Source: an uncultured Gemmiger sp.
GTDB taxonomy: Bacteria > Bacillota > Clostridia > Oscillospirales > Ruminococcaceae
Direction of reading: 5' to 3'
Length of the DNA stretch: 51,544 bases
Assembly (NCBI GenBank): GCA_944386225.1
Contig: CALXAH010000025.1
Coordinates: forward strand, 1-51,544
Shown: positions 1 to 51,544 of the stretch, one piece after another
Position numbering within the stretch: the first letter of the stretch is position 1
How the letters are laid out: each line of letters opens with the position of its first letter
The notes under the pieces: model-generated
Told to the model about the DNA's origin: nothing
Databases searched by the model: none
Seen by the model: only the letters and a program-made list of their open reading frames with translations
Made by a program: the position numbers and the translations under genes

Positions 1-2
1 AA

Positions 3-791
3 TTTTCTGAATATGGGCTAATAAATGTCGGTATTACTACTGGAAACAATGGCTATTTTTCTGTTACAGAAGAAGTCACAAATCATTATCATCTAGAAGA
101 AGCCACGCTCCCACTAATAGGACGAAGTTCTCATGCACATGGAATCTATTTTACCGAAGCTGATTGGAATTTGAATAAAGCAGCAGGTAAACCGGCCCGT
201 TTAGTCAAATTCCCGGATACTCCATATGAAGATTATCCTCAAGGGTATAAAGATTATATCATGGCAGGGGAAGCAAAGAGTGAACATGTAGGATATAAAT
301 GCTCGATTCGTGATAGGTGGTATATTGTTCCTTCTGTTTGGATTCCAGATGCCTTTTTTCTGCGACGAAATAATCTTTATCCCAAGTTTGTTCTTAACCG
401 TTGTGGCGCAGTATCAACAGATACTATGCACAGGATGAAATTCAAGAATGGTGTAGACCCTGAAAATGTCCTTCTTGCATATTACAACAGCGTTTCTTTT
501 GCATTTACAGAAATCTGTGGTAGAAGTTATGGTGGAGGGGTTCTTGAAATTCTTCCGGGAGAAATGGGTAATATCTTGCTTCCGAAAATCCAACGCATTA
601 ACCCTGTGTTTAGAAGTGAACTTCTGCAAGAAGTAGATCACGTCGTCCGAAATGATGACGACATTGAAAAAGCACTAGATTTGGTGGATAGAGAAGTCCT
701 TATTAAACTGTTAGGCATTGAACAGGAAATTTGTTCTCAGTGCAGGGTTATTTGGAAAAAGATGCAAAGAAGAAGATTGGGGCGAGGATAA
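3..791 (+). CDS. N6-adenine DNA methyltransferase, C-terminal part (gene cut by window edge)
   Basis: The reading frame is open from base 3 to the stop at 789-791, so the start and the catalytic domain lie left of the window. The visible 262 residues resemble the target-recognition half of Eco57I/TaqI-type class I adenine methyltransferases: a VGITTGNNGYF block near the start, then RDRWYIVPS, a STDTMHRM segment and a SYGGGVLEILPGE block, which recur in this family. The family adds a methyl group to adenine in a specific DNA site and in restriction-modification protects self DNA. The NPPY catalytic motif is not visible, so activity cannot be judged. It is AT-rich like the two genes after it, 75 bases upstream of a putative nuclease gene, which suggests a shared defence operon. 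An ATG at 171 is internal, since homology-like sequence continues before it. Confidence 0.75.
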   Translation, partial: FSEYGLINVGITTGNNGYFSVTEEVTNHYHLEEATLPLIGRSSHAHGIYFTEADWNLNKAAGKPARLVKFPDTPYEDYPQGYKDYIMAGEAKSEHVGYKCSIRDRWYIVPSVWIPDAFFLRRNNLYPKFVLNRCGAVSTDTMHRMKFKNGVDPENVLLAYYNSVSFAFTEICGRSYGGGVLEILPGEMGNILLPKIQRINPVFRSELLQEVDHVVRNDDDIEKALDLVDREVLIKLLGIEQEICSQCRVIWKKMQRRRLGRG

Positions 792-865
792 TCTTATATC
801 ACATAGATTGGTTTTCTCTAATCTGTGGTGAGTTTTATGCAATTATGAACTCTGGTGGTGATAAT

Positions 866-2155
866 ATGCGGCAGGCAGACAGTACAATTCGAGGTTACCT
901 CTACCAATTTAACAAATCAATATACGAAATTTTGCAGTCAAATGATGACGAAGAGATTACGTTGGAAGGCGTAATTGAAGATATTGATATTCAATCTCCC
1001 ACAAGCACGACCACAATACAATGCAAATATCATGAAGATAAAAAGTATCTGATTTCAGGGGTAGCGGCTCCAATCTTAGAGATGTTGTGCCATTATTATG
1101 AATGCCATGCCTTAGGTAAATCGGTATCGTATATTTTATATGCGTACTATGAGGAAAATACAGATAGTGTTACCATGGATGCATTTGCTGATTTTCTTAG
1201 TAATACCAAAGACAAGGATATTCAAATTAAATATTTTCATAGGATATATACTATTCCGGATGATAATATACTTGCCATTGCCATGAAGCCCCAGAAGAAA
1301 AAAGATGAGAAGCAGGCATTGCTTGATTACTACAAAGACCATAAAGAATCTTTAGCTCTCAAAGTATCAATTGAAGATTTTTGGGCGAGATTCAGATATG
1401 AGCCAGCAGAGCAATTTGATGTCTTGAAGGAAAATATCATGTCTCAATTTGAAGCAATAGTAGACATAGATACCGCAAGAACACTTTATTATCCAAACTC
1501 ATTTTCTTTTGTCGCAAACTGTTCTGCCAAATCAGATGTTAGGGATCGTATCGTATCAAAAGCCCAGCTACTTGCCTATCTAAGTACTCAAAAATCTGTG
1601 TTGCTGAATAGATGGACATTAGCGGCAATGGATCAAGAAAAGGTGTTAAAGGATAAGAAAAAATACCTATCTGGATACTTTGCGGGAAATACTGATATTC
1701 GTGCATTTATCTTCTCCGATGAGTTTTTGGAGGCCAATAAGGACAATATTTTACCTTTTCTCATCGAATATTTGAACAAGTATTTCAAAAAGCCGCGTCT
1801 ACATAGACAGCCTATTTTCATCTTTGGAAATAATAATTCAACACTACAGCAATCTGTTTTATTGGGGCTATATCAATATCAGAAGCCTGTTAATTACGGA
1901 ACTATCGGGGAGTGCTTTTCGGAAGATAGTTTTGTAAATAACACCACTTGTCCGCCCAATTTCACATGTAAAATAACTTTGGAAAAGAATATTTCTGCTA
2001 ACTTGCTGGAAAGATGTCAGGTGAATCAACTGTATGTGATAGGCAAGATGGAGGATAGGTTCAATAGTCCGAACTATTTTGTTGAAACGTTGGATGTAAA
2101 AAATGTAAATGCACTTAGATATTTAGTGGGTCTATCGAGGAAATTGGAGGTGTAA
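866..2155 (+). CDS. DUF4297/Cap4-like putative nuclease, anti-phage effector
   Basis: The 429-residue product begins with GYLYQFNKSIYEIL and continues into LEGVIEDIDI and TTIQCKYHE. Acidic residues E34, E38, D39 and the Q52-x-K54 pair form the variant PD-(D/E)xK pattern seen in DUF4297 and Cap4-type double-stranded DNA nucleases. The rest has no domain I can name. The next gene, 5 bases downstream, codes for a HerA ATPase; DUF4297 plus HerA is a known two-gene anti-phage system in which the two proteins form a complex, so this is likely the DNA-cutting partner. ATG 866 was chosen because GGTGG lies just before it; ATG 845 and a far upstream ATG at 731, overlapping the methylase gene, are possible but less good. 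Family assignment is by motif only. Confidence 0.68.
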   Translation: MRQADSTIRGYLYQFNKSIYEILQSNDDEEITLEGVIEDIDIQSPTSTTTIQCKYHEDKKYLISGVAAPILEMLCHYYECHALGKSVSYILYAYYEENTDSVTMDAFADFLSNTKDKDIQIKYFHRIYTIPDDNILAIAMKPQKKKDEKQALLDYYKDHKESLALKVSIEDFWARFRYEPAEQFDVLKENIMSQFEAIVDIDTARTLYYPNSFSFVANCSAKSDVRDRIVSKAQLLAYLSTQKSVLLNRWTLAAMDQEKVLKDKKKYLSGYFAGNTDIRAFIFSDEFLEANKDNILPFLIEYLNKYFKKPRLHRQPIFIFGNNNSTLQQSVLLGLYQYQKPVNYGTIGECFSEDSFVNNTTCPPNFTCKITLEKNISANLLERCQVNQLYVIGKMEDRFNSPNYFVETLDVKNVNALRYLVGLSRKLEV

Positions 2156-2160
2156 AGTGT

Positions 2161-3930
2161 ATGGTGGAAATTGGTAAAGTTGTTACAAGCACACCTGGTA
2201 CTATCCAAGTAATGTTGGACGGTGTTCAAGTGTTTGAAAACAATAAGTCTGCAATACGCATATCACGATATGTTGTGATTGAGGATGGAAATGAGTTGAA
2301 AATACTTGCATCCATTCAAAATATCGCAGCAGTACAATCTGATGCACAAACTATTAGCTATACGCTTTCATGTACACCTATTGGCTGCTACTCTGAAAGC
2401 GAAGACGGCATTGATTTCAGACAAGGTGGCGTAAATTTGCCCTCACCAACAGAGCCTGTATACATACCGGAAGATGAAACCATAAATGCGATATTTAGTA
2501 GCAATGAAAACTTCTCTTTTTATGTGGGGCGATTAACAAATAACAAAACGGTGAACTATTTTGTGGATGGTAATCGTTTCTTTGGTAAGCATATTGCGGT
2601 TGTGGGTTCTACAGGATCTGGTAAGTCTTGTGCAGTGGCTCGCCTGTTGCAAAACATTATGAAAATCAACCAGGGACATAACGAAAATGCGGGCTCACTC
2701 AAAAACTCACATATTATCATTTTTGATATTCATTCAGAATATCAGTCGGCATTTACATTGGATGAGGAAGAAGCATTCAGCTTAAATTGTTTGGATGTGG
2801 AAAAACTCTGTTTACCATACTGGCTAATGAATGCACAAGAGTTGGAATCTCTTTTTATAGAAAGCAATGAAATGAACTCGCATAACCAGATATCCCAATT
2901 CAAAAAAGCTGTTATTCTAAGCAAGGAAAAAAATAATCCTGGAATGGAATATATTACTTATGACACTCCGATATATTTTGATATTTGGGAAGTGTATCGC
3001 TATATTAAAAATAAAAATGCGGAGGTCATCAGTAAAAAAGAAGGAGATCCTCATCTTCCGAAGAGAAAAGATGGAACCCTGATAGAAGATCCAGATACCG
3101 TATATCTGACAGAAGATGTGGAATTTGCAGCAACAAGTCAAGCAGGTGCTACCAAAGCTTCAATTGGACCTTATAATGGCGAATTTGAAAGATTTATTAC
3201 ACGCCTGGAAACGAAACTATCTGATAAACGCTTGAAGTTTATTACAAGGCCTGAAAAGGAAGATAAAACTCCATATACAACCCAAGATTTTGCAGAAATA
3301 CTGAAGCAGTTTCTCGGATATATTGATAAATGTAATGTGACAATCATAGATTTAAGTGCCATTCCGTTTGAAGTGCTTAGCATTGTTATAAGTTTGCTTT
3401 CAAGAGTTATCTTTGATTTTGCATTTCATTACTCAAAGATTAGACATCACGAGGGATTAGTTAATGACATTCCCTTCATGCTTGTATGCGAAGAAGCACA
3501 CAATTATATTCCTAAAAACGGTGGTGCAGAATATGCTGCTTCAAAGCATTCTATAGAAAGAATAGCCAAGGAAGGCCGTAAATATGGATTAAACTTAATG
3601 GTTGTTAGTCAAAGGCCCTCAGAAGTGTCTGAAACTATCTTTTCACAGTGCAATAATTTCTTAGTGCTTAAACTGACTAATGTAAACGATCAAAATTGTA
3701 TCAAGAATCTGCTCCCTGACAACAATGCAACATTGGTTGATGTTCTTCCTACACTCTCTGCCGGAGAATGTTTAGTTGTTGGTGACGCAGTTCCGTTGCC
3801 CGCAGTTGTTAAAATGGACATGCCCAATCCAGTGCCTAATTCTAGCAATGTAAATGTTTATGATGAATGGAATAAAGACTGGATTGATATAGCGTTTGAG
3901 GATGTGATCAGTCGTTGGCGCAAAGAATAA
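2161..3930 (+). CDS. HerA-type ATP-binding protein (DUF87), partner of the putative nuclease
   Basis: This 589-residue protein has an N-terminal beta-rich HAS-barrel-like part (roughly 1-110), then a RecA/FtsK-fold motor domain. Walker A is GSTGSGKS at residues 149-156, a DIHSEY segment follows it, Walker B is LVCEEAH with E445 as likely catalytic glutamate, and a SQRPSEVSE segment follows as in HerA helicases. HerA family proteins form hexamers that move DNA; in bacteria they are often paired with a nuclease or Sir2 protein for phage defence. Its ribosome site GGAGGTG lies inside the end of the previous gene, whose stop is 5 bases upstream, so the two are translationally coupled and probably made in fixed ratio. 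AT-rich base use sets it apart from the chromosome after 4.25 kb. Confidence 0.88.
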   Translation: MVEIGKVVTSTPGTIQVMLDGVQVFENNKSAIRISRYVVIEDGNELKILASIQNIAAVQSDAQTISYTLSCTPIGCYSESEDGIDFRQGGVNLPSPTEPVYIPEDETINAIFSSNENFSFYVGRLTNNKTVNYFVDGNRFFGKHIAVVGSTGSGKSCAVARLLQNIMKINQGHNENAGSLKNSHIIIFDIHSEYQSAFTLDEEEAFSLNCLDVEKLCLPYWLMNAQELESLFIESNEMNSHNQISQFKKAVILSKEKNNPGMEYITYDTPIYFDIWEVYRYIKNKNAEVISKKEGDPHLPKRKDGTLIEDPDTVYLTEDVEFAATSQAGATKASIGPYNGEFERFITRLETKLSDKRLKFITRPEKEDKTPYTTQDFAEILKQFLGYIDKCNVTIIDLSAIPFEVLSIVISLLSRVIFDFAFHYSKIRHHEGLVNDIPFMLVCEEAHNYIPKNGGAEYAASKHSIERIAKEGRKYGLNLMVVSQRPSEVSETIFSQCNNFLVLKLTNVNDQNCIKNLLPDNNATLVDVLPTLSAGECLVVGDAVPLPAVVKMDMPNPVPNSSNVNVYDEWNKDWIDIAFEDVISRWRKE

Positions 3931-4255
3931 TTCCGTGTTCATTCTTTTGACAGTTTCATCTGTATATTAAAAATGTGTGGAGCATCAAAAAGTGAGTGTT
4001 ATAAAAAACGAAAACACTATCTGGAAAAGTGTTTCTGTATATGCTATAATACTCCTAAGCCACCTGATCGTCCCTCTCAAGCAAAACCCCCGATAGGATG
4101 GCCCAGATAGATTTTTGATAGCAAAAGTCCGAATAGACCTTAGGATAAGGATAATCTGCATCAAATAGAACCACGTCAAATCAAATCCTCTATACAAAAA
4201 AGTTTAGAAATGGATTTAACTTGGCGAGTGGGAATAACCCCCGTTCCTATAAGAC
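3931..4255. other. Gene-free AT-rich edge of the defence island
   Basis: No convincing gene is seen on either strand. The stretch stays AT-rich until about 4200 and then becomes GC-rich. It holds a weak hairpin (AAACACT at 4012-4018 with AGTGTTT at 4028-4034) and an extended -10 box, TGCTATAAT at 4042-4050, with no open reading frame placed to use it. It may be the decayed end of the acquired segment. Confidence 0.5.
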
Positions 4256-4289
4256 AGGCCCCGCAGCCCGGATCCGGGCTGCGGGGCCT
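4256..4289. terminator. Perfect 34-base palindrome, probable terminator
   Basis: A 15-base-pair GC-rich stem (AGGCCCCGCAGCCCG with its exact complement) closes a GATC loop. It lies 27 bases beyond the stop of the minus-strand oxidase-fold gene. There is no good T-run on either side, so termination is likely but not certain. It also marks the step from AT-rich to GC-rich DNA. Confidence 0.55.
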
Positions 4290-4316
4290 GCTGTTTCCTG
4301 TGGGCGGAATTAAAGA

Positions 4317-4799
4317 TTAGTCCAGCTTGCCCCGATTGGCTTTGCCGCACAGGGCCGTGATTTCCATGCGCAGCATTACCACTGCCGGCATACCGCGCAT
4401 GATCCGTTCATACGAAGGGGTATCCAGCCCCTCCGGATCGTACTTTTCGCAGATGGCCCGCATGGCGTCCGTCCGCTCCTGCTCATCCTCTACAATATGT
4501 ACCACACCATCCGCCATGCAGCTGGCAAACTCTACGGTAAACTGCATCGGTACCGTGCGACTGTTGCGTACACAGGTAAACTGGGCCCGGTTGTCCCGGC
4601 GCAGGTTGTCCAGCTTCTGCCCGGCGCGGGCGCAGTGGAAATACAGCGCGCCGTTGTACAGAGCATAGGCGATGGGAACGCAGTGCGGGGTTCCGTCCTC
4701 GTTGATGGTGCTCAGAAATCCGTATTCGCTATCCCGCAGTACGGTCATGGCGTCCTCGTCGCTGAGTTTGCGGTCGATGCGCCGCAGCGTGTTGATCAT
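4317..4799 (-). CDS. Pyridoxamine 5'-phosphate oxidase-fold protein (NimA-like)
   Basis: The 160-residue product matches the flavin-binding split-barrel family that includes nitroimidazole-resistance protein NimA. Visible signs are the N-terminal RRIDRKLSDEDAMTVLRDSEYGFLSTI, shown here only in part as YGFLSTINEDGTPHCVPI, then YFHCARAGQKLDNLRR, a typical cofactor-contacting stretch, and VPMQFTVEFASCMADGV. Members bind FMN, F420 or haem and reduce small molecules; the substrate cannot be told from sequence. ATG 4799 was chosen because AAAGGA lies 9 bases before it; a longer frame upstream starts with a Lys-rich stretch and has no ribosome site. A promoter on the same strand lies at 4834-4862. 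It is the first backbone gene next to the AT-rich island and is transcribed towards it. Confidence 0.82.
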   Translation of the reverse strand: MINTLRRIDRKLSDEDAMTVLRDSEYGFLSTINEDGTPHCVPIAYALYNGALYFHCARAGQKLDNLRRDNRAQFTCVRNSRTVPMQFTVEFASCMADGVVHIVEDEQERTDAMRAICEKYDPEGLDTPSYERIMRGMPAVVMLRMEITALCGKANRGKLD

Positions 4800-4833
4800 G
4801 GCTTTTCGTCCTTTCGCTTCATTGTTTGCCATC

Positions 4834-4862
4834 ATTTTAGCACGGGTGCGCCCGGCTTTCAA
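4834..4862 (-). promoter_or_regulatory. Promoter of the oxidase-fold gene
   Basis: Read on the minus strand, TTGAAA (4857-4862) and TAAAAT (4834-4839) are 17 bases apart, a good vegetative sigma-A spacing. The start codon lies 35 bases downstream of the -10 box. Confidence 0.6.
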
Positions 4863-4899
4863 TGCGCAAAAGAAAGCGCCGCCTTTTTTCTTCAAATGA

Positions 4900-4928
4900 T
4901 TGCCAATTCTCTGTCACTGTATTATGAT
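4900..4928 (+). promoter_or_regulatory. Promoter of the DUF5058 operon, with leader hairpin
   Basis: TTGCCA (4900-4905) and TATGAT (4923-4928) are 17 bases apart. The short leader then forms a hairpin CCTGCC-GCAAA-GGCAGG at 4937-4953, just before the GAGGAGG ribosome site. The hairpin may influence ribosome access; this is inference. Confidence 0.6.
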
Positions 4929-4976
4929 AAAGGAAACCTGCCGCAAAGGCAGGTACCACCTGTGAGGAGGCGTGTT

Positions 4977-5699
4977 ATGCAATTTGATCCCAATAGTCTG
5001 TTTCTGTTCTGCGTGGCGGGCGCGGTCATCCTGTTTGTGATTGCCCAGTCGGTCTTTTTCCTGGTCCGGGCCTACCGGCGCGGCTGCGCCATCGGCATGG
5101 ACAAAGCGGTGCTGCGGCGCACCGTGCTGTCCACGGCGGTGTTTACGGTTGCGCCGGCAGTGTCGATCCTGCTGGGGGTCATCACCCTGGCAAAGTTCCT
5201 GGGCATTCCGCTGCCCTGGGTGCGGCTCAGCATTATCGGCGCCATTACCTACGAGCTGCCCGCTGCCACCACCACCGCCCAGGCGCTGGGGGTTTCCCTG
5301 TCGGAAACCATCACCGACCCGCGAGTGTATTCCGCCATTGCCTGGGTCATGACTCTGGGCATCATGCCGGGGATGTTTGTGGTGCTGTTCGCCCTGAAAA
5401 AGATGCAGCACGGCATTCTGAAACTCAAAACAAAGGACAGCAAGTGGGGCGACCTGTTCCTGACCTCGCTGTTTCTGGGCATGATCTCGGCGTTTCTGGG
5501 GATGGTATTCTCCGATATCCGCAGCGGCCTGCCCGGTTTTATCCCGATCTTTGTGCTGTTGTTCTCAGCGCTGCTCATGGGGATCTGCGGCTTTCTCATC
5601 CGCCGCTGCGGCTGGAAATGGCTGGAGACCTACGCGCTTACCGTCAGCATGCTGGGTTCGCTGGTGTTCGCGGTGATCATCACGCCGCTCATCGGCTGA
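4977..5699 (+). CDS. DUF5058 family membrane protein
   Basis: A 240-residue polytopic protein of the DUF5058 family. Hydrophobic segments are seen near residues 8-30, 52-80, 85-105 (with a polar ITYELPAATTTAQALG turn), 120-140, 165-190 and 195-240, so about six membrane spans. The family has no firmly known biochemical role; members look like small solute transporters. The start at 4977 follows a strong GAGGAGG site. The next gene starts 16 bases after its stop and codes for a second membrane protein, followed by an M20 peptidase, so the three probably form one operon. I infer a two-subunit carrier that serves the hydrolase. Confidence 0.7.
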   Translation: MQFDPNSLFLFCVAGAVILFVIAQSVFFLVRAYRRGCAIGMDKAVLRRTVLSTAVFTVAPAVSILLGVITLAKFLGIPLPWVRLSIIGAITYELPAATTTAQALGVSLSETITDPRVYSAIAWVMTLGIMPGMFVVLFALKKMQHGILKLKTKDSKWGDLFLTSLFLGMISAFLGMVFSDIRSGLPGFIPIFVLLFSALLMGICGFLIRRCGWKWLETYALTVSMLGSLVFAVIITPLIG

Positions 5700-5715
5700 G
5701 AAAGGAGATCTGCTC

Positions 5716-6369
5716 ATGAAAAGCTACGACGACCGTACCCATACCGTCGGACGCATCTGGATGGCCCTGGCCATCTCGGTGGTGCTGGCGGTACCGGTAT
5801 CCATCTGCGTGTATTACAATGCCTGGCCTTCCCTGACCGCGGTCCTCAAGGGCCTGCTGGGGGTGGCCCCCATCTTCTGGACGGTGGGCATCATTGAGGT
5901 GTTCACCTACGGCCCGATGCTGGGCTCCGGCGGTTCCTACCTGGCCTTCGTTACCGGCAACATCACCAACCTGAAAGCGCCCAGCGCGCTCAACGCCATG
6001 GAGAACGCCCGTGTCCGTCCCGGCAGCGAGGAAGGGGAGATCATCTCCACCATCGCCATTGCCACCAGCTCGCTGGTCACCACCGCGGTGATTGCGCTGG
6101 GGGTGCTGGGGCTGTCCTTCCTGACGCCGCTTCTCAACGACCCGGTGCTGAAACCCGCCTTTGACAACATCCTGCCGGCCCTGTTCGGCGGCCTGGCGGT
6201 GGTCTATATCAGCAAGAACTGGAAGATCGCCCTGACCCCGGCTGTGTTTATGGTGGTGCTGTTCCTGTGTGTACCGTCCCTGTCCAGTTCGGTGGGCATA
6301 CTGGTTCCGGTTGGGGCGCTGATCTCCATCGGCATGGCCCGCCTGCTGTACAAAAAGGGCCTTGTCTGA
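5716..6369 (+). CDS. Membrane protein of unknown function, partner of DUF5058 protein
   Basis: The 217-residue product has about five to six hydrophobic segments, with a glycine-rich part YGPMLGSGGSYLAFVTGNITN around residues 70-90 that looks like a substrate or packing loop in transporters (given only in part). I do not recognise a named family. A good AAAGGAG ribosome site stands before ATG 5716, and it sits between the DUF5058 gene and the M20 peptidase gene with short gaps on both sides. The mean size and the two-membrane-protein layout suggest a heteromeric carrier, but that is inference from arrangement alone. Confidence 0.6.
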   Translation: MKSYDDRTHTVGRIWMALAISVVLAVPVSICVYYNAWPSLTAVLKGLLGVAPIFWTVGIIEVFTYGPMLGSGGSYLAFVTGNITNLKAPSALNAMENARVRPGSEEGEIISTIAIATSSLVTTAVIALGVLGLSFLTPLLNDPVLKPAFDNILPALFGGLAVVYISKNWKIALTPAVFMVVLFLCVPSLSSSVGILVPVGALISIGMARLLYKKGLV

Positions 6370-6396
6370 CCCGCAAACCGAAAGGAGAAATATCCC

Positions 6397-7833
6397 ATGT
6401 GGCTGCTCTGGATTCTGCTGGCGGCGCTTGTGCTGTTCGTTCTGGTGGTTCTGGTGCGGGCGGCGATGTTCAAACCGCTGCCCCTGCCCGAACCGCTGCC
6501 CGACAAGGCAACGCTGAACAAACAAAAAATCACCGAGGATATGCAGGCCATGATCCGCATCCGGACGGTATCCCATTCGGATGACAGCCTGACCGACTTT
6601 GAGGAATTCCGCCGTTTCCGGGCGCTGCTCAAAGAGCGGTTCCCGCTGGTGCACGCGGCGGCGGAGCGCACCCGTGTGGGCGCCACCGGCGTGATCTACC
6701 GGATTCCCGGCCAGGCCCACGACGCTCCCAGTGTCTGCATGGCCCACTACGATGTGGTGCCGGTGGAGGAAGCCGGCTGGGACAAGCCCGCCTTTGACGG
6801 CCTGATCGAGGACGGCGTCCTCTGGGGCCGGGGCACGCTGGACACCAAAGGTACCCTGTGCGGTGTGCTGGAGGCGGCGGAGCAGCTGCTCTCGGAAGGC
6901 TACCAGCCCAAACAGGATCTGTATCTGGCATTCTCCGGCGACGAAGAGGTCAGCGGCGCCAGCTGCCCGGCCATGGTGGCCTGGCTGGAAGAGCGGGGTG
7001 TGCGCCCGGCCTTTGTGCTGGATGAGGGCGGCGCCGTGGTGGAAAAGGTGTTCCCCGGTGTGCCGGGGGAGTGTGCCCTGATCGGCGTGGCGGAAAAAGG
7101 CCCGGTAAATCTGGAACTCACCCTGCACAGTGCCGGCGGGCATGCCTCCACGCCGCCGGCCCACACCGTAGCGGGCCGGCTGGCCAAAGCCATGGTCAGA
7201 ATTGAGGAGCACCCGTTCCCGGCCCGGCTCACCCCGCCGGTGGCCGGCATGTTCAACACCCTGGGCCGGTACTCCTCCTTCGGATATAAGGTGCTGTTTG
7301 CCAACCTGTGGTGTTTCCAGCCGCTTCTCAACCAGATCTGCCGGGCTTCGGGCGGCGAGCTCAACGCCATGATGCGCACCACCTGCGCTCTCACCCGCAT
7401 GGAGGGCAGCAAGGCGTTCAACGTGCTGCCGCCCTCGGCCACCGTGGGCATGAACCTGCGCCTGCTGGCGCCCGAAACGGTGGACAGCGCGGTGGAGCGG
7501 CTGAAAAAACTGGTGGGCGACCCGGATATTCAGTACCGGGTGGAGACCGGTATGAACCCGTCCCTCTGCTCCGATACAAACTGTGATGCCTGGAACACGC
7601 TGGGCCGGGCCATCCGTACCACCTGGCCTCAGGCGGTGGTGTCGCCCTATCTGATGATGGCCTGCAGCGACTCCCGACACTATTGCCGTATCACCGACCG
7701 GGTGTACCGCTTCTCGGCCATGAAGCTTTCCAAGGAAGAGCGGGCCATGATCCACGGCAACAACGAGCGGGTACCGCTGGAGACCCTGTACCGTACAGTA
7801 GAGTTCTACATTCATCTGCTGCGCTGCCTGTAA
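6397..7833 (+). CDS. Membrane-anchored M20 family metallopeptidase (CPS1/PM20D1-like)
   Basis: A 478-residue zinc hydrolase. The N-terminus (residues 2-22) is one long hydrophobic helix, followed by a Pro-rich linker and the M20 domain: MAHYDVVPV carries the first zinc histidine and aspartate, GRGTLDTKG the bridging aspartate, SGDEEVSG the general-base glutamate pair. A long dimerisation insert lies around 220-350. An anchored N-terminus plus this core is typical of carboxypeptidase S and of PM20D1, which cuts or makes N-acyl amino acids. The bacterial substrate is unknown: dipeptides, acylated amino acids or beta-alanyl compounds are all possible. It ends an operon with two membrane proteins, which may carry its substrate or product. 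Positive residues follow the helix, so the side of the membrane is unclear. Confidence 0.85.
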
Positions 7834-7841
7834 ATCGGCCC

Positions 7842-7871
7842 TTGACAAAGGAGCTTGCTTCGGAGTAGAAT
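7842..7871 (+). promoter_or_regulatory. Promoter upstream of gltB
   Basis: TTGACA at 7842-7847 and TAGAAT at 7866-7871 are 18 bases apart, directly after the M20 gene stop. A transcript would start near 7878 and run straight into the terminator hairpin at 7892-7945 before reaching gltB. Confidence 0.65.
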
Positions 7872-7891
7872 ATCCCTCATACAGTGGACAA

Positions 7892-7945
7892 CGGCGTTCA
7901 CAGCCTTTGCACGTTTGTGCAGGGGCTGTGAGCGCCGCTTTTTTT
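7892..7945 (+). terminator. Intrinsic terminator inside the gltB leader (attenuator candidate)
   Basis: A 14-pair stem (GGCGTTCACAGCC at 7893-7905 with GGCTGTGAGCGCC at 7924-7936, one G-U pair) carries an inner TGCAC/GTGCA hairpin and is followed by seven T bases at 7939-7945. It can end read-through from the M20 operon, but the promoter at 7842-7871 lies before it, so gltB transcripts from that promoter must pass it. This is the layout of an attenuator. Confidence 0.8.
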
Positions 7946-7973
7946 GTGTCCGCATAAAGAGGGGGAACGGGTT

Positions 7974-10900
7974 ATGGAAGGTAAACAGACTCTGTACGAT
8001 CCGCGCTTTGAACATGACGCCTGCGGCATCGGTGCCGTAGTGAGCATTGACGGCAAGAAGTCCCATGCCACGGTGGACGACGCGCTGCGCATCGTGGAAA
8101 AACTGGAACACCGGGCCGGCAAGGATGCTGCGGGCGAAACCGGCGACGGCGTGGGTATCCTGCTGCAGATTCCGCATGACTTTTTCCAGCGGGCGGCCGC
8201 GGAGTGCGGCGTGACGCTGGGAGAGGCGGGCAGCTACGGCGTGGGCATGTTCTTTTTCCCACAGGATACGCTGCGCGCCAGCCAGGCCCGCAAAATGCTG
8301 GAGATCATCGCGGAAAAGGAAGGTGTGCCGGTTCTGGGCTGGCGTTCGGTGCCGGTCCGGCCGGAGATCCTGGGAAAACGGGCGCTGGACTGCATGCCCT
8401 GCATCATGCAGTGTTTTCTGCAGAAACCGGCGGACGTGGAGCCGGGCCTGCCCTTTGATAAGCGGCTGTATCTGATCCGCCGCACCTTTGAGCAGAGCAG
8501 TGTGGATACCTACGTGGTGTCCATGTCCTCCCGTACGATTGTATATAAAGGCATGTTCCTGGTGCAGCAGCTGCGGGGCTTCTATCCGGATCTTTCCAGC
8601 CCGGACTGCGAGAGTGCCATCGCGCTGGTGCACTCCCGCTTCTCCACCAATACCAATCCCAGCTGGGAGCGGGCCCATCCCAACCGGATGATCCTGCACA
8701 ACGGCGAGATCAACACCATCCGGGGCAATGCCGACCGGATGCTGGCCCGGGAAGAAACCATGACCAGCCCCTTTGTGCGCCAGCAGCGGGAGAAGGTGTT
8801 CCCGGTGATCAACGGGGAAGGCTCCGACTCCGCCATGCTGGACAATACGCTGGAGTTCCTGGTCATGAACGGGGTAGAGCTGCCGCTGGCGGTGATGATC
8901 ACCATTCCGGAACCCTGGCGCAACGATAACACCATCAGCCGGGAAAAACGGGACTTCTATCAATATTACTCCACCATGATGGAGCCCTGGGACGGCCCGG
9001 CGGCCATCCTGTTCTCGGACGGCGAACTGGTAGGCGCGGTGCTGGACCGGAACGGCCTGCGCCCGTCCCGGTACTATATCACCGACGACAACCGGCTGAT
9101 CCTGTCCTCCGAGGTGGGTGTGCTGGACATCCCGCCGGAGCATATTGTGAAAAAGGATCGGCTGCGTCCCGGCAGAATGTTGCTGGTGGACACCCGTGCC
9201 GGCCGTCTGATCTCGGACGAGGAATGCAAGGAGCGTTATGCCTCCCGCAGTCCCTACGGCGAGTGGCTGGATATGCATCTGGTGCAGCTGAGCGAGCTGC
9301 CGGTGCCCAACAAGCGGCCGGAACATCATACCCAGCAGCAGCGGGACCGGCTGTACAAGGCGTTCGGCTATACCTATGAGGATGTGAAATCCGCCATCCT
9401 GCCCATGGCCCGCACCGGCGGGGAGGCCACCGCCTCCATGGGCGCGGACATCCCGCTGGCGGTACTCAGCGACCATCATCCGCTGCTTTTCAACTACTTC
9501 AAACAGCAGTTTGCCCAGGTTACCAATCCGCCCATCGACGCCATCCGGGAACAGGTGGTCACCGATACCCATGTATATGTGGGATCGGACGGCAACCTGC
9601 TGGAGGAAAAGCCGGAAAACTGCCGGGTGCTGCAGATCGAGAACCCGATCCTTACGGCGGTGGATCTGATGAAGATCCGCGCCATGAAGCGGGAAGGCTT
9701 TGCCGTTGCCACCATCTCGCTGCTGTATTATAAGAACACGCCGCTCAAGCGGGCGCTGGATCGGCTGTTCGTTACCTGTGACCGGGCCTGGCGCGGCGGA
9801 GCCAATATCCTGATCCTGTCCGACCGGGGCGTGGACGAAAACCATCTGGCAATCCCGTCCCTGCTGGCGGTGTCGGCCATGGAACAGTACCTGGTTCGCA
9901 CCAAAAAGCGCACCGCCGTCTCCATCATTCTGGAAAGCGGCGAGCCCCGGGACGTGCACCAGTTTGCCACCCTGCTGGGCTACGGCGCCCGGGCCATCTA
10001 TCCCTACCTGGCCCACGAGTGTATCGAGGAACTGGTGGACCGGGGCATGCTGGACAAGGATGTGTCCACCGCCATCGACGACTACAACAGCGCCATTCTG
10101 CACGGCATTGTCAAGATTGCCGCCAAGATGGGCGTATCCACCCTGCAGTCCTATCAATCCTCCCAGATCTTCGAGGCCATCGGTATCCGGCAGGACGTGA
10201 TCGACGACTATTTCACCAATACCGTCAGCCGGGTGGGCGGCATCGGCCTGGAGGAGATCGGCGAGGATGTGGAATACCGCCACAGCCACGCCTTTGATCC
10301 GCTGGGCCTGGGGGTGGATACCACCCTGGACAGCGTGGGCCAGCACAAGCTGCGTTCCGGTGAGGATACGGAGGATCACCTCTACGATCCCCAAACCATC
10401 ATCGCGCTGCGGGAGGCGACCCAGCACAGCGATTACAGCCGCTTCAAGGAGTATACCGCCCGCGTGGACGACGAAAAGCGCCCCCATACCCTGCGGGGCC
10501 TGCTGGAGTTTGACTTCCCGGCAGGCGGCGGCATCCCTCTGGAAGAGGTGGAGCCGGAAACCGAGATCGTCAAGCGATTCAAGACCGGCGCCATGTCCTA
10601 TGGCTCCATCTCGGAAGAAGCCCACGAGTGCATGGCCATTGCCATGAACCGGCTGGGCGGCAAGTCCAATTCCGGTGAGGGCGGCGAAAAGCCGGAGCGC
10701 CTGGGCACCGAGCAGAACAGTGCCATTAAGCAGGTGGCCTCCGGCCGGTTCGGCGTGACCAGCGAATATCTGGTCAGCGCCAAGGAGATCCAGATCAAGA
10801 TGGCGCAGGGGGCCAAGCCCGGCGAGGGCGGCCACCTGCCCGGCAAGAAGGTCTATCCCTGGATCGCCCGCACCCGGTATTCCACGCCGGGCGTGTCCCT

Positions 10901-12491
10901 GATCTCGCCGCCGCCCCATCACGATATCTACTCCATCGAGGATCTGGCCCAGCTGATTTACGATCTGAAGAACGCCAACCGGGCTGCCCGCATTTCGGTC
11001 AAGCTGGTAAGCGAAGCCGGCGTAGGCACCGTGGCGGCCGGCGTGGCCAAGGCCGGCGCCCAGGTGGTGCTGATCTCCGGCTGTGACGGCGGCACCGGCG
11101 CCGCGCCTCAGAGCTCCATCCACAACGCGGGCCTTCCCTGGGAGCTGGGCCTGGCGGAAGCCCACCAGACCCTGATCCAGAACGGACTGCGTTCCCGGGT
11201 GATTCTGGAAACCGACGGCAAGCTCATGAGCGGCCGGGATGTGGCCATCGCGGCCATGCTGGGCGCCGAGGAGTTCGGCTTTGCCACCGCGCCGCTGGTC
11301 ACCATGGGCTGCGTGATGATGCGGGTGTGCAACCTGGATACCTGCCCCTGCGGCATCGCCACCCAGAACCCCAAGCTGCGGGCCTGTTTCGCGGGCAAGC
11401 CGGAATACGTGATGAACTTCATGCTCTTTGTGGCCCGGGAACTGCGGGAGATCATGGCCCGCCTGGGCGTGCGCACCGTGGATGAACTGGTGGGCCGTAC
11501 CGATCTGCTGAAGGTTCGCACCGAAACCACCGGCCGGGGCGGCGCAGTAGACCTGAGCCGTGTGCTGGCCAACCACAGCCAGAGCGGCGCGGCCTGCCAC
11601 TTCCGCGCTCAGGATGTGTTTGATTTCAAGCTGCAGAACACCCTGGATGAACGGGTGCTTCTGCCCGCCTTTGACAAAGCGATGCAGGGCGGCCCCCGCC
11701 GGGTGCAGGTGCCGGTATCCAGTACCGACCGGGCCTTCGGCGCGATTCTGGGCAGCGAGATCACCCGCCGCCTGGGGCATGATGCCCCTGCGGACACCTT
11801 CACGGTGGAGTGCACCGGCGGCGGCGGCCAGTCCTTCGGCGCCTTTATCCCCAAGGGCCTTACCCTGCGGCTGGAAGGCGACTCCAACGACTACTTCGGC
11901 AAGGGCCTGTCCGGCGGCAGCCTGGCGGTCTATCCGCCCAAGGGCAGCCGGTTTGAGGCGGCCGACAATGTGATCATCGGCAACGTGGCGCTGTACGGGG
12001 CTACCTCCGGCACGGCCTTTATCGCGGGCGCGGCCGGCGAGCGGTTCTGCGTGCGCAACTCCGGCGCGTCGGCGGTGGTGGAAGGCGTGGGCGACCACGG
12101 CTGCGAATACATGACCGGCGGCCGGGTGGTGGTGCTGGGCTCCACCGGCAAGAACTTCGCTGCCGGCATGAGCGGCGGCATTGCCTACGTGCTGGACGAA
12201 AAGCACGATTTCTACCTGCGGCTCAACAAAGAGCTGGTTACCATGAGCACCGTTACCGAAAAGCACGATGCGGAGGAACTGTACGGGCTGATCGAAGCCC
12301 ATGTGCAGGCCACCGGTTCGGTACGGGGCGCGGCGATCCTGGCAGACTTCGACCATTGGCTGCCGCTTTTCAAAAAGGTGCTGCCCAACGACTACCGCCG
12401 CATGCTGGCTGCCATCGGCCGTTTTGAGGAAAAGGGCCTGACCCGGCAGCAGGCGGAACTGGAAGCATTCTACGCCGTGAGCGGCCGATGA
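7974..12491 (+). CDS. gltB: Glutamate synthase, large (alpha) subunit
   Basis: The 1,505-residue product makes glutamate from glutamine and 2-oxoglutarate. Domains in order: class II glutamine amidotransferase with catalytic Cys17 after a 16-residue propeptide (HDACGIGAVV); central and FMN-binding synthase domains with SEEAHECMAIAMNRLGGKSN and SGCDGGTGAAP; cysteines of the 3Fe-4S cluster in CNLDTCPCGIATQ; and a C-terminal GXGXG beta-helix domain rich in NVALYGATSGTAF-like repeats. Length is normal for bacterial GltB. ATG 7974 is preceded by AGAGGGGG and gives the usual short propeptide. gltD follows 15 bases later. Its leader holds a terminator, so nitrogen-dependent attenuation is possible though not shown. 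Confidence 0.97.
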   Translation: MEGKQTLYDPRFEHDACGIGAVVSIDGKKSHATVDDALRIVEKLEHRAGKDAAGETGDGVGILLQIPHDFFQRAAAECGVTLGEAGSYGVGMFFFPQDTLRASQARKMLEIIAEKEGVPVLGWRSVPVRPEILGKRALDCMPCIMQCFLQKPADVEPGLPFDKRLYLIRRTFEQSSVDTYVVSMSSRTIVYKGMFLVQQLRGFYPDLSSPDCESAIALVHSRFSTNTNPSWERAHPNRMILHNGEINTIRGNADRMLAREETMTSPFVRQQREKVFPVINGEGSDSAMLDNTLEFLVMNGVELPLAVMITIPEPWRNDNTISREKRDFYQYYSTMMEPWDGPAAILFSDGELVGAVLDRNGLRPSRYYITDDNRLILSSEVGVLDIPPEHIVKKDRLRPGRMLLVDTRAGRLISDEECKERYASRSPYGEWLDMHLVQLSELPVPNKRPEHHTQQQRDRLYKAFGYTYEDVKSAILPMARTGGEATASMGADIPLAVLSDHHPLLFNYFKQQFAQVTNPPIDAIREQVVTDTHVYVGSDGNLLEEKPENCRVLQIENPILTAVDLMKIRAMKREGFAVATISLLYYKNTPLKRALDRLFVTCDRAWRGGANILILSDRGVDENHLAIPSLLAVSAMEQYLVRTKKRTAVSIILESGEPRDVHQFATLLGYGARAIYPYLAHECIEELVDRGMLDKDVSTAIDDYNSAILHGIVKIAAKMGVSTLQSYQSSQIFEAIGIRQDVIDDYFTNTVSRVGGIGLEEIGEDVEYRHSHAFDPLGLGVDTTLDSVGQHKLRSGEDTEDHLYDPQTIIALREATQHSDYSRFKEYTARVDDEKRPHTLRGLLEFDFPAGGGIPLEEVEPETEIVKRFKTGAMSYGSISEEAHECMAIAMNRLGGKSNSGEGGEKPERLGTEQNSAIKQVASGRFGVTSEYLVSAKEIQIKMAQGAKPGEGGHLPGKKVYPWIARTRYSTPGVSLISPPPHHDIYSIEDLAQLIYDLKNANRAARISVKLVSEAGVGTVAAGVAKAGAQVVLISGCDGGTGAAPQSSIHNAGLPWELGLAEAHQTLIQNGLRSRVILETDGKLMSGRDVAIAAMLGAEEFGFATAPLVTMGCVMMRVCNLDTCPCGIATQNPKLRACFAGKPEYVMNFMLFVARELREIMARLGVRTVDELVGRTDLLKVRTETTGRGGAVDLSRVLANHSQSGAACHFRAQDVFDFKLQNTLDERVLLPAFDKAMQGGPRRVQVPVSSTDRAFGAILGSEITRRLGHDAPADTFTVECTGGGGQSFGAFIPKGLTLRLEGDSNDYFGKGLSGGSLAVYPPKGSRFEAADNVIIGNVALYGATSGTAFIAGAAGERFCVRNSGASAVVEGVGDHGCEYMTGGRVVVLGSTGKNFAAGMSGGIAYVLDEKHDFYLRLNKELVTMSTVTEKHDAEELYGLIEAHVQATGSVRGAAILADFDHWLPLFKKVLPNDYRRMLAAIGRFEEKGLTRQQAELEAFYAVSGR

Positions 12492-12506
12492 GAGGAGAGG
12501 GAACAA

Positions 12507-13985
12507 ATGGGAAAGGCAACAGGTTTTCTGGAATATACGCGGTGCAACACCGCGTCGCAGGACCCGCTGGAGCGTATCCGGCATTTCAATGAATTTCACC
12601 CGCCCCTCTCGGAGGAGCAGCGGCGGGAGCAGGGGGCCCGCTGCATGAACTGCGGCGTGCCGTTCTGCCAGTCCGGCATGGTGCTCAACGGGATGGCCAC
12701 CGGCTGCCCGCTGCACAACCTGATCCCGGAATGGAACGACGGCATCTACACCGGCAACTGGGACCATGCGCTGGCCCGTCTGCTCAAAACCAACGATTTC
12801 CCCGAATTCACCGGCCGGGTCTGCCCGGCCTTGTGCGAGGCGGCCTGCACCTGCGGGCTCAACGGGGATCCGGTCACCGTGCGGGAAAACGAACTGGCGC
12901 TGATTGAGTACGGCTTCTCCGCCGGGCTCATGCAGCCCCAGCCGCCCGCCGTGCGCAGCGGCCGCCGGGTGGCGGTGGTAGGCAGCGGCCCTGCCGGTCT
13001 GGCCTGCGCCGACCGGCTGAACCACCGGGGCCACCAGGTCACCGTGCTGGAAAAGGCCGACCGTCCGGGCGGGCTGCTGATGTACGGCATCCCCAACATG
13101 AAACTGGATAAGTCGGTGGTGGAGCGCCGCATCCGCCTGATGGAGGCGGAAGGCGTTGCGTTCCGCACCGGCGTGGAGGTGGGCGCTGATCTGCCCGCCG
13201 CCGACCTGCTGGCGGAATACGACGCGGTGGTGCTCTGCGCCGGGGCTGGCAAGCCCCGGGATCTGGCGCTGCCCGGCCGGGATGCCAAGGGCATCCATTT
13301 TGCGGTGGACTTCCTCACCGCCGCCACCAAGGCGGTACTGGCCGGGAGCGAATCCGCCCTCTCCGCCCGCGGCAAGCGGGTGGTGGTGGTCGGCGGCGGC
13401 GATACCGGCAATGACTGTGTGGGTACTTGCCTGCGGCAGGGCTGCAAGTCGGTGATCCAGCTGGAGATGATGCCCAAGCTGCCGGATACCCGCGCGCCGG
13501 GCAACGAGTGGCCCCAGTGGCCCCGTGTCTGCAAAACCGACTACGGCCAGCAGGAGGCCATCGCCGTGTTCGGCGCCGACCCCCGGCTGTACCAGACCAC
13601 GGTGCAGCAGTTTGTGCCCGATGCCCGGGGCCGCCTGAAAGAGATCGTAACCCTTCGGCTGCAGCCGGAAAAGGACGAAGCCACCGGCCGTACCCGCATG
13701 GTGCCGGTGGAGGGCAGCGAAAGCACCATCAAGGCGGATATGGTGCTGATCGCAGCGGGCTTCCTGGGCCCGGCGGACAGCATTGCCGACGCGTTCGGCA
13801 CCGCCCGCACCCCCCGCAGCACCGTTTCCACCGCGCCGGACGGCTATGCCACCAGTGTGGCGAAGGTGTTCTGCGCCGGGGATATGCGCCGGGGCCAGTC
13901 GCTGGTGGTGCATGCCATCGCCGAGGGCCGCGCCGCCGCCCGGGAAGTGGATCGCTTCCTGATGGGGTATACCAATATGCTGTAA
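12507..13985 (+). CDS. gltD: Glutamate synthase, small (beta) subunit
   Basis: This 492-residue flavoprotein feeds NADPH electrons to GltB. The N-terminal part has the cysteine sets for two low-potential 4Fe-4S clusters: [24 protein letters not shown] and [16 protein letters not shown] first dinucleotide fold ([17 protein letters not shown]) binds FAD and a second ([21 protein letters not shown], in part) binds NAD(P)H. The C-terminal FAD contact [16 protein letters not shown] is present. Length and motif order are those of canonical GltD. It lies 15 bases after gltB with its own GAGAGG ribosome site, and a bidirectional terminator closes the unit 4 bases beyond the stop. Confidence 0.97.
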
Positions 13986-13989
13986 ACGA

Positions 13990-14017
13990 TAAGGGCGTGA
14001 CCGCGGTCACGCCCTTA
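13990..14017. terminator. Shared terminator between gltD and the ArsC-like gene
   Basis: A perfect 28-base palindrome (TAAGGGCGTGACCG and its complement) lies between the two convergent genes. It should stop transcripts from both sides. Confidence 0.75.
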
Positions 14018-14024
14018 CGTCTTG

Positions 14025-14369
14025 TTATTCCCAGCCCTGCCAGACCTCCGGGCAGTACCCCACGGTGGCCTGACGGCCGTTGCGCACGATGGGGGTGCGC
14101 AGAAGCTGCTGGTTTTCATACAGCTTGTCGGCCTTGGCTTCCTCCCCGGCCAGATACCGCAGCAGGGTCAGGGTGGCCTGATCCTTGGCCTTGGGATCGG
14201 TCAGGGCTTCCCAGCCGCCCACAGCCCGGCAGACGTTGTCAAACTCGCCCCGGCTCATGGGCTTTTGTTTCAGGTCAATCATCTGGAAACGAACGCCCCG
14301 TTCCTTGAACCACCGCTGGGCTTTCTTGGTATCAAAACACTTGTTCGTGCCAAAAATCTGAATGTTCAT
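14025..14369 (-). CDS. ArsC/Spx-fold protein (arsenate reductase family)
   Basis: A 114-residue thioredoxin-like protein of the ArsC/Spx/MgsR group. It starts MNIQIFGTNKCFDTKKAQRW, the nucleotide-free thioredoxin fold with a single cysteine (Cys10) where Spx has CxxC, and it keeps the LRTPIVRNG block with the conserved arginine and cis-proline. One cysteine speaks for an ArsC-like reductase that uses an outside thiol, and against a redox-sensing Spx. No ars operon is nearby, so arsenate may not be the true substrate. ATG 14369 has GGGAGG upstream; the longer frame lacks homology. It converges with gltD. Confidence 0.82.
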   Translation of the reverse strand: MNIQIFGTNKCFDTKKAQRWFKERGVRFQMIDLKQKPMSRGEFDNVCRAVGGWEALTDPKAKDQATLTLLRYLAGEEAKADKLYENQQLLRTPIVRNGRQATVGYCPEVWQGWE

Positions 14370-14458
14370 CGCTGCCTCCCGCTTGTGCCTTTTCTGCCAG
14401 TATACCGCGTCCGGCGCGATGGCGCAAGGCGGCAGGATGGATTTTCCCCGTCCTTTTC

Positions 14459-14487
14459 TTGACAAGTTTCGGCTGTTTTTGTATAGT
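14459..14487 (+). promoter_or_regulatory. Promoter of the potABCD-like operon
   Basis: TTGACA (14459-14464) and TATAGT (14482-14487) are 17 bases apart, one of the best vegetative promoters of the window. Transcripts would start near 14494, giving a leader of about 93 bases. Confidence 0.8.
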
Positions 14488-14511
14488 ATACCTTAATAAA
14501 TATTGGGCTAT

Positions 14512-14537
14512 GGGGGCGGCGAAAGCCCCCGCTTTTT
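14512..14537 (+). terminator. Terminator-like hairpin in the potA leader
   Basis: GGGGGC (14512-14517) pairs with GCCCCC (14525-14530) across a seven-base loop and is followed by five T bases. A second GGGGGC at 14572-14577, probably the ribosome site, could pair with the same GCCCCC. The two pairings exclude each other, as in attenuators or translational switches. Confidence 0.6.
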
Positions 14538-14586
14538 GTGTTGCCCCGGCAGCACAAAGCAGCCCGGTTCTGGGGGCGTGTGCAGA

Positions 14587-15630
14587 ATGGAACATCCGGT
14601 TGTTGTTTCCTTACAGGATATCGTGGTGGATTTTGACGGGGAACCGGTGCTTACCGGTCTCTCGCTGGATATTCACGACAAGGAATTTGTCACCTTTCTG
14701 GGGCCGTCCGGCTGCGGCAAAACCACAACGCTGCGGGTGATCGGCGGGTTTGTGCAGCCCAAAAGCGGCCGTGTGCTGTTCGACGGGCAGGACATCACCA
14801 ATCTGCCCCCCTACAAGCGCCATGTGAATACGGTGTTTCAGAAATACGCCCTGTTCCCGCACCTGAACGTGTTCGAGAACGTGGCGTTCGGCCTGCGCCT
14901 GAAAAGCCGGGACGAAAAGGCGATCCGCAGCCAGGTGCTGCAGATGCTGGAGGTAGTGGGCCTCAAAGGGTTCGAGCGCCGCCGCGTCACCACCCTGTCC
15001 GGCGGCCAGCAGCAGCGGGTGGCCATTGCCCGCGGCCTGGTCAACCGGCCCCGCGTCCTGCTGCTGGACGAGCCTCTGGGTGCGCTGGATCTCAAGCTGC
15101 GCAAGGAGATGCAGCTGGAACTCAAGCGGCTGCAGCAGGCGCTGGAGATCACCTTCATCTACGTGACCCACGACCAGGAGGAAGCCCTTACCATGTCCGA
15201 CACGGTGGTGGTCATGAACGGCGGCCTGATCCAGCAGATCGGCAGCCCGGAGGATATCTACAACGAGCCCACCAACGCCTTTGTGGCGGACTTCATCGGC
15301 GAGAGCAACATCCTCAACGGCGTCATGCACCGGGACTTCCTGGTGGAGTTTGCCGGGCGGGAATTCACCTGCGTGGACAAGGGCTTTGCCCCCAACCAGC
15401 TGGTGCAGGTGGTGGTGCGCCCGGAGGACATCCAGGTGGTACCGGCCATTCAGGGCCAGCTTACCGGCGTGGTGCGGGATGTGATCTTCAAGGGCGTGCA
15501 TTTTGAAATGCATGTGGAGCAGGGCGATTTCGAGTGGATCATCCATTCCACCCGCGCCAGCCAGCCCGGCGAGATGATTGGTATGTGCATCGGGCCGGAT
15601 GAGATCCACATTATGCCCCGGGAGGAATAA
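14587..15630 (+). CDS. potA: Spermidine/putrescine-type ABC transporter, ATP-binding protein
   Basis: The 347-residue ATPase drives the importer encoded by the next three genes. Walker A GPSGCGKTT, Q-loop in VFQKYALFPH, signature LSGGQQQRVAIARG, Walker B LLLDEP and the switch histidine in THDQEE are all intact. The C-terminal third (about 235-347) is a TOBE-type regulatory domain with VVRPEDI. Size and order match PotA. ATG 14587 gives a start directly before the first beta strand; a GTG at 14578 with GGGGG closer to it is an alternative that would add three residues. The next gene starts 3 bases after the stop. Expression may be controlled by the leader hairpin. Confidence 0.93.
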   Translation: MEHPVVVSLQDIVVDFDGEPVLTGLSLDIHDKEFVTFLGPSGCGKTTTLRVIGGFVQPKSGRVLFDGQDITNLPPYKRHVNTVFQKYALFPHLNVFENVAFGLRLKSRDEKAIRSQVLQMLEVVGLKGFERRRVTTLSGGQQQRVAIARGLVNRPRVLLLDEPLGALDLKLRKEMQLELKRLQQALEITFIYVTHDQEEALTMSDTVVVMNGGLIQQIGSPEDIYNEPTNAFVADFIGESNILNGVMHRDFLVEFAGREFTCVDKGFAPNQLVQVVVRPEDIQVVPAIQGQLTGVVRDVIFKGVHFEMHVEQGDFEWIIHSTRASQPGEMIGMCIGPDEIHIMPREE

Positions 15631-15633
15631 GCC

Positions 15634-16518
15634 ATGCGCCGAGATACACGTCTGGCCTATCCGTATGTGGTATGGATGGTGATCTTCATCGCCGTGCCGC
15701 TGCTGATTGTGGCCTACTTTGCCTTTACCGACAAGACCGGCCAGTTCACCCTGGACAATCTGCGCCAGATCGGGGAATACGCGCCGGTTTTCCTGCGCAG
15801 CCTGCTGCTGGCCGCCCGCGCCACCGTGATCTGCCTCGTGCTGGCGTTCCCGGCCGCCTGGTGGCTCAGCCGCCTGCGGGCCAACCACCAGCGCATCATG
15901 CTGATGCTGGTGATGCTGCCCATGTGGATGAACTTTCTGCTGCGCACCTATGCCTGGATGACCCTGCTGGAAAACAACGGACTGCTCAACCGGCTGTTCG
16001 GCGCCATGCATCTGTTTGATCTGGTCAACGGGGTCAACGCCGCGCTCAACGGCCTGTTTGGCTGTTCGCTGCCCACCGGCATCACCTATTTTCCCATGAT
16101 CAACACCTCCGGCGCGGTGGTGCTGGGCATGGTGTACAACTATCTGCCCTATATGATCCTGCCGCTCTACACCATCATGGTCAAGATCGACAATTCCGAG
16201 ATCGAAGCTGCGCAGGATCTGGGCGCCAACACCCGTATGATCCTCACCCGGGTGCTGATCCCTATGTCCACCCCTGGTATCTCTACCGGCATTACCATGG
16301 TGTTTGTACCCAGCGTATCCACCTTTATCATCAGCCGGATGCTGGGCGGCGGCGGCAACATGCTGGTGGGCGATCTGATCGAACTGCAGTTCCTGGGCAA
16401 CAGCTACAACTATAACCTCGGCAGCGCCATGAGCCTGGTGCTTATGGTGATCGTGCTGCTCTGCATGGGGGTCACCAATACCTCCGGCGGCGAGGACGGC
16501 ATTGAGGGGGTGGTATGA
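15634..16518 (+). CDS. potB: Spermidine/putrescine-type ABC transporter, permease B
   Basis: A 294-residue inner-membrane permease with six hydrophobic spans, the first close to the N-terminus (YPYVVWMVIFIAVPLLIVAYF, in part). The coupling EAA loop is EIEAAQDLGANTRMILTRV, which docks onto the ATPase. It matches PotB in length and layout. It follows potA by 3 bases and overlaps potC by 4 bases (ATGA), so both permeases are translated in step. The C-terminus after the last span is short and acidic. Confidence 0.92.
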   Translation: MRRDTRLAYPYVVWMVIFIAVPLLIVAYFAFTDKTGQFTLDNLRQIGEYAPVFLRSLLLAARATVICLVLAFPAAWWLSRLRANHQRIMLMLVMLPMWMNFLLRTYAWMTLLENNGLLNRLFGAMHLFDLVNGVNAALNGLFGCSLPTGITYFPMINTSGAVVLGMVYNYLPYMILPLYTIMVKIDNSEIEAAQDLGANTRMILTRVLIPMSTPGISTGITMVFVPSVSTFIISRMLGGGGNMLVGDLIELQFLGNSYNYNLGSAMSLVLMVIVLLCMGVTNTSGGEDGIEGVV

Positions 16519-17381
16519 TGGGCAAACGACGCGGCAGCGCGCTGATGCGCGCCTATCTGGTCTTACTGTTCAGCTTCTTTTATCTGCCCATCGTGGTGCT
16601 GATGGCCTACAGCTTCAACGAAAGCAAAAGCCGCAGCAATTTCACCGGCTTTACCTTTAAATGGTACGAAAGCCTGTTCCACAACGATATGATCCTCAGC
16701 GCCCTGGGCCTGAGCCTGGCGCTGGCGCTGATCAGCGCGGTAATCGCCACGGTGGTGGGCACCATGGCGGCCATCGGCATCAGCGGTATGGGACGCAAAA
16801 GCCGCCTGATCATCAACAATGTCAGTTATATTCCGGTTGTCAACCCGGAAATCATCACCGGCGTTTCCCTGATGCTGCTGTTCGTGGCCTGGAGCGGCGC
16901 CGCTGCCTGGTGGAACCAGAACGCCCCGGCCTTTCTGCGCTTTTTTCCGGAGGATGTGATCGGTTTTCCCAGCCTGCTGATCGCCCATATCTCGTTCTGC
17001 CTGCCCTACGTGATCTTTAACGTGGCACCCAAGCTGCGCCAGATGGATGTGCGCCTGTATGAGGCCGCGCTGGATCTGGGCTGCAACCACCGGCAGGCAT
17101 TCTTCAAGGTGGTGCTGCCGGAGCTGGCCCCGGCCATCTTCTCGGCTTTTCTGATCAGCCTGACCTATTCCATCGACGATTTCATCATTTCCTACTTTAC
17201 CTGCGGCACGCTGCAAACGCTGCCCATCGCCATCTACAGCATGACCCGCAAAAAGGTCAGCCCGGAGATCAACGCCCTGTCCACCATCATGTTCCTGGTG
17301 ATTCTGGCCATCATCCTGATCTCCAACCTGGCGGACAGCCGCCGCGCCCGGTACAAGGCGGCGAAGAAGGAGGAAGTATGA
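16515..17381 (+). CDS. potC: Spermidine/putrescine-type ABC transporter, permease C
   Basis: A 288-residue second permease with six hydrophobic spans; the coupling loop reads YEAALDLGCNHRQAFFKVVL. The N-terminus is basic (MMGKRRG), which fits an inside location. It overlaps potB and the binding-protein gene by 4 bases on each side. PotB and PotC normally form the heterodimeric channel of polyamine importers. Two adjacent ATGs at 16515 and 16518 make the exact start uncertain by one residue. Confidence 0.92.
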   Translation: MMGKRRGSALMRAYLVLLFSFFYLPIVVLMAYSFNESKSRSNFTGFTFKWYESLFHNDMILSALGLSLALALISAVIATVVGTMAAIGISGMGRKSRLIINNVSYIPVVNPEIITGVSLMLLFVAWSGAAAWWNQNAPAFLRFFPEDVIGFPSLLIAHISFCLPYVIFNVAPKLRQMDVRLYEAALDLGCNHRQAFFKVVLPELAPAIFSAFLISLTYSIDDFIISYFTCGTLQTLPIAIYSMTRKKVSPEINALSTIMFLVILAIILISNLADSRRARYKAAKKEEV

Positions 17382-18619
17382 CCAAACGATTTGCGGCGGC
17401 CGTGCTGGCCGCGGTGCTGGCAGCGTTCTGCCTGCCGTTTTCCGCTTTTGCGGCGGGGGAGGATACCCTCCCTGTCACAGAGGATATTTCGGTATCCGCG
17501 GATTACGACTGGGACCGTCTGGCCGACCAGAACATCACCCTGAACGTCTACAATTGGGGCCAGTATATTGCCGACGGCACCGACGGCAGCGTGGATGTGC
17601 TCAGTGCCTTTGAGACACTCACCGGCATCAAGCTGAACTACACCACCTTTGACACCAACGAAAGCCTTTACGCCAAGCTGAAAAGCGGCGGCGCCCGGTA
17701 CGATGTGATTTTCCCCAGCGATTACATGGTGGGCAAGATGATTGCCGAAGACATGCTGGAACCGCTGGATTTTGCCAACATCCCCAACGCGGGCGATGTG
17801 GGCGATGCCTACCGGGGCCTGAGCTACGACCCGGACAACGCCTATTCGGTGCCCTATACCTGGGGCCTGGTGGGCCTTGTCTATAATACCACCATGGTGG
17901 AAGGGGAGCCGGACAGCTGGGATGCCCTGTGGGATCAAGCCTATTCCGGCCAGATCCTGATGTTCAACAACAGCCGGGATGCCTTTGCCATTGCGGCGCG
18001 GCGGCTGGGCATGAGCCTGAACCCCGCCAGCGAAGAAGAGGTGGAACAGATCGCCCAGGAACTCAAGGCCCAGAAACCGCTGGTACAGGCCTATGTCATG
18101 GACGAGATCTTTGACAAAATGGAGGGCGGCGAGGCTGCCTTTGCTCCCTATTACGCCGGCGATGCCCTGACTATGATGGAGGAAAATCCGGACCTGGGCT
18201 TTGTGATCCCCAAAGAGGGGACCAACCGGTTTGTGGACGCCATCTGCATCCCCAAGGGATGTGCCAACAAAGAGGCGGCGGAGATCTTCATCAACTATCT
18301 CTGCGAGCCGGATGTGGGCCTGGCCAATATCGACTATCTGGGCTATTCCACCCCGCTGGATACGGTGTGGGAGCGTCTGGACGACGAGATCAAATACAGC
18401 CCCGTAGCCTATCCCGACGAGAGCGTGCTGGCCAGCACCGAAACCTTTGAGGTGCTGCCGGACGAGGTAAACGCCGCTATGGACAAGGCCTGGAGCAGCA
18501 TGAAAAGCTACAGCGAGGACAGCGGCGAATCCATCCCCACCCTGCTGGGTCTGGCGGTGCTGGCGGTAGCCTGGATCGCCTGGCGGCGCAGTGTGCGCCG
18601 CCGCCGTGACGAATACTGA
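17378..18619 (+). CDS. potD: PotD-like substrate-binding protein with C-terminal membrane anchor
   Basis: A 413-residue extracellular binding protein. The first 25 residues form a Sec signal peptide ending in FSAFAA with no lipobox cysteine. The body has PotD marks: NVYNWGQYI, YDVIFPSDYMVGKM, PYTWGLVGLVYNT and an aspartate/tryptophan-rich pocket, which suit polyamines or related cations. Unlike the usual lipoprotein, it ends with a hydrophobic helix (about 386-402) and the basic tail RRSVRRRR, a stop-transfer anchor. So it is probably held at the membrane by its C-terminus. It overlaps potC by 4 bases and completes the importer operon. Substrate choice between spermidine and putrescine cannot be read with confidence. 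Confidence 0.88.
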   Translation: MTKRFAAAVLAAVLAAFCLPFSAFAAGEDTLPVTEDISVSADYDWDRLADQNITLNVYNWGQYIADGTDGSVDVLSAFETLTGIKLNYTTFDTNESLYAKLKSGGARYDVIFPSDYMVGKMIAEDMLEPLDFANIPNAGDVGDAYRGLSYDPDNAYSVPYTWGLVGLVYNTTMVEGEPDSWDALWDQAYSGQILMFNNSRDAFAIAARRLGMSLNPASEEEVEQIAQELKAQKPLVQAYVMDEIFDKMEGGEAAFAPYYAGDALTMMEENPDLGFVIPKEGTNRFVDAICIPKGCANKEAAEIFINYLCEPDVGLANIDYLGYSTPLDTVWERLDDEIKYSPVAYPDESVLASTETFEVLPDEVNAAMDKAWSSMKSYSEDSGESIPTLLGLAVLAVAWIAWRRSVRRRRDEY

Positions 18620-18657
18620 GCCAGCGGCGCTGCCCATCGGAAAGGAGTGCTTGGAAG

Positions 18658-19389
18658 ATGGATTTCATCCCTGATTTTACCCGGTCGTTTTTTGTGTTCC
18701 GTCATGAGGCGGATTTCCAGGGGCGTATGCTGCCCGGCGCGCTGCTTCGCTTTGCCCAGCAGGTAGCCACCGACCATTGCAACGCCATGGGGCTGACCGA
18801 CGAGGTGTACGCCCGCACCCATACGGCTTTTCTGCTGGTGCGTCAGACGCTGGAATTTTACCGTGTGCCCCATGTGGACGAAACGCTGCGCTTTGTTACC
18901 CTGCCCGAAGCACCTCAGCGTGCCACCTATAAGCGGATTACTCTGGTTACCGACGAGGCAGGGGAGGAGGTTGCCTGTGTGGACAGCCGCTGGGTTCTGG
19001 TGGATACCGAAAGCCGCCATATCCTGCGCAAGGCCCCGCCCGAAATGCAGCTGGACTGGCCTGTGCAGGTGGATCGCCAGCTGGAGGTGGGCCTGCCCGC
19101 CCGCCCTCAGGATATGGAACCGACCGGTGAGACGATTGCCCGGTATACCCTGTGCGATATGAACGGCCATATGAACAATACCCGTTACGCCGACGTGGCC
19201 TGCGATGTGATCCCGGTGGAAGCGTGGCAGAACGCCGCGGTTCGCCGCATGACCATCCACTACCATAAGGAGATCCCTCTGGGGGAAAGTGCACCGCTGA
19301 CCCGCGCCCGCATGGAGGACGGCAGCTGGCGTATCACCGGCTGGCGGGAAAATAAGCCCTGCTTTGATGTACAGTTGTGGCTGGGCTGA
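18658..19389 (+). CDS. Acyl-ACP thioesterase
   Basis: A 243-residue double hot-dog enzyme of the FatA/FatB-related bacterial family, which releases free fatty acids from acyl carrier protein. The N-terminal hot-dog has FFVFRHEADFQGRMLPGALL (a typical start of the family), the C-terminal hot-dog has CDMNGHMNNTRYADV, holding the catalytic Asp, Asn and His. Length is normal. The start has AAAGGAG 12 bases upstream. It lies 38 bases after the binding-protein gene in the same direction and may be co-transcribed with it, although the roles are unrelated. A terminator follows at once. Confidence 0.9.
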   Translation: MDFIPDFTRSFFVFRHEADFQGRMLPGALLRFAQQVATDHCNAMGLTDEVYARTHTAFLLVRQTLEFYRVPHVDETLRFVTLPEAPQRATYKRITLVTDEAGEEVACVDSRWVLVDTESRHILRKAPPEMQLDWPVQVDRQLEVGLPARPQDMEPTGETIARYTLCDMNGHMNNTRYADVACDVIPVEAWQNAAVRRMTIHYHKEIPLGESAPLTRARMEDGSWRITGWRENKPCFDVQLWLG

Positions 19390-19410
19390 TTTCAGCCGAT
19401 CCAAAATAAG

Positions 19411-19454
19411 AACGGTTCCGCACCCGGCCGATCTGGCTGGTGCGGGACCGTTTT
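19411..19454 (+). terminator. Terminator of the thioesterase unit
   Basis: A 14-pair stem (AACGGTTCCGCACC at 19411-19424 with GGTGCGGGACCGTT at 19439-19452, one G-U pair) is followed by T-rich sequence. Confidence 0.85.
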
Positions 19455-19485
19455 CGAATTTTTGTAACTTTTTTGAAATAACCTA

Positions 19486-19514
19486 TTGACAAAGGGTATC
19501 AAAACGGTTACAAT
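19486..19514 (+). promoter_or_regulatory. Promoter of a candidate small RNA
   Basis: TTGACA (19486-19491) and TACAAT (19509-19514) are 17 bases apart. No gene follows before the terminator at 19641-19677, which is why I read it as the start of a non-coding transcript. Confidence 0.75.
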
Positions 19515-19520
19515 TTAATT

Positions 19521-19680
19521 GCAAGAAAGTTACAACCTTTTTCATGTGTTCTGAGGCGTCTGGTGTGCTCCTCCTCCTGCCGCACCCCCTGCGGTTTTCA
19601 AGCACACGGTTTCACGGGCGTCTCGCCGATCTCTCTTTGCGCAAAAACCCCCGCCGTCCCTCCGGCGGGGGTTTTTGTGC
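19521..19680 (+). ncRNA. Candidate C-rich small RNA of about 160 bases
   Basis: A strong promoter just upstream and a perfect intrinsic terminator at the end bracket a stretch without a credible reading frame. The predicted RNA has an outer stem GTGTGCT (19563-19569) with AGCACAC (19601-19607) enclosing CTCCTCCTCCTG and a small CCGCA-CCCC-TGCGG hairpin, then a GGCG-TCT-CGCC hairpin, then the terminator. The CCTCC runs are complementary to ribosome-binding sites, as in many Gram-positive small RNAs that block translation. It is not 6S, tmRNA, RNase P or SRP RNA as far as I can see. It could instead be a long leader for guaB, but guaB has its own promoter nearer by. Confidence 0.45.
19641..19677. 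terminator. Terminator of the candidate small RNA
   Basis: A GC-rich stem (CCCCCGCCG with CGGCGGGGG) is flanked by A5 on the left and T5 on the right, so it can work in both directions. It stands 336 bases before the IMP dehydrogenase start. Confidence 0.88.
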
Positions 19681-19878
19681 ATTGTAAGACAGTGTCAAAC
19701 CACACGGACGTCCGACTGGCCTCCTTGCTGCATTGCCCCACAGCCGGGGTGCCGGCCTGTTGTACCACAGTGAAGGACAAAAGTGAAAATGGCGGTAAAG
19801 TATGACTGTTTGGCCTTCCGGCGGGCGAAATGTATGTTTTGGCCCGCTCACAGGGAAAAAGTTTGTGCCGCCCGCATT

Positions 19879-19907
19879 TTGCATTTCCCGGCAAAATGTG
19901 CTATACT
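19879..19907 (+). promoter_or_regulatory. Promoter of the IMP dehydrogenase gene with structured leader
   Basis: TTGCAT (19879-19884) and TATACT (19902-19907) are 17 bases apart. The leader of about 100 bases can fold into a long stem: CCGCGCGG at 19930-19937 with CCGCGCGG at 19975-19982, and inside it GAAAAC (19942-19947) with GTTTTC (19963-19968). No T-run follows, so it is not a terminator. Between 19681 and 19878 I see neither gene nor known riboswitch. Confidence 0.65.
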
Positions 19908-20013
19908 CGTACAAATATATAAGACGCTACCGCGCGGCCCGGAAAACTATGCTCTCCGTGCCGTTTTCTGTTCTCCGCGCGGAATCAGGACAAACTACAA
20001 AAGGAGAAAGAAT

Positions 20014-21516
20014 ATGGCGTATTATTTTGAAGAGCCCTCCCGTACCTTTGGTGAATACCTGCTGGTTCCCGGCTATTCTTCGGAGAAGTGTATCCCCGAT
20101 GCGGTCAGCCTCAAGACCCCGCTGGTCAAGTATCGCAAAGGCCAGGAGGACTGCCCCCTTACCATGAACATTCCGATGGTCAGCGCCATCATGCAGTCTG
20201 TCTCCGGCGAGAAGCTGGCCATTGCGCTGGCTCGTCAGGGCGGTATCTCCTTTATCTACGGCTCCCAGAGCATCGAGGATGAGGCTGCCATGGTGGCCCA
20301 TGTGAAGAGCTACAAGCGCGGTTTTGTCACCAGCGACTCCAACCTGAGCCCGGATGCCACCCTGGCCGACGTGCTGGCCCTGAAGCAGAAGACCGGCCAC
20401 TCCACTGTGGCCATTACCGACGACGGCACCCCCAATGGCAAACTGCTGGGCATCGTGGCCAGCCGTGACTACCGTGTAAGCCGCATGTCCACCGATGTGT
20501 GCGTCAGCAGCTTTATGACCCCGCTGGACAAGCTGGTCACCGCGCCGGACACCACCACTCTGAAAGAAGCCAACGACATCATCTGGGACAACAAGATCAA
20601 CAGCCTGCCCCTGATCGACGCCGAGGGCCATCTGAAGTACATGGTGTTCCGCAAGGACTACGACAGCCATAAGGAAAACGTCAACGAGCTGCTGGACGCC
20701 GGCAAGAGCTACGTGGTGGGCGCGGGCATCAATACCCGTGACTATGCACAGCGTGTTCCCGCCCTGGTGGACGCCGGTGTGGATGTGCTCTGCATCGACT
20801 CCTCGGAGGGCTTCTCCGCCTGGCAGGCCCAGACCCTGGCCTGGATCCGGGAGAAATACGGCGACACCGTCAAGGTGGGCGCCGGCAACGTGGTGGACCG
20901 GGAAGGCTTCCGGTTCCTGGCGGAGGCCGGGGCCGACTTCGTCAAGATCGGCATCGGCGGCGGTTCCATCTGCATCACCCGCGAGACCAAGGGCATCGGC
21001 CGCGGCCAGGCCACCGCTGTGATCGAGGTTGCCAAGGCCCGGGACGAGTATTTTGCCGAAACCGGCATCTATGTGCCCATCTGCTCCGACGGCGGCATTG
21101 TACACGACTACCACATCACCCTGGCCCTGGCCATGGGCGCGGACTTCGTCATGCTGGGCCGCTATTTTGCCCGCTTTGACGAAAGCCCCACCAACAAGGT
21201 GCGGATCAACGGCAGCTACATGAAGGAGTACTGGGGCGAGGGTTCCAACCGCGCCCGCAACTGGCAGCGGTATGACCTGGGCGGCGCCGCCAAGCTGAGC
21301 TTTGAGGAAGGCGTGGACAGCTATGTACCCTACGCCGGTTCTCTGGCGGACGGTGTGAACACCACCCTGTACAAGGTGCGCAGCACTATGTGCAACTGCG
21401 GCGCGCTCTCTATCCCGGAGCTGCAGGAAAAGGCCCGCCTGACCGTGGTGTCCTCCACCAGTATTGTGGAAGGCGGCAGTCACGACGTGGTGCTCAAAAA
21501 CAATCCCAACACCTGA
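20014..21516 (+). CDS. guaB: IMP dehydrogenase
   Basis: A 500-residue enzyme that oxidises IMP to XMP, the committed step to GMP. The TIM barrel is interrupted by two CBS domains (about residues 95-220), which sense nucleotides. The active-site loop is [11 protein letters not shown] with catalytic Cys320; most IMP dehydrogenases have Pro at the fourth position and Thr before the last Thr, so this is a variant loop. The mobile flap with its Arg-Tyr pair is in [14 protein letters not shown] and [12 protein letters not shown] follow the phosphate-binding pattern. ATG 20014 is preceded by AAAGGAGA. It is a single-gene unit between its own promoter and a strong terminator. Confidence 0.93.
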
Positions 21517-21537
21517 TCTGTGGATATACAGACAGGC

Positions 21538-21574
21538 AAAAAAGCACGGCACGCATGGCGTGCCGTGCTTTTTT
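21538..21574. terminator. Terminator after guaB
   Basis: An 11-pair stem (GCACGGCACGC with GCGTGCCGTGC, loop ATG) is flanked by A6 and T6. Confidence 0.92.
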
Positions 21575-21945
21575 GTACTGTCGAAACAGGGAAAGTCGCA
21601 TCGTGTCATTTTTATGGGGAAAAAGTTGCATTCCACCATGGAAAGGGAACGACATTCACAAAAAAGACATATTCTTTTTGTTGAAATCGGCCAAACACAA
21701 GATGAAACAAAAAAATCATTGTCATTTTGCACAGAAAGAGCTGTCAAACGGGAAGAAAAACGGGCGTAATAGTCCAAATGCAACCGGACCTGTTCTAAAT
21801 GCGACGAAAGTCGCAAAAACACATGTTTTATACTGCATACCCCCATTTACCCCAGACGCAAATCGCCATACCATATAATCAACGAAAACCGCAGACGGCC
21901 GCTGCGGAAAACGGTTCGCAAAGTTTGAAAGGAGAGCAAATCCAC
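21575..21945 (+). promoter_or_regulatory. Control region of the sugar-use operon
   Basis: This AT-richer stretch has no gene. A perfect dyad TGCGAC-GAAA-GTCGCA lies at 21800-21815 and a lone copy of GTCGCA at 21595-21600, which could be operator parts. A TATAAT box is at 21874-21879 with no good -35 box, as expected where an activator helps RNA polymerase; the AraC protein encoded at 27391 is the obvious candidate. GAAAGGAGAG before 21946 is the ribosome site. Binding of any regulator is inference. Confidence 0.5.
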
Positions 21946-23238
21946 ATGAGAAAGATTGCAAGCATCCTGGCGCTGGTATTGGTTGCGGCGCTGGCATTCA
22001 GCTTTACCGGCTGCGGCTCCAAGAGCAGCGACGGCACCATCACCATGCAGATCTGGGATACCGCCCAGCGCGACGGCATGCAGGCCCTGGCCGATGCATA
22101 CCACGAGATCAACCCCGACGTGACGGTGGAGATCCAGGTTACCAGCTGGGACGAGTACTGGACCAAGCTGGAAGCTGCCGCCACCTCCAACACCCTGCCG
22201 GATGTTTTCTGGATGCATACCAACTACATCCTGCAGTACGCCGATAACGGCATGCTGGCCGACCTGAGCGGCCTGTATGACGAGGAGGATCCCAACTTCT
22301 ACACCTCCCACTACTCCGAAGTGTCCCTGTCCAATGCGCAGGGCAGCGACGGCAAGATCTACGGCGTGCCCAAGGATAAGGATACCGTCGGTCTGGTCTA
22401 CAACAAGGAAATGTTCGATGCCGCCGGCGTGGCTTACCCCGACAGCACCTGGACCTGGGATGACCTGGTAAGCGCCAGCGCCGCCATCTACGAGGCCACC
22501 GGCAAGTACGGCTACATGGCCTACGCCGACGACCAGCTGGGCTACTGGAACTTCGTTTACCAGAACGGCGGTTATATCCTGAACGAGGACAAGACCGCTG
22601 CCGGTTTTGATCAGCCCGCCACCATCGAAGCCATGAAGTTCTACATCGGCCTGCAGGACAATGAGTGGTGCCCCGATCAGGTCTACTTCGCCGAGACCGC
22701 TCCCGGCAACGCCTTCTTCTCCGGCCAGGGCGCCATGTTCCTGGAGGGTGACTGGAACATCATGAGCGAGATGAAGAACTACCCCGACATGCAGGGCAAA
22801 TGGGATGTCGCGGTTCTGCCTGCCTGCCCGAACCCCGCCAGCGGCGACGGCCGCGCCACCATCTCCAACGGTCTGTGCTACGCCACCAGCGCCAACAACC
22901 AGAATAACGAAACCGTTCTGGACTTCCTGCGCTTCCTGGGCAGCGAAGAAGGCCAGCGCATCCAGGGTGAAAGCGGCGCCGCCATCCCGGCCTACATCGG
23001 CCTGGAAGACACCTGGGTCTCCGCTTTCGACCAGTTCGACTACGACCTGAACGTGGAAGCCTTCATCGAGATGTTCGACTACAGCGTGCAGTCGGTCAAC
23101 GACAAGTCCCGTCCCAACTGGAAGAGCAAGATCACCGATGAGCTGCTCAAGATCTACGGCGGTACTGTGGACATCGACACCGGCCTGGCCAACATGAACA
23201 CCATCATCAACGACGCTATTGCCGAGGCGGCGGCCTGA
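21946..23238 (+). CDS. Sugar ABC transporter, substrate-binding lipoprotein
   Basis: A 430-residue extracellular family 1 binding protein. It starts with a basic signal peptide ending in the lipobox FTGC, so Cys24 should be lipid-linked. The mature part has the family layout: ITMQIWDTAQRDGMQ, DVFWMHTN, YGVPKDKDTVGLVYNKEMF and GAMFLEGDWN, with several Trp and Asp residues for sugar stacking. The next two genes are its permeases and the cluster then codes for alpha-galactosidase, so raffinose, melibiose or stachyose is the likely ligand. Codon use (AAG, CTG, GGC) suggests strong expression. A hairpin between it and the first permease gene may lower permease expression. Confidence 0.92.
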   Translation: MRKIASILALVLVAALAFSFTGCGSKSSDGTITMQIWDTAQRDGMQALADAYHEINPDVTVEIQVTSWDEYWTKLEAAATSNTLPDVFWMHTNYILQYADNGMLADLSGLYDEEDPNFYTSHYSEVSLSNAQGSDGKIYGVPKDKDTVGLVYNKEMFDAAGVAYPDSTWTWDDLVSASAAIYEATGKYGYMAYADDQLGYWNFVYQNGGYILNEDKTAAGFDQPATIEAMKFYIGLQDNEWCPDQVYFAETAPGNAFFSGQGAMFLEGDWNIMSEMKNYPDMQGKWDVAVLPACPNPASGDGRATISNGLCYATSANNQNNETVLDFLRFLGSEEGQRIQGESGAAIPAYIGLEDTWVSAFDQFDYDLNVEAFIEMFDYSVQSVNDKSRPNWKSKITDELLKIYGGTVDIDTGLANMNTIINDAIAEAAA

Positions 23239-23263
23239 TCAGGCCTTTTGCCCCGCGGCAGGG

Positions 23264-23289
23264 GAGCGCGGCTCTTCGGGGCCGCGCTC
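23264..23289 (+). other. Intercistronic hairpin after the binding-protein gene
   Basis: GAGCGCGGC (23264-23272) and GCCGCGCTC (23281-23289) form a perfect nine-pair stem without a T-run. Such stems after binding-protein genes often protect the upstream message, giving more binding protein than permease. Confidence 0.55.
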
Positions 23290-23320
23290 TGCGGCGGATG
23301 CCTGGAGAGGAGATCGTATC

Positions 23321-24208
23321 ATGAAGCAAAAACTGACGCAGGCGGAGAAGCGGGAACAGCGTTGGGCTTATCTGATGATCGCGCCCACCATTCTGGGCCT
23401 GCTGATCCTCAACTACTACCCGCTGCTGGATACCATCCGGCTGAGCTTCTCCAAAACGCAGACCTTTGGCAAATCCACCTTCAACGGCATTGAAAACTAC
23501 ATCACCATGTTCAGCACCCCCGAGTTCTGGAAGGCTACCCTGAACACCATCTGGTTCTGCGTGCTCACCGTACCCGTGGGCATGGCGGTAGCCCTGCTGG
23601 TGGCTCTGCTGCTGAACGCCAAGGTCCGGTTCAAGTCCGGATTCCGCGCCATCTACTTCCTGCCGATGGTCGTGGCCCCCGCGGCGGTGGCCATGGTCTG
23701 GCGCTGGATGTTCAATGGCCAGTACGGCATTATCAATACCATTCTGGGCAGACAGGTCAACTGGCTGACCGATCCTTCCACCGCCCTGATCGCCTGTGCG
23801 ATCGTGGCGATCTGGAGCGCGGTCGGTTACGACGCGGTGCTGCTGCTGAGCGGCCTGCAGAACATCAGCCGCACCTACTACGAAGCCGCCGACATCGACG
23901 GCGCCAGCAAGATCCGGCAGTTCTTCAGCATTACGCTGCCCATGATCTCGCCCACCCTGTTCGTTACCCTGATCATGCGAATGATGGCCTCCCTGAAGGT
24001 GTACGACCTGATCTACATGATGATCGACACCTCCAACCCGGTTCTGCCGGACGTGCAGAGCCTGATGTACCTGTTCTACCGCGAAGCGTTCGTGGCGGGC
24101 AACAAGGGTTATGCGGCGGCTATCTGTATGTGGACCATCCTGCTTATCGGCCTGGTGACCATCATCCAGTTCATCGGCCAGAAGAAGTGGGTCAACTACG
24201 ACGTGTAA
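23321..24208 (+). CDS. Sugar ABC transporter, permease 1 (MalF/UgpA-like)
   Basis: A 295-residue permease with six hydrophobic spans starting at about residue 20 (MIAPTILGLLILNYYPLLD). The coupling EAA loop reads YEAADIDGASKIRQFFSITLP. It matches the first permease of CUT1 sugar importers. ATG 23321 follows GGAGAGGAG at a normal distance. It is 12 bases upstream of the second permease gene. No ATPase gene lies in the cluster, so a shared MsmX/UgpC-type ATPase encoded elsewhere must power the complex. Confidence 0.92.
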   Translation: MKQKLTQAEKREQRWAYLMIAPTILGLLILNYYPLLDTIRLSFSKTQTFGKSTFNGIENYITMFSTPEFWKATLNTIWFCVLTVPVGMAVALLVALLLNAKVRFKSGFRAIYFLPMVVAPAAVAMVWRWMFNGQYGIINTILGRQVNWLTDPSTALIACAIVAIWSAVGYDAVLLLSGLQNISRTYYEAADIDGASKIRQFFSITLPMISPTLFVTLIMRMMASLKVYDLIYMMIDTSNPVLPDVQSLMYLFYREAFVAGNKGYAAAICMWTILLIGLVTIIQFIGQKKWVNYDV

Positions 24209-24220
24209 GGAGGGGCTCCG

Positions 24221-25063
24221 ATGAAAAATGAACAATCGCTGCGGCGCTCCATGCTGATCGGCAAACTGCTCACCTACCTGTTCCTGATTGCCGGTTCGAT
24301 CGTGATGATCTTCCCCTTTGTGTGGATGATCCTTACCAGCCTGAAGACCCTGGCGGAAAGCATGCAGGTTCCGCCCACCATCTTCCCGGCCCGGGCGGTG
24401 CTGGAAAACTTTACCTACGCCATTACCAGCCTGCCCTTCGTTAACCTGTACATTAATACCATCCTGCTGATCTTCTTCCGCGTTCTGTGCGCGGTGGTGT
24501 TCAGCTCCATGGCGGGCTACGCGTTTGCCAAACTGAACTTCCGGTTCAAGAATCTGCTGTTCAGCCTGATTCTGATTCAGATGATGATGCCCAGCCAGAT
24601 CTTCACCATTCCGCAGTACCAGATGCTGGCCAAGTTCAGCCTGACCAACAGCATCTTCGCGCTGGTGTTCCCGGGCCTGGTCAGTGCTTTCGGCACCTTC
24701 TTCCTGCGCCAGAGCTACATGGGCATTCCCGATGAGATCGGCGAGGCCGCCTGTCTGGACGGCTGCAACCAGTGGCAGACCTTCACCAAGGTCATGGCGC
24801 CTCTGACCGGCGCCTCGGTGGCCGCGCTTACCGTGTTTACCGCGGTGTTCGCCTATGCGGATCTGATGTGGCCTCTGGTTGTCAATACCGACATCACCAT
24901 GATGACCCTGTCTTCCGGCCTGGCCACCCTGAAAGGCCAGTTCACCACCAACTACCCGGTACTGATGGCGGGCAGCCTGCTGGCTATGATCCCCATGCTC
25001 GTTCTGTACCTGATCTTCCAGAAGCAGTTCGTGGAAGGCATCTCCATGACAGGCGGCAAGTAA
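24221..25063 (+). CDS. Sugar ABC transporter, permease 2 (MalG/UgpE-like)
   Basis: A 280-residue permease with six spans. The N-terminal span (about 13-35) is followed by WMILTSLKTLAESMQVPP, typical of the MalG side, and the EAA loop is GEAACLDGCNQWQTFTKV. The C-terminus ends in FVEGISMTGGK, a nearly invariant tail of this family that touches the ATPase. It follows permease 1 by 12 bases with an AAGGAGG site. A GGCAGCC/GGCTGCC hairpin at 25097-25128 separates it from the alpha-galactosidase gene. Confidence 0.93.
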   Translation: MKNEQSLRRSMLIGKLLTYLFLIAGSIVMIFPFVWMILTSLKTLAESMQVPPTIFPARAVLENFTYAITSLPFVNLYINTILLIFFRVLCAVVFSSMAGYAFAKLNFRFKNLLFSLILIQMMMPSQIFTIPQYQMLAKFSLTNSIFALVFPGLVSAFGTFFLRQSYMGIPDEIGEAACLDGCNQWQTFTKVMAPLTGASVAALTVFTAVFAYADLMWPLVVNTDITMMTLSSGLATLKGQFTTNYPVLMAGSLLAMIPMLVLYLIFQKQFVEGISMTGGK

Positions 25064-25168
25064 AGATTACGCTCGCCTCATGCTCTCTTTCAGGCGGGCA
25101 GCCTCGTGCCTTACAGGCCGGGGCTGCCTTGCCGTATTGTGAAACAAATTTCAAACGAGGACAAACCT

Positions 25169-27358
25169 ATGATCGGATACCAAGCTGAAAACCATTTGTT
25201 TACCCTGCATACCCGTACCAGCAGCTACCAATTTATGGTTGACCCCAGCGGTTATTTGTTGCATACTTATTACGGCCCCCGTGTGGGCGGCGGCAGTTTT
25301 GCCTATCGGCTGCGCCAGGCGGACCGGGGCTTTTCGCCCAATCCCAGCAGCGAGGGGCATCTCCGTACCTTTTCGCTGGACACCCAGCCGCAGGAGTATC
25401 CCTCCAGCGGGGTGGGGGATTTCCGCATTCCGGTGCTGGAGGTGGAAAATGCCGACGGCAGCCGCGCGGCGGATCTGCGGTACCAGAGCCATGTGATTCG
25501 TCCGGGCAAGTATGACCTGCCGGGCCTGCCCGCCTTCTTTGCGCAGGAGGAGGACGCGCAGACGCTGGAAATCACCCTGGAAGATCCGGTCACCGGCCTG
25601 CGGGCTGTGTTGTACTACGGCGTGATTGAATCCCGCGATATGATCACGCGGGCTGTCCGCATTGAAAACGCGGGGGATAAACCGGTGGCCCTGACCCGGG
25701 TGATGAGCCTGTGCCTGGACCTGAACCATGGCGATCTGGACCTGATCACCTTTGACGGCCGGCACACCGGGGAGCGTCACCCTCATCGGCGCCGCCTGGC
25801 TCCCGGTATCCAGCTGGTCAGTTCCACCCGGGGCGCGACCAGCCATCAGCACAACAACTTTATCATGCTCTGCGCCCCCGACGCAGGGGAGACCCACGGC
25901 TGGTGCCTGGGCGCTGCGCTGGTGTACAGCGGTAACTTTGAAGCGGCGGTGGAGCGTACCCAGTTCGATACCGCCCGTATGACCCTGGGCATTTCGCCCT
26001 GGCAGTTCCGCTTTACCCTGGCGCCCGGCGAGACCTTTACCGCGCCGGAGGCCGTTATGGTCTTCTCCCGGGAAGGCTTTTCCGGCATGACCCATCAGTT
26101 CCACCGGGCCATCCGGGACAATCTGTGCCGGGGTGAATGGGCGCACCGCCGCCGCCCGGTGCTGCTGAATACCTGGGAAGCGGCCTACTTTGATTTTGAT
26201 TCCGAAAAGCTGCTGGAGATCGCCCGCTGCGCCGCCGAAACCGGCGTGGAACTGTTGGTGATGGACGACGGCTGGTTCGGCACCCGGAACGACGACCGGG
26301 GCGGCCTGGGCGACTGGTTCGTCAACGAGCAGAAGCTGCCCGGCGGCCTGGCGCCCCTGGTGCATGCGGTCAATGAACTGGGGTTGAACTTCGGTCTGTG
26401 GATCGAGCCGGAGATGGTCAGCGAGGACAGCCGGCTGTTTGCCGAGCATCCCGACTGGGCGCTGCGCATTCCCGGTCGGCCGGTCACCCGCGGCCGCAGC
26501 CAGCTGGTGCTGGATTTCTCCCGCACCGAGGTCTGGCAGTATGTGTATGCCCAGATCAAAAAGGTGCTTTCCAGTGCCAACATCACCTATGTGAAATGGG
26601 ACATGAACCGCAGCCTGACCGATGTGCTGTCTGCCGCGCTGCCTGCCGAGCGGCAGGGCGAGGTCTACCACCGGTTTGTGCTGGGCGTGTACGCTATGCT
26701 GGAACAGTTCCGCAAGGACTTCCCGCACATCCTGCTGGAAGGCTGCTGCGGCGGCGGCGGCCGGTTTGACTGCGGCATGCTCTACTACACCCCGCAGATC
26801 TGGGCCAGTGACAACACCGACGCCATGGACCGCCTGCTGATCCAGTACGGCACCTCCTTCTGCTATCCGGTCAGCGTGGTGGGCTCCCATGTGTCGGCAG
26901 TTCCCAACGAGCAGACCGGCCGCGTTACCGGGCTGGATACCCGGGCGGCGGTGGCGATGGCGGGAACCTTTGGCTATGAGCTGGATCCCCGCAGCCTCAG
27001 CGTGGTGGAGCGTCAGCAGATGCGTCTGCAGATCGACCGGTTCCGGCATCTGTACGATCTGATCCAGTACGGCGATTATGACCGTCTTACCGATCCTTTT
27101 GTTCCCGGCCCCTTCACCGCCTGGCAGCAGACCGCGCCGGACGGTTCGGCGGCACTGGTAACGGTGGTCACCGGTATGGCCCGCTCCAATGACGCCTTTG
27201 CCACTGTATACCCCCGCGGCCTTCTGCCGGATGCGCTCTACTCCGTAAACGGCGAGGGCGCGGTGCGGGGCGATGTTCTGATGTACGGCGGTATCCCGCT
27301 CCCCCATGTGGGCGGCGACTACCGGGCCATGCAGTTTGAACTGACCCGACAGGGTTAA
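25169..27358 (+). CDS. Alpha-galactosidase, glycoside hydrolase family 36
   Basis: A 729-residue cytoplasmic enzyme that removes alpha-1,6-linked galactose from melibiose, raffinose and stachyose. A beta-sandwich N-terminal domain (about 1-320) precedes the TIM barrel. The GH36 signatures are MDDGWFGTRNDD, YVKWDMNRS with nucleophile Asp478, EGCCGGGGRFDCGML and WASDNTDAMDRL with acid/base Asp548. Length fits the tetrameric bacterial form. There is no signal peptide, so it acts on imported sugar. ATG 25169 has ACGAGG upstream. Between the importer genes and the regulator gene it defines the likely substrate of the whole cluster. Confidence 0.95.
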   Translation: MIGYQAENHLFTLHTRTSSYQFMVDPSGYLLHTYYGPRVGGGSFAYRLRQADRGFSPNPSSEGHLRTFSLDTQPQEYPSSGVGDFRIPVLEVENADGSRAADLRYQSHVIRPGKYDLPGLPAFFAQEEDAQTLEITLEDPVTGLRAVLYYGVIESRDMITRAVRIENAGDKPVALTRVMSLCLDLNHGDLDLITFDGRHTGERHPHRRRLAPGIQLVSSTRGATSHQHNNFIMLCAPDAGETHGWCLGAALVYSGNFEAAVERTQFDTARMTLGISPWQFRFTLAPGETFTAPEAVMVFSREGFSGMTHQFHRAIRDNLCRGEWAHRRRPVLLNTWEAAYFDFDSEKLLEIARCAAETGVELLVMDDGWFGTRNDDRGGLGDWFVNEQKLPGGLAPLVHAVNELGLNFGLWIEPEMVSEDSRLFAEHPDWALRIPGRPVTRGRSQLVLDFSRTEVWQYVYAQIKKVLSSANITYVKWDMNRSLTDVLSAALPAERQGEVYHRFVLGVYAMLEQFRKDFPHILLEGCCGGGGRFDCGMLYYTPQIWASDNTDAMDRLLIQYGTSFCYPVSVVGSHVSAVPNEQTGRVTGLDTRAAVAMAGTFGYELDPRSLSVVERQQMRLQIDRFRHLYDLIQYGDYDRLTDPFVPGPFTAWQQTAPDGSAALVTVVTGMARSNDAFATVYPRGLLPDALYSVNGEGAVRGDVLMYGGIPLPHVGGDYRAMQFELTRQG

Positions 27359-27390
27359 AAGCCGGCCGGCGGCCGGGCAAGGAGATCCTC

Positions 27391-28281
27391 ATGGATGACA
27401 ACTATTCCTTTTCCATCTTTCCCAACGAGAACTTTGTGGATCTGCTGATCTTTCAGTACGGCTGGGAGGAGTGCAAACCGCTGCACTCCTTTGGCCCGGC
27501 CATCCGCAACCATTACCTGTTCCATCTGATCCTGTCCGGACGCGGCGTTCTGCGTAGTGCCGGGCCGGACGGGGCGGACCGGGAATATGAGCTCTCGGCG
27601 GGGAACGGTTTCCTGATCTGCCCCGGCCAGGTCAATACCTACTGGGCGGACGAAAAAGACCCCTGGACCTATGCCTGGGTGGAGTTTGACGGGATTCAGG
27701 CGCTGAAACGCCTGGAACAGGCCGGGCTGGATATGGCTCATCCGGTATACCGCTTCCGCTCGCCGCTGGCACACCGCCCGGTGCGTCAGGAGATGGAAGC
27801 CATCGTCCGCAGCAAGGATGCGTCGCCGCTGTTTCTGGTGGGCCATCTGTACCTGCTGCTGGACGCGCTTACCCAGGCCTCCAGCTCCCGCCGGGAGCTG
27901 CGCAACCAGTCCCAGAAGAGCTTCTACGTGCAGGAGGCATTGAACTTCATCGCGCAGAACTATCACCGGGACATTGATGTGCAGCAGGTGGCGGCTGCCT
28001 GTAACCTGAACCGCACCTACTTCGGGCGGGTGTTCCGGCAGATGATGGGCAGCACGCCCCAGGAATACCTGATCCGGTACCGGCTGTCCAAAAGTATGGA
28101 GCTGATGCGCAGCACCGATTACCCCATCAGTCAGATTGCGCCGATGGTCGGTTATGCCAATCCGCTGCATTTTTCCAAAGTATTCAAGAAAGAAACGGGC
28201 GTGTCGCCCCGTACCTGGCGTGCCAACGACGAGCAGGTGCGGCGTCAGCCGGCGCGCCAGGGGGAGGATACCCATGAGTGA
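27391..28281 (+). CDS. AraC family transcriptional regulator
   Basis: A 296-residue regulator with an N-terminal cupin-type sugar-sensing domain (about 1-160; HSFGPAIRNHYLFHLILSG and CPGQVNTYWADEKDPW) and a C-terminal pair of helix-turn-helix motifs (about 190-290; NLNRTYFGRVFRQMMGSTPQ and PMVGYANPLHFSKVFKKETG). This is the layout of MsmR/RafR, which activate raffinose-type operons. It stands within the operon it probably controls, and its stop overlaps the next gene by 8 bases. The dyad at 21800-21815 upstream of the importer is a possible target, unproven. Confidence 0.9.
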   Translation: MDDNYSFSIFPNENFVDLLIFQYGWEECKPLHSFGPAIRNHYLFHLILSGRGVLRSAGPDGADREYELSAGNGFLICPGQVNTYWADEKDPWTYAWVEFDGIQALKRLEQAGLDMAHPVYRFRSPLAHRPVRQEMEAIVRSKDASPLFLVGHLYLLLDALTQASSSRRELRNQSQKSFYVQEALNFIAQNYHRDIDVQQVAAACNLNRTYFGRVFRQMMGSTPQEYLIRYRLSKSMELMRSTDYPISQIAPMVGYANPLHFSKVFKKETGVSPRTWRANDEQVRRQPARQGEDTHE

Positions 28282-30139
28282 ATCCACTGCGGCTGCCCGT
28301 TCCCGCCGGTTTGACCGGCGGCTGGCTGCTTGTTACGACGAGTTCAAGTGGCTTTATTGCGAACTGTATGGCCAGACGGAGCACTTCCAGCAGCTGCTGG
28401 ATGCCGCCCGGGAATTTTTCATCCAGAGAAAAAGCGCTCTGGTCAAGCTGGACGCCGCCCGGGAGAAGGATCCCGACTGGTACCGCCGGTCGGATATGAT
28501 CGGCGTGATGCTCTATACCGATCTGTTTGCCGGCAGCCTGGACGGTGTGCGGGAAAAGCTGGATTATCTTGCGGAGCTGCAGGTGCGCTACCTGCACCTG
28601 ATGCCGCTGCTCAAGATGCCGGCGGAGTTCAACGACGGAGGATACGCGGTAAGCGACTTTCGTCAGGTGGATCCGCGCCTGGGCAGCAACGAGGCGCTGG
28701 AAAAGCTGGCGGATGCCTGCCGTTCCCGGGGAATGAGCCTGTGCCTGGACTTTATCGTCAACCATACCTCCGATGAGCACGACTGGGCCGTCCGCGCCCG
28801 GAAAGGCGATCCGGAGTACCAGGCCCGCTACCAGTGCTACGACAACTATGACATTCCCCGCCAGTTTGAACAGACCATGCCCCAGGTGTTCCCCAATACC
28901 GCGCCGGGCAACTTCATCTGGTGTGAGGAGATGGGCAAGTATGTGCTGTCCACCTTCAATCCCTACCAGTGGGATATGAACTACCGCAACCCGGTGGTAT
29001 TCAATGAGATGGCCTGCAACCTGCTGTTCCTGGCCAATCTGGGGGTGGACGTGTTCCGCATTGATGCCGTGCCCTATATCTGGAAAGAACTGGGTACCAG
29101 CTGCCGCAACCTGCCTCAGGTGCATACCATCATGCGGATGCTGCGCATCCTGGCCAAGCTGGTCTGCCCGGCGGTGATCTTCAAGGGCGAGGTGGTCATG
29201 AAGCCCAACGAGGTAGCCCCCTACTTCGGCCCGGTGGATAAGCCGGAATGCGACGTGCTCTATAACGTGAGCAGTATGGTCTGCATCTGGAATACGGTAG
29301 CCACCCGGGACGCTACCCTGCTGCGCTGGCAGCTGGATACACTGGCGGCCCTGCCCCGGGAATATACCTTTGTCAACTATGTGCGCTGCCACGACGACAT
29401 CGGCTGGGGCCTGGAAGAGGAATCGGTGCGTTATCTGGGGATGGATCCGCTGGAGCACAAAAAATTCCTCTACCATTTCTTTGAGGGCAACTATCCCGGT
29501 TCGTTCGCCCGGGGCGAGCTGTACAACTACGATCCCGCTACCCAGGACGCCCGCAGCTGCGGCACCGCCGCCAGCCTGTGCGGTGTGCAGGCGGCGCTGG
29601 AACAGCGTGACAACGGGGCGCTGGACATGGCCCTGCGCCGGGATCTGTTGATTCACGGCCTGATTCTGAGCCAGTCCGGTATTCCGGTGATTTACAGCGG
29701 GGACGAGATCGCGGCCCGCAACGATTACAGCTACAAGAATGATCCCGCCAAAGCAGGGGACAGCCGTTTCCTGCACCGGGGCGTTTTCAGCTGGGAAGCT
29801 GCCCAGAACCGGCACAATCCGGAGACGGTGGAAGGGCGGATGTTTACCGGCCTGCAGAAGCTGATCTCCCTGCGCCGGGGCGAACCGCTGTTTGACGCGG
29901 ATGCCGCTGTACATACCGCTGACTGCGGCAACCCTCACGCGCTGGTTCTGGTGCGGGAGAAGGCGGGCCGCTGCCTGCTGGCGGTGTTCAATTTCTCGGA
30001 AAGCTGGCAGGAGCTCACCACGCCGCTGGTAGGTGGCCGCTGGGTGGATCTGGTCAGCGGTGATGTGATGGAGGGCAGCATCGGCTGGATGCAGCCCTGT
30101 CAGATGCGCTGGCTTGTACCGCAGGAGGAAACGAAATGA
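28274..30139 (+). CDS. Amylosucrase-like enzyme, glycoside hydrolase family 13 subfamily 4
   Basis: A 621-residue enzyme. An N-terminal helical domain (about 1-75) is followed by the GH13 barrel with YLHLMPLLKMP, DFIVNHTSDEHDWA, VDVFRIDAVPYIWK (nucleophile Asp264), FKGEVVM (acid/base Glu306) and VRCHDDIGW (Asp374). HTSDEH and the order of motifs are those of amylosucrases and sucrose hydrolases rather than sucrose phosphorylases. Amylosucrase turns sucrose into alpha-glucan and fructose; sucrose hydrolase gives glucose and fructose. Which one applies cannot be decided by eye. The fructokinase gene overlaps its end by 4 bases, which fits release of fructose. No signal peptide is seen. ATG 28274 follows GGGGGAGG. 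Confidence 0.87.
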   Translation: MSESTAAARSRRFDRRLAACYDEFKWLYCELYGQTEHFQQLLDAAREFFIQRKSALVKLDAAREKDPDWYRRSDMIGVMLYTDLFAGSLDGVREKLDYLAELQVRYLHLMPLLKMPAEFNDGGYAVSDFRQVDPRLGSNEALEKLADACRSRGMSLCLDFIVNHTSDEHDWAVRARKGDPEYQARYQCYDNYDIPRQFEQTMPQVFPNTAPGNFIWCEEMGKYVLSTFNPYQWDMNYRNPVVFNEMACNLLFLANLGVDVFRIDAVPYIWKELGTSCRNLPQVHTIMRMLRILAKLVCPAVIFKGEVVMKPNEVAPYFGPVDKPECDVLYNVSSMVCIWNTVATRDATLLRWQLDTLAALPREYTFVNYVRCHDDIGWGLEEESVRYLGMDPLEHKKFLYHFFEGNYPGSFARGELYNYDPATQDARSCGTAASLCGVQAALEQRDNGALDMALRRDLLIHGLILSQSGIPVIYSGDEIAARNDYSYKNDPAKAGDSRFLHRGVFSWEAAQNRHNPETVEGRMFTGLQKLISLRRGEPLFDADAAVHTADCGNPHALVLVREKAGRCLLAVFNFSESWQELTTPLVGGRWVDLVSGDVMEGSIGWMQPCQMRWLVPQEETK

Positions 30140-31086
30140 AAAAACTGGTGGCAATTGGGGAACTTCTCATTGATTTTGTACCGCAGCAGTCCGGCTGTGC
30201 TCTGGCGGATGTAACCGGGTTTGACCGGGTGGCAGGCGGTGCGCCTGCCAACGTGGCGATGTCGGTGGCCTGCCTGGGCGGTCATGCATCCATGATCTCG
30301 CAGGTGGGCACCGAGGCGTTCGGCGACTATCTGGTGGCCAATCTGCAGGCCCACGGGGTGGAAACAGACGGTGTTTTCCGCACCGACAAAGCCAATACCG
30401 CCCTGGCCTTTGTGGCCCTGGATAAAAACGGCGACCGGCAGTTCAGTTTTTACCGCAAACCCAGCGCCGATCTGTTCCTGCACGAAGACCAGATCGACCC
30501 GGTTCTGCTGCGGGATGCGGGCGTGCTGCACTTCTGCTCGGTGGATCTGGTGGATGCACCGGTGCGCCAGGCCCACCGCCGGGCGATCCAGATTGCCCGG
30601 GAAAATGGGGCCATCGTCAGCTTTGACCCCAATGTGCGTTTGCCGCTCTGGCCGGATGCAGCCTCTTGTCAGGCCGCCATCCGCCAGTTCCTGCCGCTGG
30701 CCGACATCGTGAAGCTGTCGGAGGAAGAGGTGGAATTTGTCACCGGTATCGCGGACCGGGAAGCGGCAGCCAAAGCCTTGCTGACCGCCAGCTGCCGTAT
30801 GGTGGTCATCACCAAAGGCGCGGACGGCGCGGAAGCCTGGACGCCTGCCGGCCACGCAGCCTGCCCGGTTTGCCCGGGCCCGGTCGTGGATACCACCGGC
30901 GCAGGGGACTGCTTTATCGGCGCGCTGCTTTATCAGCTGCTGGAAAACGGCTGTACCCCCACCGACCTGCCCGGTCTGGACAGCGCGGCGCTGTCCCGGC
31001 TGCTGACCTTTGCCTCCCGCTGCTCCGCCTTCACGGTGGCGCAGAAGGGCGCGGTCATGCCCAGCCTGGCCCAGATCGGCGAGTAA
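30136..31086 (+). CDS. Fructokinase, PfkB family
   Basis: A 316-residue ribokinase-fold enzyme that phosphorylates fructose with ATP. Signatures are FDRVAGGAPANVAMSVACLG (PfkB signature 1 region), a FSFYRKPSADLFL substrate lid, VSFDPNVRLPLWP and DTTGAGDCFIGALLY, which carries the catalytic Asp and anion hole. Length and the motif set match bacterial ScrK-type fructokinases. It overlaps the amylosucrase-like gene by 4 bases (ATGA), so fructose made by that enzyme is fed directly into glycolysis. A terminator after its stop closes the operon. Confidence 0.92.
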   Translation: MKKLVAIGELLIDFVPQQSGCALADVTGFDRVAGGAPANVAMSVACLGGHASMISQVGTEAFGDYLVANLQAHGVETDGVFRTDKANTALAFVALDKNGDRQFSFYRKPSADLFLHEDQIDPVLLRDAGVLHFCSVDLVDAPVRQAHRRAIQIARENGAIVSFDPNVRLPLWPDAASCQAAIRQFLPLADIVKLSEEEVEFVTGIADREAAAKALLTASCRMVVITKGADGAEAWTPAGHAACPVCPGPVVDTTGAGDCFIGALLYQLLENGCTPTDLPGLDSAALSRLLTFASRCSAFTVAQKGAVMPSLAQIGE

Positions 31087-31100
31087 TTCTGCAAAACGAA

Positions 31101-31131
31101 GGCCTCCATGCCCGCAGGCATGGAGGCCGTT
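31101..31131. terminator. Shared terminator between fructokinase and YitT genes
   Basis: A perfect 12-pair stem GGCCTCCATGCC/GGCATGGAGGCC with loop CGCA and a short T-run lies between the convergent genes. Confidence 0.8.
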
Positions 31132-31146
31132 TGTGTGTAAAAGGGT

Positions 31147-32010
31147 TCAGCGCTCAATAAAGCCCTCTCCCAGCACCTCATGGGAGGAGAGGATAATAAT
31201 GAACGCCTGCGGATCCACCTTGCGCACGACCCGCTCTACCTCGATCATCTGTTTGTTGCTGCAGGCGCACATTACCACCGATTTGTCATCGCTGGTATAG
31301 CCGCCCCGCCCTTTCAGCAGGGTAACGCCCCGGTCACAGGCATCCTGAATAGCCTGACTGACCATGGAGCCGTTTTCCGGCGCGGTGACAATCAGCGCCA
31401 GTTTGCCGGCGTTCATGCCGTACATGAGTTTGTCCACCGCGATGGAGTAGATATAACTGATGATACAGCCGTAGATGATGCCGTCCATGTCCTGAAAGAT
31501 AATGCCGCCCAGCAGCACAATGGCCATGTCCAGCGCCATCACGATTGCGCCCAGAGACAGATGCGGCCGCACCGCCTTGACTGCCATGGTGATAAAGTCT
31601 GCGCCGCCGGTGGAAGAGCCGCGCACATAGATCAGCGCATATCCGAAACCGCCCAGTACGCCGGTGCAGATCGCAGCCAGGATCCGGTCGCCCCGGTATA
31701 CCGGCAGCAGGGGAGCCAGATAGTCCACCATCAGGCTGCTGATCACCATACACCGCATGGAACGCAGAAAAAATGCGCGCCCCAGCAGCTTGTAGCATAA
31801 AAGTGCCACCGGAATATTCATCACGATGGTGGTGATACCAATAGGAAGATCGAACAAACGATACAGAATCAGCGCCAGGCCGGAAAAACCCGTCATGGGA
31901 AATTCCGCCTGCGCGGCAAAATTGTACAGGGCGATGCTCACCATAAAACTGCCGATCAGTTCCAGCAGCAGGGTGATGCCTTCTTCTTTCCAGTCAAATT
32001 TCTTTTGCAT
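31147..32010 (-). CDS. YitT family membrane protein
   Basis: A 287-residue protein with five or six hydrophobic spans (about 10-205) containing the family marks TGFSGLALILY, GITTIVMNIP and YVRGSSTGGADFI, followed by a soluble DUF2179 domain (about 215-285; TLLKGRGGYTSDDKSVVM). The family is widespread in Firmicutes and its transport substrate is not firmly known. It converges with fructokinase and is a single-gene unit. The ribosome site GAAGAGGA lies within a 12-base run at 32019-32030 that equals the start of a common sequencing adapter, noted under findings. Confidence 0.9.
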   Translation of the reverse strand: MQKKFDWKEEGITLLLELIGSFMVSIALYNFAAQAEFPMTGFSGLALILYRLFDLPIGITTIVMNIPVALLCYKLLGRAFFLRSMRCMVISSLMVDYLAPLLPVYRGDRILAAICTGVLGGFGYALIYVRGSSTGGADFITMAVKAVRPHLSLGAIVMALDMAIVLLGGIIFQDMDGIIYGCIISYIYSIAVDKLMYGMNAGKLALIVTAPENGSMVSQAIQDACDRGVTLLKGRGGYTSDDKSVVMCACSNKQMIEVERVVRKVDPQAFIIILSSHEVLGEGFIER

Positions 32011-32134
32011 GCTTTGTCCTCTTCCGATCTAGACGCCAACCCGCGGGGGGTGTACAGCACAAAATTCCACAGACAGTATTATAATATGCCCGCCCTTGGC
32101 CCGTCAACCAAATGGGAAAAATGCAAAAACCCTC

Positions 32135-32162
32135 TTGCAAAATCAAAAAAACGCGCTATAAT
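32135..32162 (+). promoter_or_regulatory. Promoter of tRNA-Asn
   Basis: TTGCAA (32135-32140) and TATAAT (32157-32162) are 16 bases apart, 14 bases ahead of the tRNA. Confidence 0.75.
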
Positions 32163-32176
32163 AGTATATGTTCCGT

Positions 32177-32252
32177 TCCTCAATAGCTCAGTCGGTAGAG
32201 CATGCGGCTGTTAACCGCAGGGTCGTTGGTTCGAGTCCAACTTGGGGAGCCA
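32177..32252 (+). tRNA. tRNA-Asn (anticodon GTT)
   Basis: The 76-base gene has a full cloverleaf: acceptor TCCTCAA with TTGGGGA, D-arm with AGCTCAGTCGGTAGAGC, anticodon arm GCGGCTGTTAACCGC, T-arm with GGTTCGAGTCC, discriminator G and encoded CCA. One G-U pair is in the acceptor stem. Confidence 0.97.
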
Positions 32253-32255
32253 CAT

Positions 32256-32303
32256 AAAAAGCCCCGGAATTGGCTGCTTCAGTCAGATTCCGGGGCTTTT
32301 TTC
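32256..32303. terminator. Terminator after tRNA-Asn
   Basis: GCCCCGGAAT and ATTCCGGGGC form a 10-pair stem flanked by A5 and T6. Confidence 0.9.
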
Positions 32304-32354
32304 TGCCTTACGAGGGACAAAAAGCTGCGCTTCAGAAAAACGACTGTCCGGCTA

Positions 32355-33053
32355 TTATTTCGGTTTGCAGGAATGCGGCTCTTTATCCCACCGCCTGCGC
32401 AGGGTTTCCACCGCCTTTTTCTCAATGCGGGATACATAGCTGCGGCTGATTCCCAGAATCTGCGCCACTTCGGACTGGGTCAGCGGGGATTGCCCGGCAA
32501 GGCCGTAGCGCAAAACCAGAACCTGGCGCTCCCGGCCCTGCAGAGCATCCACCAACTCGTGCAGGCGAAGCTGCTCCTCCTGCTGCTCGTAGTCCTCGTC
32601 CAAAAGGAAGTTGTCGGTCACCACATCCATAACCGTCAGACCGCCTTCCTGATTGTCCAGCGGATCCTGCAGGGAGAGAGCGGCAGGTGTCCGGCGTACT
32701 TTGCGAAACTGCATCCGCAGCTCATTTTCAATGCACCGGCTGGCATAGGTGCTGAACCGCGCCTGCTTTTCGGAGTCAAAGCTGTTCACCGCCTTGATCA
32801 GCCCTATGGTTCCGATGCTGATAAGGTCATCCTGATCCCCAAAAGATGCATAATATTTTTTGGCAATGTGCGCCACCAGCCGCAGATTGTGGCGGATAAT
32901 TCTGTCCCGGGCCTGTGGGTCGCCCGCCCGCAGCGCGCGGAACGCCTCTGCCTCCTGCCGGGGAGAAAGCGGCCGGGGAAAACTGCCCGCTTCCAGATGC
33001 AGTGCCCAGAAAAGCATGTGAGCGGCAATGTTCTGTAGAAAAACAAACAACAT
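32355..33053 (-). CDS. sigK: Sporulation sigma factor sigma-K (intact, with pro-sequence)
   Basis: A 232-residue sigma-70 family protein. The hydrophobic N-terminus (MLFVFLQNIAAHMLFWALHL) followed by GSFPRPLSP is the pro-peptide pattern of sigma-K, which is cut off at the forespore membrane. Region 2 reads IRHNLRLVAHIAKKYY, DDLISIGTIGLIKAVNSFD and FSTYASRCIENELRM; region 4 has LRYGLAGQSPLTQSEVAQIL and SRSYVSRIEKKAVETLRR. It directs late mother-cell genes of spore formation. The frame is unbroken, with no skin element. ATG 33053 follows AAGGAGGG. It is transcribed towards tRNA-Asn and away from the HD gene. Confidence 0.9.
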   Translation of the reverse strand: MLFVFLQNIAAHMLFWALHLEAGSFPRPLSPRQEAEAFRALRAGDPQARDRIIRHNLRLVAHIAKKYYASFGDQDDLISIGTIGLIKAVNSFDSEKQARFSTYASRCIENELRMQFRKVRRTPAALSLQDPLDNQEGGLTVMDVVTDNFLLDEDYEQQEEQLRLHELVDALQGRERQVLVLRYGLAGQSPLTQSEVAQILGISRSYVSRIEKKAVETLRRRWDKEPHSCKPK

Positions 33054-33155
33054 AATGCAAGACCCTCCTTCTGGTGTATGCTATGGCATTTGCCGGCCGG
33101 GTATGCTATACTGTTCAGCAAATCAGCGTGTTGTTTGCGAAAGGAGAGAAACTCG

Positions 33156-33737
33156 ATGGAAACTGCTCAGCTTCTTGCGTTTCTGCGCCGGATAGAAACA
33201 TTGAAAACCAATCCGCGTCATGCCTATACGGCTGGTGGCGTGCGGGAAACGGTGGCGGCACACAGCTGGCGCACGGCGCTGCTGGCCATGCTGCTGATGC
33301 CGGAGTTCCCGGATCTGGATATGAACAAGGTAATCCGGATGTGCCTGATCCATGACCTGGGTGAGGCTGTGACCGGGGATATTCCGGCGTTTGAAAAAAC
33401 GGACGAGCACCGCAGCCAGGAACACCTGGCGCTGGCGAAGCTGGTAGATACCGCCCCGGCTGCCGATGCGGCACAGATGCATGCCCTGTTTGCCGAGATG
33501 GATGCCCAGCAGACCCCGGAGGCCCGGCTGTACAAAGCGCTGGACCGGATTGAGGCGGTGATTCAGCACAACGAGTCGGACATTGCCACCTGGATTCCGC
33601 TGGAATACCAGCTGCAGCAGACCTACGGCTGGGAGAATCTGGAGGAGTTTCCGGCTATGCTGGCACTCCGGCAGCAGGTCCTGGCGGATACGCAGGAGAA
33701 GATCCGGGCTGCGGGCGGCGAGCCGGCGATGGGATAA
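33156..33737 (+). CDS. HD domain phosphohydrolase (YfbR/5'-deoxynucleotidase-like)
   Basis: A 193-residue HD-superfamily enzyme. The metal ligands are seen as AAHSWR (first His), CLIHDLGEAVTGDIP (His-Asp pair) and ALDRIEAV (last Asp). The short form with RHAYTAGGVRETVAAHS resembles YfbR-type 5'-deoxynucleotidases and YGK1-like proteins that split dNMPs. The exact substrate cannot be fixed. ATG 33156 has AAAGGAGAG upstream. An extended -10 box TGCTATACT at 33104-33112 is a probable promoter. Confidence 0.85.
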   Translation: METAQLLAFLRRIETLKTNPRHAYTAGGVRETVAAHSWRTALLAMLLMPEFPDLDMNKVIRMCLIHDLGEAVTGDIPAFEKTDEHRSQEHLALAKLVDTAPAADAAQMHALFAEMDAQQTPEARLYKALDRIEAVIQHNESDIATWIPLEYQLQQTYGWENLEEFPAMLALRQQVLADTQEKIRAAGGEPAMG

Positions 33738-33743
33738 AACACA

Positions 33744-33788
33744 AAAAGCCAGGGACGTTTCCCCCGCTGGGATACGTCCCTGGCTTTT
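33744..33788. terminator. Shared terminator between HD and EEP genes
   Basis: AAAAGCCAGGGACGT and ACGTCCCTGGCTTTT form a 15-pair stem with A-run and T-run at both feet, serving two convergent genes. Confidence 0.9.
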
Positions 33789-33871
33789 GCTGTGTGCGCC
33801 AAAACCCGGCAGCCGGGCAGGAGAGGAGAAGCCTGTCGGTTGCGGATTGGTACGCAGATACAAGCGTTTTG

Positions 33872-34981
33872 TCAGGCGGTCAGTTCAAAGGTCAGCTGTA
33901 CCGGATTGTGGTCGCTGAATGCAAAATCCGTGTCCAGATTCTCCGCCCGGGCAATCACGTTGTCCGATACGGCAAACCCATCCACTACGGTGGTGTAGTT
34001 GACGCCTTTTTTATAAGGAATGTCCGCGCCGCGGCAGGTGGGGACGGCAAAGCCGTTGTCCGCCTGCACAAACGAGAAGTGTTCCGGAAGATCGCTGTCG
34101 TTCAGCGACTGCACCCAGCCGGGGAACTGCTGCTGACTGGGGAATGCCAGTTCAGTGCCATACAGAGCGTGGTTGAAGTCGCCGCCCACAATCACATAGT
34201 TTCCGGCGGCGTATTCTTCTTCCAGAACCTGGCACAACAGTTCCAGCTGCTGGGCCCGGATAATTCCACCGCTGTCGTAGGCGGACATGTGGCTGTGAAT
34301 CAGAACCAGCTGCCGGTCGGTGTCCTCTACGGGCAGCCGCATGACCGAAAAACACCGGTCCAGATCGGTGAACTTGATGAAAAAGTTATCGTCAATCGGA
34401 TAACTGCGGCGCACCGCATCGGTTACGGAATAGCGGGTCAGGGTCAGAAGTCCTGCCGTCACCGCACCATGGTGATCATTCAGCGGATACGCCAGGTAGC
34501 CGCTGTGGAAGTTTTCCGCCCAGGTATAGCCATAGTCGGGAAAAGCCTCGGCAACCATTTCCCGCTGGTCTACCTGAAAACTGCGGTGAGAATTCCGGTC
34601 TATCTCCTGCAAAAGCAGAAAGTCTGCGTCCAGCGGTTGCAAGGTTTCAAGGGCCAGTGTGGTGTTGCGCATTACATCTTCCAGGCTCCGGGCCTTGCCG
34701 TATAACCCCTGCGTGGGGGTTCTGTCTTCCATAACACCGGTATCCATAAAAAAGGAGTATTCCGGCCCATAAGCGCCGAATCCCAGATTGCAGCTTACGG
34801 CGGTGTAGGGGGTGTCGGTCTGCAGCAACGCCTCCTGTGGGGCGACTACTTCCAATGCAATCCCGTCCTCGATCCGGTAATACTGCAGCTGCAGATACCC
34901 GATGTATCCGCCAACTGCCAGTATCAGAACACCCACAAGCACCCCGCAAGCCAGCGCGGTACGTTTCAGAACTTTTTTCAT
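33872..34981 (-). CDS. Membrane-anchored endonuclease/exonuclease/phosphatase family protein
   Basis: A 369-residue protein with one N-terminal membrane helix (about 8-30) and a DNase I-like EEP domain outside the membrane. Motifs are SCNLGFGAYG, LLLQEIDRNSHR (metal-binding Glu), LIHSHMSAYD, VGGDFNHALYG (catalytic Asp and Asn) and SDHNPVQL (terminal Asp-His). The family includes nucleases, sphingomyelinases and inositol phosphatases; the fixed anchor argues for a lipid or surface substrate, but that is inference. ATG 34981 follows GGAGG. A terminator-type hairpin lies 32 bases upstream of the start in the same direction, so its expression may be attenuated. Confidence 0.85.
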   Translation of the reverse strand: MKKVLKRTALACGVLVGVLILAVGGYIGYLQLQYYRIEDGIALEVVAPQEALLQTDTPYTAVSCNLGFGAYGPEYSFFMDTGVMEDRTPTQGLYGKARSLEDVMRNTTLALETLQPLDADFLLLQEIDRNSHRSFQVDQREMVAEAFPDYGYTWAENFHSGYLAYPLNDHHGAVTAGLLTLTRYSVTDAVRRSYPIDDNFFIKFTDLDRCFSVMRLPVEDTDRQLVLIHSHMSAYDSGGIIRAQQLELLCQVLEEEYAAGNYVIVGGDFNHALYGTELAFPSQQQFPGWVQSLNDSDLPEHFSFVQADNGFAVPTCRGADIPYKKGVNYTTVVDGFAVSDNVIARAENLDTDFAFSDHNPVQLTFELTA

Positions 34982-35012
34982 TACTGCCTCCGTTTTTTTG
35001 TGCATATAAAAA

Positions 35013-35047
35013 AGCGCAGCACAAACCGGATGGTTCTGTGCTGCGCT
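35013..35047 (-). terminator. Terminator-like hairpin in the leader of the EEP gene
   Basis: On the minus strand AGCGCAGCACA and TGTGCTGCGCT form an 11-pair stem followed by six T bases, ending about 25-30 bases before the start codon of the EEP gene. A TATGATAAT box lies upstream on the same strand (near 35080), so transcripts would meet the stem before the gene. Confidence 0.7.
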
Positions 35048-35283
35048 CTGCCTCTCGCACACTGTTTTATTATCATACAGGAAAGCAGCGAAAAAGACTA
35101 TTCGCATGAAGCATGAAATCATTCCTGCGAATTTGGTAATTTTGCCGTGTAAATACTGCACAAACACAAGAAAAAGCTTTTGGCTATGAAACATAAAAAA
35201 TAAGCGATGAATCCTCGCAATGCAAGCTGTACCCCCTGTATAACTAACTTTGGAACATGTTTGGATGGCAAAAATGACAAACC
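35048..35283. other. AT-rich gap without gene
   Basis: No gene is supported. The stretch likely holds the EEP promoter on the minus strand. Short inverted pieces (GCGAATAG, GAATTTGG) are too weak to name. Confidence 0.4.
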
Positions 35284-35314
35284 AAGGGCCGCCCTTCTTG
35301 GAAAGGCGGCCCTT
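35284..35314 (-). terminator. Terminator of the threonine ammonia-lyase gene
   Basis: AAGGGCCGCC and GGCGGCCCTT pair over an 11-base loop, 11 bases beyond the stop. The T-run on the minus strand is a little displaced. Confidence 0.7.
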
Positions 35315-35325
35315 GTGCAATCGTA

Positions 35326-36531
35326 TTATACCCGCTCGGTGACCAGCTTGAAGCCTGCCTTGGTCAATTCCTCGCGGATCTGTTCGATCTGAGCCTGATC
35401 GCGGGTTTCGAGGCCCAGCTTCAGGAAGCAACTGGTAATGGACATGCTCGTGTCGCCCCGGTCATGGTGTACACTCACCACGTTGGCGCCGCAGCGGCTG
35501 ATAATTTCGCTGACGCCCTGCAGCTGGCCGGGCTTGTCCTCCAGTGCAATGGTCAGGTTGGCGTTCCGGCCGCTCATCACAAGGCCACGGGTAATCACAC
35601 GGCTCAGGATATTCACGTCGATGTTGCCGCCGCTTACCACACAAACAGCTTTTTTGCCGGTCAGCGGCAGCTTGCCGAACATGGCTGCGGCCACGCTTAC
35701 AGCGCCGGCGCCTTCGGCGATCAATTTCTGTTTTTCGATCAGGGCCAGCACGGCGGCGGCAATCTCGTCCTCGGTTACGGTCACAACCTCATCCACATAC
35801 TTTTCCACTAAGGCAAAGGTGGTGTCGCCGGGATGCTTCACCGCAATGCCGTCAGCAAAGGTGGATACGGTGTCCAGGGTGATCTGGTTGTGCTCCTTCA
35901 CGCTGTTGAACATGCTGGGGGCACCTGCCGCCTGAACGCCGTATACCTTACACTCCGGCTTCAGGCTCTTGATGGCAAACGCCACACCGCTGATCAGGCC
36001 GCCGCCGCCGATGGGAACAATCACCGCGTCCACATCGGCCAGCTGATCCAGAATTTCCAGACCGATGGTGCCCTGCCCGGCAATTACTTCATCGTCGTCA
36101 AAGGGATGAATGAAGGTGGCGCCCGTCTCCTCCTGCAAGCGGCATGCGTAGGCATACGCATCGTCATAAGCACCTTTTACCAGCTGAACCTTGGCGCCCA
36201 GCCGCTTGGTGTTCTCTACCTTGCTGATGGGGGCGCCGTCCGGCATACAGATGGTGCTGGGAATCCCGCTTTTGGTGGCGGCCAGTGCCACGCCCTGGGC
36301 GTGGTTGCCGGCGCTGCAGGCAACAATGCCCCGGGCTTTTTCTTCCTCGGAGAGCTGACTGATCTTATAGTAGGCGCCACGCAGCTTAAAGCTGCCGGTT
36401 ACCTGCAGGTTTTCGGTTTTCAGATACAGCTGGGCGTCAGGGCACAGGTTGGGCGCGGCAATCAGGTCGGTTTTGCGGGCCACTTCTTTGAGCACAAACG
36501 CGGCGTGGTAGATACGATCCAAGGTTAACAT
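35326..36531 (-). CDS. ilvA: Threonine ammonia-lyase with ACT domain
   Basis: A 401-residue PLP enzyme that turns threonine into 2-oxobutanoate and ammonia, feeding isoleucine synthesis. GSFKLRGAYY carries the PLP lysine Lys49, SAGNHAQGVA and the glycine loop IGGGGLISG hold the cofactor phosphate. The C-terminal part (about 325-401; LTIALEDKPGQLQGVSEII) is one ACT domain, usually an amino-acid sensor. The medium length is that of the ACT-bearing TdcB/IlvA form. ATG 36531 is chosen because the catalytic domain begins there; a TTG 45 bases upstream would add a tail without homology. Promoter TTGACA/TAGGGT is at 36585-36613. Confidence 0.93.
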   Translation of the reverse strand: MLTLDRIYHAAFVLKEVARKTDLIAAPNLCPDAQLYLKTENLQVTGSFKLRGAYYKISQLSEEEKARGIVACSAGNHAQGVALAATKSGIPSTICMPDGAPISKVENTKRLGAKVQLVKGAYDDAYAYACRLQEETGATFIHPFDDDEVIAGQGTIGLEILDQLADVDAVIVPIGGGGLISGVAFAIKSLKPECKVYGVQAAGAPSMFNSVKEHNQITLDTVSTFADGIAVKHPGDTTFALVEKYVDEVVTVTEDEIAAAVLALIEKQKLIAEGAGAVSVAAAMFGKLPLTGKKAVCVVSGGNIDVNILSRVITRGLVMSGRNANLTIALEDKPGQLQGVSEIISRCGANVVSVHHDRGDTSMSITSCFLKLGLETRDQAQIEQIREELTKAGFKLVTERV

Positions 36532-36584
36532 ACGGTCAAGGCCCCTCTCTGAATGGTCGTTTCTTGGCAAATTCAATAATCTTT

Positions 36585-36613
36585 ACCCTACAACATTCAT
36601 GCACTTTTGTCAA
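36585..36613 (-). promoter_or_regulatory. Promoter of the threonine ammonia-lyase gene
   Basis: On the minus strand TTGACA (36608-36613) and TAGGGT (36585-36590) are 17 bases apart. Confidence 0.6.
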
Positions 36614-36621
36614 GTAGTGGC

Positions 36622-36651
36622 TTGAAGCGGAGGGCGAGCCCGCGGTATAAT
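36622..36651 (+). promoter_or_regulatory. Promoter of the DUF815 ATPase gene
   Basis: TTGAAG (36622-36627) and TATAAT (36646-36651) are 18 bases apart. It is back to back with the ilvA promoter. Confidence 0.7.
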
Positions 36652-36704
36652 GAAACCATTCCCGCGGAGGGTGTACACCTGCCGAGGAGAGGGAGGAACA
36701 GTAT

Positions 36705-37892
36705 ATGCAGATTCGACCGATTGCCTTGCGGATGCGGGGCCTTGTGATTTTTCGCGGCTTGCTGGAAGACCCTGTAGTGGCCCGCCTGCTGGCCCTGCTG
36801 GAATGCGATCCTGACAATGAAATTGCCTTTGCGGACGCCTACGGTGCGTTTTGCGCGGCGTTGTTTCCCCATACGCTGGACTGGGGACGATACCTGAAAG
36901 AAGCCGTGCTCCAGCAGGAGGACCTGTATGTGGTGCGGTACTGCGGCCCTGGCGGCGCACCGGAGGGGATGCGTGCCATGCTGGACAAGGAACTTGCGTT
37001 TTTGAGCCGTCTTACCGCCCTGGCAAGTGATGAGGTGCTTGCGGCGGTGCCCCGGCTGGAATTCCTGCCCCGGTGGAACACTACTCCTGCGGATCTTGCA
37101 GCCGCCTATGAAGCGCGGCTGGCCAATGCGGGCCGTACCGGCTACGGGATGTTTGCCCGGTATCATGTGTTTACCGTCAAGGACGGCCGGCTGATCCCGG
37201 TGGAGCATCCTGATCCCCAGCGGCTGGACCAGCTGCCTGGTTACGAGACTGAACGGGAAAAGGTGGTAGCCAATACCCGGGCGCTGCTGGCTGGCCAGCC
37301 GGCCAATAATGTGCTGCTATACGGGGATGCAGGCACCGGCAAATCCAGCGCCATCAAGGCCATTGCCAACCGGTTCGCGCCGGAGGGGCTGCGCCTGGTG
37401 GAGGTGAAAAAACACCAGCTGTACCAGATTCCCCGGCTGATGGATTCGTTGGCCGCCAATCCGCTGAAGTTCATCCTGTTTATTGACGATTTGAGCTTTG
37501 CTGTCAATGATGACAATTTCGCCGCCCTCAAAGCCATTCTGGAAGGCAGTGTGGGCGGCCGCAGCAGCAACATTGCGGTCTATGCCACGAGCAACCGCCG
37601 CCATCTGATCAAGGAAACCCTGTCGGATCGGGAAGGGGATGATATCCACCATGCCGATACCATGCAGGAATTGATGAGCCTGTCGGCCCGGTTTGGCCTG
37701 ACCGTCACCTTTACCCGCCCGGATAAGGAGCGGTTCTCTCGCATTGTGCAGGATCTGGCCGCCCAGTACGGCGTGGATCAGCCTGCCGACCAGCTGCTGA
37801 CCCGGGCGGAGGCGTTTGCCATCCGGGCGGGCGGCCGCAGCCCGCGGGTGGCCCGTCAGTTTATCGAAATGTGCAAAGCAGGTGTGCTGTAA
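36705..37892 (+). CDS. DUF815 family AAA+ ATPase
   Basis: A 395-residue P-loop protein. Walker A is GDAGTGKSS near residue 208, Walker B is ILFIDDLSF near 262, a sensor-like VYATSNRRHLI follows, and the arginine-rich end AGGRSPRVARQFIE closes the domain. The N-terminal 170 residues are a helical region of unknown role. DUF815 ATPases are common in Clostridia and their partner is not known. GAGAGGGAGG precedes the start. A terminator separates it from the Clp gene 120 bases downstream, so joint transcription is not required. Confidence 0.88.
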   Translation: MQIRPIALRMRGLVIFRGLLEDPVVARLLALLECDPDNEIAFADAYGAFCAALFPHTLDWGRYLKEAVLQQEDLYVVRYCGPGGAPEGMRAMLDKELAFLSRLTALASDEVLAAVPRLEFLPRWNTTPADLAAAYEARLANAGRTGYGMFARYHVFTVKDGRLIPVEHPDPQRLDQLPGYETEREKVVANTRALLAGQPANNVLLYGDAGTGKSSAIKAIANRFAPEGLRLVEVKKHQLYQIPRLMDSLAANPLKFILFIDDLSFAVNDDNFAALKAILEGSVGGRSSNIAVYATSNRRHLIKETLSDREGDDIHHADTMQELMSLSARFGLTVTFTRPDKERFSRIVQDLAAQYGVDQPADQLLTRAEAFAIRAGGRSPRVARQFIEMCKAGVL

Positions 37893-37908
37893 GCCATACC
37901 AGCAAAAT

Positions 37909-37937
37909 GCCCGCCGGAATTTCCGGCGGGCGTTTTT
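37909..37937 (+). terminator. Terminator of the DUF815 gene
   Basis: GCCCGCCGG and CCGGCGGGC form a nine-pair stem with a short loop, followed by T5. Confidence 0.9.
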
Positions 37938-38011
37938 GCACCTTGCTGATTGAAACGTGGTTACTGTGTCCATACTCCGGGCGTAATCTTTTGCCATCGG
38001 AGGAAACGATT

Positions 38012-40282
38012 ATGCAGTTGTATCGGGGATATTCCCGGTCGGCAGCGCAGGCCTTGCGGCAGGCGCTGTCTCTGGCCGGACGGCAGGGCCTGGCCCAGGC
38101 AGGTACCGGGCATCTTCTGGCAGCGATTCTGCAGCAAGGCCCCGGTCCGGCCACCGCGTTTCTGCGCGCGCACCGGATCACCGCCGAGGCGGTGGATCGC
38201 CGGGTGGAGGCACTGGCGGCTCCCGGCGCGTCGGCGGTGCGCAGTGCTCCCGCGCCGGAACTGCGTAAAACCATGGAGTTTGCCAAGGTGGGGGCCCGCA
38301 GCGCCCGCATCAAATATGTGCAGACGGAACATCTCCTCTGTGCCATGCTGGAGGATCCGGGTTGCACCGCCTGCCTGTGGCTGGCCCAGATGGGGGTAGA
38401 GACCGGTGAGGCGGCCCGGGAATGCCGTCAGCTGTCCGGTCAGCTGGTGCTGCCGCTGCCGCCGCCCCGGGCCGCCGCACCCGCCAGGGCCAGCCGGGCC
38501 AGTGAAAAGTACGGCCAGGATCTGACCCGCATGGCCGCGGAAGGGGCGCTGGATCCGGTCTTTTGCCGGGAGGAAGAACTGGCCCGCCTGGAAGAGATCC
38601 TGTGCCGGCGCCGCAAAAATAATCCGTGTTTGGTGGGGGAGCCGGGTGTGGGCAAAACCGCGCTGGCCGAGGCACTGGCCCAGCGGATCGCCTCCGGAGC
38701 CGCGCCGCTGGCTTTGCGTGGAAGGCGGGTCATCAGCCTGGATATGGGAGCGCTGGTGGCCGGTACCAAATACAGAGGCGATTTTGAGGAGCGGTTCAAA
38801 AATCTGCTGGATGAACTGTCCCGGGACAAAAACGCCATCCTGTTTATCGATGAGATCCATGTGATCGTGGGGGCGGGCGCTGCCGAGGGCGCCATCGACG
38901 CGGCCAGTATCCTGAAACCGCTGCTGGCCCGGGGCGCACTGCAACTGATCGGGGCTACCACCCAGGAGGAATACCGCCGCTGCATTCAGAAAGATGCGGC
39001 GCTGGAACGGCGGTTCGGTACTGTAACGGTGGAGGAACCTTCTCCGGAGGCTGCCTGCCGGATTCTGCAGGGCCTTGTGCCCCGGTACGAAAGCTATCAT
39101 CATGTAACCATCCCGGAAGAGGCGGTAAAGGCGGCGGTGCGCTTGTCGGTGCGGTATATGCCCGGACGTTTCCTGCCGGACAAGGCCATAGATCTGCTGG
39201 ACGAGGCGGCAGCGGCCGCCCGGATCCGGGCAGCTGATGCGGGCGCGCCCGCTCCGGTACTGACCGCAGAGGACATCGCGCAGGTGATTTCCCGGATCAG
39301 CGGGGTACCTGTCCAGCGGGTAGGGGAGAAACAGCGCGCCCGTCTGGAACGTCTGGAACAGGAACTGGCAGGGCAGGTGGTGGGCCAGCCCCGGGCGGTG
39401 GCCGCGGTGGCAGGGGCCATCCGGCGCAGCCGTACCGGACTGCGGGAGAGCGGCCGCCCCATTGGCGCTATGCTGTTTCTGGGCCCCACAGGGGTGGGGA
39501 AAACTCACCTGGCCCGGGTGCTGGCGGCCAGCTGGTTCGGCAGTGAGAAGGCTTTGCTGCGGTTCGATATGAGCGAGTATGCCGAATCCCATGCCGCCGC
39601 CCGGCTGCTGGGCTCTCCGCCGGGATATGTAGGCCACGGCGAAGGCGGGCAGCTGACCGAAGCGGTGCGCCGCCGTCCTTACAGCGTAGTGCTGTTTGAC
39701 GAGATGGAAAAGGCCCATCCCGATCTGCAGAATCTGCTGCTGCAGATCCTGGAGGACGGTTGCCTCACCGATAGTATGGGCCGCAAAGCGGACTTCACCA
39801 ATACGATTGTGCTCATTACTTCTAATCTGGGGGCGCGGTTCCTGGCTGGTCAGACCGGCCCGGTGGGATTTGGCGCAGGTCCGGAAGCCACGCTGGCACG
39901 CCGGAAAGAACAGGCACTGGAAGAAGCCAAACGCTTTTTCCGACCGGAGCTGCTGGGCCGTATGGACGAAACGGTGGTGTTCGAGCCGCTGGGGGCTGAT
40001 TCGCTGGAGGCAATTGCCGACCGGCTGCTCTGCCAGCTGGAAGAACGGGCGGGCCGCAGCGGGTACCGGCTGCACCATACCCCGCAGGTGGCCCGGGCAC
40101 TGGCCGGGCAGGCAAAGCCGGGCTACGGCGCGCGGGAGCTGCGCCGTCAGGTAAGCCGGGCGGTGGAACAGGCACTGGCCGATCGGATCGCCGCCGGGCA
40201 GGCGGTGCCGGGCTCCAGCTTTACCGCGCAGGTGGGAGAAAGCGGCATCGAGCTGCGGGCAGACCAGGCCGCACTGGTATAA
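38012..40282 (+). CDS. ClpC/ClpA-type AAA+ unfoldase without M-domain
   Basis: A 756-residue Hsp100 protein. Two Clp_N repeats (about 1-145) precede AAA1 (Walker A GEPGVGKTALAE near 209, Walker B ILFIDEIHV) and AAA2 (Walker A GPTGVGKTHLA near 490, Walker B VLFDEMEKAHPD) plus the C-terminal D2-small domain. Between LLDEAAAAARIRAA and SGVPVQRV the coiled-coil M-domain of ClpC is absent, so it resembles ClpA in outline. A VGF tripeptide near residue 618 matches the ClpP-docking loop, so it probably feeds ClpP. GGAGG precedes ATG 38012. Without an M-domain it should not need MecB/MecA-type activation in the usual way. Confidence 0.9.
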   Translation: MQLYRGYSRSAAQALRQALSLAGRQGLAQAGTGHLLAAILQQGPGPATAFLRAHRITAEAVDRRVEALAAPGASAVRSAPAPELRKTMEFAKVGARSARIKYVQTEHLLCAMLEDPGCTACLWLAQMGVETGEAARECRQLSGQLVLPLPPPRAAAPARASRASEKYGQDLTRMAAEGALDPVFCREEELARLEEILCRRRKNNPCLVGEPGVGKTALAEALAQRIASGAAPLALRGRRVISLDMGALVAGTKYRGDFEERFKNLLDELSRDKNAILFIDEIHVIVGAGAAEGAIDAASILKPLLARGALQLIGATTQEEYRRCIQKDAALERRFGTVTVEEPSPEAACRILQGLVPRYESYHHVTIPEEAVKAAVRLSVRYMPGRFLPDKAIDLLDEAAAAARIRAADAGAPAPVLTAEDIAQVISRISGVPVQRVGEKQRARLERLEQELAGQVVGQPRAVAAVAGAIRRSRTGLRESGRPIGAMLFLGPTGVGKTHLARVLAASWFGSEKALLRFDMSEYAESHAAARLLGSPPGYVGHGEGGQLTEAVRRRPYSVVLFDEMEKAHPDLQNLLLQILEDGCLTDSMGRKADFTNTIVLITSNLGARFLAGQTGPVGFGAGPEATLARRKEQALEEAKRFFRPELLGRMDETVVFEPLGADSLEAIADRLLCQLEERAGRSGYRLHHTPQVARALAGQAKPGYGARELRRQVSRAVEQALADRIAAGQAVPGSSFTAQVGESGIELRADQAALV

Positions 40283-40288
40283 GCACAA

Positions 40289-40326
40289 CACAAAGGGCAG
40301 GAAAACATGTTTTCCTGCCCTTTGTG
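40289..40326. terminator. Perfect 38-base palindrome between Clp and flippase genes
   Basis: CACAAAGGGCAGGAAAACA and its exact complement follow the Clp stop by 7 bases. It has no extra T-run beyond the T bases in the stem foot but is strong enough for a terminator. Confidence 0.7.
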
Positions 40327-40356
40327 CATATACTGGCAGCAAACGGAGGGCTGCCC

Positions 40357-41925
40357 ATGCAAAAACCAACGCTGTATCTGAAAAATGCTGTGCTTCTGAC
40401 CGTCAGCGGATTTGGGCTGCGGGCGGTGGGGATGCTGTTCCGTGTCTGGCTGGCGGCCTGGATCGGGGCCGAAGGGATGGGGCTGTATCAGCTGGCCCTT
40501 TCGGTTTATAATCTGGCCGTAACCTTTGCCACCGCCGGGATATCGGTAGCCGCTACGCGGCTGGTAGCGGAAGAACTGGCGGGTAAACAGCCGTCCCGGG
40601 CGGCAGGGGCGCTGCAGCGGGTAGCCCGCACCGGGGCATTGCTGGGATTGGCGGCAGGGGCGGTGCAGTTTTTTGCCGCCTATCCGGCGGCCAAGTACCT
40701 GCTGGGGGATGCCCGGGCCGAATTGTCTTTGAAGCTTTTGGCCCCCAGTCTGCCTTTTATGGCGGTGGCTGCGGCGCTGCGGGGATATTTTCTGGCCCGG
40801 CGGCGGGTGGCCCCTTCGGTGGAAAGCCAGATGGCAGAACAGCTGCTGCGCATTGCCCTGATCGTCTGGCTGCTGCGGCAGGTGAAGGACTGGGGCGTGG
40901 GCTGGGCCTGCGCCGCGGTGATGCTGGGCAGTACGGCAGGAGAGGTGGTTTCCTGCCTGCTTATGCTGCTGTTCTGGCTGCGGGATCGCCGCAGTTTGCC
41001 TGCGGGTGACCGTAGGGCTCCGGCGGACATCACTCCGCGTCTGTGGCGCATTCTGCTGCCGCTGGAGGGAAGCCGCTGCCTGGCCAGCGCGCTGGCGGCT
41101 GCCGAAAATGCACTGGTGCCGGCTTGCCTGGCGCTGTACACCGGTTCTCGGGCAGAAGCTTTGGCTCAGTACGGTGCGCTTAAGGGCATGGCGCTGCCGG
41201 TCCTGTTCTTTCCGTTCTCCATCCTGGGGGCGCTGGCTACTCTGCTGCTGCCTGAAATCACCGAAGCCCATATCCGGGGCAGAACCGTTTCGCTGCAGAA
41301 TCTGCTCAGCCGGATGCTGCTGCTCACCGTTGCGTTTTCGGTGCTGGGCGGTGGATTGTTTACCCTGTATGCCCGGCCGCTGGGGCAGTTGCTCTACGGC
41401 AGCGGTGAGGTGGGGGTATATCTGGCGGTACTGGGGCCGCTCACGCCACTCATGTATGTGGAAAGCATGGTAGATGGTGCGCTGAAAGGCATGGGCCAGC
41501 AGATGGCTACCTTCCGGTACAGCCTGCAGGATTCGGTGCTGCGGATACTGCTGATCCTGCTGGCGCTGCCCCGGTTCGGCATCGGGGGATTTCTCGGTGT
41601 AATGGCGTTTTCCAATGCATTCACCTGTCTGATGAACCTGCGCCGCCTGCTGGATACAGCCGGTCTGCGGTTTGACTGGCTGCGCTGGGCGCTGCGCCCT
41701 CTTGCATGCCTTGCGCCCGCGCTGGGATTAGCCGGGGTTGTGTCCGGTTATATCGCTCCATGGGGGACGCTTATACAGATCGGCGCAGGCGGCGCGGCCG
41801 GTGCGCTTGTATATCTGGTGCTTATGTGGCCCGGAGCGCTGAAACCTGCCCTGTACGGGATGCGTTCCGACCGGCAGAAAAAGGCCCTGCAAATTTCTGA
41901 CACGAAATCCGCAAAAATCTCTTGA
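40357..41925 (+). CDS. SpoVB-like polysaccharide/lipid flippase (MOP superfamily)
   Basis: A 522-residue membrane protein with about 14 hydrophobic spans. The start LYLKNAVLLTVSGFGLRAVG and the GAEGMGLYQLALSVYNL block are those of SpoVB/MurJ-like exporters. In spore formers SpoVB helps cortex wall synthesis; other members move lipid-linked sugars. Its pairing with sigma-K and a GerW/YtfJ homologue in the window makes a spore role plausible, but a cell-wall role is equally possible. ACGGAGGG precedes ATG 40357. The promoter of tRNA-Ser overlaps the end of the gene. Confidence 0.85.
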   Translation: MQKPTLYLKNAVLLTVSGFGLRAVGMLFRVWLAAWIGAEGMGLYQLALSVYNLAVTFATAGISVAATRLVAEELAGKQPSRAAGALQRVARTGALLGLAAGAVQFFAAYPAAKYLLGDARAELSLKLLAPSLPFMAVAAALRGYFLARRRVAPSVESQMAEQLLRIALIVWLLRQVKDWGVGWACAAVMLGSTAGEVVSCLLMLLFWLRDRRSLPAGDRRAPADITPRLWRILLPLEGSRCLASALAAAENALVPACLALYTGSRAEALAQYGALKGMALPVLFFPFSILGALATLLLPEITEAHIRGRTVSLQNLLSRMLLLTVAFSVLGGGLFTLYARPLGQLLYGSGEVGVYLAVLGPLTPLMYVESMVDGALKGMGQQMATFRYSLQDSVLRILLILLALPRFGIGGFLGVMAFSNAFTCLMNLRRLLDTAGLRFDWLRWALRPLACLAPALGLAGVVSGYIAPWGTLIQIGAGGAAGALVYLVLMWPGALKPALYGMRSDRQKKALQISDTKSAKIS

Positions 41926-41950
41926 CAACTTGCCGTAAATCGTTTATATT
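41922..41950 (+). promoter_or_regulatory. Promoter of tRNA-Ser
   Basis: TTGACA (41922-41927) overlaps the flippase stop codon; TATATT (41945-41950) follows after 17 bases. Confidence 0.8.
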
Positions 41951-41970
41951 ATATAAGCGCCTTGCGGCAT

Positions 41971-42062
41971 GGAGAGATGGCTGAGCTGGTCTAAGGCGCA
42001 CGACTGGAAATCGTGTGTGCCCCATAAAGGCACCGAGGGTTCGAATCCCTCTCTCTCCGCCA
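41971..42062 (+). tRNA. tRNA-Ser (anticodon GGA)
   Basis: The 92-base gene has acceptor GGAGAGA with TCTCTCC, a long variable arm (TGTGCCCCATAAAGGCACC) as in serine tRNAs, anticodon loop CTGGAAA giving GGA, T-arm GGGTTCGAATCCC and encoded CCA. Confidence 0.97.
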
Positions 42063-42064
42063 GG

Positions 42065-42099
42065 AAAACCCCGGAAACCATTGGTTTCCGGGGTTTTTG
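42065..42099. terminator. Terminator after tRNA-Ser
   Basis: AAAACCCCGGAAACCA pairs with TTTCCGGGGTTTT-type sequence, ending in T5. Bases 42100-42240 hold no gene that I can support. Confidence 0.9.
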
Positions 42100-42241
42100 C
42101 TTGCTTGTGTCTGTGCGCGGAAATGTATATTCCTTTTTGCTGCGGGTACAGCCGCTGACATAACTCCCGCTGGGGGTAAAAGCCCTTCCGCACCCCTTCC
42201 ACAGGGAATCAGGCCCTGAAAAGCGTCCCGCCGCATAAACG

Positions 42242-42271
42242 AAAAACCGGCCGCCCATTCGGGCAGCCGGT
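42242..42271 (-). terminator. Terminator of rpmB
   Basis: On the minus strand ACCGGCTGCCC and GGGCGGCCGGT pair (one G-U) and are followed by T5. Confidence 0.8.
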
Positions 42272-42301
42272 TTATTTCTCTCAGTGTTCCTTTACGCCGG
42301 A

Positions 42302-42490
42302 TCAGATCGCGCGGGTGACCTTGCCCGAGCGCAGGCAACGGGTGCAGGCGTAAATATACTTGGGAGAACCGTCAACGATCGCTTTCACGCGCTTCACGTT
42401 GGGCTTCCAGGTACGGTTGCTCCGACGATGGGAGTGAGACACCTGAATGCCGAAAGCGACGCCTTTACCACAACAATCACACTTTGCCAT
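42302..42490 (-). CDS. rpmB: 50S ribosomal protein L28
   Basis: A 62-residue protein of the large ribosomal subunit. MAKCDCCGKG and YACTRCLRSGKV supply the four cysteines of the zinc-binding form. VSHSHRRSNRTWKPNVKRV is the RNA-binding core. A GAGGAGG site stands 8 bases before ATG 42490. It is a single-gene unit with its own promoter at 42525-42553, transcribed away from the M50 gene. Confidence 0.97.
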   Translation of the reverse strand: MAKCDCCGKGVAFGIQVSHSHRRSNRTWKPNVKRVKAIVDGSPKYIYACTRCLRSGKVTRAI

Positions 42491-42524
42491 TTGCTGCACC
42501 TCCTCGTAATCAAGTCGCTAAATT

Positions 42525-42553
42525 ATACTAGCAGAAATCATCCGGAAATGCAA
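42525..42553 (-). promoter_or_regulatory. Promoter of rpmB
   Basis: On the minus strand TTGCAT (42548-42553) and TAGTAT (42525-42530) are 17 bases apart; a TATAAT three bases further is an alternative -10 box. Confidence 0.6.
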
Positions 42554-42591
42554 GACTTTTTTTCAAAAAAAGCGCATAAACCTTTTTTTGC

Positions 42592-42620
42592 TTGTCACCG
42601 TGCCGCCAAACCGCTATAAT
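42592..42620 (+). promoter_or_regulatory. Promoter of the M50-scpAB operon
   Basis: TTGTCA (42592-42597) and TATAAT (42615-42620) are 17 bases apart, 50 bases ahead of the first gene. Confidence 0.8.
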
Positions 42621-42670
42621 ATAACGGTATGTAATGGGTTCAAAAGCATAACAACCAGGAGGCGCGGCGG

Positions 42671-43318
42671 ATGAATTACGAAATGCTGGTGGTGTATCTG
42701 ACGCGGCTGCTGGCCATGGTGCTGGTGCTGCCGGTGCACGAAGCGGCCCACGCGCTGGCATCGGACCGGCTGGGGGATCCCACCGCCCGCCGGCAGGGGC
42801 GGCTTACCCTGTCGCCCCGGGCACACCTGGATCCGTGGGGTGCGATCTGTATGCTGGTTGCGGGTATCGGCTGGGCGCGCCCTGTGCCGGTAGATCCCCG
42901 GTATTTCAAAAATCCCAAATGGGGTATGGCCCTCAGCGCGGCAGCGGGGCCGCTGTCCAACCTGGCCATGGCCTGGGTAAGCGCACTGGGAATGCAGATC
43001 TGCGCGGGCCTGGCGCAGAACGGCGCGGGCCTGGCGCTGGTGATCGCGTTCCTGTTTTTTCAGACCTTGTTTTATCTGAACCTGAATCTGGCAGTGTTCA
43101 ATCTGGTGCCCATCCCGCCCTTTGACGGCAGCCGCATCCTGCTGGTGGTGCTGCCGCAAAACCTGTATTTCCGGGTCATGCGGCATGAGCGTATACTGAT
43201 GCTGGCCATCTTTGCGCTGCTGATTCTGGGCGTATTCAACCCTGTGCTCAGCTGGCTGGACCTGCATCTGGCCCGGCTGTTTCTTTGGTCCACCGGTTTT
43301 GTGGGCCTGCTGTTCTGA
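42671..43318 (+). CDS. M50 family site-2-type membrane metalloprotease
   Basis: A 215-residue protein with about five spans. The zinc site is HEAAH near residues 23-27 in the first span, and the third ligand lies in NLVPIPPFDGSRILL. This compact form without PDZ domain is common just upstream of scpA in Clostridia; it may cut membrane regulators, but no substrate is known. AGGAGG precedes the start. It is 22 bases ahead of scpA and probably the first gene of that operon. Confidence 0.9.
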   Translation: MNYEMLVVYLTRLLAMVLVLPVHEAAHALASDRLGDPTARRQGRLTLSPRAHLDPWGAICMLVAGIGWARPVPVDPRYFKNPKWGMALSAAAGPLSNLAMAWVSALGMQICAGLAQNGAGLALVIAFLFFQTLFYLNLNLAVFNLVPIPPFDGSRILLVVLPQNLYFRVMRHERILMLAIFALLILGVFNPVLSWLDLHLARLFLWSTGFVGLLF

Positions 43319-43340
43319 TTTTTGCGTATGAGAGGATTCT

Positions 43341-44060
43341 ATGGATACCATAACCTTTAAACTGGAAGATTTTGAGGGCCCAATGGACTTGCTGCTCTAC
43401 CTTGTAAGTAAAAACAAGATGAGCCTGTACGATATTTCCATCCTGGAACTGATCGACCAGTATACCCAGATCATCAACAGCCTGCAGCAGAACCGCATGG
43501 AGGTGGCAAGCGAGTTTATCGAGATGGCGGCCCGGCTGGTGCAGATGAAAAGTTTCCTGCTGCTGCCCCGCAGTGCCGAGGCGGAGCGCATGCGGGAAGA
43601 ACTCACCGGCCAGCTGATCGAGTACAGCCTGTGCAAAAAGATCGCGGGCAAGCTGGGCCGGATGGCGGGCACCGCATTTGTCACAGTGCGTGCCCCCATG
43701 CAGGTGGAACAGGATTCCACCTATACCCTGCGGCATGACCCATCCCTGCTGGAACAGGCCTGGAACAGCCTGATGGGCCGCAGCCAGCGCCGCCGCCCTC
43801 CGGCGCAGGAGAGCTTTGAACCGCTGGTCACGGCGCCTTTTGTGTCTGTGGCCTCCCGGGTGGTGCATGTGCTGCGGGGCCTGATCACCGGCAAGGTGCA
43901 TCGGTTGCGGCAGCTGTTCACCCCGCGGGACAGCCGCAGCCAGACGGTGGCTACCTTTCTGGCGGTGCTGGAACTGGTTCGCGCCGGCCGCATCACCATC
44001 GACGACAATGGCGCGCTGGCGGTGCGCCGCAACAAAAACCCGCATCACAGGGAGGGCTGA
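43341..44060 (+). CDS. scpA: Segregation and condensation protein A
   Basis: The 239-residue kleisin subunit of the SMC condensin. The N-terminal part DFEGPMDLLLYLVSKNKM and ISILELIDQY binds the SMC neck; the C-terminal winged helix (TFLAVLELVRAGRITI) binds the SMC head. The middle holds the ScpB-binding stretch. Length is normal. It is followed after 3 bases by scpB, and together with SMC they compact the chromosome. Confidence 0.96.
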   Translation: MDTITFKLEDFEGPMDLLLYLVSKNKMSLYDISILELIDQYTQIINSLQQNRMEVASEFIEMAARLVQMKSFLLLPRSAEAERMREELTGQLIEYSLCKKIAGKLGRMAGTAFVTVRAPMQVEQDSTYTLRHDPSLLEQAWNSLMGRSQRRRPPAQESFEPLVTAPFVSVASRVVHVLRGLITGKVHRLRQLFTPRDSRSQTVATFLAVLELVRAGRITIDDNGALAVRRNKNPHHREG

Positions 44061-44063
44061 TAA

Positions 44064-44642
44064 ATGGACTGGAAAGAATATAAAGCCGTGGTGGAAGCCA
44101 TGCTCTTTGCACACGGGGAACCGGTCAGCGCGTCCCGCATGGCGGAAATTCTGGAGATCGACGTTTCCCTGGTGCAGCAGGCATTGGAAAAGCTGCGGGA
44201 CGATTATGACTCCGGCGACCGGGGCCTGACCCTTCTGCAGATGGAAGACCGCTGGCAGCTGGCCACCAAACCCCGCTTTGGCGAGCCGGTGCGCAAACTG
44301 CTGGATACACGCCGTAACACCCCGTTGTCTCAGGCGGCGCTGGAGGTGCTGGCGATTATTGCCTACAACCAGCCGGTATCCCGCTCCTTTATTGAGCAGG
44401 TGCGCGGCGTGGACTCCTCGTCCACCGTCTCCACCCTGATGGAAAAGGGCCTGGTCGAGGAAGCCGGCCGCCTGGATCTGCCCGGCCGGCCGGTAAGCTT
44501 CCGCACTACCGACGTGTTCCTGCGCACCTTCGGGCTGGAAAGTCTGAGCCAGCTGCCCTCCCTTCATGAGGACGACCTGCCGCTGGAGCAGGTGGCCGAC
44601 AACGGCGGCGAACTGCCGGACGAAGCGCCGGCGGGTATGTGA
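44064..44642 (+). CDS. scpB: Segregation and condensation protein B
   Basis: The 192-residue partner of ScpA, with two winged-helix domains: AMLFAHGEPVSASRMAEIL (first) and SQAALEVLAIIAYNQPVSR with VRGVDSSSTVSTLMEKGLV (second). It dimerises and holds ScpA at the SMC heads. The C-terminal 40 residues are acidic and variable. It overlaps nothing but stands 3 bases after scpA and 1 base before the DUF2953 gene, a tight operon. Confidence 0.96.
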   Translation: MDWKEYKAVVEAMLFAHGEPVSASRMAEILEIDVSLVQQALEKLRDDYDSGDRGLTLLQMEDRWQLATKPRFGEPVRKLLDTRRNTPLSQAALEVLAIIAYNQPVSRSFIEQVRGVDSSSTVSTLMEKGLVEEAGRLDLPGRPVSFRTTDVFLRTFGLESLSQLPSLHEDDLPLEQVADNGGELPDEAPAGM

Positions 44643-44643
44643 T

Positions 44644-45384
44644 ATGGGCGCCCTGCTGCTGGCGCTCAAGGCGCTGGGCTGGCTGCTTGCGGTGCTGCTG
44701 ATCCTGCTGCTTCTGCTCCTGCTGGTGCCGGTTACCGTACAGCTGGAATATGCCCACGAACAATTCACCGCCCGGCTTCGGGTGCTGTTCTATACCCGGC
44801 AGCTTTGGCCGGAACCGCCGCCCCGGGCAAAAAAAGAACGGCCTCGCCGCAAAAAACGGGCCAAGGCTTCCGCGGCACCGGCCGCCCAAAAGCCGCCGGA
44901 AAAGAAGGAACCGACCCCGCCGCCCGCAGTCCGCAGCGCGCAGCAAACCGGAACGGCGGCTGCCGCGCCGGCCCGGGAACCCCGCCCGGCGCCTGAATCC
45001 AAAAAGGAACCGTCGGTGGCCGGTGTTCCGCTGCGCCGTATTCTGGATCTGCTGCCCACGGTGGGCGCGGTAGGCAAACGGATTCTGGCCGGCTTGCGGG
45101 TGCATGCGGTGCGGCTGTACTGGCCCCTTCAGGGGGCGGACGCCGCCGAGACTGCCCTGCAATACGGCCGGTTCTGCGCGGCGTGGGGCAATGTGACCGG
45201 TCTGGTGCAGAACCTGGTGCGGCTTCAGTGCGACCAGGTGCAGCCGGTGGCCGATTATCTGGGCGAACATACGGGCGAAGAACATTTTTCTTGTAAAATC
45301 ACCGCCCGGGTGTTTATAATGGTAACAGCAGCTGTATACGGTCTGTACCGTCTGCGGCAGCTTGCCGAAACACAATCTATATAA
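44644..45384 (+). CDS. DUF2953 family protein
   Basis: A 246-residue protein. One N-terminal hydrophobic helix (about 4-30) is followed by a beta-rich segment, then a Lys/Arg/Ala/Pro-rich stretch (about 60-130) that looks disordered, then a helical DUF2953 part with GLRVHAVRLYWPLQGADAA and a second hydrophobic helix near the end. No enzymatic motif is visible. In many Clostridia this family lies directly before the ytfJ gene, as here, which hints at a spore or envelope role. ATG 44644 gives a start 1 base after the scpB stop. Confidence 0.75.
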   Translation: MGALLLALKALGWLLAVLLILLLLLLLVPVTVQLEYAHEQFTARLRVLFYTRQLWPEPPPRAKKERPRRKKRAKASAAPAAQKPPEKKEPTPPPAVRSAQQTGTAAAAPAREPRPAPESKKEPSVAGVPLRRILDLLPTVGAVGKRILAGLRVHAVRLYWPLQGADAAETALQYGRFCAAWGNVTGLVQNLVRLQCDQVQPVADYLGEHTGEEHFSCKITARVFIMVTAAVYGLYRLRQLAETQSI

Positions 45385-45396
45385 GGAGGGCTCCCC

Positions 45397-45795
45397 ATGG
45401 CGGAACATCCGATTCAGGGCCTGATGGGCGTCACAATGGAAAAAATCCGGGAGATGGTGGACGCCGACACCATCGTAGGCGCCCCGATCAACGCGGCGGA
45501 GGGCGTAACCATTCTGCCCATTTCCAAGGTTACGTTCGGCTTTGCCTCCGGCGGGTCGGACATCGGCAGCAAAACCAATAAGGACCTGTTCGGCGGCGGC
45601 GGCGGCGCGGGGGTCTCCATCTCGCCCATCGCGTTTCTGGTCATCCAGAACGGCAACGTGCGCACCATCCAGCTGGCCGACCATGCCAGCACAGTAGACC
45701 GTGCGCTGAACATGGTGCCGGAACTGGTGGACAAACTCAGCGAGCTGCTCAAAAAGGACAAGGAAGAGAAACCGGGCGGAGAAGCGACCGAATGA
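45397..45795 (+). CDS. ytfJ: GerW/YtfJ family sporulation protein
   Basis: A 132-residue protein of the YtfJ (GerW) family. GVTMEKIREMVDADTIVGAPI, VTFGFASGGSDIG (in part) and the Gly-rich SPIAFLVIQNGNVRTIQL are its conserved blocks. In Bacillus subtilis GerW is made in the forespore and needed for germination with some nutrients; a role here is inferred by family. TAAGGAGGG is an excellent ribosome site. It is 12 bases after the DUF2953 gene and ahead of a terminator-like hairpin. Confidence 0.92.
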   Translation: MAEHPIQGLMGVTMEKIREMVDADTIVGAPINAAEGVTILPISKVTFGFASGGSDIGSKTNKDLFGGGGGAGVSISPIAFLVIQNGNVRTIQLADHASTVDRALNMVPELVDKLSELLKKDKEEKPGGEATE

Positions 45796-45825
45796 CCGGC
45801 TTGCAGGCAATCGTGCTTGCCGGCG

Positions 45826-45845
45826 GGGGCTTTCCGCCCCTTTTT
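45826..45845 (+). terminator. Small terminator between ytfJ and rluB
   Basis: GGGGC and GCCCC with loop TTTCC are followed by T5. The stem is short, so some read-through to rluB is likely. Confidence 0.55.
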
Positions 45846-45870
45846 CAGAACATGAGGACGGAGTAAATTT

Positions 45871-46716
45871 ATGGCATTGACGAGAATTCAAAAGGTGCTG
45901 TCCGAGCAGGGCTACTGCTCCCGCCGGGCGGCCGAGCAGATCATCCGGGAGGGCCGGGTCAAGGTGAACGGCCATCCGGTGGGCCTGGGGGACAAGATGG
46001 ATCCCAACCGGGACGTGCTCAGCGTGGACGGCCAGCGGGTCTGGCTGCAGAAAAAGCAGGAGATGTGCTACCTGATGCTGCACAAACCCCGGGGCTATGT
46101 GACCACCACCAGCGACGAGCTGGGCCGCAAAACGGTGATGGATCTGGTGGCGGATTACCCGGTGCGTGTGTTCCCGGTGGGCCGTCTGGACAAGGACAGC
46201 GAGGGGCTGATCCTGCTTACTAACGACGGTTCCTTTGCCAACCTGATGATGCACCCCTCCCATGGGGTCAGCAAGCTGTACCGGGTCACGGTGCATCCCC
46301 GCGCCACCGAGGAACAGGTGGTGGCCCTGAGCGAGGGCGTGGTGCTGGACGACGGTGTGCGCACCCAGCCCGCCGTCATCAACGTGGTTACCGACGAGCC
46401 CGGCCGTACCGTGCTGGAGATGACCATTAAGGAAGGCAAGAACCGCCAGATCCGCCGTATGTGCGAAGCGGTGGGGCTGGAGGTGGTGCGGCTGCGCCGC
46501 AGCGCCATGGGCGCGGTCAAGCTGGGGATGCTGCAGCCGGGCCAGTACCGGGAACTCACCCGCAGTGAGGTAAACGCCCTGCGGGCCGCCGCCGTCAAGG
46601 GCCAGGCCCGGGCGCGTACCCAGGCCAGCCAGGCCCGTGCCGCCGCCCGCGCCGAGGCATCCAAACGTCCTGCGCGCACCGGCCGTTCCGCCGCGCGCAA
46701 GGGGGTAAAGCAATGA
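45871..46716 (+). CDS. rluB: 23S rRNA pseudouridine synthase B family
   Basis: A 281-residue enzyme. An S4 RNA-binding domain (about 1-65; IQKVLSEQGYCSRRAAEQII) precedes the catalytic domain with GRLDKDSEGLILLTNDG, which carries the catalytic aspartate, and KEGKNRQIRRM. RluB converts a uridine of 23S rRNA to pseudouridine. The C-terminal 40 residues are Ala/Arg/Lys-rich and probably flexible. ATG 45871 has GGACGGAG upstream. The end overlaps the next small gene by 4 bases. Confidence 0.93.
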   Translation: MALTRIQKVLSEQGYCSRRAAEQIIREGRVKVNGHPVGLGDKMDPNRDVLSVDGQRVWLQKKQEMCYLMLHKPRGYVTTTSDELGRKTVMDLVADYPVRVFPVGRLDKDSEGLILLTNDGSFANLMMHPSHGVSKLYRVTVHPRATEEQVVALSEGVVLDDGVRTQPAVINVVTDEPGRTVLEMTIKEGKNRQIRRMCEAVGLEVVRLRRSAMGAVKLGMLQPGQYRELTRSEVNALRAAAVKGQARARTQASQARAAARAEASKRPARTGRSAARKGVKQ

Positions 46717-47057
46717 TCCGGATGATCCCCGTGGAGGAAGCCGAGGTACTGGACAGCCTGGTGCAGGGCCGTTTTTCCGGCGCAGTGCGCGGGTATGTGA
46801 TCATGGATGGGCCGGAGTACCGGGGCCATTGCCTGTTTACGCTGGAGCCGGGCTGTACCCGGGTGCTGGAGGTGCAGGTCAGCGATCCGTCCCTGCTGGA
46901 CGGCGCGGTGCGCGCCGCGGTGGCGGCAGGGGAGAACGCGGGCGCAACTGCCTTTGCGCTCTCCGACCAGCCGGAACTGATCCGCTGGCGGGACGCCTGG
47001 TTCAAAGGCTGCCCGGACCCAATCCCCAACGAAAGGCTTTTTCATTTCTGCGGATGA
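46713..47057 (+). CDS. Small protein of unknown function coupled to rluB
   Basis: A 114-residue protein with alternating strands and helices; VLDSLVQGRFSGAVRGYVI and LDGAVRAAVAAGENAG recall one half of a GNAT acetyltransferase fold, but the acetyl-CoA loop is not clear. I do not recognise a family. It overlaps rluB by 4 bases (ATGA), so it is translated with it and is likely real. Some Clostridia carry a small GNAT-like gene in this place, from general knowledge. Confidence 0.6.
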   Translation: MIRMIPVEEAEVLDSLVQGRFSGAVRGYVIMDGPEYRGHCLFTLEPGCTRVLEVQVSDPSLLDGAVRAAVAAGENAGATAFALSDQPELIRWRDAWFKGCPDPIPNERLFHFCG

Positions 47058-47093
47058 ATTTTGCCTGTTTTGCCGTAAATTGTCAAAATCCTC

Positions 47094-47122
47094 TTGTGAG
47101 GTATTTGACAAAGTAGTATAAT
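47094..47122 (+). promoter_or_regulatory. Promoter of the carboxyltransferase operon
   Basis: TTGTGA (47094-47099) and TATAAT (47117-47122) are 17 bases apart. A TTGACA at 47105-47110 is too near the -10 box to act with it. Confidence 0.65.
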
Positions 47123-47160
47123 AGAATTAATTTGGATTATTTTTAGCAGGAGGGCTGTTT

Positions 47161-48489
47161 ATGGCTTCTAAAACTTTTGGCAAAGAGCAGATCCTTGCCT
47201 CGTTTTTTGACGAAGGCGCCTATACGGTCCTGTTTGCCCGCAGCGCGGTAAGTGCCGCGTTCGGCAGTGCAAACGGGCAGCCGGTGTACGCCATCTGTCA
47301 GGACGGCGAGGCCGTCACCGTGGCCGATGTGGACAAGTGCGTCAAGGTGCTGGACATGGCTGTCAAGACCGGCAATCCGGTCGTGACCTTCTATGATTCC
47401 ACCGGTGCCTGCCTGTCCGAAGGGCTGGGTGTGCTGACCGCGCAGGCCCGCTGGACCGAAAAGATCGCCCAGATTTCCGGCGTTGTGCCGCAGCTGGCCG
47501 TTGTGACCGGTGTCTGCGGCGTTTCCAGCGCGCTGGCTGCCGCCGCTGCCGACGTGTGCATCGCCGCCGAGGGCTGCGAGATCTTCTTCACCGCCCCCTT
47601 CACCAGCGCTGCTGCCGGTGACAAGGTGGAAGGCGCCGGCTCTGCCGAACTGGCCGCCAAGGCCGGTGTGGCCGCTGTCGTGGCCAAGGACGCTGCCGAG
47701 GCTGTGGCTACTGCTGCCCGCCTGGTGGCTATGCTGCCTGCCAATAACCTGTCCGCCCCCGCTATGTTTGACGCGGCCGAGCCTGCTGCCGCCCTGGATC
47801 TGAACAAGTACACCGCTGCCGGTGCCGCCGCTGCCGTGGTGGACGCGGACAGCGCCGTGGAGCTGTTCGGCGGTTTTGCCAAGGGCGTGTACACCGCTCT
47901 GGCCACCGTGGCCGGCAATCCCGTGGGCGTTGTGGCCACCGAGCCGGGCGCCCTGTGCCGCGGCAGCGTGTCCAAGGCTGCCCGCTTTGTCCGTCTGTGT
48001 GATGCGTTCAGCCTGCCCGTTGTGACCCTGGTCAACAGCGAGGGCTTCACCGCTTCCGTCAGCGAGGACGTGGCCGGCGCCATCCGTGAGGCTGCCCGTC
48101 TGGCCGGTACCTACGCCGACGCCACCACCGCCCGGGTTGCGGTGCTCACCGGCAAGGCCGTGGGCCCTGTCTACACCGCCCTGGCCAACGCCGACCTGAC
48201 CATCGCTGTGCAGGGCTGCACCGTGTCCGCTGTGGACCCGAAGGTTGCGGTCACCGTCCTGTACAAGGATGAGCTGGATGCCAGCGACAACATCGTGAAC
48301 GCTACCGCCGCCAAGGCTTCCGCCTATGCCGCGGAAAGCTGCAGCGCCGACGCGGCCCTGGCCGCCGGTGTGGCCGACTTTGCCGTGGCTCCCGCGCAGG
48401 TGCGCAGCACCCTGGCCGCTGCCCTGGATATGCTGGCCACCAAGCGCACCCAGCGCCTGCCCAAGAAGCACGGCAACATGGCGCTGTAA
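47161..48489 (+). CDS. Divergent acyl-CoA-type carboxyltransferase subunit (MmdA/12S-like)
   Basis: A 442-residue Ala-rich protein with two crotonase-fold halves. The second half keeps clear carboxyltransferase marks: KAARFVRLCDAFSLPVVTLV, NPVGVVATEPGAL and KAVGPVYTALANADLTIAV. The first half has VVTFYDSTGACLSEGLGVL and SGVVPQLAVVTGVC where typical subunits have DSGGARIQEG and a glycine-rich AGGA oxyanion loop; here this loop reads GVSS. It is about 70 residues shorter than normal. It probably transfers carboxyl between biotin and a CoA thioester, or has become a structural piece. Biotin carrier and pyruvate-type carboxyltransferase genes follow. AGGAGG precedes ATG. Codon use points to high expression. 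Confidence 0.72.
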   Translation: MASKTFGKEQILASFFDEGAYTVLFARSAVSAAFGSANGQPVYAICQDGEAVTVADVDKCVKVLDMAVKTGNPVVTFYDSTGACLSEGLGVLTAQARWTEKIAQISGVVPQLAVVTGVCGVSSALAAAAADVCIAAEGCEIFFTAPFTSAAAGDKVEGAGSAELAAKAGVAAVVAKDAAEAVATAARLVAMLPANNLSAPAMFDAAEPAAALDLNKYTAAGAAAAVVDADSAVELFGGFAKGVYTALATVAGNPVGVVATEPGALCRGSVSKAARFVRLCDAFSLPVVTLVNSEGFTASVSEDVAGAIREAARLAGTYADATTARVAVLTGKAVGPVYTALANADLTIAVQGCTVSAVDPKVAVTVLYKDELDASDNIVNATAAKASAYAAESCSADAALAAGVADFAVAPAQVRSTLAAALDMLATKRTQRLPKKHGNMAL

Positions 48490-48540
48490 TCGCCGCAAAC
48501 CGTCATACATGGATCGAACAGATTGAAGGAGGCCATTCTC

Positions 48541-48921
48541 ATGAAATACTACAACATTACCGTTAACGGCACCACCTACAGCGTTGCAGTGGAAGAGGCT
48601 GGCGGCGCTGCCGCTCCCGCCGCTGCTCCCGTGGCCGCTCCTGCCGCTCCGGCTCCCGCCGCTGCGCCCGCTCCTGCTGCTCCTGCCGCTGCTCCCGCTG
48701 CGTCCGGCGCTGTGAAGGTGAGCGCTCCCATGCCCGGCACCATCCTGGACGTGAAGGTAGCCGCCGGCGCCTCTGTGAAGGCCGGTGACATCCTGGTCAT
48801 CCTGGAAGCCATGAAGATGGAGAACGAGATCGTTGCCCCGCAGGACGGCACCGTTGCCGGCGTGCATGTGAACAAGGGCGACAGCGTCAACTCCGGCGAC
48901 CTGCTGGTGAGCATGAACTAA
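48541..48921 (+). CDS. Biotin carboxyl carrier protein (1.3S/gamma-type)
   Basis: A 126-residue carrier. The N-terminal strand region (about 1-20) is joined by a long Ala-Pro linker (about 21-58, made of near-repeats of GCTCCCGCC-type codons) to the biotinyl domain. ILEAMKMENEI holds the lysine that takes biotin. The short N-terminus with an Ala/Pro linker is like the 1.3S transcarboxylase and the glutaconyl/methylmalonyl decarboxylase carriers. It lies between the two carboxyltransferase genes and moves carboxyl between them. GAAGGAGG precedes the start. Confidence 0.94.
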   Translation: MKYYNITVNGTTYSVAVEEAGGAAAPAAAPVAAPAAPAPAAAPAPAAPAAAPAASGAVKVSAPMPGTILDVKVAAGASVKAGDILVILEAMKMENEIVAPQDGTVAGVHVNKGDSVNSGDLLVSMN

Positions 48922-48943
48922 GAAGAAACGCGAGGTGAACAAC

Positions 48944-50344
48944 ATGGCAAAGCCTGTTAAGATTACGGAAGTCGCCCTGCGCGACTCCCATCAGTCGCTG
49001 ATCGCCACCCGTATGACCACGGACGAGATGCGGCCCATCCTCCCCGCGATGAACGAGGTGGGCTACTTCTCGGTGGAATGCTGGGGCGGCGCAACCTTTG
49101 ACGCCTGCATCCGCTTCCTGGACGAAGATCCCTGGGAGCGCCTGCGTATCCTGCGCAAGGAAATGCCCGACACCAAGCTGCAGATGCTGTTCCGCGGCCA
49201 GAACATGCTGGGCTACCGTCACTATGCCGATGACGCGGTGGAGTACTTCGTGCAGAAGTCTGTCGCCAACGGCATTGACATCCTGCGTATTTTTGATGCC
49301 TTGAACGATCCCCGTAACCTGGAGACCGCCATCAAGGCTGCCATCAAGGAAAAGGCCCATGTGCAGGGCTGCATCAGCTACACCCTGAGCCCGGTGCACT
49401 CCAACGAGTACTTCGCCAAGTACGCCAAGACGCTGGAGGAGATGGGCGCGCACTCCATCTGCATCAAGGATATGGCCGGCCTGCTGACCCCCTACGCCGC
49501 TTTCGAGCTGGTGAAGGAACTGAAGGCTACCATCTCCATCCCTGTGGATATCCACAGCCATTACACCTCCGGCCTGGCTTCCATGTCCATCCTGAAGGGC
49601 ATTGAGGCCGGCGCGGACATCATCGATACCTCCATCAGCCCGCTGGCTCTGGGCACCTCTCATATGCCCACCGAGAGCCTGGTGGCGGCCCTGCAGGGCA
49701 CCGAGTACGACACCGGCCTGGATCTGAAGAAGCTGAACGTGGTGCGTGCGCACTTCGCCAAGCTGCGTGAGAAGTACCTGGCCAGCGGTCAGCTCAGCCC
49801 CAAGATGCTGGGCGTGGACGCCAACACCCTGCTGTACCAGGTACCGGGCGGCATGCTGTCCAACCTGCTCAAGCAGCTGAAGGATGCCGGCAAGGAAGAC
49901 CAGCTGGATGCCGTTCTGCAGGAGATCCCCCGTGTCCGCAAGGACTCCGGCTATCCGCCGCTGGTTACTCCCACCAGCCAGATCGTGGGCACCCAGGCGG
50001 TGTTCAACGTGATCCTGGGCGAGCGCTACAAGATGGTCACCAAGGAGTTCAAGGGCCTGGTACACGGCGATTACGGCCGCACCCCCGCCCCGATCAGCCC
50101 CGAGTTCACCAAGCAGATCCTGGGCGACGAGCAGCCCATCACCTGCCGTCCGGCCGACCTGCTGCAGCCTGAGATGGAAAAGCTGAAGAAGGAAGCCGAG
50201 AAGTGGTCCATCCAGGAGGAGGACGCCCTGACCTACGCGATGTTCCCGCAGGTTGCGCCCAAGTTCTTCGAGACCCGCAACAACAAGCTGGCCGGTGTGG
50301 ACGGCGATCATGTAAACTTCGCCAACAAGTCCCATCCGGTTTGA
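48944..50344 (+). CDS. Pyruvate/oxaloacetate carboxyltransferase subunit (5S/OadA-type)
   Basis: A 466-residue TIM-barrel enzyme. ITEVALRDSHQSLIATRM starts the barrel, IKDMAGLLTP holds the metal-bridging lysine, DIHSHYTSG has the zinc-binding histidines, and the C-terminal conserved domain (about 310-466) follows. It moves a carboxyl group between oxaloacetate and biotin. It carries no biotinyl domain of its own, so the previous gene supplies it, as in the 5S subunit of transcarboxylase or some OadA. No OadB sodium-pump gene is next to it. ATG 48944 with GAGGTG 8 bases before is preferred; GTG 48935 would add three residues. Confidence 0.94.
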   Translation: MAKPVKITEVALRDSHQSLIATRMTTDEMRPILPAMNEVGYFSVECWGGATFDACIRFLDEDPWERLRILRKEMPDTKLQMLFRGQNMLGYRHYADDAVEYFVQKSVANGIDILRIFDALNDPRNLETAIKAAIKEKAHVQGCISYTLSPVHSNEYFAKYAKTLEEMGAHSICIKDMAGLLTPYAAFELVKELKATISIPVDIHSHYTSGLASMSILKGIEAGADIIDTSISPLALGTSHMPTESLVAALQGTEYDTGLDLKKLNVVRAHFAKLREKYLASGQLSPKMLGVDANTLLYQVPGGMLSNLLKQLKDAGKEDQLDAVLQEIPRVRKDSGYPPLVTPTSQIVGTQAVFNVILGERYKMVTKEFKGLVHGDYGRTPAPISPEFTKQILGDEQPITCRPADLLQPEMEKLKKEAEKWSIQEEDALTYAMFPQVAPKFFETRNNKLAGVDGDHVNFANKSHPV

Positions 50345-50366
50345 TCCCGGCTGTATAACGCATAAT

Positions 50367-50412
50367 AAAGCACCCCGGCGGAGCTGTAAAACGCTCCGCC
50401 GGGGTGCTTTTT
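50367..50412. terminator. Terminator of the carboxyltransferase operon
   Basis: A 17-pair stem (AAAGCACCCCGGCGGAG with CTCCGCCGGGGTGCTTT) and T5. It also serves the convergent broken regulator gene. Confidence 0.95.
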
Positions 50413-50427
50413 GTGAACAATGAGGAT

Positions 50428-51318
50428 TCAACGCAGGATACCGCCGTCCGCGTAGGCAACGGCCGCGCCCCACTGCACGGCCGCACAGAAGATGCATCCG
50501 GCCAGCAGCAGCCAGAATGCCCGCCCGGGCCGCCAGTGCTCTCCCGCCTGCGCGGCCTTATCTGCCCGGTGCATCTCCCGGAACAGCAGCGCAAAACTCA
50601 GGATCATGCCCGGCATTCCCCAGCCCATCTGTACCAGGGCCCCGGGCGTGTTGTTTGGAATACGGTAAACCACCATCAACCCGATGCACAGTCCCAGCTG
50701 GATGCAGAACACCACGCCCCAGATTGCCAGAACCAGCAGCGAAGCCTGGCTGCGGCGCCGCTCGCCCTCGTCGGGCAGCAGGGAAGCGCTGTATTTGAAG
50801 TTGACCATAAAAATACTGGCCAGCATTCCCAGAATATATCCGATCAAAAGAACCGGAAATCCCCACTGCCGGGTTTCAGCAGGCATGGGCAGGCAGAGCA
50901 GAAATCCGATAAGCACCCAGGCCAGCCCGTTCAGCTGTATCGTCAGGTCGATCATCTGCACCATCCGGATCAGAGTAGGCCGGTGATAGTGCAGCCGACG
51001 GTCAAATCCAGCCAGCAGGGTGAAATCCCCGCTGCGCACCATCGCCTCCAGCGGCAGGTATACGCTGCCGTCGCAGAGCAACAAAATAGCCGGCAGCCAG
51101 ACTCCGGCAGGCTTATCCATCCACAGCCAAAGGCTAATCTGTACGGCGGCCAGCAGTACCTTGCCCCAGAATACCCACCGGCAGGTGCGCTGCAGCCCCT
51201 CGTCCGGCCCGGCGGGCGGTTCCAGACCGCCTACCAGCTGTTCCAGCGTGCAGCCCAGCGCCTGTGCCAGCCCCTGCAGCCCGGCCAGATCCGGCTGTGT
51301 ACGGCCGGTTTCCCAAAG
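50428..51318 (-). pseudogene. HTH (XRE) regulator with membrane domain, N-terminus lost by insertion
   Basis: The frame runs from the insertion point to the stop at 50428. It opens with LWETGRTQPDLAGLQGLAQA and LGCTLEQLVGG, which is the third to fifth helix of an XRE-type DNA-binding domain; the first helices, about 30 residues with the start codon, are missing and an in-frame TAA lies at 51319-51321. A membrane part with five or six hydrophobic spans follows. Such proteins are common in gut Firmicutes and may sense the envelope. The break point coincides with a change to the tail of a serine recombinase gene, so an element has landed in it. An internal ATG at 51118 could still give the membrane part alone. 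Confidence 0.8.
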
Positions 51319-51337
51319 TTAAAGATATGGATACAGG
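51319..51337. mobile_element. End of an inserted element (serine recombinase type)
   Basis: The 19 bases between the broken regulator frame and the recombinase stop codon must hold the element border. The rest of the element lies to the right of the window, so the exact end, any inverted repeats and the target duplication cannot be fixed here. Confidence 0.65.
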
Positions 51338-51544
51338 TTAATCAATTTTGCCGATAAAGCGGTAGTAAATCTCAATCTCTTGCTCTCTCATACTATCTTC
51401 GCCTTTAGTGGCCTCGTGAATGACGATTTTTTCAATCAGGGTATTGAGAAGTTCGGCGGTCAGTTCCGTGGGATTGGCGTACTGCTTGATGAGAGCGACC
51501 CACTTTTCGGCATCCAGGGCAGTTTGCTGCTCTGCGGACAGCTC
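51338..51544 (-). CDS. Serine recombinase with DUF4368 domain, C-terminal end
   Basis: The 68 visible residues are the end of a large serine site-specific recombinase: KQYANPTELTAELLNTLIEK, IVIHEATKGED and EIYYRFIGKID are the closing DUF4368 pattern found in recombinases of Tn4451-like and conjugative elements of Clostridia. The catalytic serine domain is outside the window. The gene reads towards the element end, which is usual for this class. Its lower GC content than the neighbours agrees with transfer. Confidence 0.85.
   Translation of the reverse strand, partial: ELSAEQQTALDAEKWVALIKQYANPTELTAELLNTLIEKIVIHEATKGEDSMREQEIEIYYRFIGKID

Follow-up and report, generated by a model that had tools for sequence, protein, structure and literature searches.

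Gene Content at the Start of the Contig

The window analyzed here is the whole 51,544-nucleotide stretch of a contig (C25) from an uncultured Gemmiger sp. Base 1 of the window is base 1 of the contig, which begins inside a methyltransferase gene. The features at this end are as follows.

3 to 791, forward strand: adenine methyltransferase (M) of the Eco57I type, C-terminal part (262 codons), by PF22837 and PDLC03267; the ORF is open at the contig edge
866 to 2155, forward strand: DUF4297 nuclease (Cap4-like PD-(D/E)xK), 429 amino acids, intact, by PDLC02187 and a profile match to PDB 9c1m_A
980 to 1027, forward strand: catalytic codons D39 (980 to 982), Q52 (1019 to 1021), and K54 (1025 to 1027), by conservation in 8 of 8 proteins and alignment with 8xav
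2161 to 3930, forward strand: HerA/FtsK-type DNA translocase ATPase, 589 amino acids, full length, by PF01935, PDLC02188, and PDB 9c1m_M
4226 to 4237, forward strand: right attachment repeat of an island, GAGTGGGAATAA; the other copy is on contig C41

According to the ORF calls, the three genes are separated by 74 bases (M to DUF4297) and 5 bases (DUF4297 to HerA). The DUF4297 start is placed at the ATG at position 866, and a second in-frame ATG exists at 845. The GC content is 37% over positions 1 to 4225 versus 61% over 4240 to 51,544. An initial annotation of this DNA had described an AT-rich trio read in one direction with short gaps, and these values bear it out.

The DUF4297 and HerA Genes

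The DUF4297 protein matches the PADLOC model PDLC02187 (2.4e-36) and, by profile, PDB 9c1m_A (8.6e-68), as expected if the nuclease proposed in the initial annotation belongs to DUF4297. The Pfam scan placed no Pfam family above its cut-off on this protein. The HerA protein matches PF01935 (3.4e-29), PDLC02188 (1.3e-164), and PDB 9c1m_M (5e-231 over residues 3 to 589 of 589), so the HerA motor named in the initial annotation is present at full length. Both genes fall below their NCBIfam equivalog cut-offs, which are NCBI naming limits outside the published DUF4297-HerA definition (NF042945, 5.1e-46 with 157 bits where 300 are required; NF042944, 607 bits where 850 are required). The pair is read as a divergent member of the known DUF4297-HerA defense pair on the strength of full-length matches of both genes to 9c1m, the best solved relative.

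Residues D39, Q52, and K54 are invariant in all eight aligned proteins. They align with D40, Q53, and K55 of 8xav, with the residue offset worked out by hand, and these are residues described as mutated in PMC11291478. The E-D-QxK nuclease pattern reported earlier is thus conserved at its D, Q, and K. The AlphaFold (AF2) model of the DUF4297 protein has a mean pLDDT of 73.8, with the catalytic stretch (residues 37 to 64) below 50. With this moderate model as the Foldseek query, the best 19 matches were DUF4297/HerA-DUF entries with query TM-scores of 0.29 to 0.46, a ranking that agrees with the sequence match and is taken as supporting only.

The described DUF4297-HerA complex (PMC11291478, PMC12198126; PDB 8xav, 8ziq, and 9c1m) shares with the present pair the adjacent genes, the same families at full length, and the D/Q/K residues. 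The present pair differs in its lower NCBIfam scores and in its position behind a restriction-modification (R-M) methyltransferase. A 12:6 assembly, degradation of double-stranded DNA, and phage protection are traits of the described system.

The Methyltransferase and Its Restriction Partner in Relatives

The M tail matches PF22837 (M_Eco57I_C, 2.8e-30) and PADLOC MTase_II PDLC03267 (2.9e-85), and shares 92% identity with the C-terminal region of the 541-amino-acid M of locus L010. It was correctly recognized as a methyltransferase tail in the initial annotation. Since the PDLC03267 match spans positions 285 to 538 of 539, the N-terminal half is missing from the window and lies beyond the contig edge.

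In all three relatives with enough left flank (loci L010, L011, and L012), M is adjoined by a bifunctional protein (R) of approximately 1000 amino acids. This R matches PADLOC REase_MTase_IIG PDLC03604 (2.3e-258 to 2.1e-266), and the gene order in each is HTH-R-M-DUF4297-HerA. A restriction gene ahead of M, raised as a question by the initial annotation, therefore exists in the relatives; the corresponding stretch left of M in the genome of the window is unassembled. A family search of genome G000 for the first half of M gave no matching piece on another contig. A protein search of the same genome for R gave no match elsewhere except a 29% match to another methyltransferase. The five-gene form is thus inferred from the relatives, as the upstream genes are not assembled in this genome.

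Eco57I-like R-M systems are described as a type IIG R plus a separate M (PMC12602166). The relatives fit this plan, with a nuclease part and an adenine methylase part in R and with a separate M, whose C-terminal part is what the window holds. They differ in their HTH-R-M order followed by a third, exchangeable effector. In 10 plasmid Eco57I-like pairs, no annotated defense gene lies directly downstream in a gene table that is incomplete.

HTH Gene and Promoter

A small HTH gene (58 to 61 amino acids, HTH_17-like) heads the operon in L010, L011, and L012, and is also present in L008. Beside it is a sigma-70-like promoter, TTGACA-N17-TATAAT (TACAAT in L010), whose spacer holds the palindrome TTCGTTTAAACGAA. 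The palindrome is exact in these four loci. It recurs with one or two changes in three loci with Shedu (L060, L061, and L081) and one with Gabija (L082), where TTGATT or TTGCTT replaces TTGACA. Four genomes (G063, G192, G262, and G992) have a filled position after M without the HTH gene, as judged by tblastn. The operator pattern had no exact counterpart on the viral contigs.

Linkage of M to DUF4297-HerA

Counting the window, M lies directly upstream of DUF4297-HerA in five of the seven judgeable loci. Among these five, L009 and L010 are nearly identical to each other. The same-strand cluster proposed in the initial annotation is therefore conserved. The remaining arrangements show that the modules are separable. 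Locus L008 has the same promoter and HTH gene followed by DUF4297-HerA with intact frames and no R-M, and L014 has DUF4297-HerA with neither R-M nor M beside it.

Between the window and L010, third positions of conserved codons are identical at 193 of 232 sites in M, 140 of 259 in DUF4297, and 250 of 509 in HerA. Because this synonymous identity differs between them, M and DUF4297-HerA were reassorted. The two loci have a recent M in common but no recently shared DUF4297-HerA, which counts against one-to-one coupling.

Plasmid DUF4297-HerA contexts have R-M-type neighbors in only 2 of 15 cases, so the link to R-M is not general for this pair. An annotated DNA repair exonuclease adjoins it in 8 of the 15. 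On viral contigs, 82 stretches matched a pattern for DUF4297 relatives and 164 matched one for R relatives; none of either set was confirmed.

The Slot Downstream of M

Searches with R only matched 4 of 391, 8 of 396, and 9 of 394 genomes in three overlapping draws. These gave 19 distinct genomes, 18 of them informative (G449, cut inside R, was left out). The next gene after M is on the same strand and within 170 bp in 17 of the 18. The occupants of this slot are Shedu (3), GmrSD+HEPN (3), AAA_13/PDC-S06 (3, one of them a fragment), DUF4297-HerA (2), Gabija (2), GIY-YIG (1), LmuA (1), PHP+AAA (1), and one unknown. In G1001, where R is truncated, no cargo follows M.

Sixteen of the 17 occupants resemble a defense gene. 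A PADLOC scan assigned twelve of them. For G967 and G979 the assignment comes from BLAST against a relative that had been scanned, and for G126 and G153 only from the Pfam families GmrSD_N and AAA_13. The PHP+AAA occupant is a PHP gene plus an AAA gene with a C-terminal Ppl match (7.3e-16). No second Lamassu gene was identified at the LmuA slot, and the 337-amino-acid occupant in L066 matched no Pfam or PADLOC model. On the upstream side of the operon, none of 10 picked neighbors strongly matches an effector family.

As the slot holds varied defense genes in relatives, DUF4297-HerA is read as one cartridge in an exchangeable R-M slot. Defense genes cluster in any case, so a conclusion on function drawn from position is less secure. 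A literature search limited to journal papers found none joining Eco57I with Shedu and two joining Eco57I with Gabija.

Island Borders

The island sits at the 3' terminus of a guaA-like gene and is marked by attachment repeats and, at the right border, by the step in GC content. The left repeat copy is the 3' end of this gene on C41, where the left border was found with only about 120 bases beyond it. The C41 gene is a putative guaA. In a same-genus genome (G008) the site is unoccupied, and the guaA-like gene adjoins a relative of the window gene at 4317 to 4895. Contig C48 matches the end of C41 over 20 bases at 95%, and the ORFs of C48 gave nothing usable for the missing left part.

Proposed Organization and Alternatives

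We consider it most likely (probability about 0.72) that the window is the right end of an island whose cargo is an HTH-R-M-DUF4297-HerA operon, with DUF4297-HerA in the exchangeable slot as a second line of defense. R and M would act as an ordinary Eco57I-like system that cuts unmethylated DNA, and DUF4297 and HerA as the known nuclease complex, which is powered by ATP and destroys double-stranded DNA. A shared promoter is probably repressed by the small HTH protein, acting on the palindrome in the promoter spacer, and both layers would therefore be expressed together. Since Shedu, Gabija, GmrSD+HEPN, and others fill the slot after M, DUF4297-HerA is taken as this second line rather than as the restriction component paired with M.

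The strongest competing explanation, with somewhat under an even chance, is that the R-M and DUF4297-HerA modules are independent, sharing a promoter and traveling together with no functional contact. The separability seen in L008, the reassortment between the window and L010, and the mechanistically unrelated slot occupants all favor it. Against it, 17 of the 18 informative loci have this one slot filled. The 10 picked upstream neighbors, by contrast, gave no strong effector match, and the 10 plasmid pairs have no annotated defense gene directly downstream in their incomplete table. This recurrent filling suggests some benefit of pairing R-M with an effector.

Another alternative, which we regard as rather unlikely, is sequential action. 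Here the slot effector would be triggered by, or act preferentially on, ends made by the R-M nuclease, and restriction of unmethylated DNA would thereby call in a second nuclease. DNA-end sensing is described for Shedu, Gabija, Lamassu, and Ppl (PMC12904381), and these account for 7 of the 17 occupied slots (Shedu 3, Gabija 2, LmuA 1, and the PHP+AAA pair with the Ppl match 1). The repair exonuclease beside plasmid DUF4297-HerA points the same way. The other 10 slots (GmrSD+HEPN, AAA_13, GIY-YIG, DUF4297-HerA, and the one unknown) hold no listed end sensor, and the DNA-end theme is for that reason kept only as a rival. The purified DUF4297-HerA complex, moreover, is described as promiscuous, cutting circular as well as linear DNA (PMC11291478).

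An improbable alternative is a guard arrangement, by analogy with EcoprrI-PrrC, in which the R-M proteins would keep the effector silent until a phage anti-restriction factor releases it. In that precedent a linked type I R-M is described as keeping PrrC silent, and T4 Stp as activating it (PMC2610378). The DUF4297-HerA complex is described as toxic and hence as needing restraint, or expression confined to infection, and its trigger is said to await study (PMC11291478); this would suit a guard. So would the AAA_13/PDC-S06 proteins in three slots and a weak PrrC match (1.1e-10) of an AAA_13 protein further down in L064. The intact DUF4297 and HerA frames of L008, with no R-M beside them, and the reassortment of modules between alleles argue against it.

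The initial annotation suggested that M may mark self DNA in a restriction-modification-like HerA system, methylating host DNA against DUF4297-HerA; although M is directly upstream in five of seven judgeable loci, we rejected this as very improbable. M follows its own type IIG R in 3 of 3 loci, a finding that the initial annotation had itself named as refuting its idea; DUF4297-HerA occurs without M beside it in L008 and L014; and this R-M is accompanied in relatives by other effectors such as Shedu and Gabija. M and DUF4297-HerA may be coupled more loosely, through a shared operon or perhaps sequential action.

Comparison with Other R-M Loci

The DUF4297-HerA system itself is already known, and the variant part is its position in an exchangeable slot behind a type IIG R-M. 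EcoprrI-PrrC, compared by gene order only, likewise carries an additional effector within its R-M locus. The RptR-controlled type I R-M with DarTG2 is described with a small repressor and a palindromic TAGCTA operator at its head (PMC12255303), and is thus similar in having both an effector within the locus and a small HTH or repressor gene with a palindrome. The palindrome here is TTCGTTTAAACGAA and not TAGCTA, and the small protein is HTH_17-like. Both comparison loci are type I as described, whereas this one is type IIG, and the effector here is DUF4297-HerA and varies between relatives.

A tentative extension, which we think unlikely as a whole, is that the repressor-controlled Eco57I-like operon serves as a chassis in Clostridia with a slot reserved for a second nuclease, and that the effector there (DUF4297-HerA in the window, Shedu or Gabija in other loci) is licensed by R-M-made ends on unmethylated DNA. 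If so, methylation by M would indirectly steer a non-specific destroyer to foreign DNA, and end-licensing would name a trigger for DUF4297-HerA. The shared HTH gene and palindromic promoter would be one handle that could restrict DUF4297-HerA expression, and the R-M partner, making ends only on unmethylated DNA, a second.

The exchangeable slot also offers a rule for finding effectors, which is to look at whatever gene follows M in this Eco57I-like R-M family. A preprint by Payne et al. (guilt-by-embedding) reportedly describes defense genes nested in other defense systems. The slot occupants of L062, L064, and L085, which match PADLOC PDC models, resemble such candidates in that they sit inside an R-M locus.

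Genes at the left end of the window

The window begins with three genes in one direction, as the initial annotation described, and gene coordinates and agreeing family scans bear this cluster out.

3-791, same strand as the next two: Eco57I-type adenine methyltransferase (M), last 262 codons (family scans)
866-2155, same strand: DUF4297 nuclease (family scans; profile match to 9c1m_A)
2161-3930, same strand: HerA ATPase (family scans; match to 9c1m_M)

The intergenic gaps are 74 and 5 bases. The DUF4297 profile matches solved chain 9c1m_A (8.6e-68), and HerA matches solved chain 9c1m_M (5e-231) over residues 3-589 of 589. D39, Q52, and K54 of the window DUF4297 align with D40, Q53, and K55, the residues mutated in a nuclease mutant reported in PMC11291478, and are invariant in the alignment (8/8 relatives). 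Neither protein reaches the NCBIfam equivalog limits, so the window DUF4297-HerA appears to be a divergent member.

GC content is 37% up to position 4225 and 61% after 4240. At 4226-4237, GAGTGGGAATAA is a second copy of the 3' end of a guaA-like gene situated at the extreme edge of contig C41. In same-genus genome G008, the counterpart of this gene directly adjoins the relative of window gene 4317-4895. The C41 copy is the integration site of the island. The host carries two guaA-like genes (C7:106350-107888 and C41:126-1403). Another type II methyltransferase gene, different from M and with a frame of 551 aa, is located at C41:12280-13638, on the contig left of the island. The left part of the island is unassembled; the first half of M was not found elsewhere in the host genome, nor was the restriction partner of M.

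Methyltransferase M and its restriction partner

A scan of named genome contigs for close DUF4297 relatives gave seven loci, eight with the window. HerA follows DUF4297 in 7/7 scanned loci. Seven of the eight were judgeable for M, L013 being left out with just 58 bases on its left. M precedes DUF4297 in five (the window and L009-L012; in L009 as its last 58 residues), or in 4/6 distinct loci, as L009 and L010 are near-identical. L008 and L014 lack M at this position (2/7). In L014 (6598-7888), DUF4297-HerA comes after a helix-turn-helix (HTH) gene and a DUF3990 gene whose match to ADP-ribosyltransferase is weak.

In the three loci with enough left sequence (L010-L012), M is ~541 aa and is preceded by a 997-1013 aa REase_MTase_IIG protein (R; 2.3e-258 to 2.1e-266), which in L010 contains both an Eco57I methylase region and one resembling HSDR_N. 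R and M in these loci are an Eco57I-like restriction-modification (R-M) pair. According to PMC12602166, the Eco57I enzyme is bifunctional and is accompanied by a separate methyltransferase; the likeness lies in a large R with a methylase part plus a separate M. M had been proposed to mark self DNA for a HerA-type system with the DUF4297 nuclease; this is not supported, as M has its own R partner in 3/3 loci with enough flank.

At third positions of conserved codons, the window and L010 agree at 193/232 sites in the M tail, 140/259 in DUF4297, and 250/509 in HerA. M differs from DUF4297 (Fisher test, 3.5e-12) and from HerA (1.6e-19), with no such difference between DUF4297 and HerA (0.22). M has reassorted relative to DUF4297-HerA. 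Protein identity between the window and L010 is 61% for DUF4297, the more variable, and 89% for HerA.

The gene position after M

Genomes were searched with the R profile alone (E <= 1e-80), blind to HerA. Matches were present in 4/391 genomes of a class draw, 8/396 of a family draw, and 9/394 of an order draw; the draws overlap (G063 is in all three), leaving 19 distinct genomes. BLAST identity of R to that of L010 is 60-100% in 12 (over fragments only in G201 and G1001), 51.6% in G449, 33-35% in four, and 26-29% in two. G449, cut inside R, was dropped. In 17 of the 18 genomes counted, M is followed at a distance of at most 170 bases by a gene in the same orientation; the slot of G1001 has no occupant (1/18).

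Table. Occupants of the slot directly after M.
DUF4297-HerA: G262, G967 (L010)
Shedu: G207, G357, G979
GajA-GajB (Gabija): G1073, G992
GmrSD_N + HEPN: G201, G1120 (SIR2-HerA further on), G126
AAA_13 or PDC-S06: G063, G1063 (fragment), G153
GIY-YIG PDC-S57: G192
LmuA: G1052 (internal start 16 bases after M; longest frame overlaps M)
PHP + AAA protein with Ppl match: G647
337-aa protein, no Pfam or PADLOC match: G686 (L066:7136-8149)

Twelve occupants were named by PADLOC scans, those of G967 and G979 by BLAST to scanned relatives, and those of G126 and G153 by Pfam alone; Gaj denotes Gabija and Lmu Lamassu. The 337-aa protein is a candidate new effector. The data support an R-M operon whose second effector can be swapped, and do not support a self-marking M. 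The arrangement is a variant of the embedded-effector kind already known.

HerA of G262 is split into two overlapping frames. Since its DUF4297 is just 25% identical to that of the window, DUF4297-HerA either came into the slot twice or has diverged very deeply. G357 carries R-M with Shedu, plus DUF4297-HerA on another contig without R-M beside it. Behind one R-M, L084 has GmrSD-like, HEPN, SIR2, and HerA genes in series (2696-7283, minus strand).

Common head of the operon

A 58-61 aa HTH gene lies upstream of R in L010-L012 and immediately before DUF4297 in L008 (HTH_17 cut-off 27 bits; score 26.5 for L010, 28.5 for L008). Each of these four heads has a promoter-like TTGACA-N17-TATAAT (TACAAT in L010) with the palindrome TTCGTTTAAACGAA inside the spacer. 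Given this shared HTH gene and promoter-like palindrome, L008 would be the same operon lacking R-M. Both recur, with 1-2 changes and a weaker -35 box, in L060, L061, L081 (Shedu), and L082 (Gabija); in L084 the HTH is 61% identical and the palindrome is not clear. The head is not universal among R-M loci of this R family, as tblastn found no HTH in L062, L063, L064, L066-L068, L083, and L085-L087. The HTH protein may repress the operon.

Possible coupling

R-M systems methylate their own DNA and cut unmethylated DNA. The operon would most likely provide two defence layers under one shared regulator. The DUF4297-HerA complex is described as toxic and as degrading linear and circular dsDNA, its trigger awaiting study (PMC11291478). 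PMC12904381 describes Shedu, Gabija, Lamassu, and Ppl as sensors of DNA ends, a theme that fits 7 of the 17 occupied slots and not the other 10. R-M coupling has a true precedent in PrrC beside EcoprrI, as presented in PMC2610378.

Upstream and plasmid controls

One upstream neighbour was picked in each of 10 loci (nine from the R searches, including L010, plus L011), nearer opposite-strand ORFs of 83-98 aa being skipped in L061, L081, L082, and L084. Eight of the 10 picked genes had no match. The neighbour in L060 matches WYL models and, weakly, Cas3c (1.7e-6), and that in L064 matches HTH, capH, and weak RmrA models. In three loci, R is preceded at 138-161 bases by a gene of ~330-365 aa, the start of which resembles LLYRI(N/D)E:

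L062:13706-14800, minus strand (no PADLOC match)
L071:5065-6063, plus strand
L095:1351-2379, plus strand

Ten plasmid Eco57I-like pairs (R 33-45% identical) were compared using an incomplete gene table, in which 0/10 have an annotated defence gene at the downstream position. One pair is followed within 200 bases by a gene in the same orientation, a 103-aa hypothetical in L089. Annotated TOPRIM and UvrD genes precede R in L093, and an IS interrupts R in L034.

Plasmid DUF4297 gave 19 records, of which 15 contexts were examined (7 kb flanks for seven, 5 kb for eight); H2 and H6-H8 were left out, having the same scores as H1 and H5. R-M is one habitat of DUF4297-HerA and not its rule, because just 2/15 contexts have R-M-type neighbours: in L025 a type IIG-like gene lying 1 kb downstream, and in L026 an annotated methyltransferase and helicase upstream. 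HerA is not among the genes annotated after DUF4297 in L100, in the incomplete plasmid table. An annotated DNA repair exonuclease lies near DUF4297-HerA in 8/15 contexts, on proteobacterial plasmids (L026, L029-L031, L098, L099, L101, and L104). In six of these contexts its partner is an ATPase annotated as AAA or YhaN, and in two (L030 and L031) a large hypothetical protein, with families checked for L026 and L098 and the others taken from annotation.
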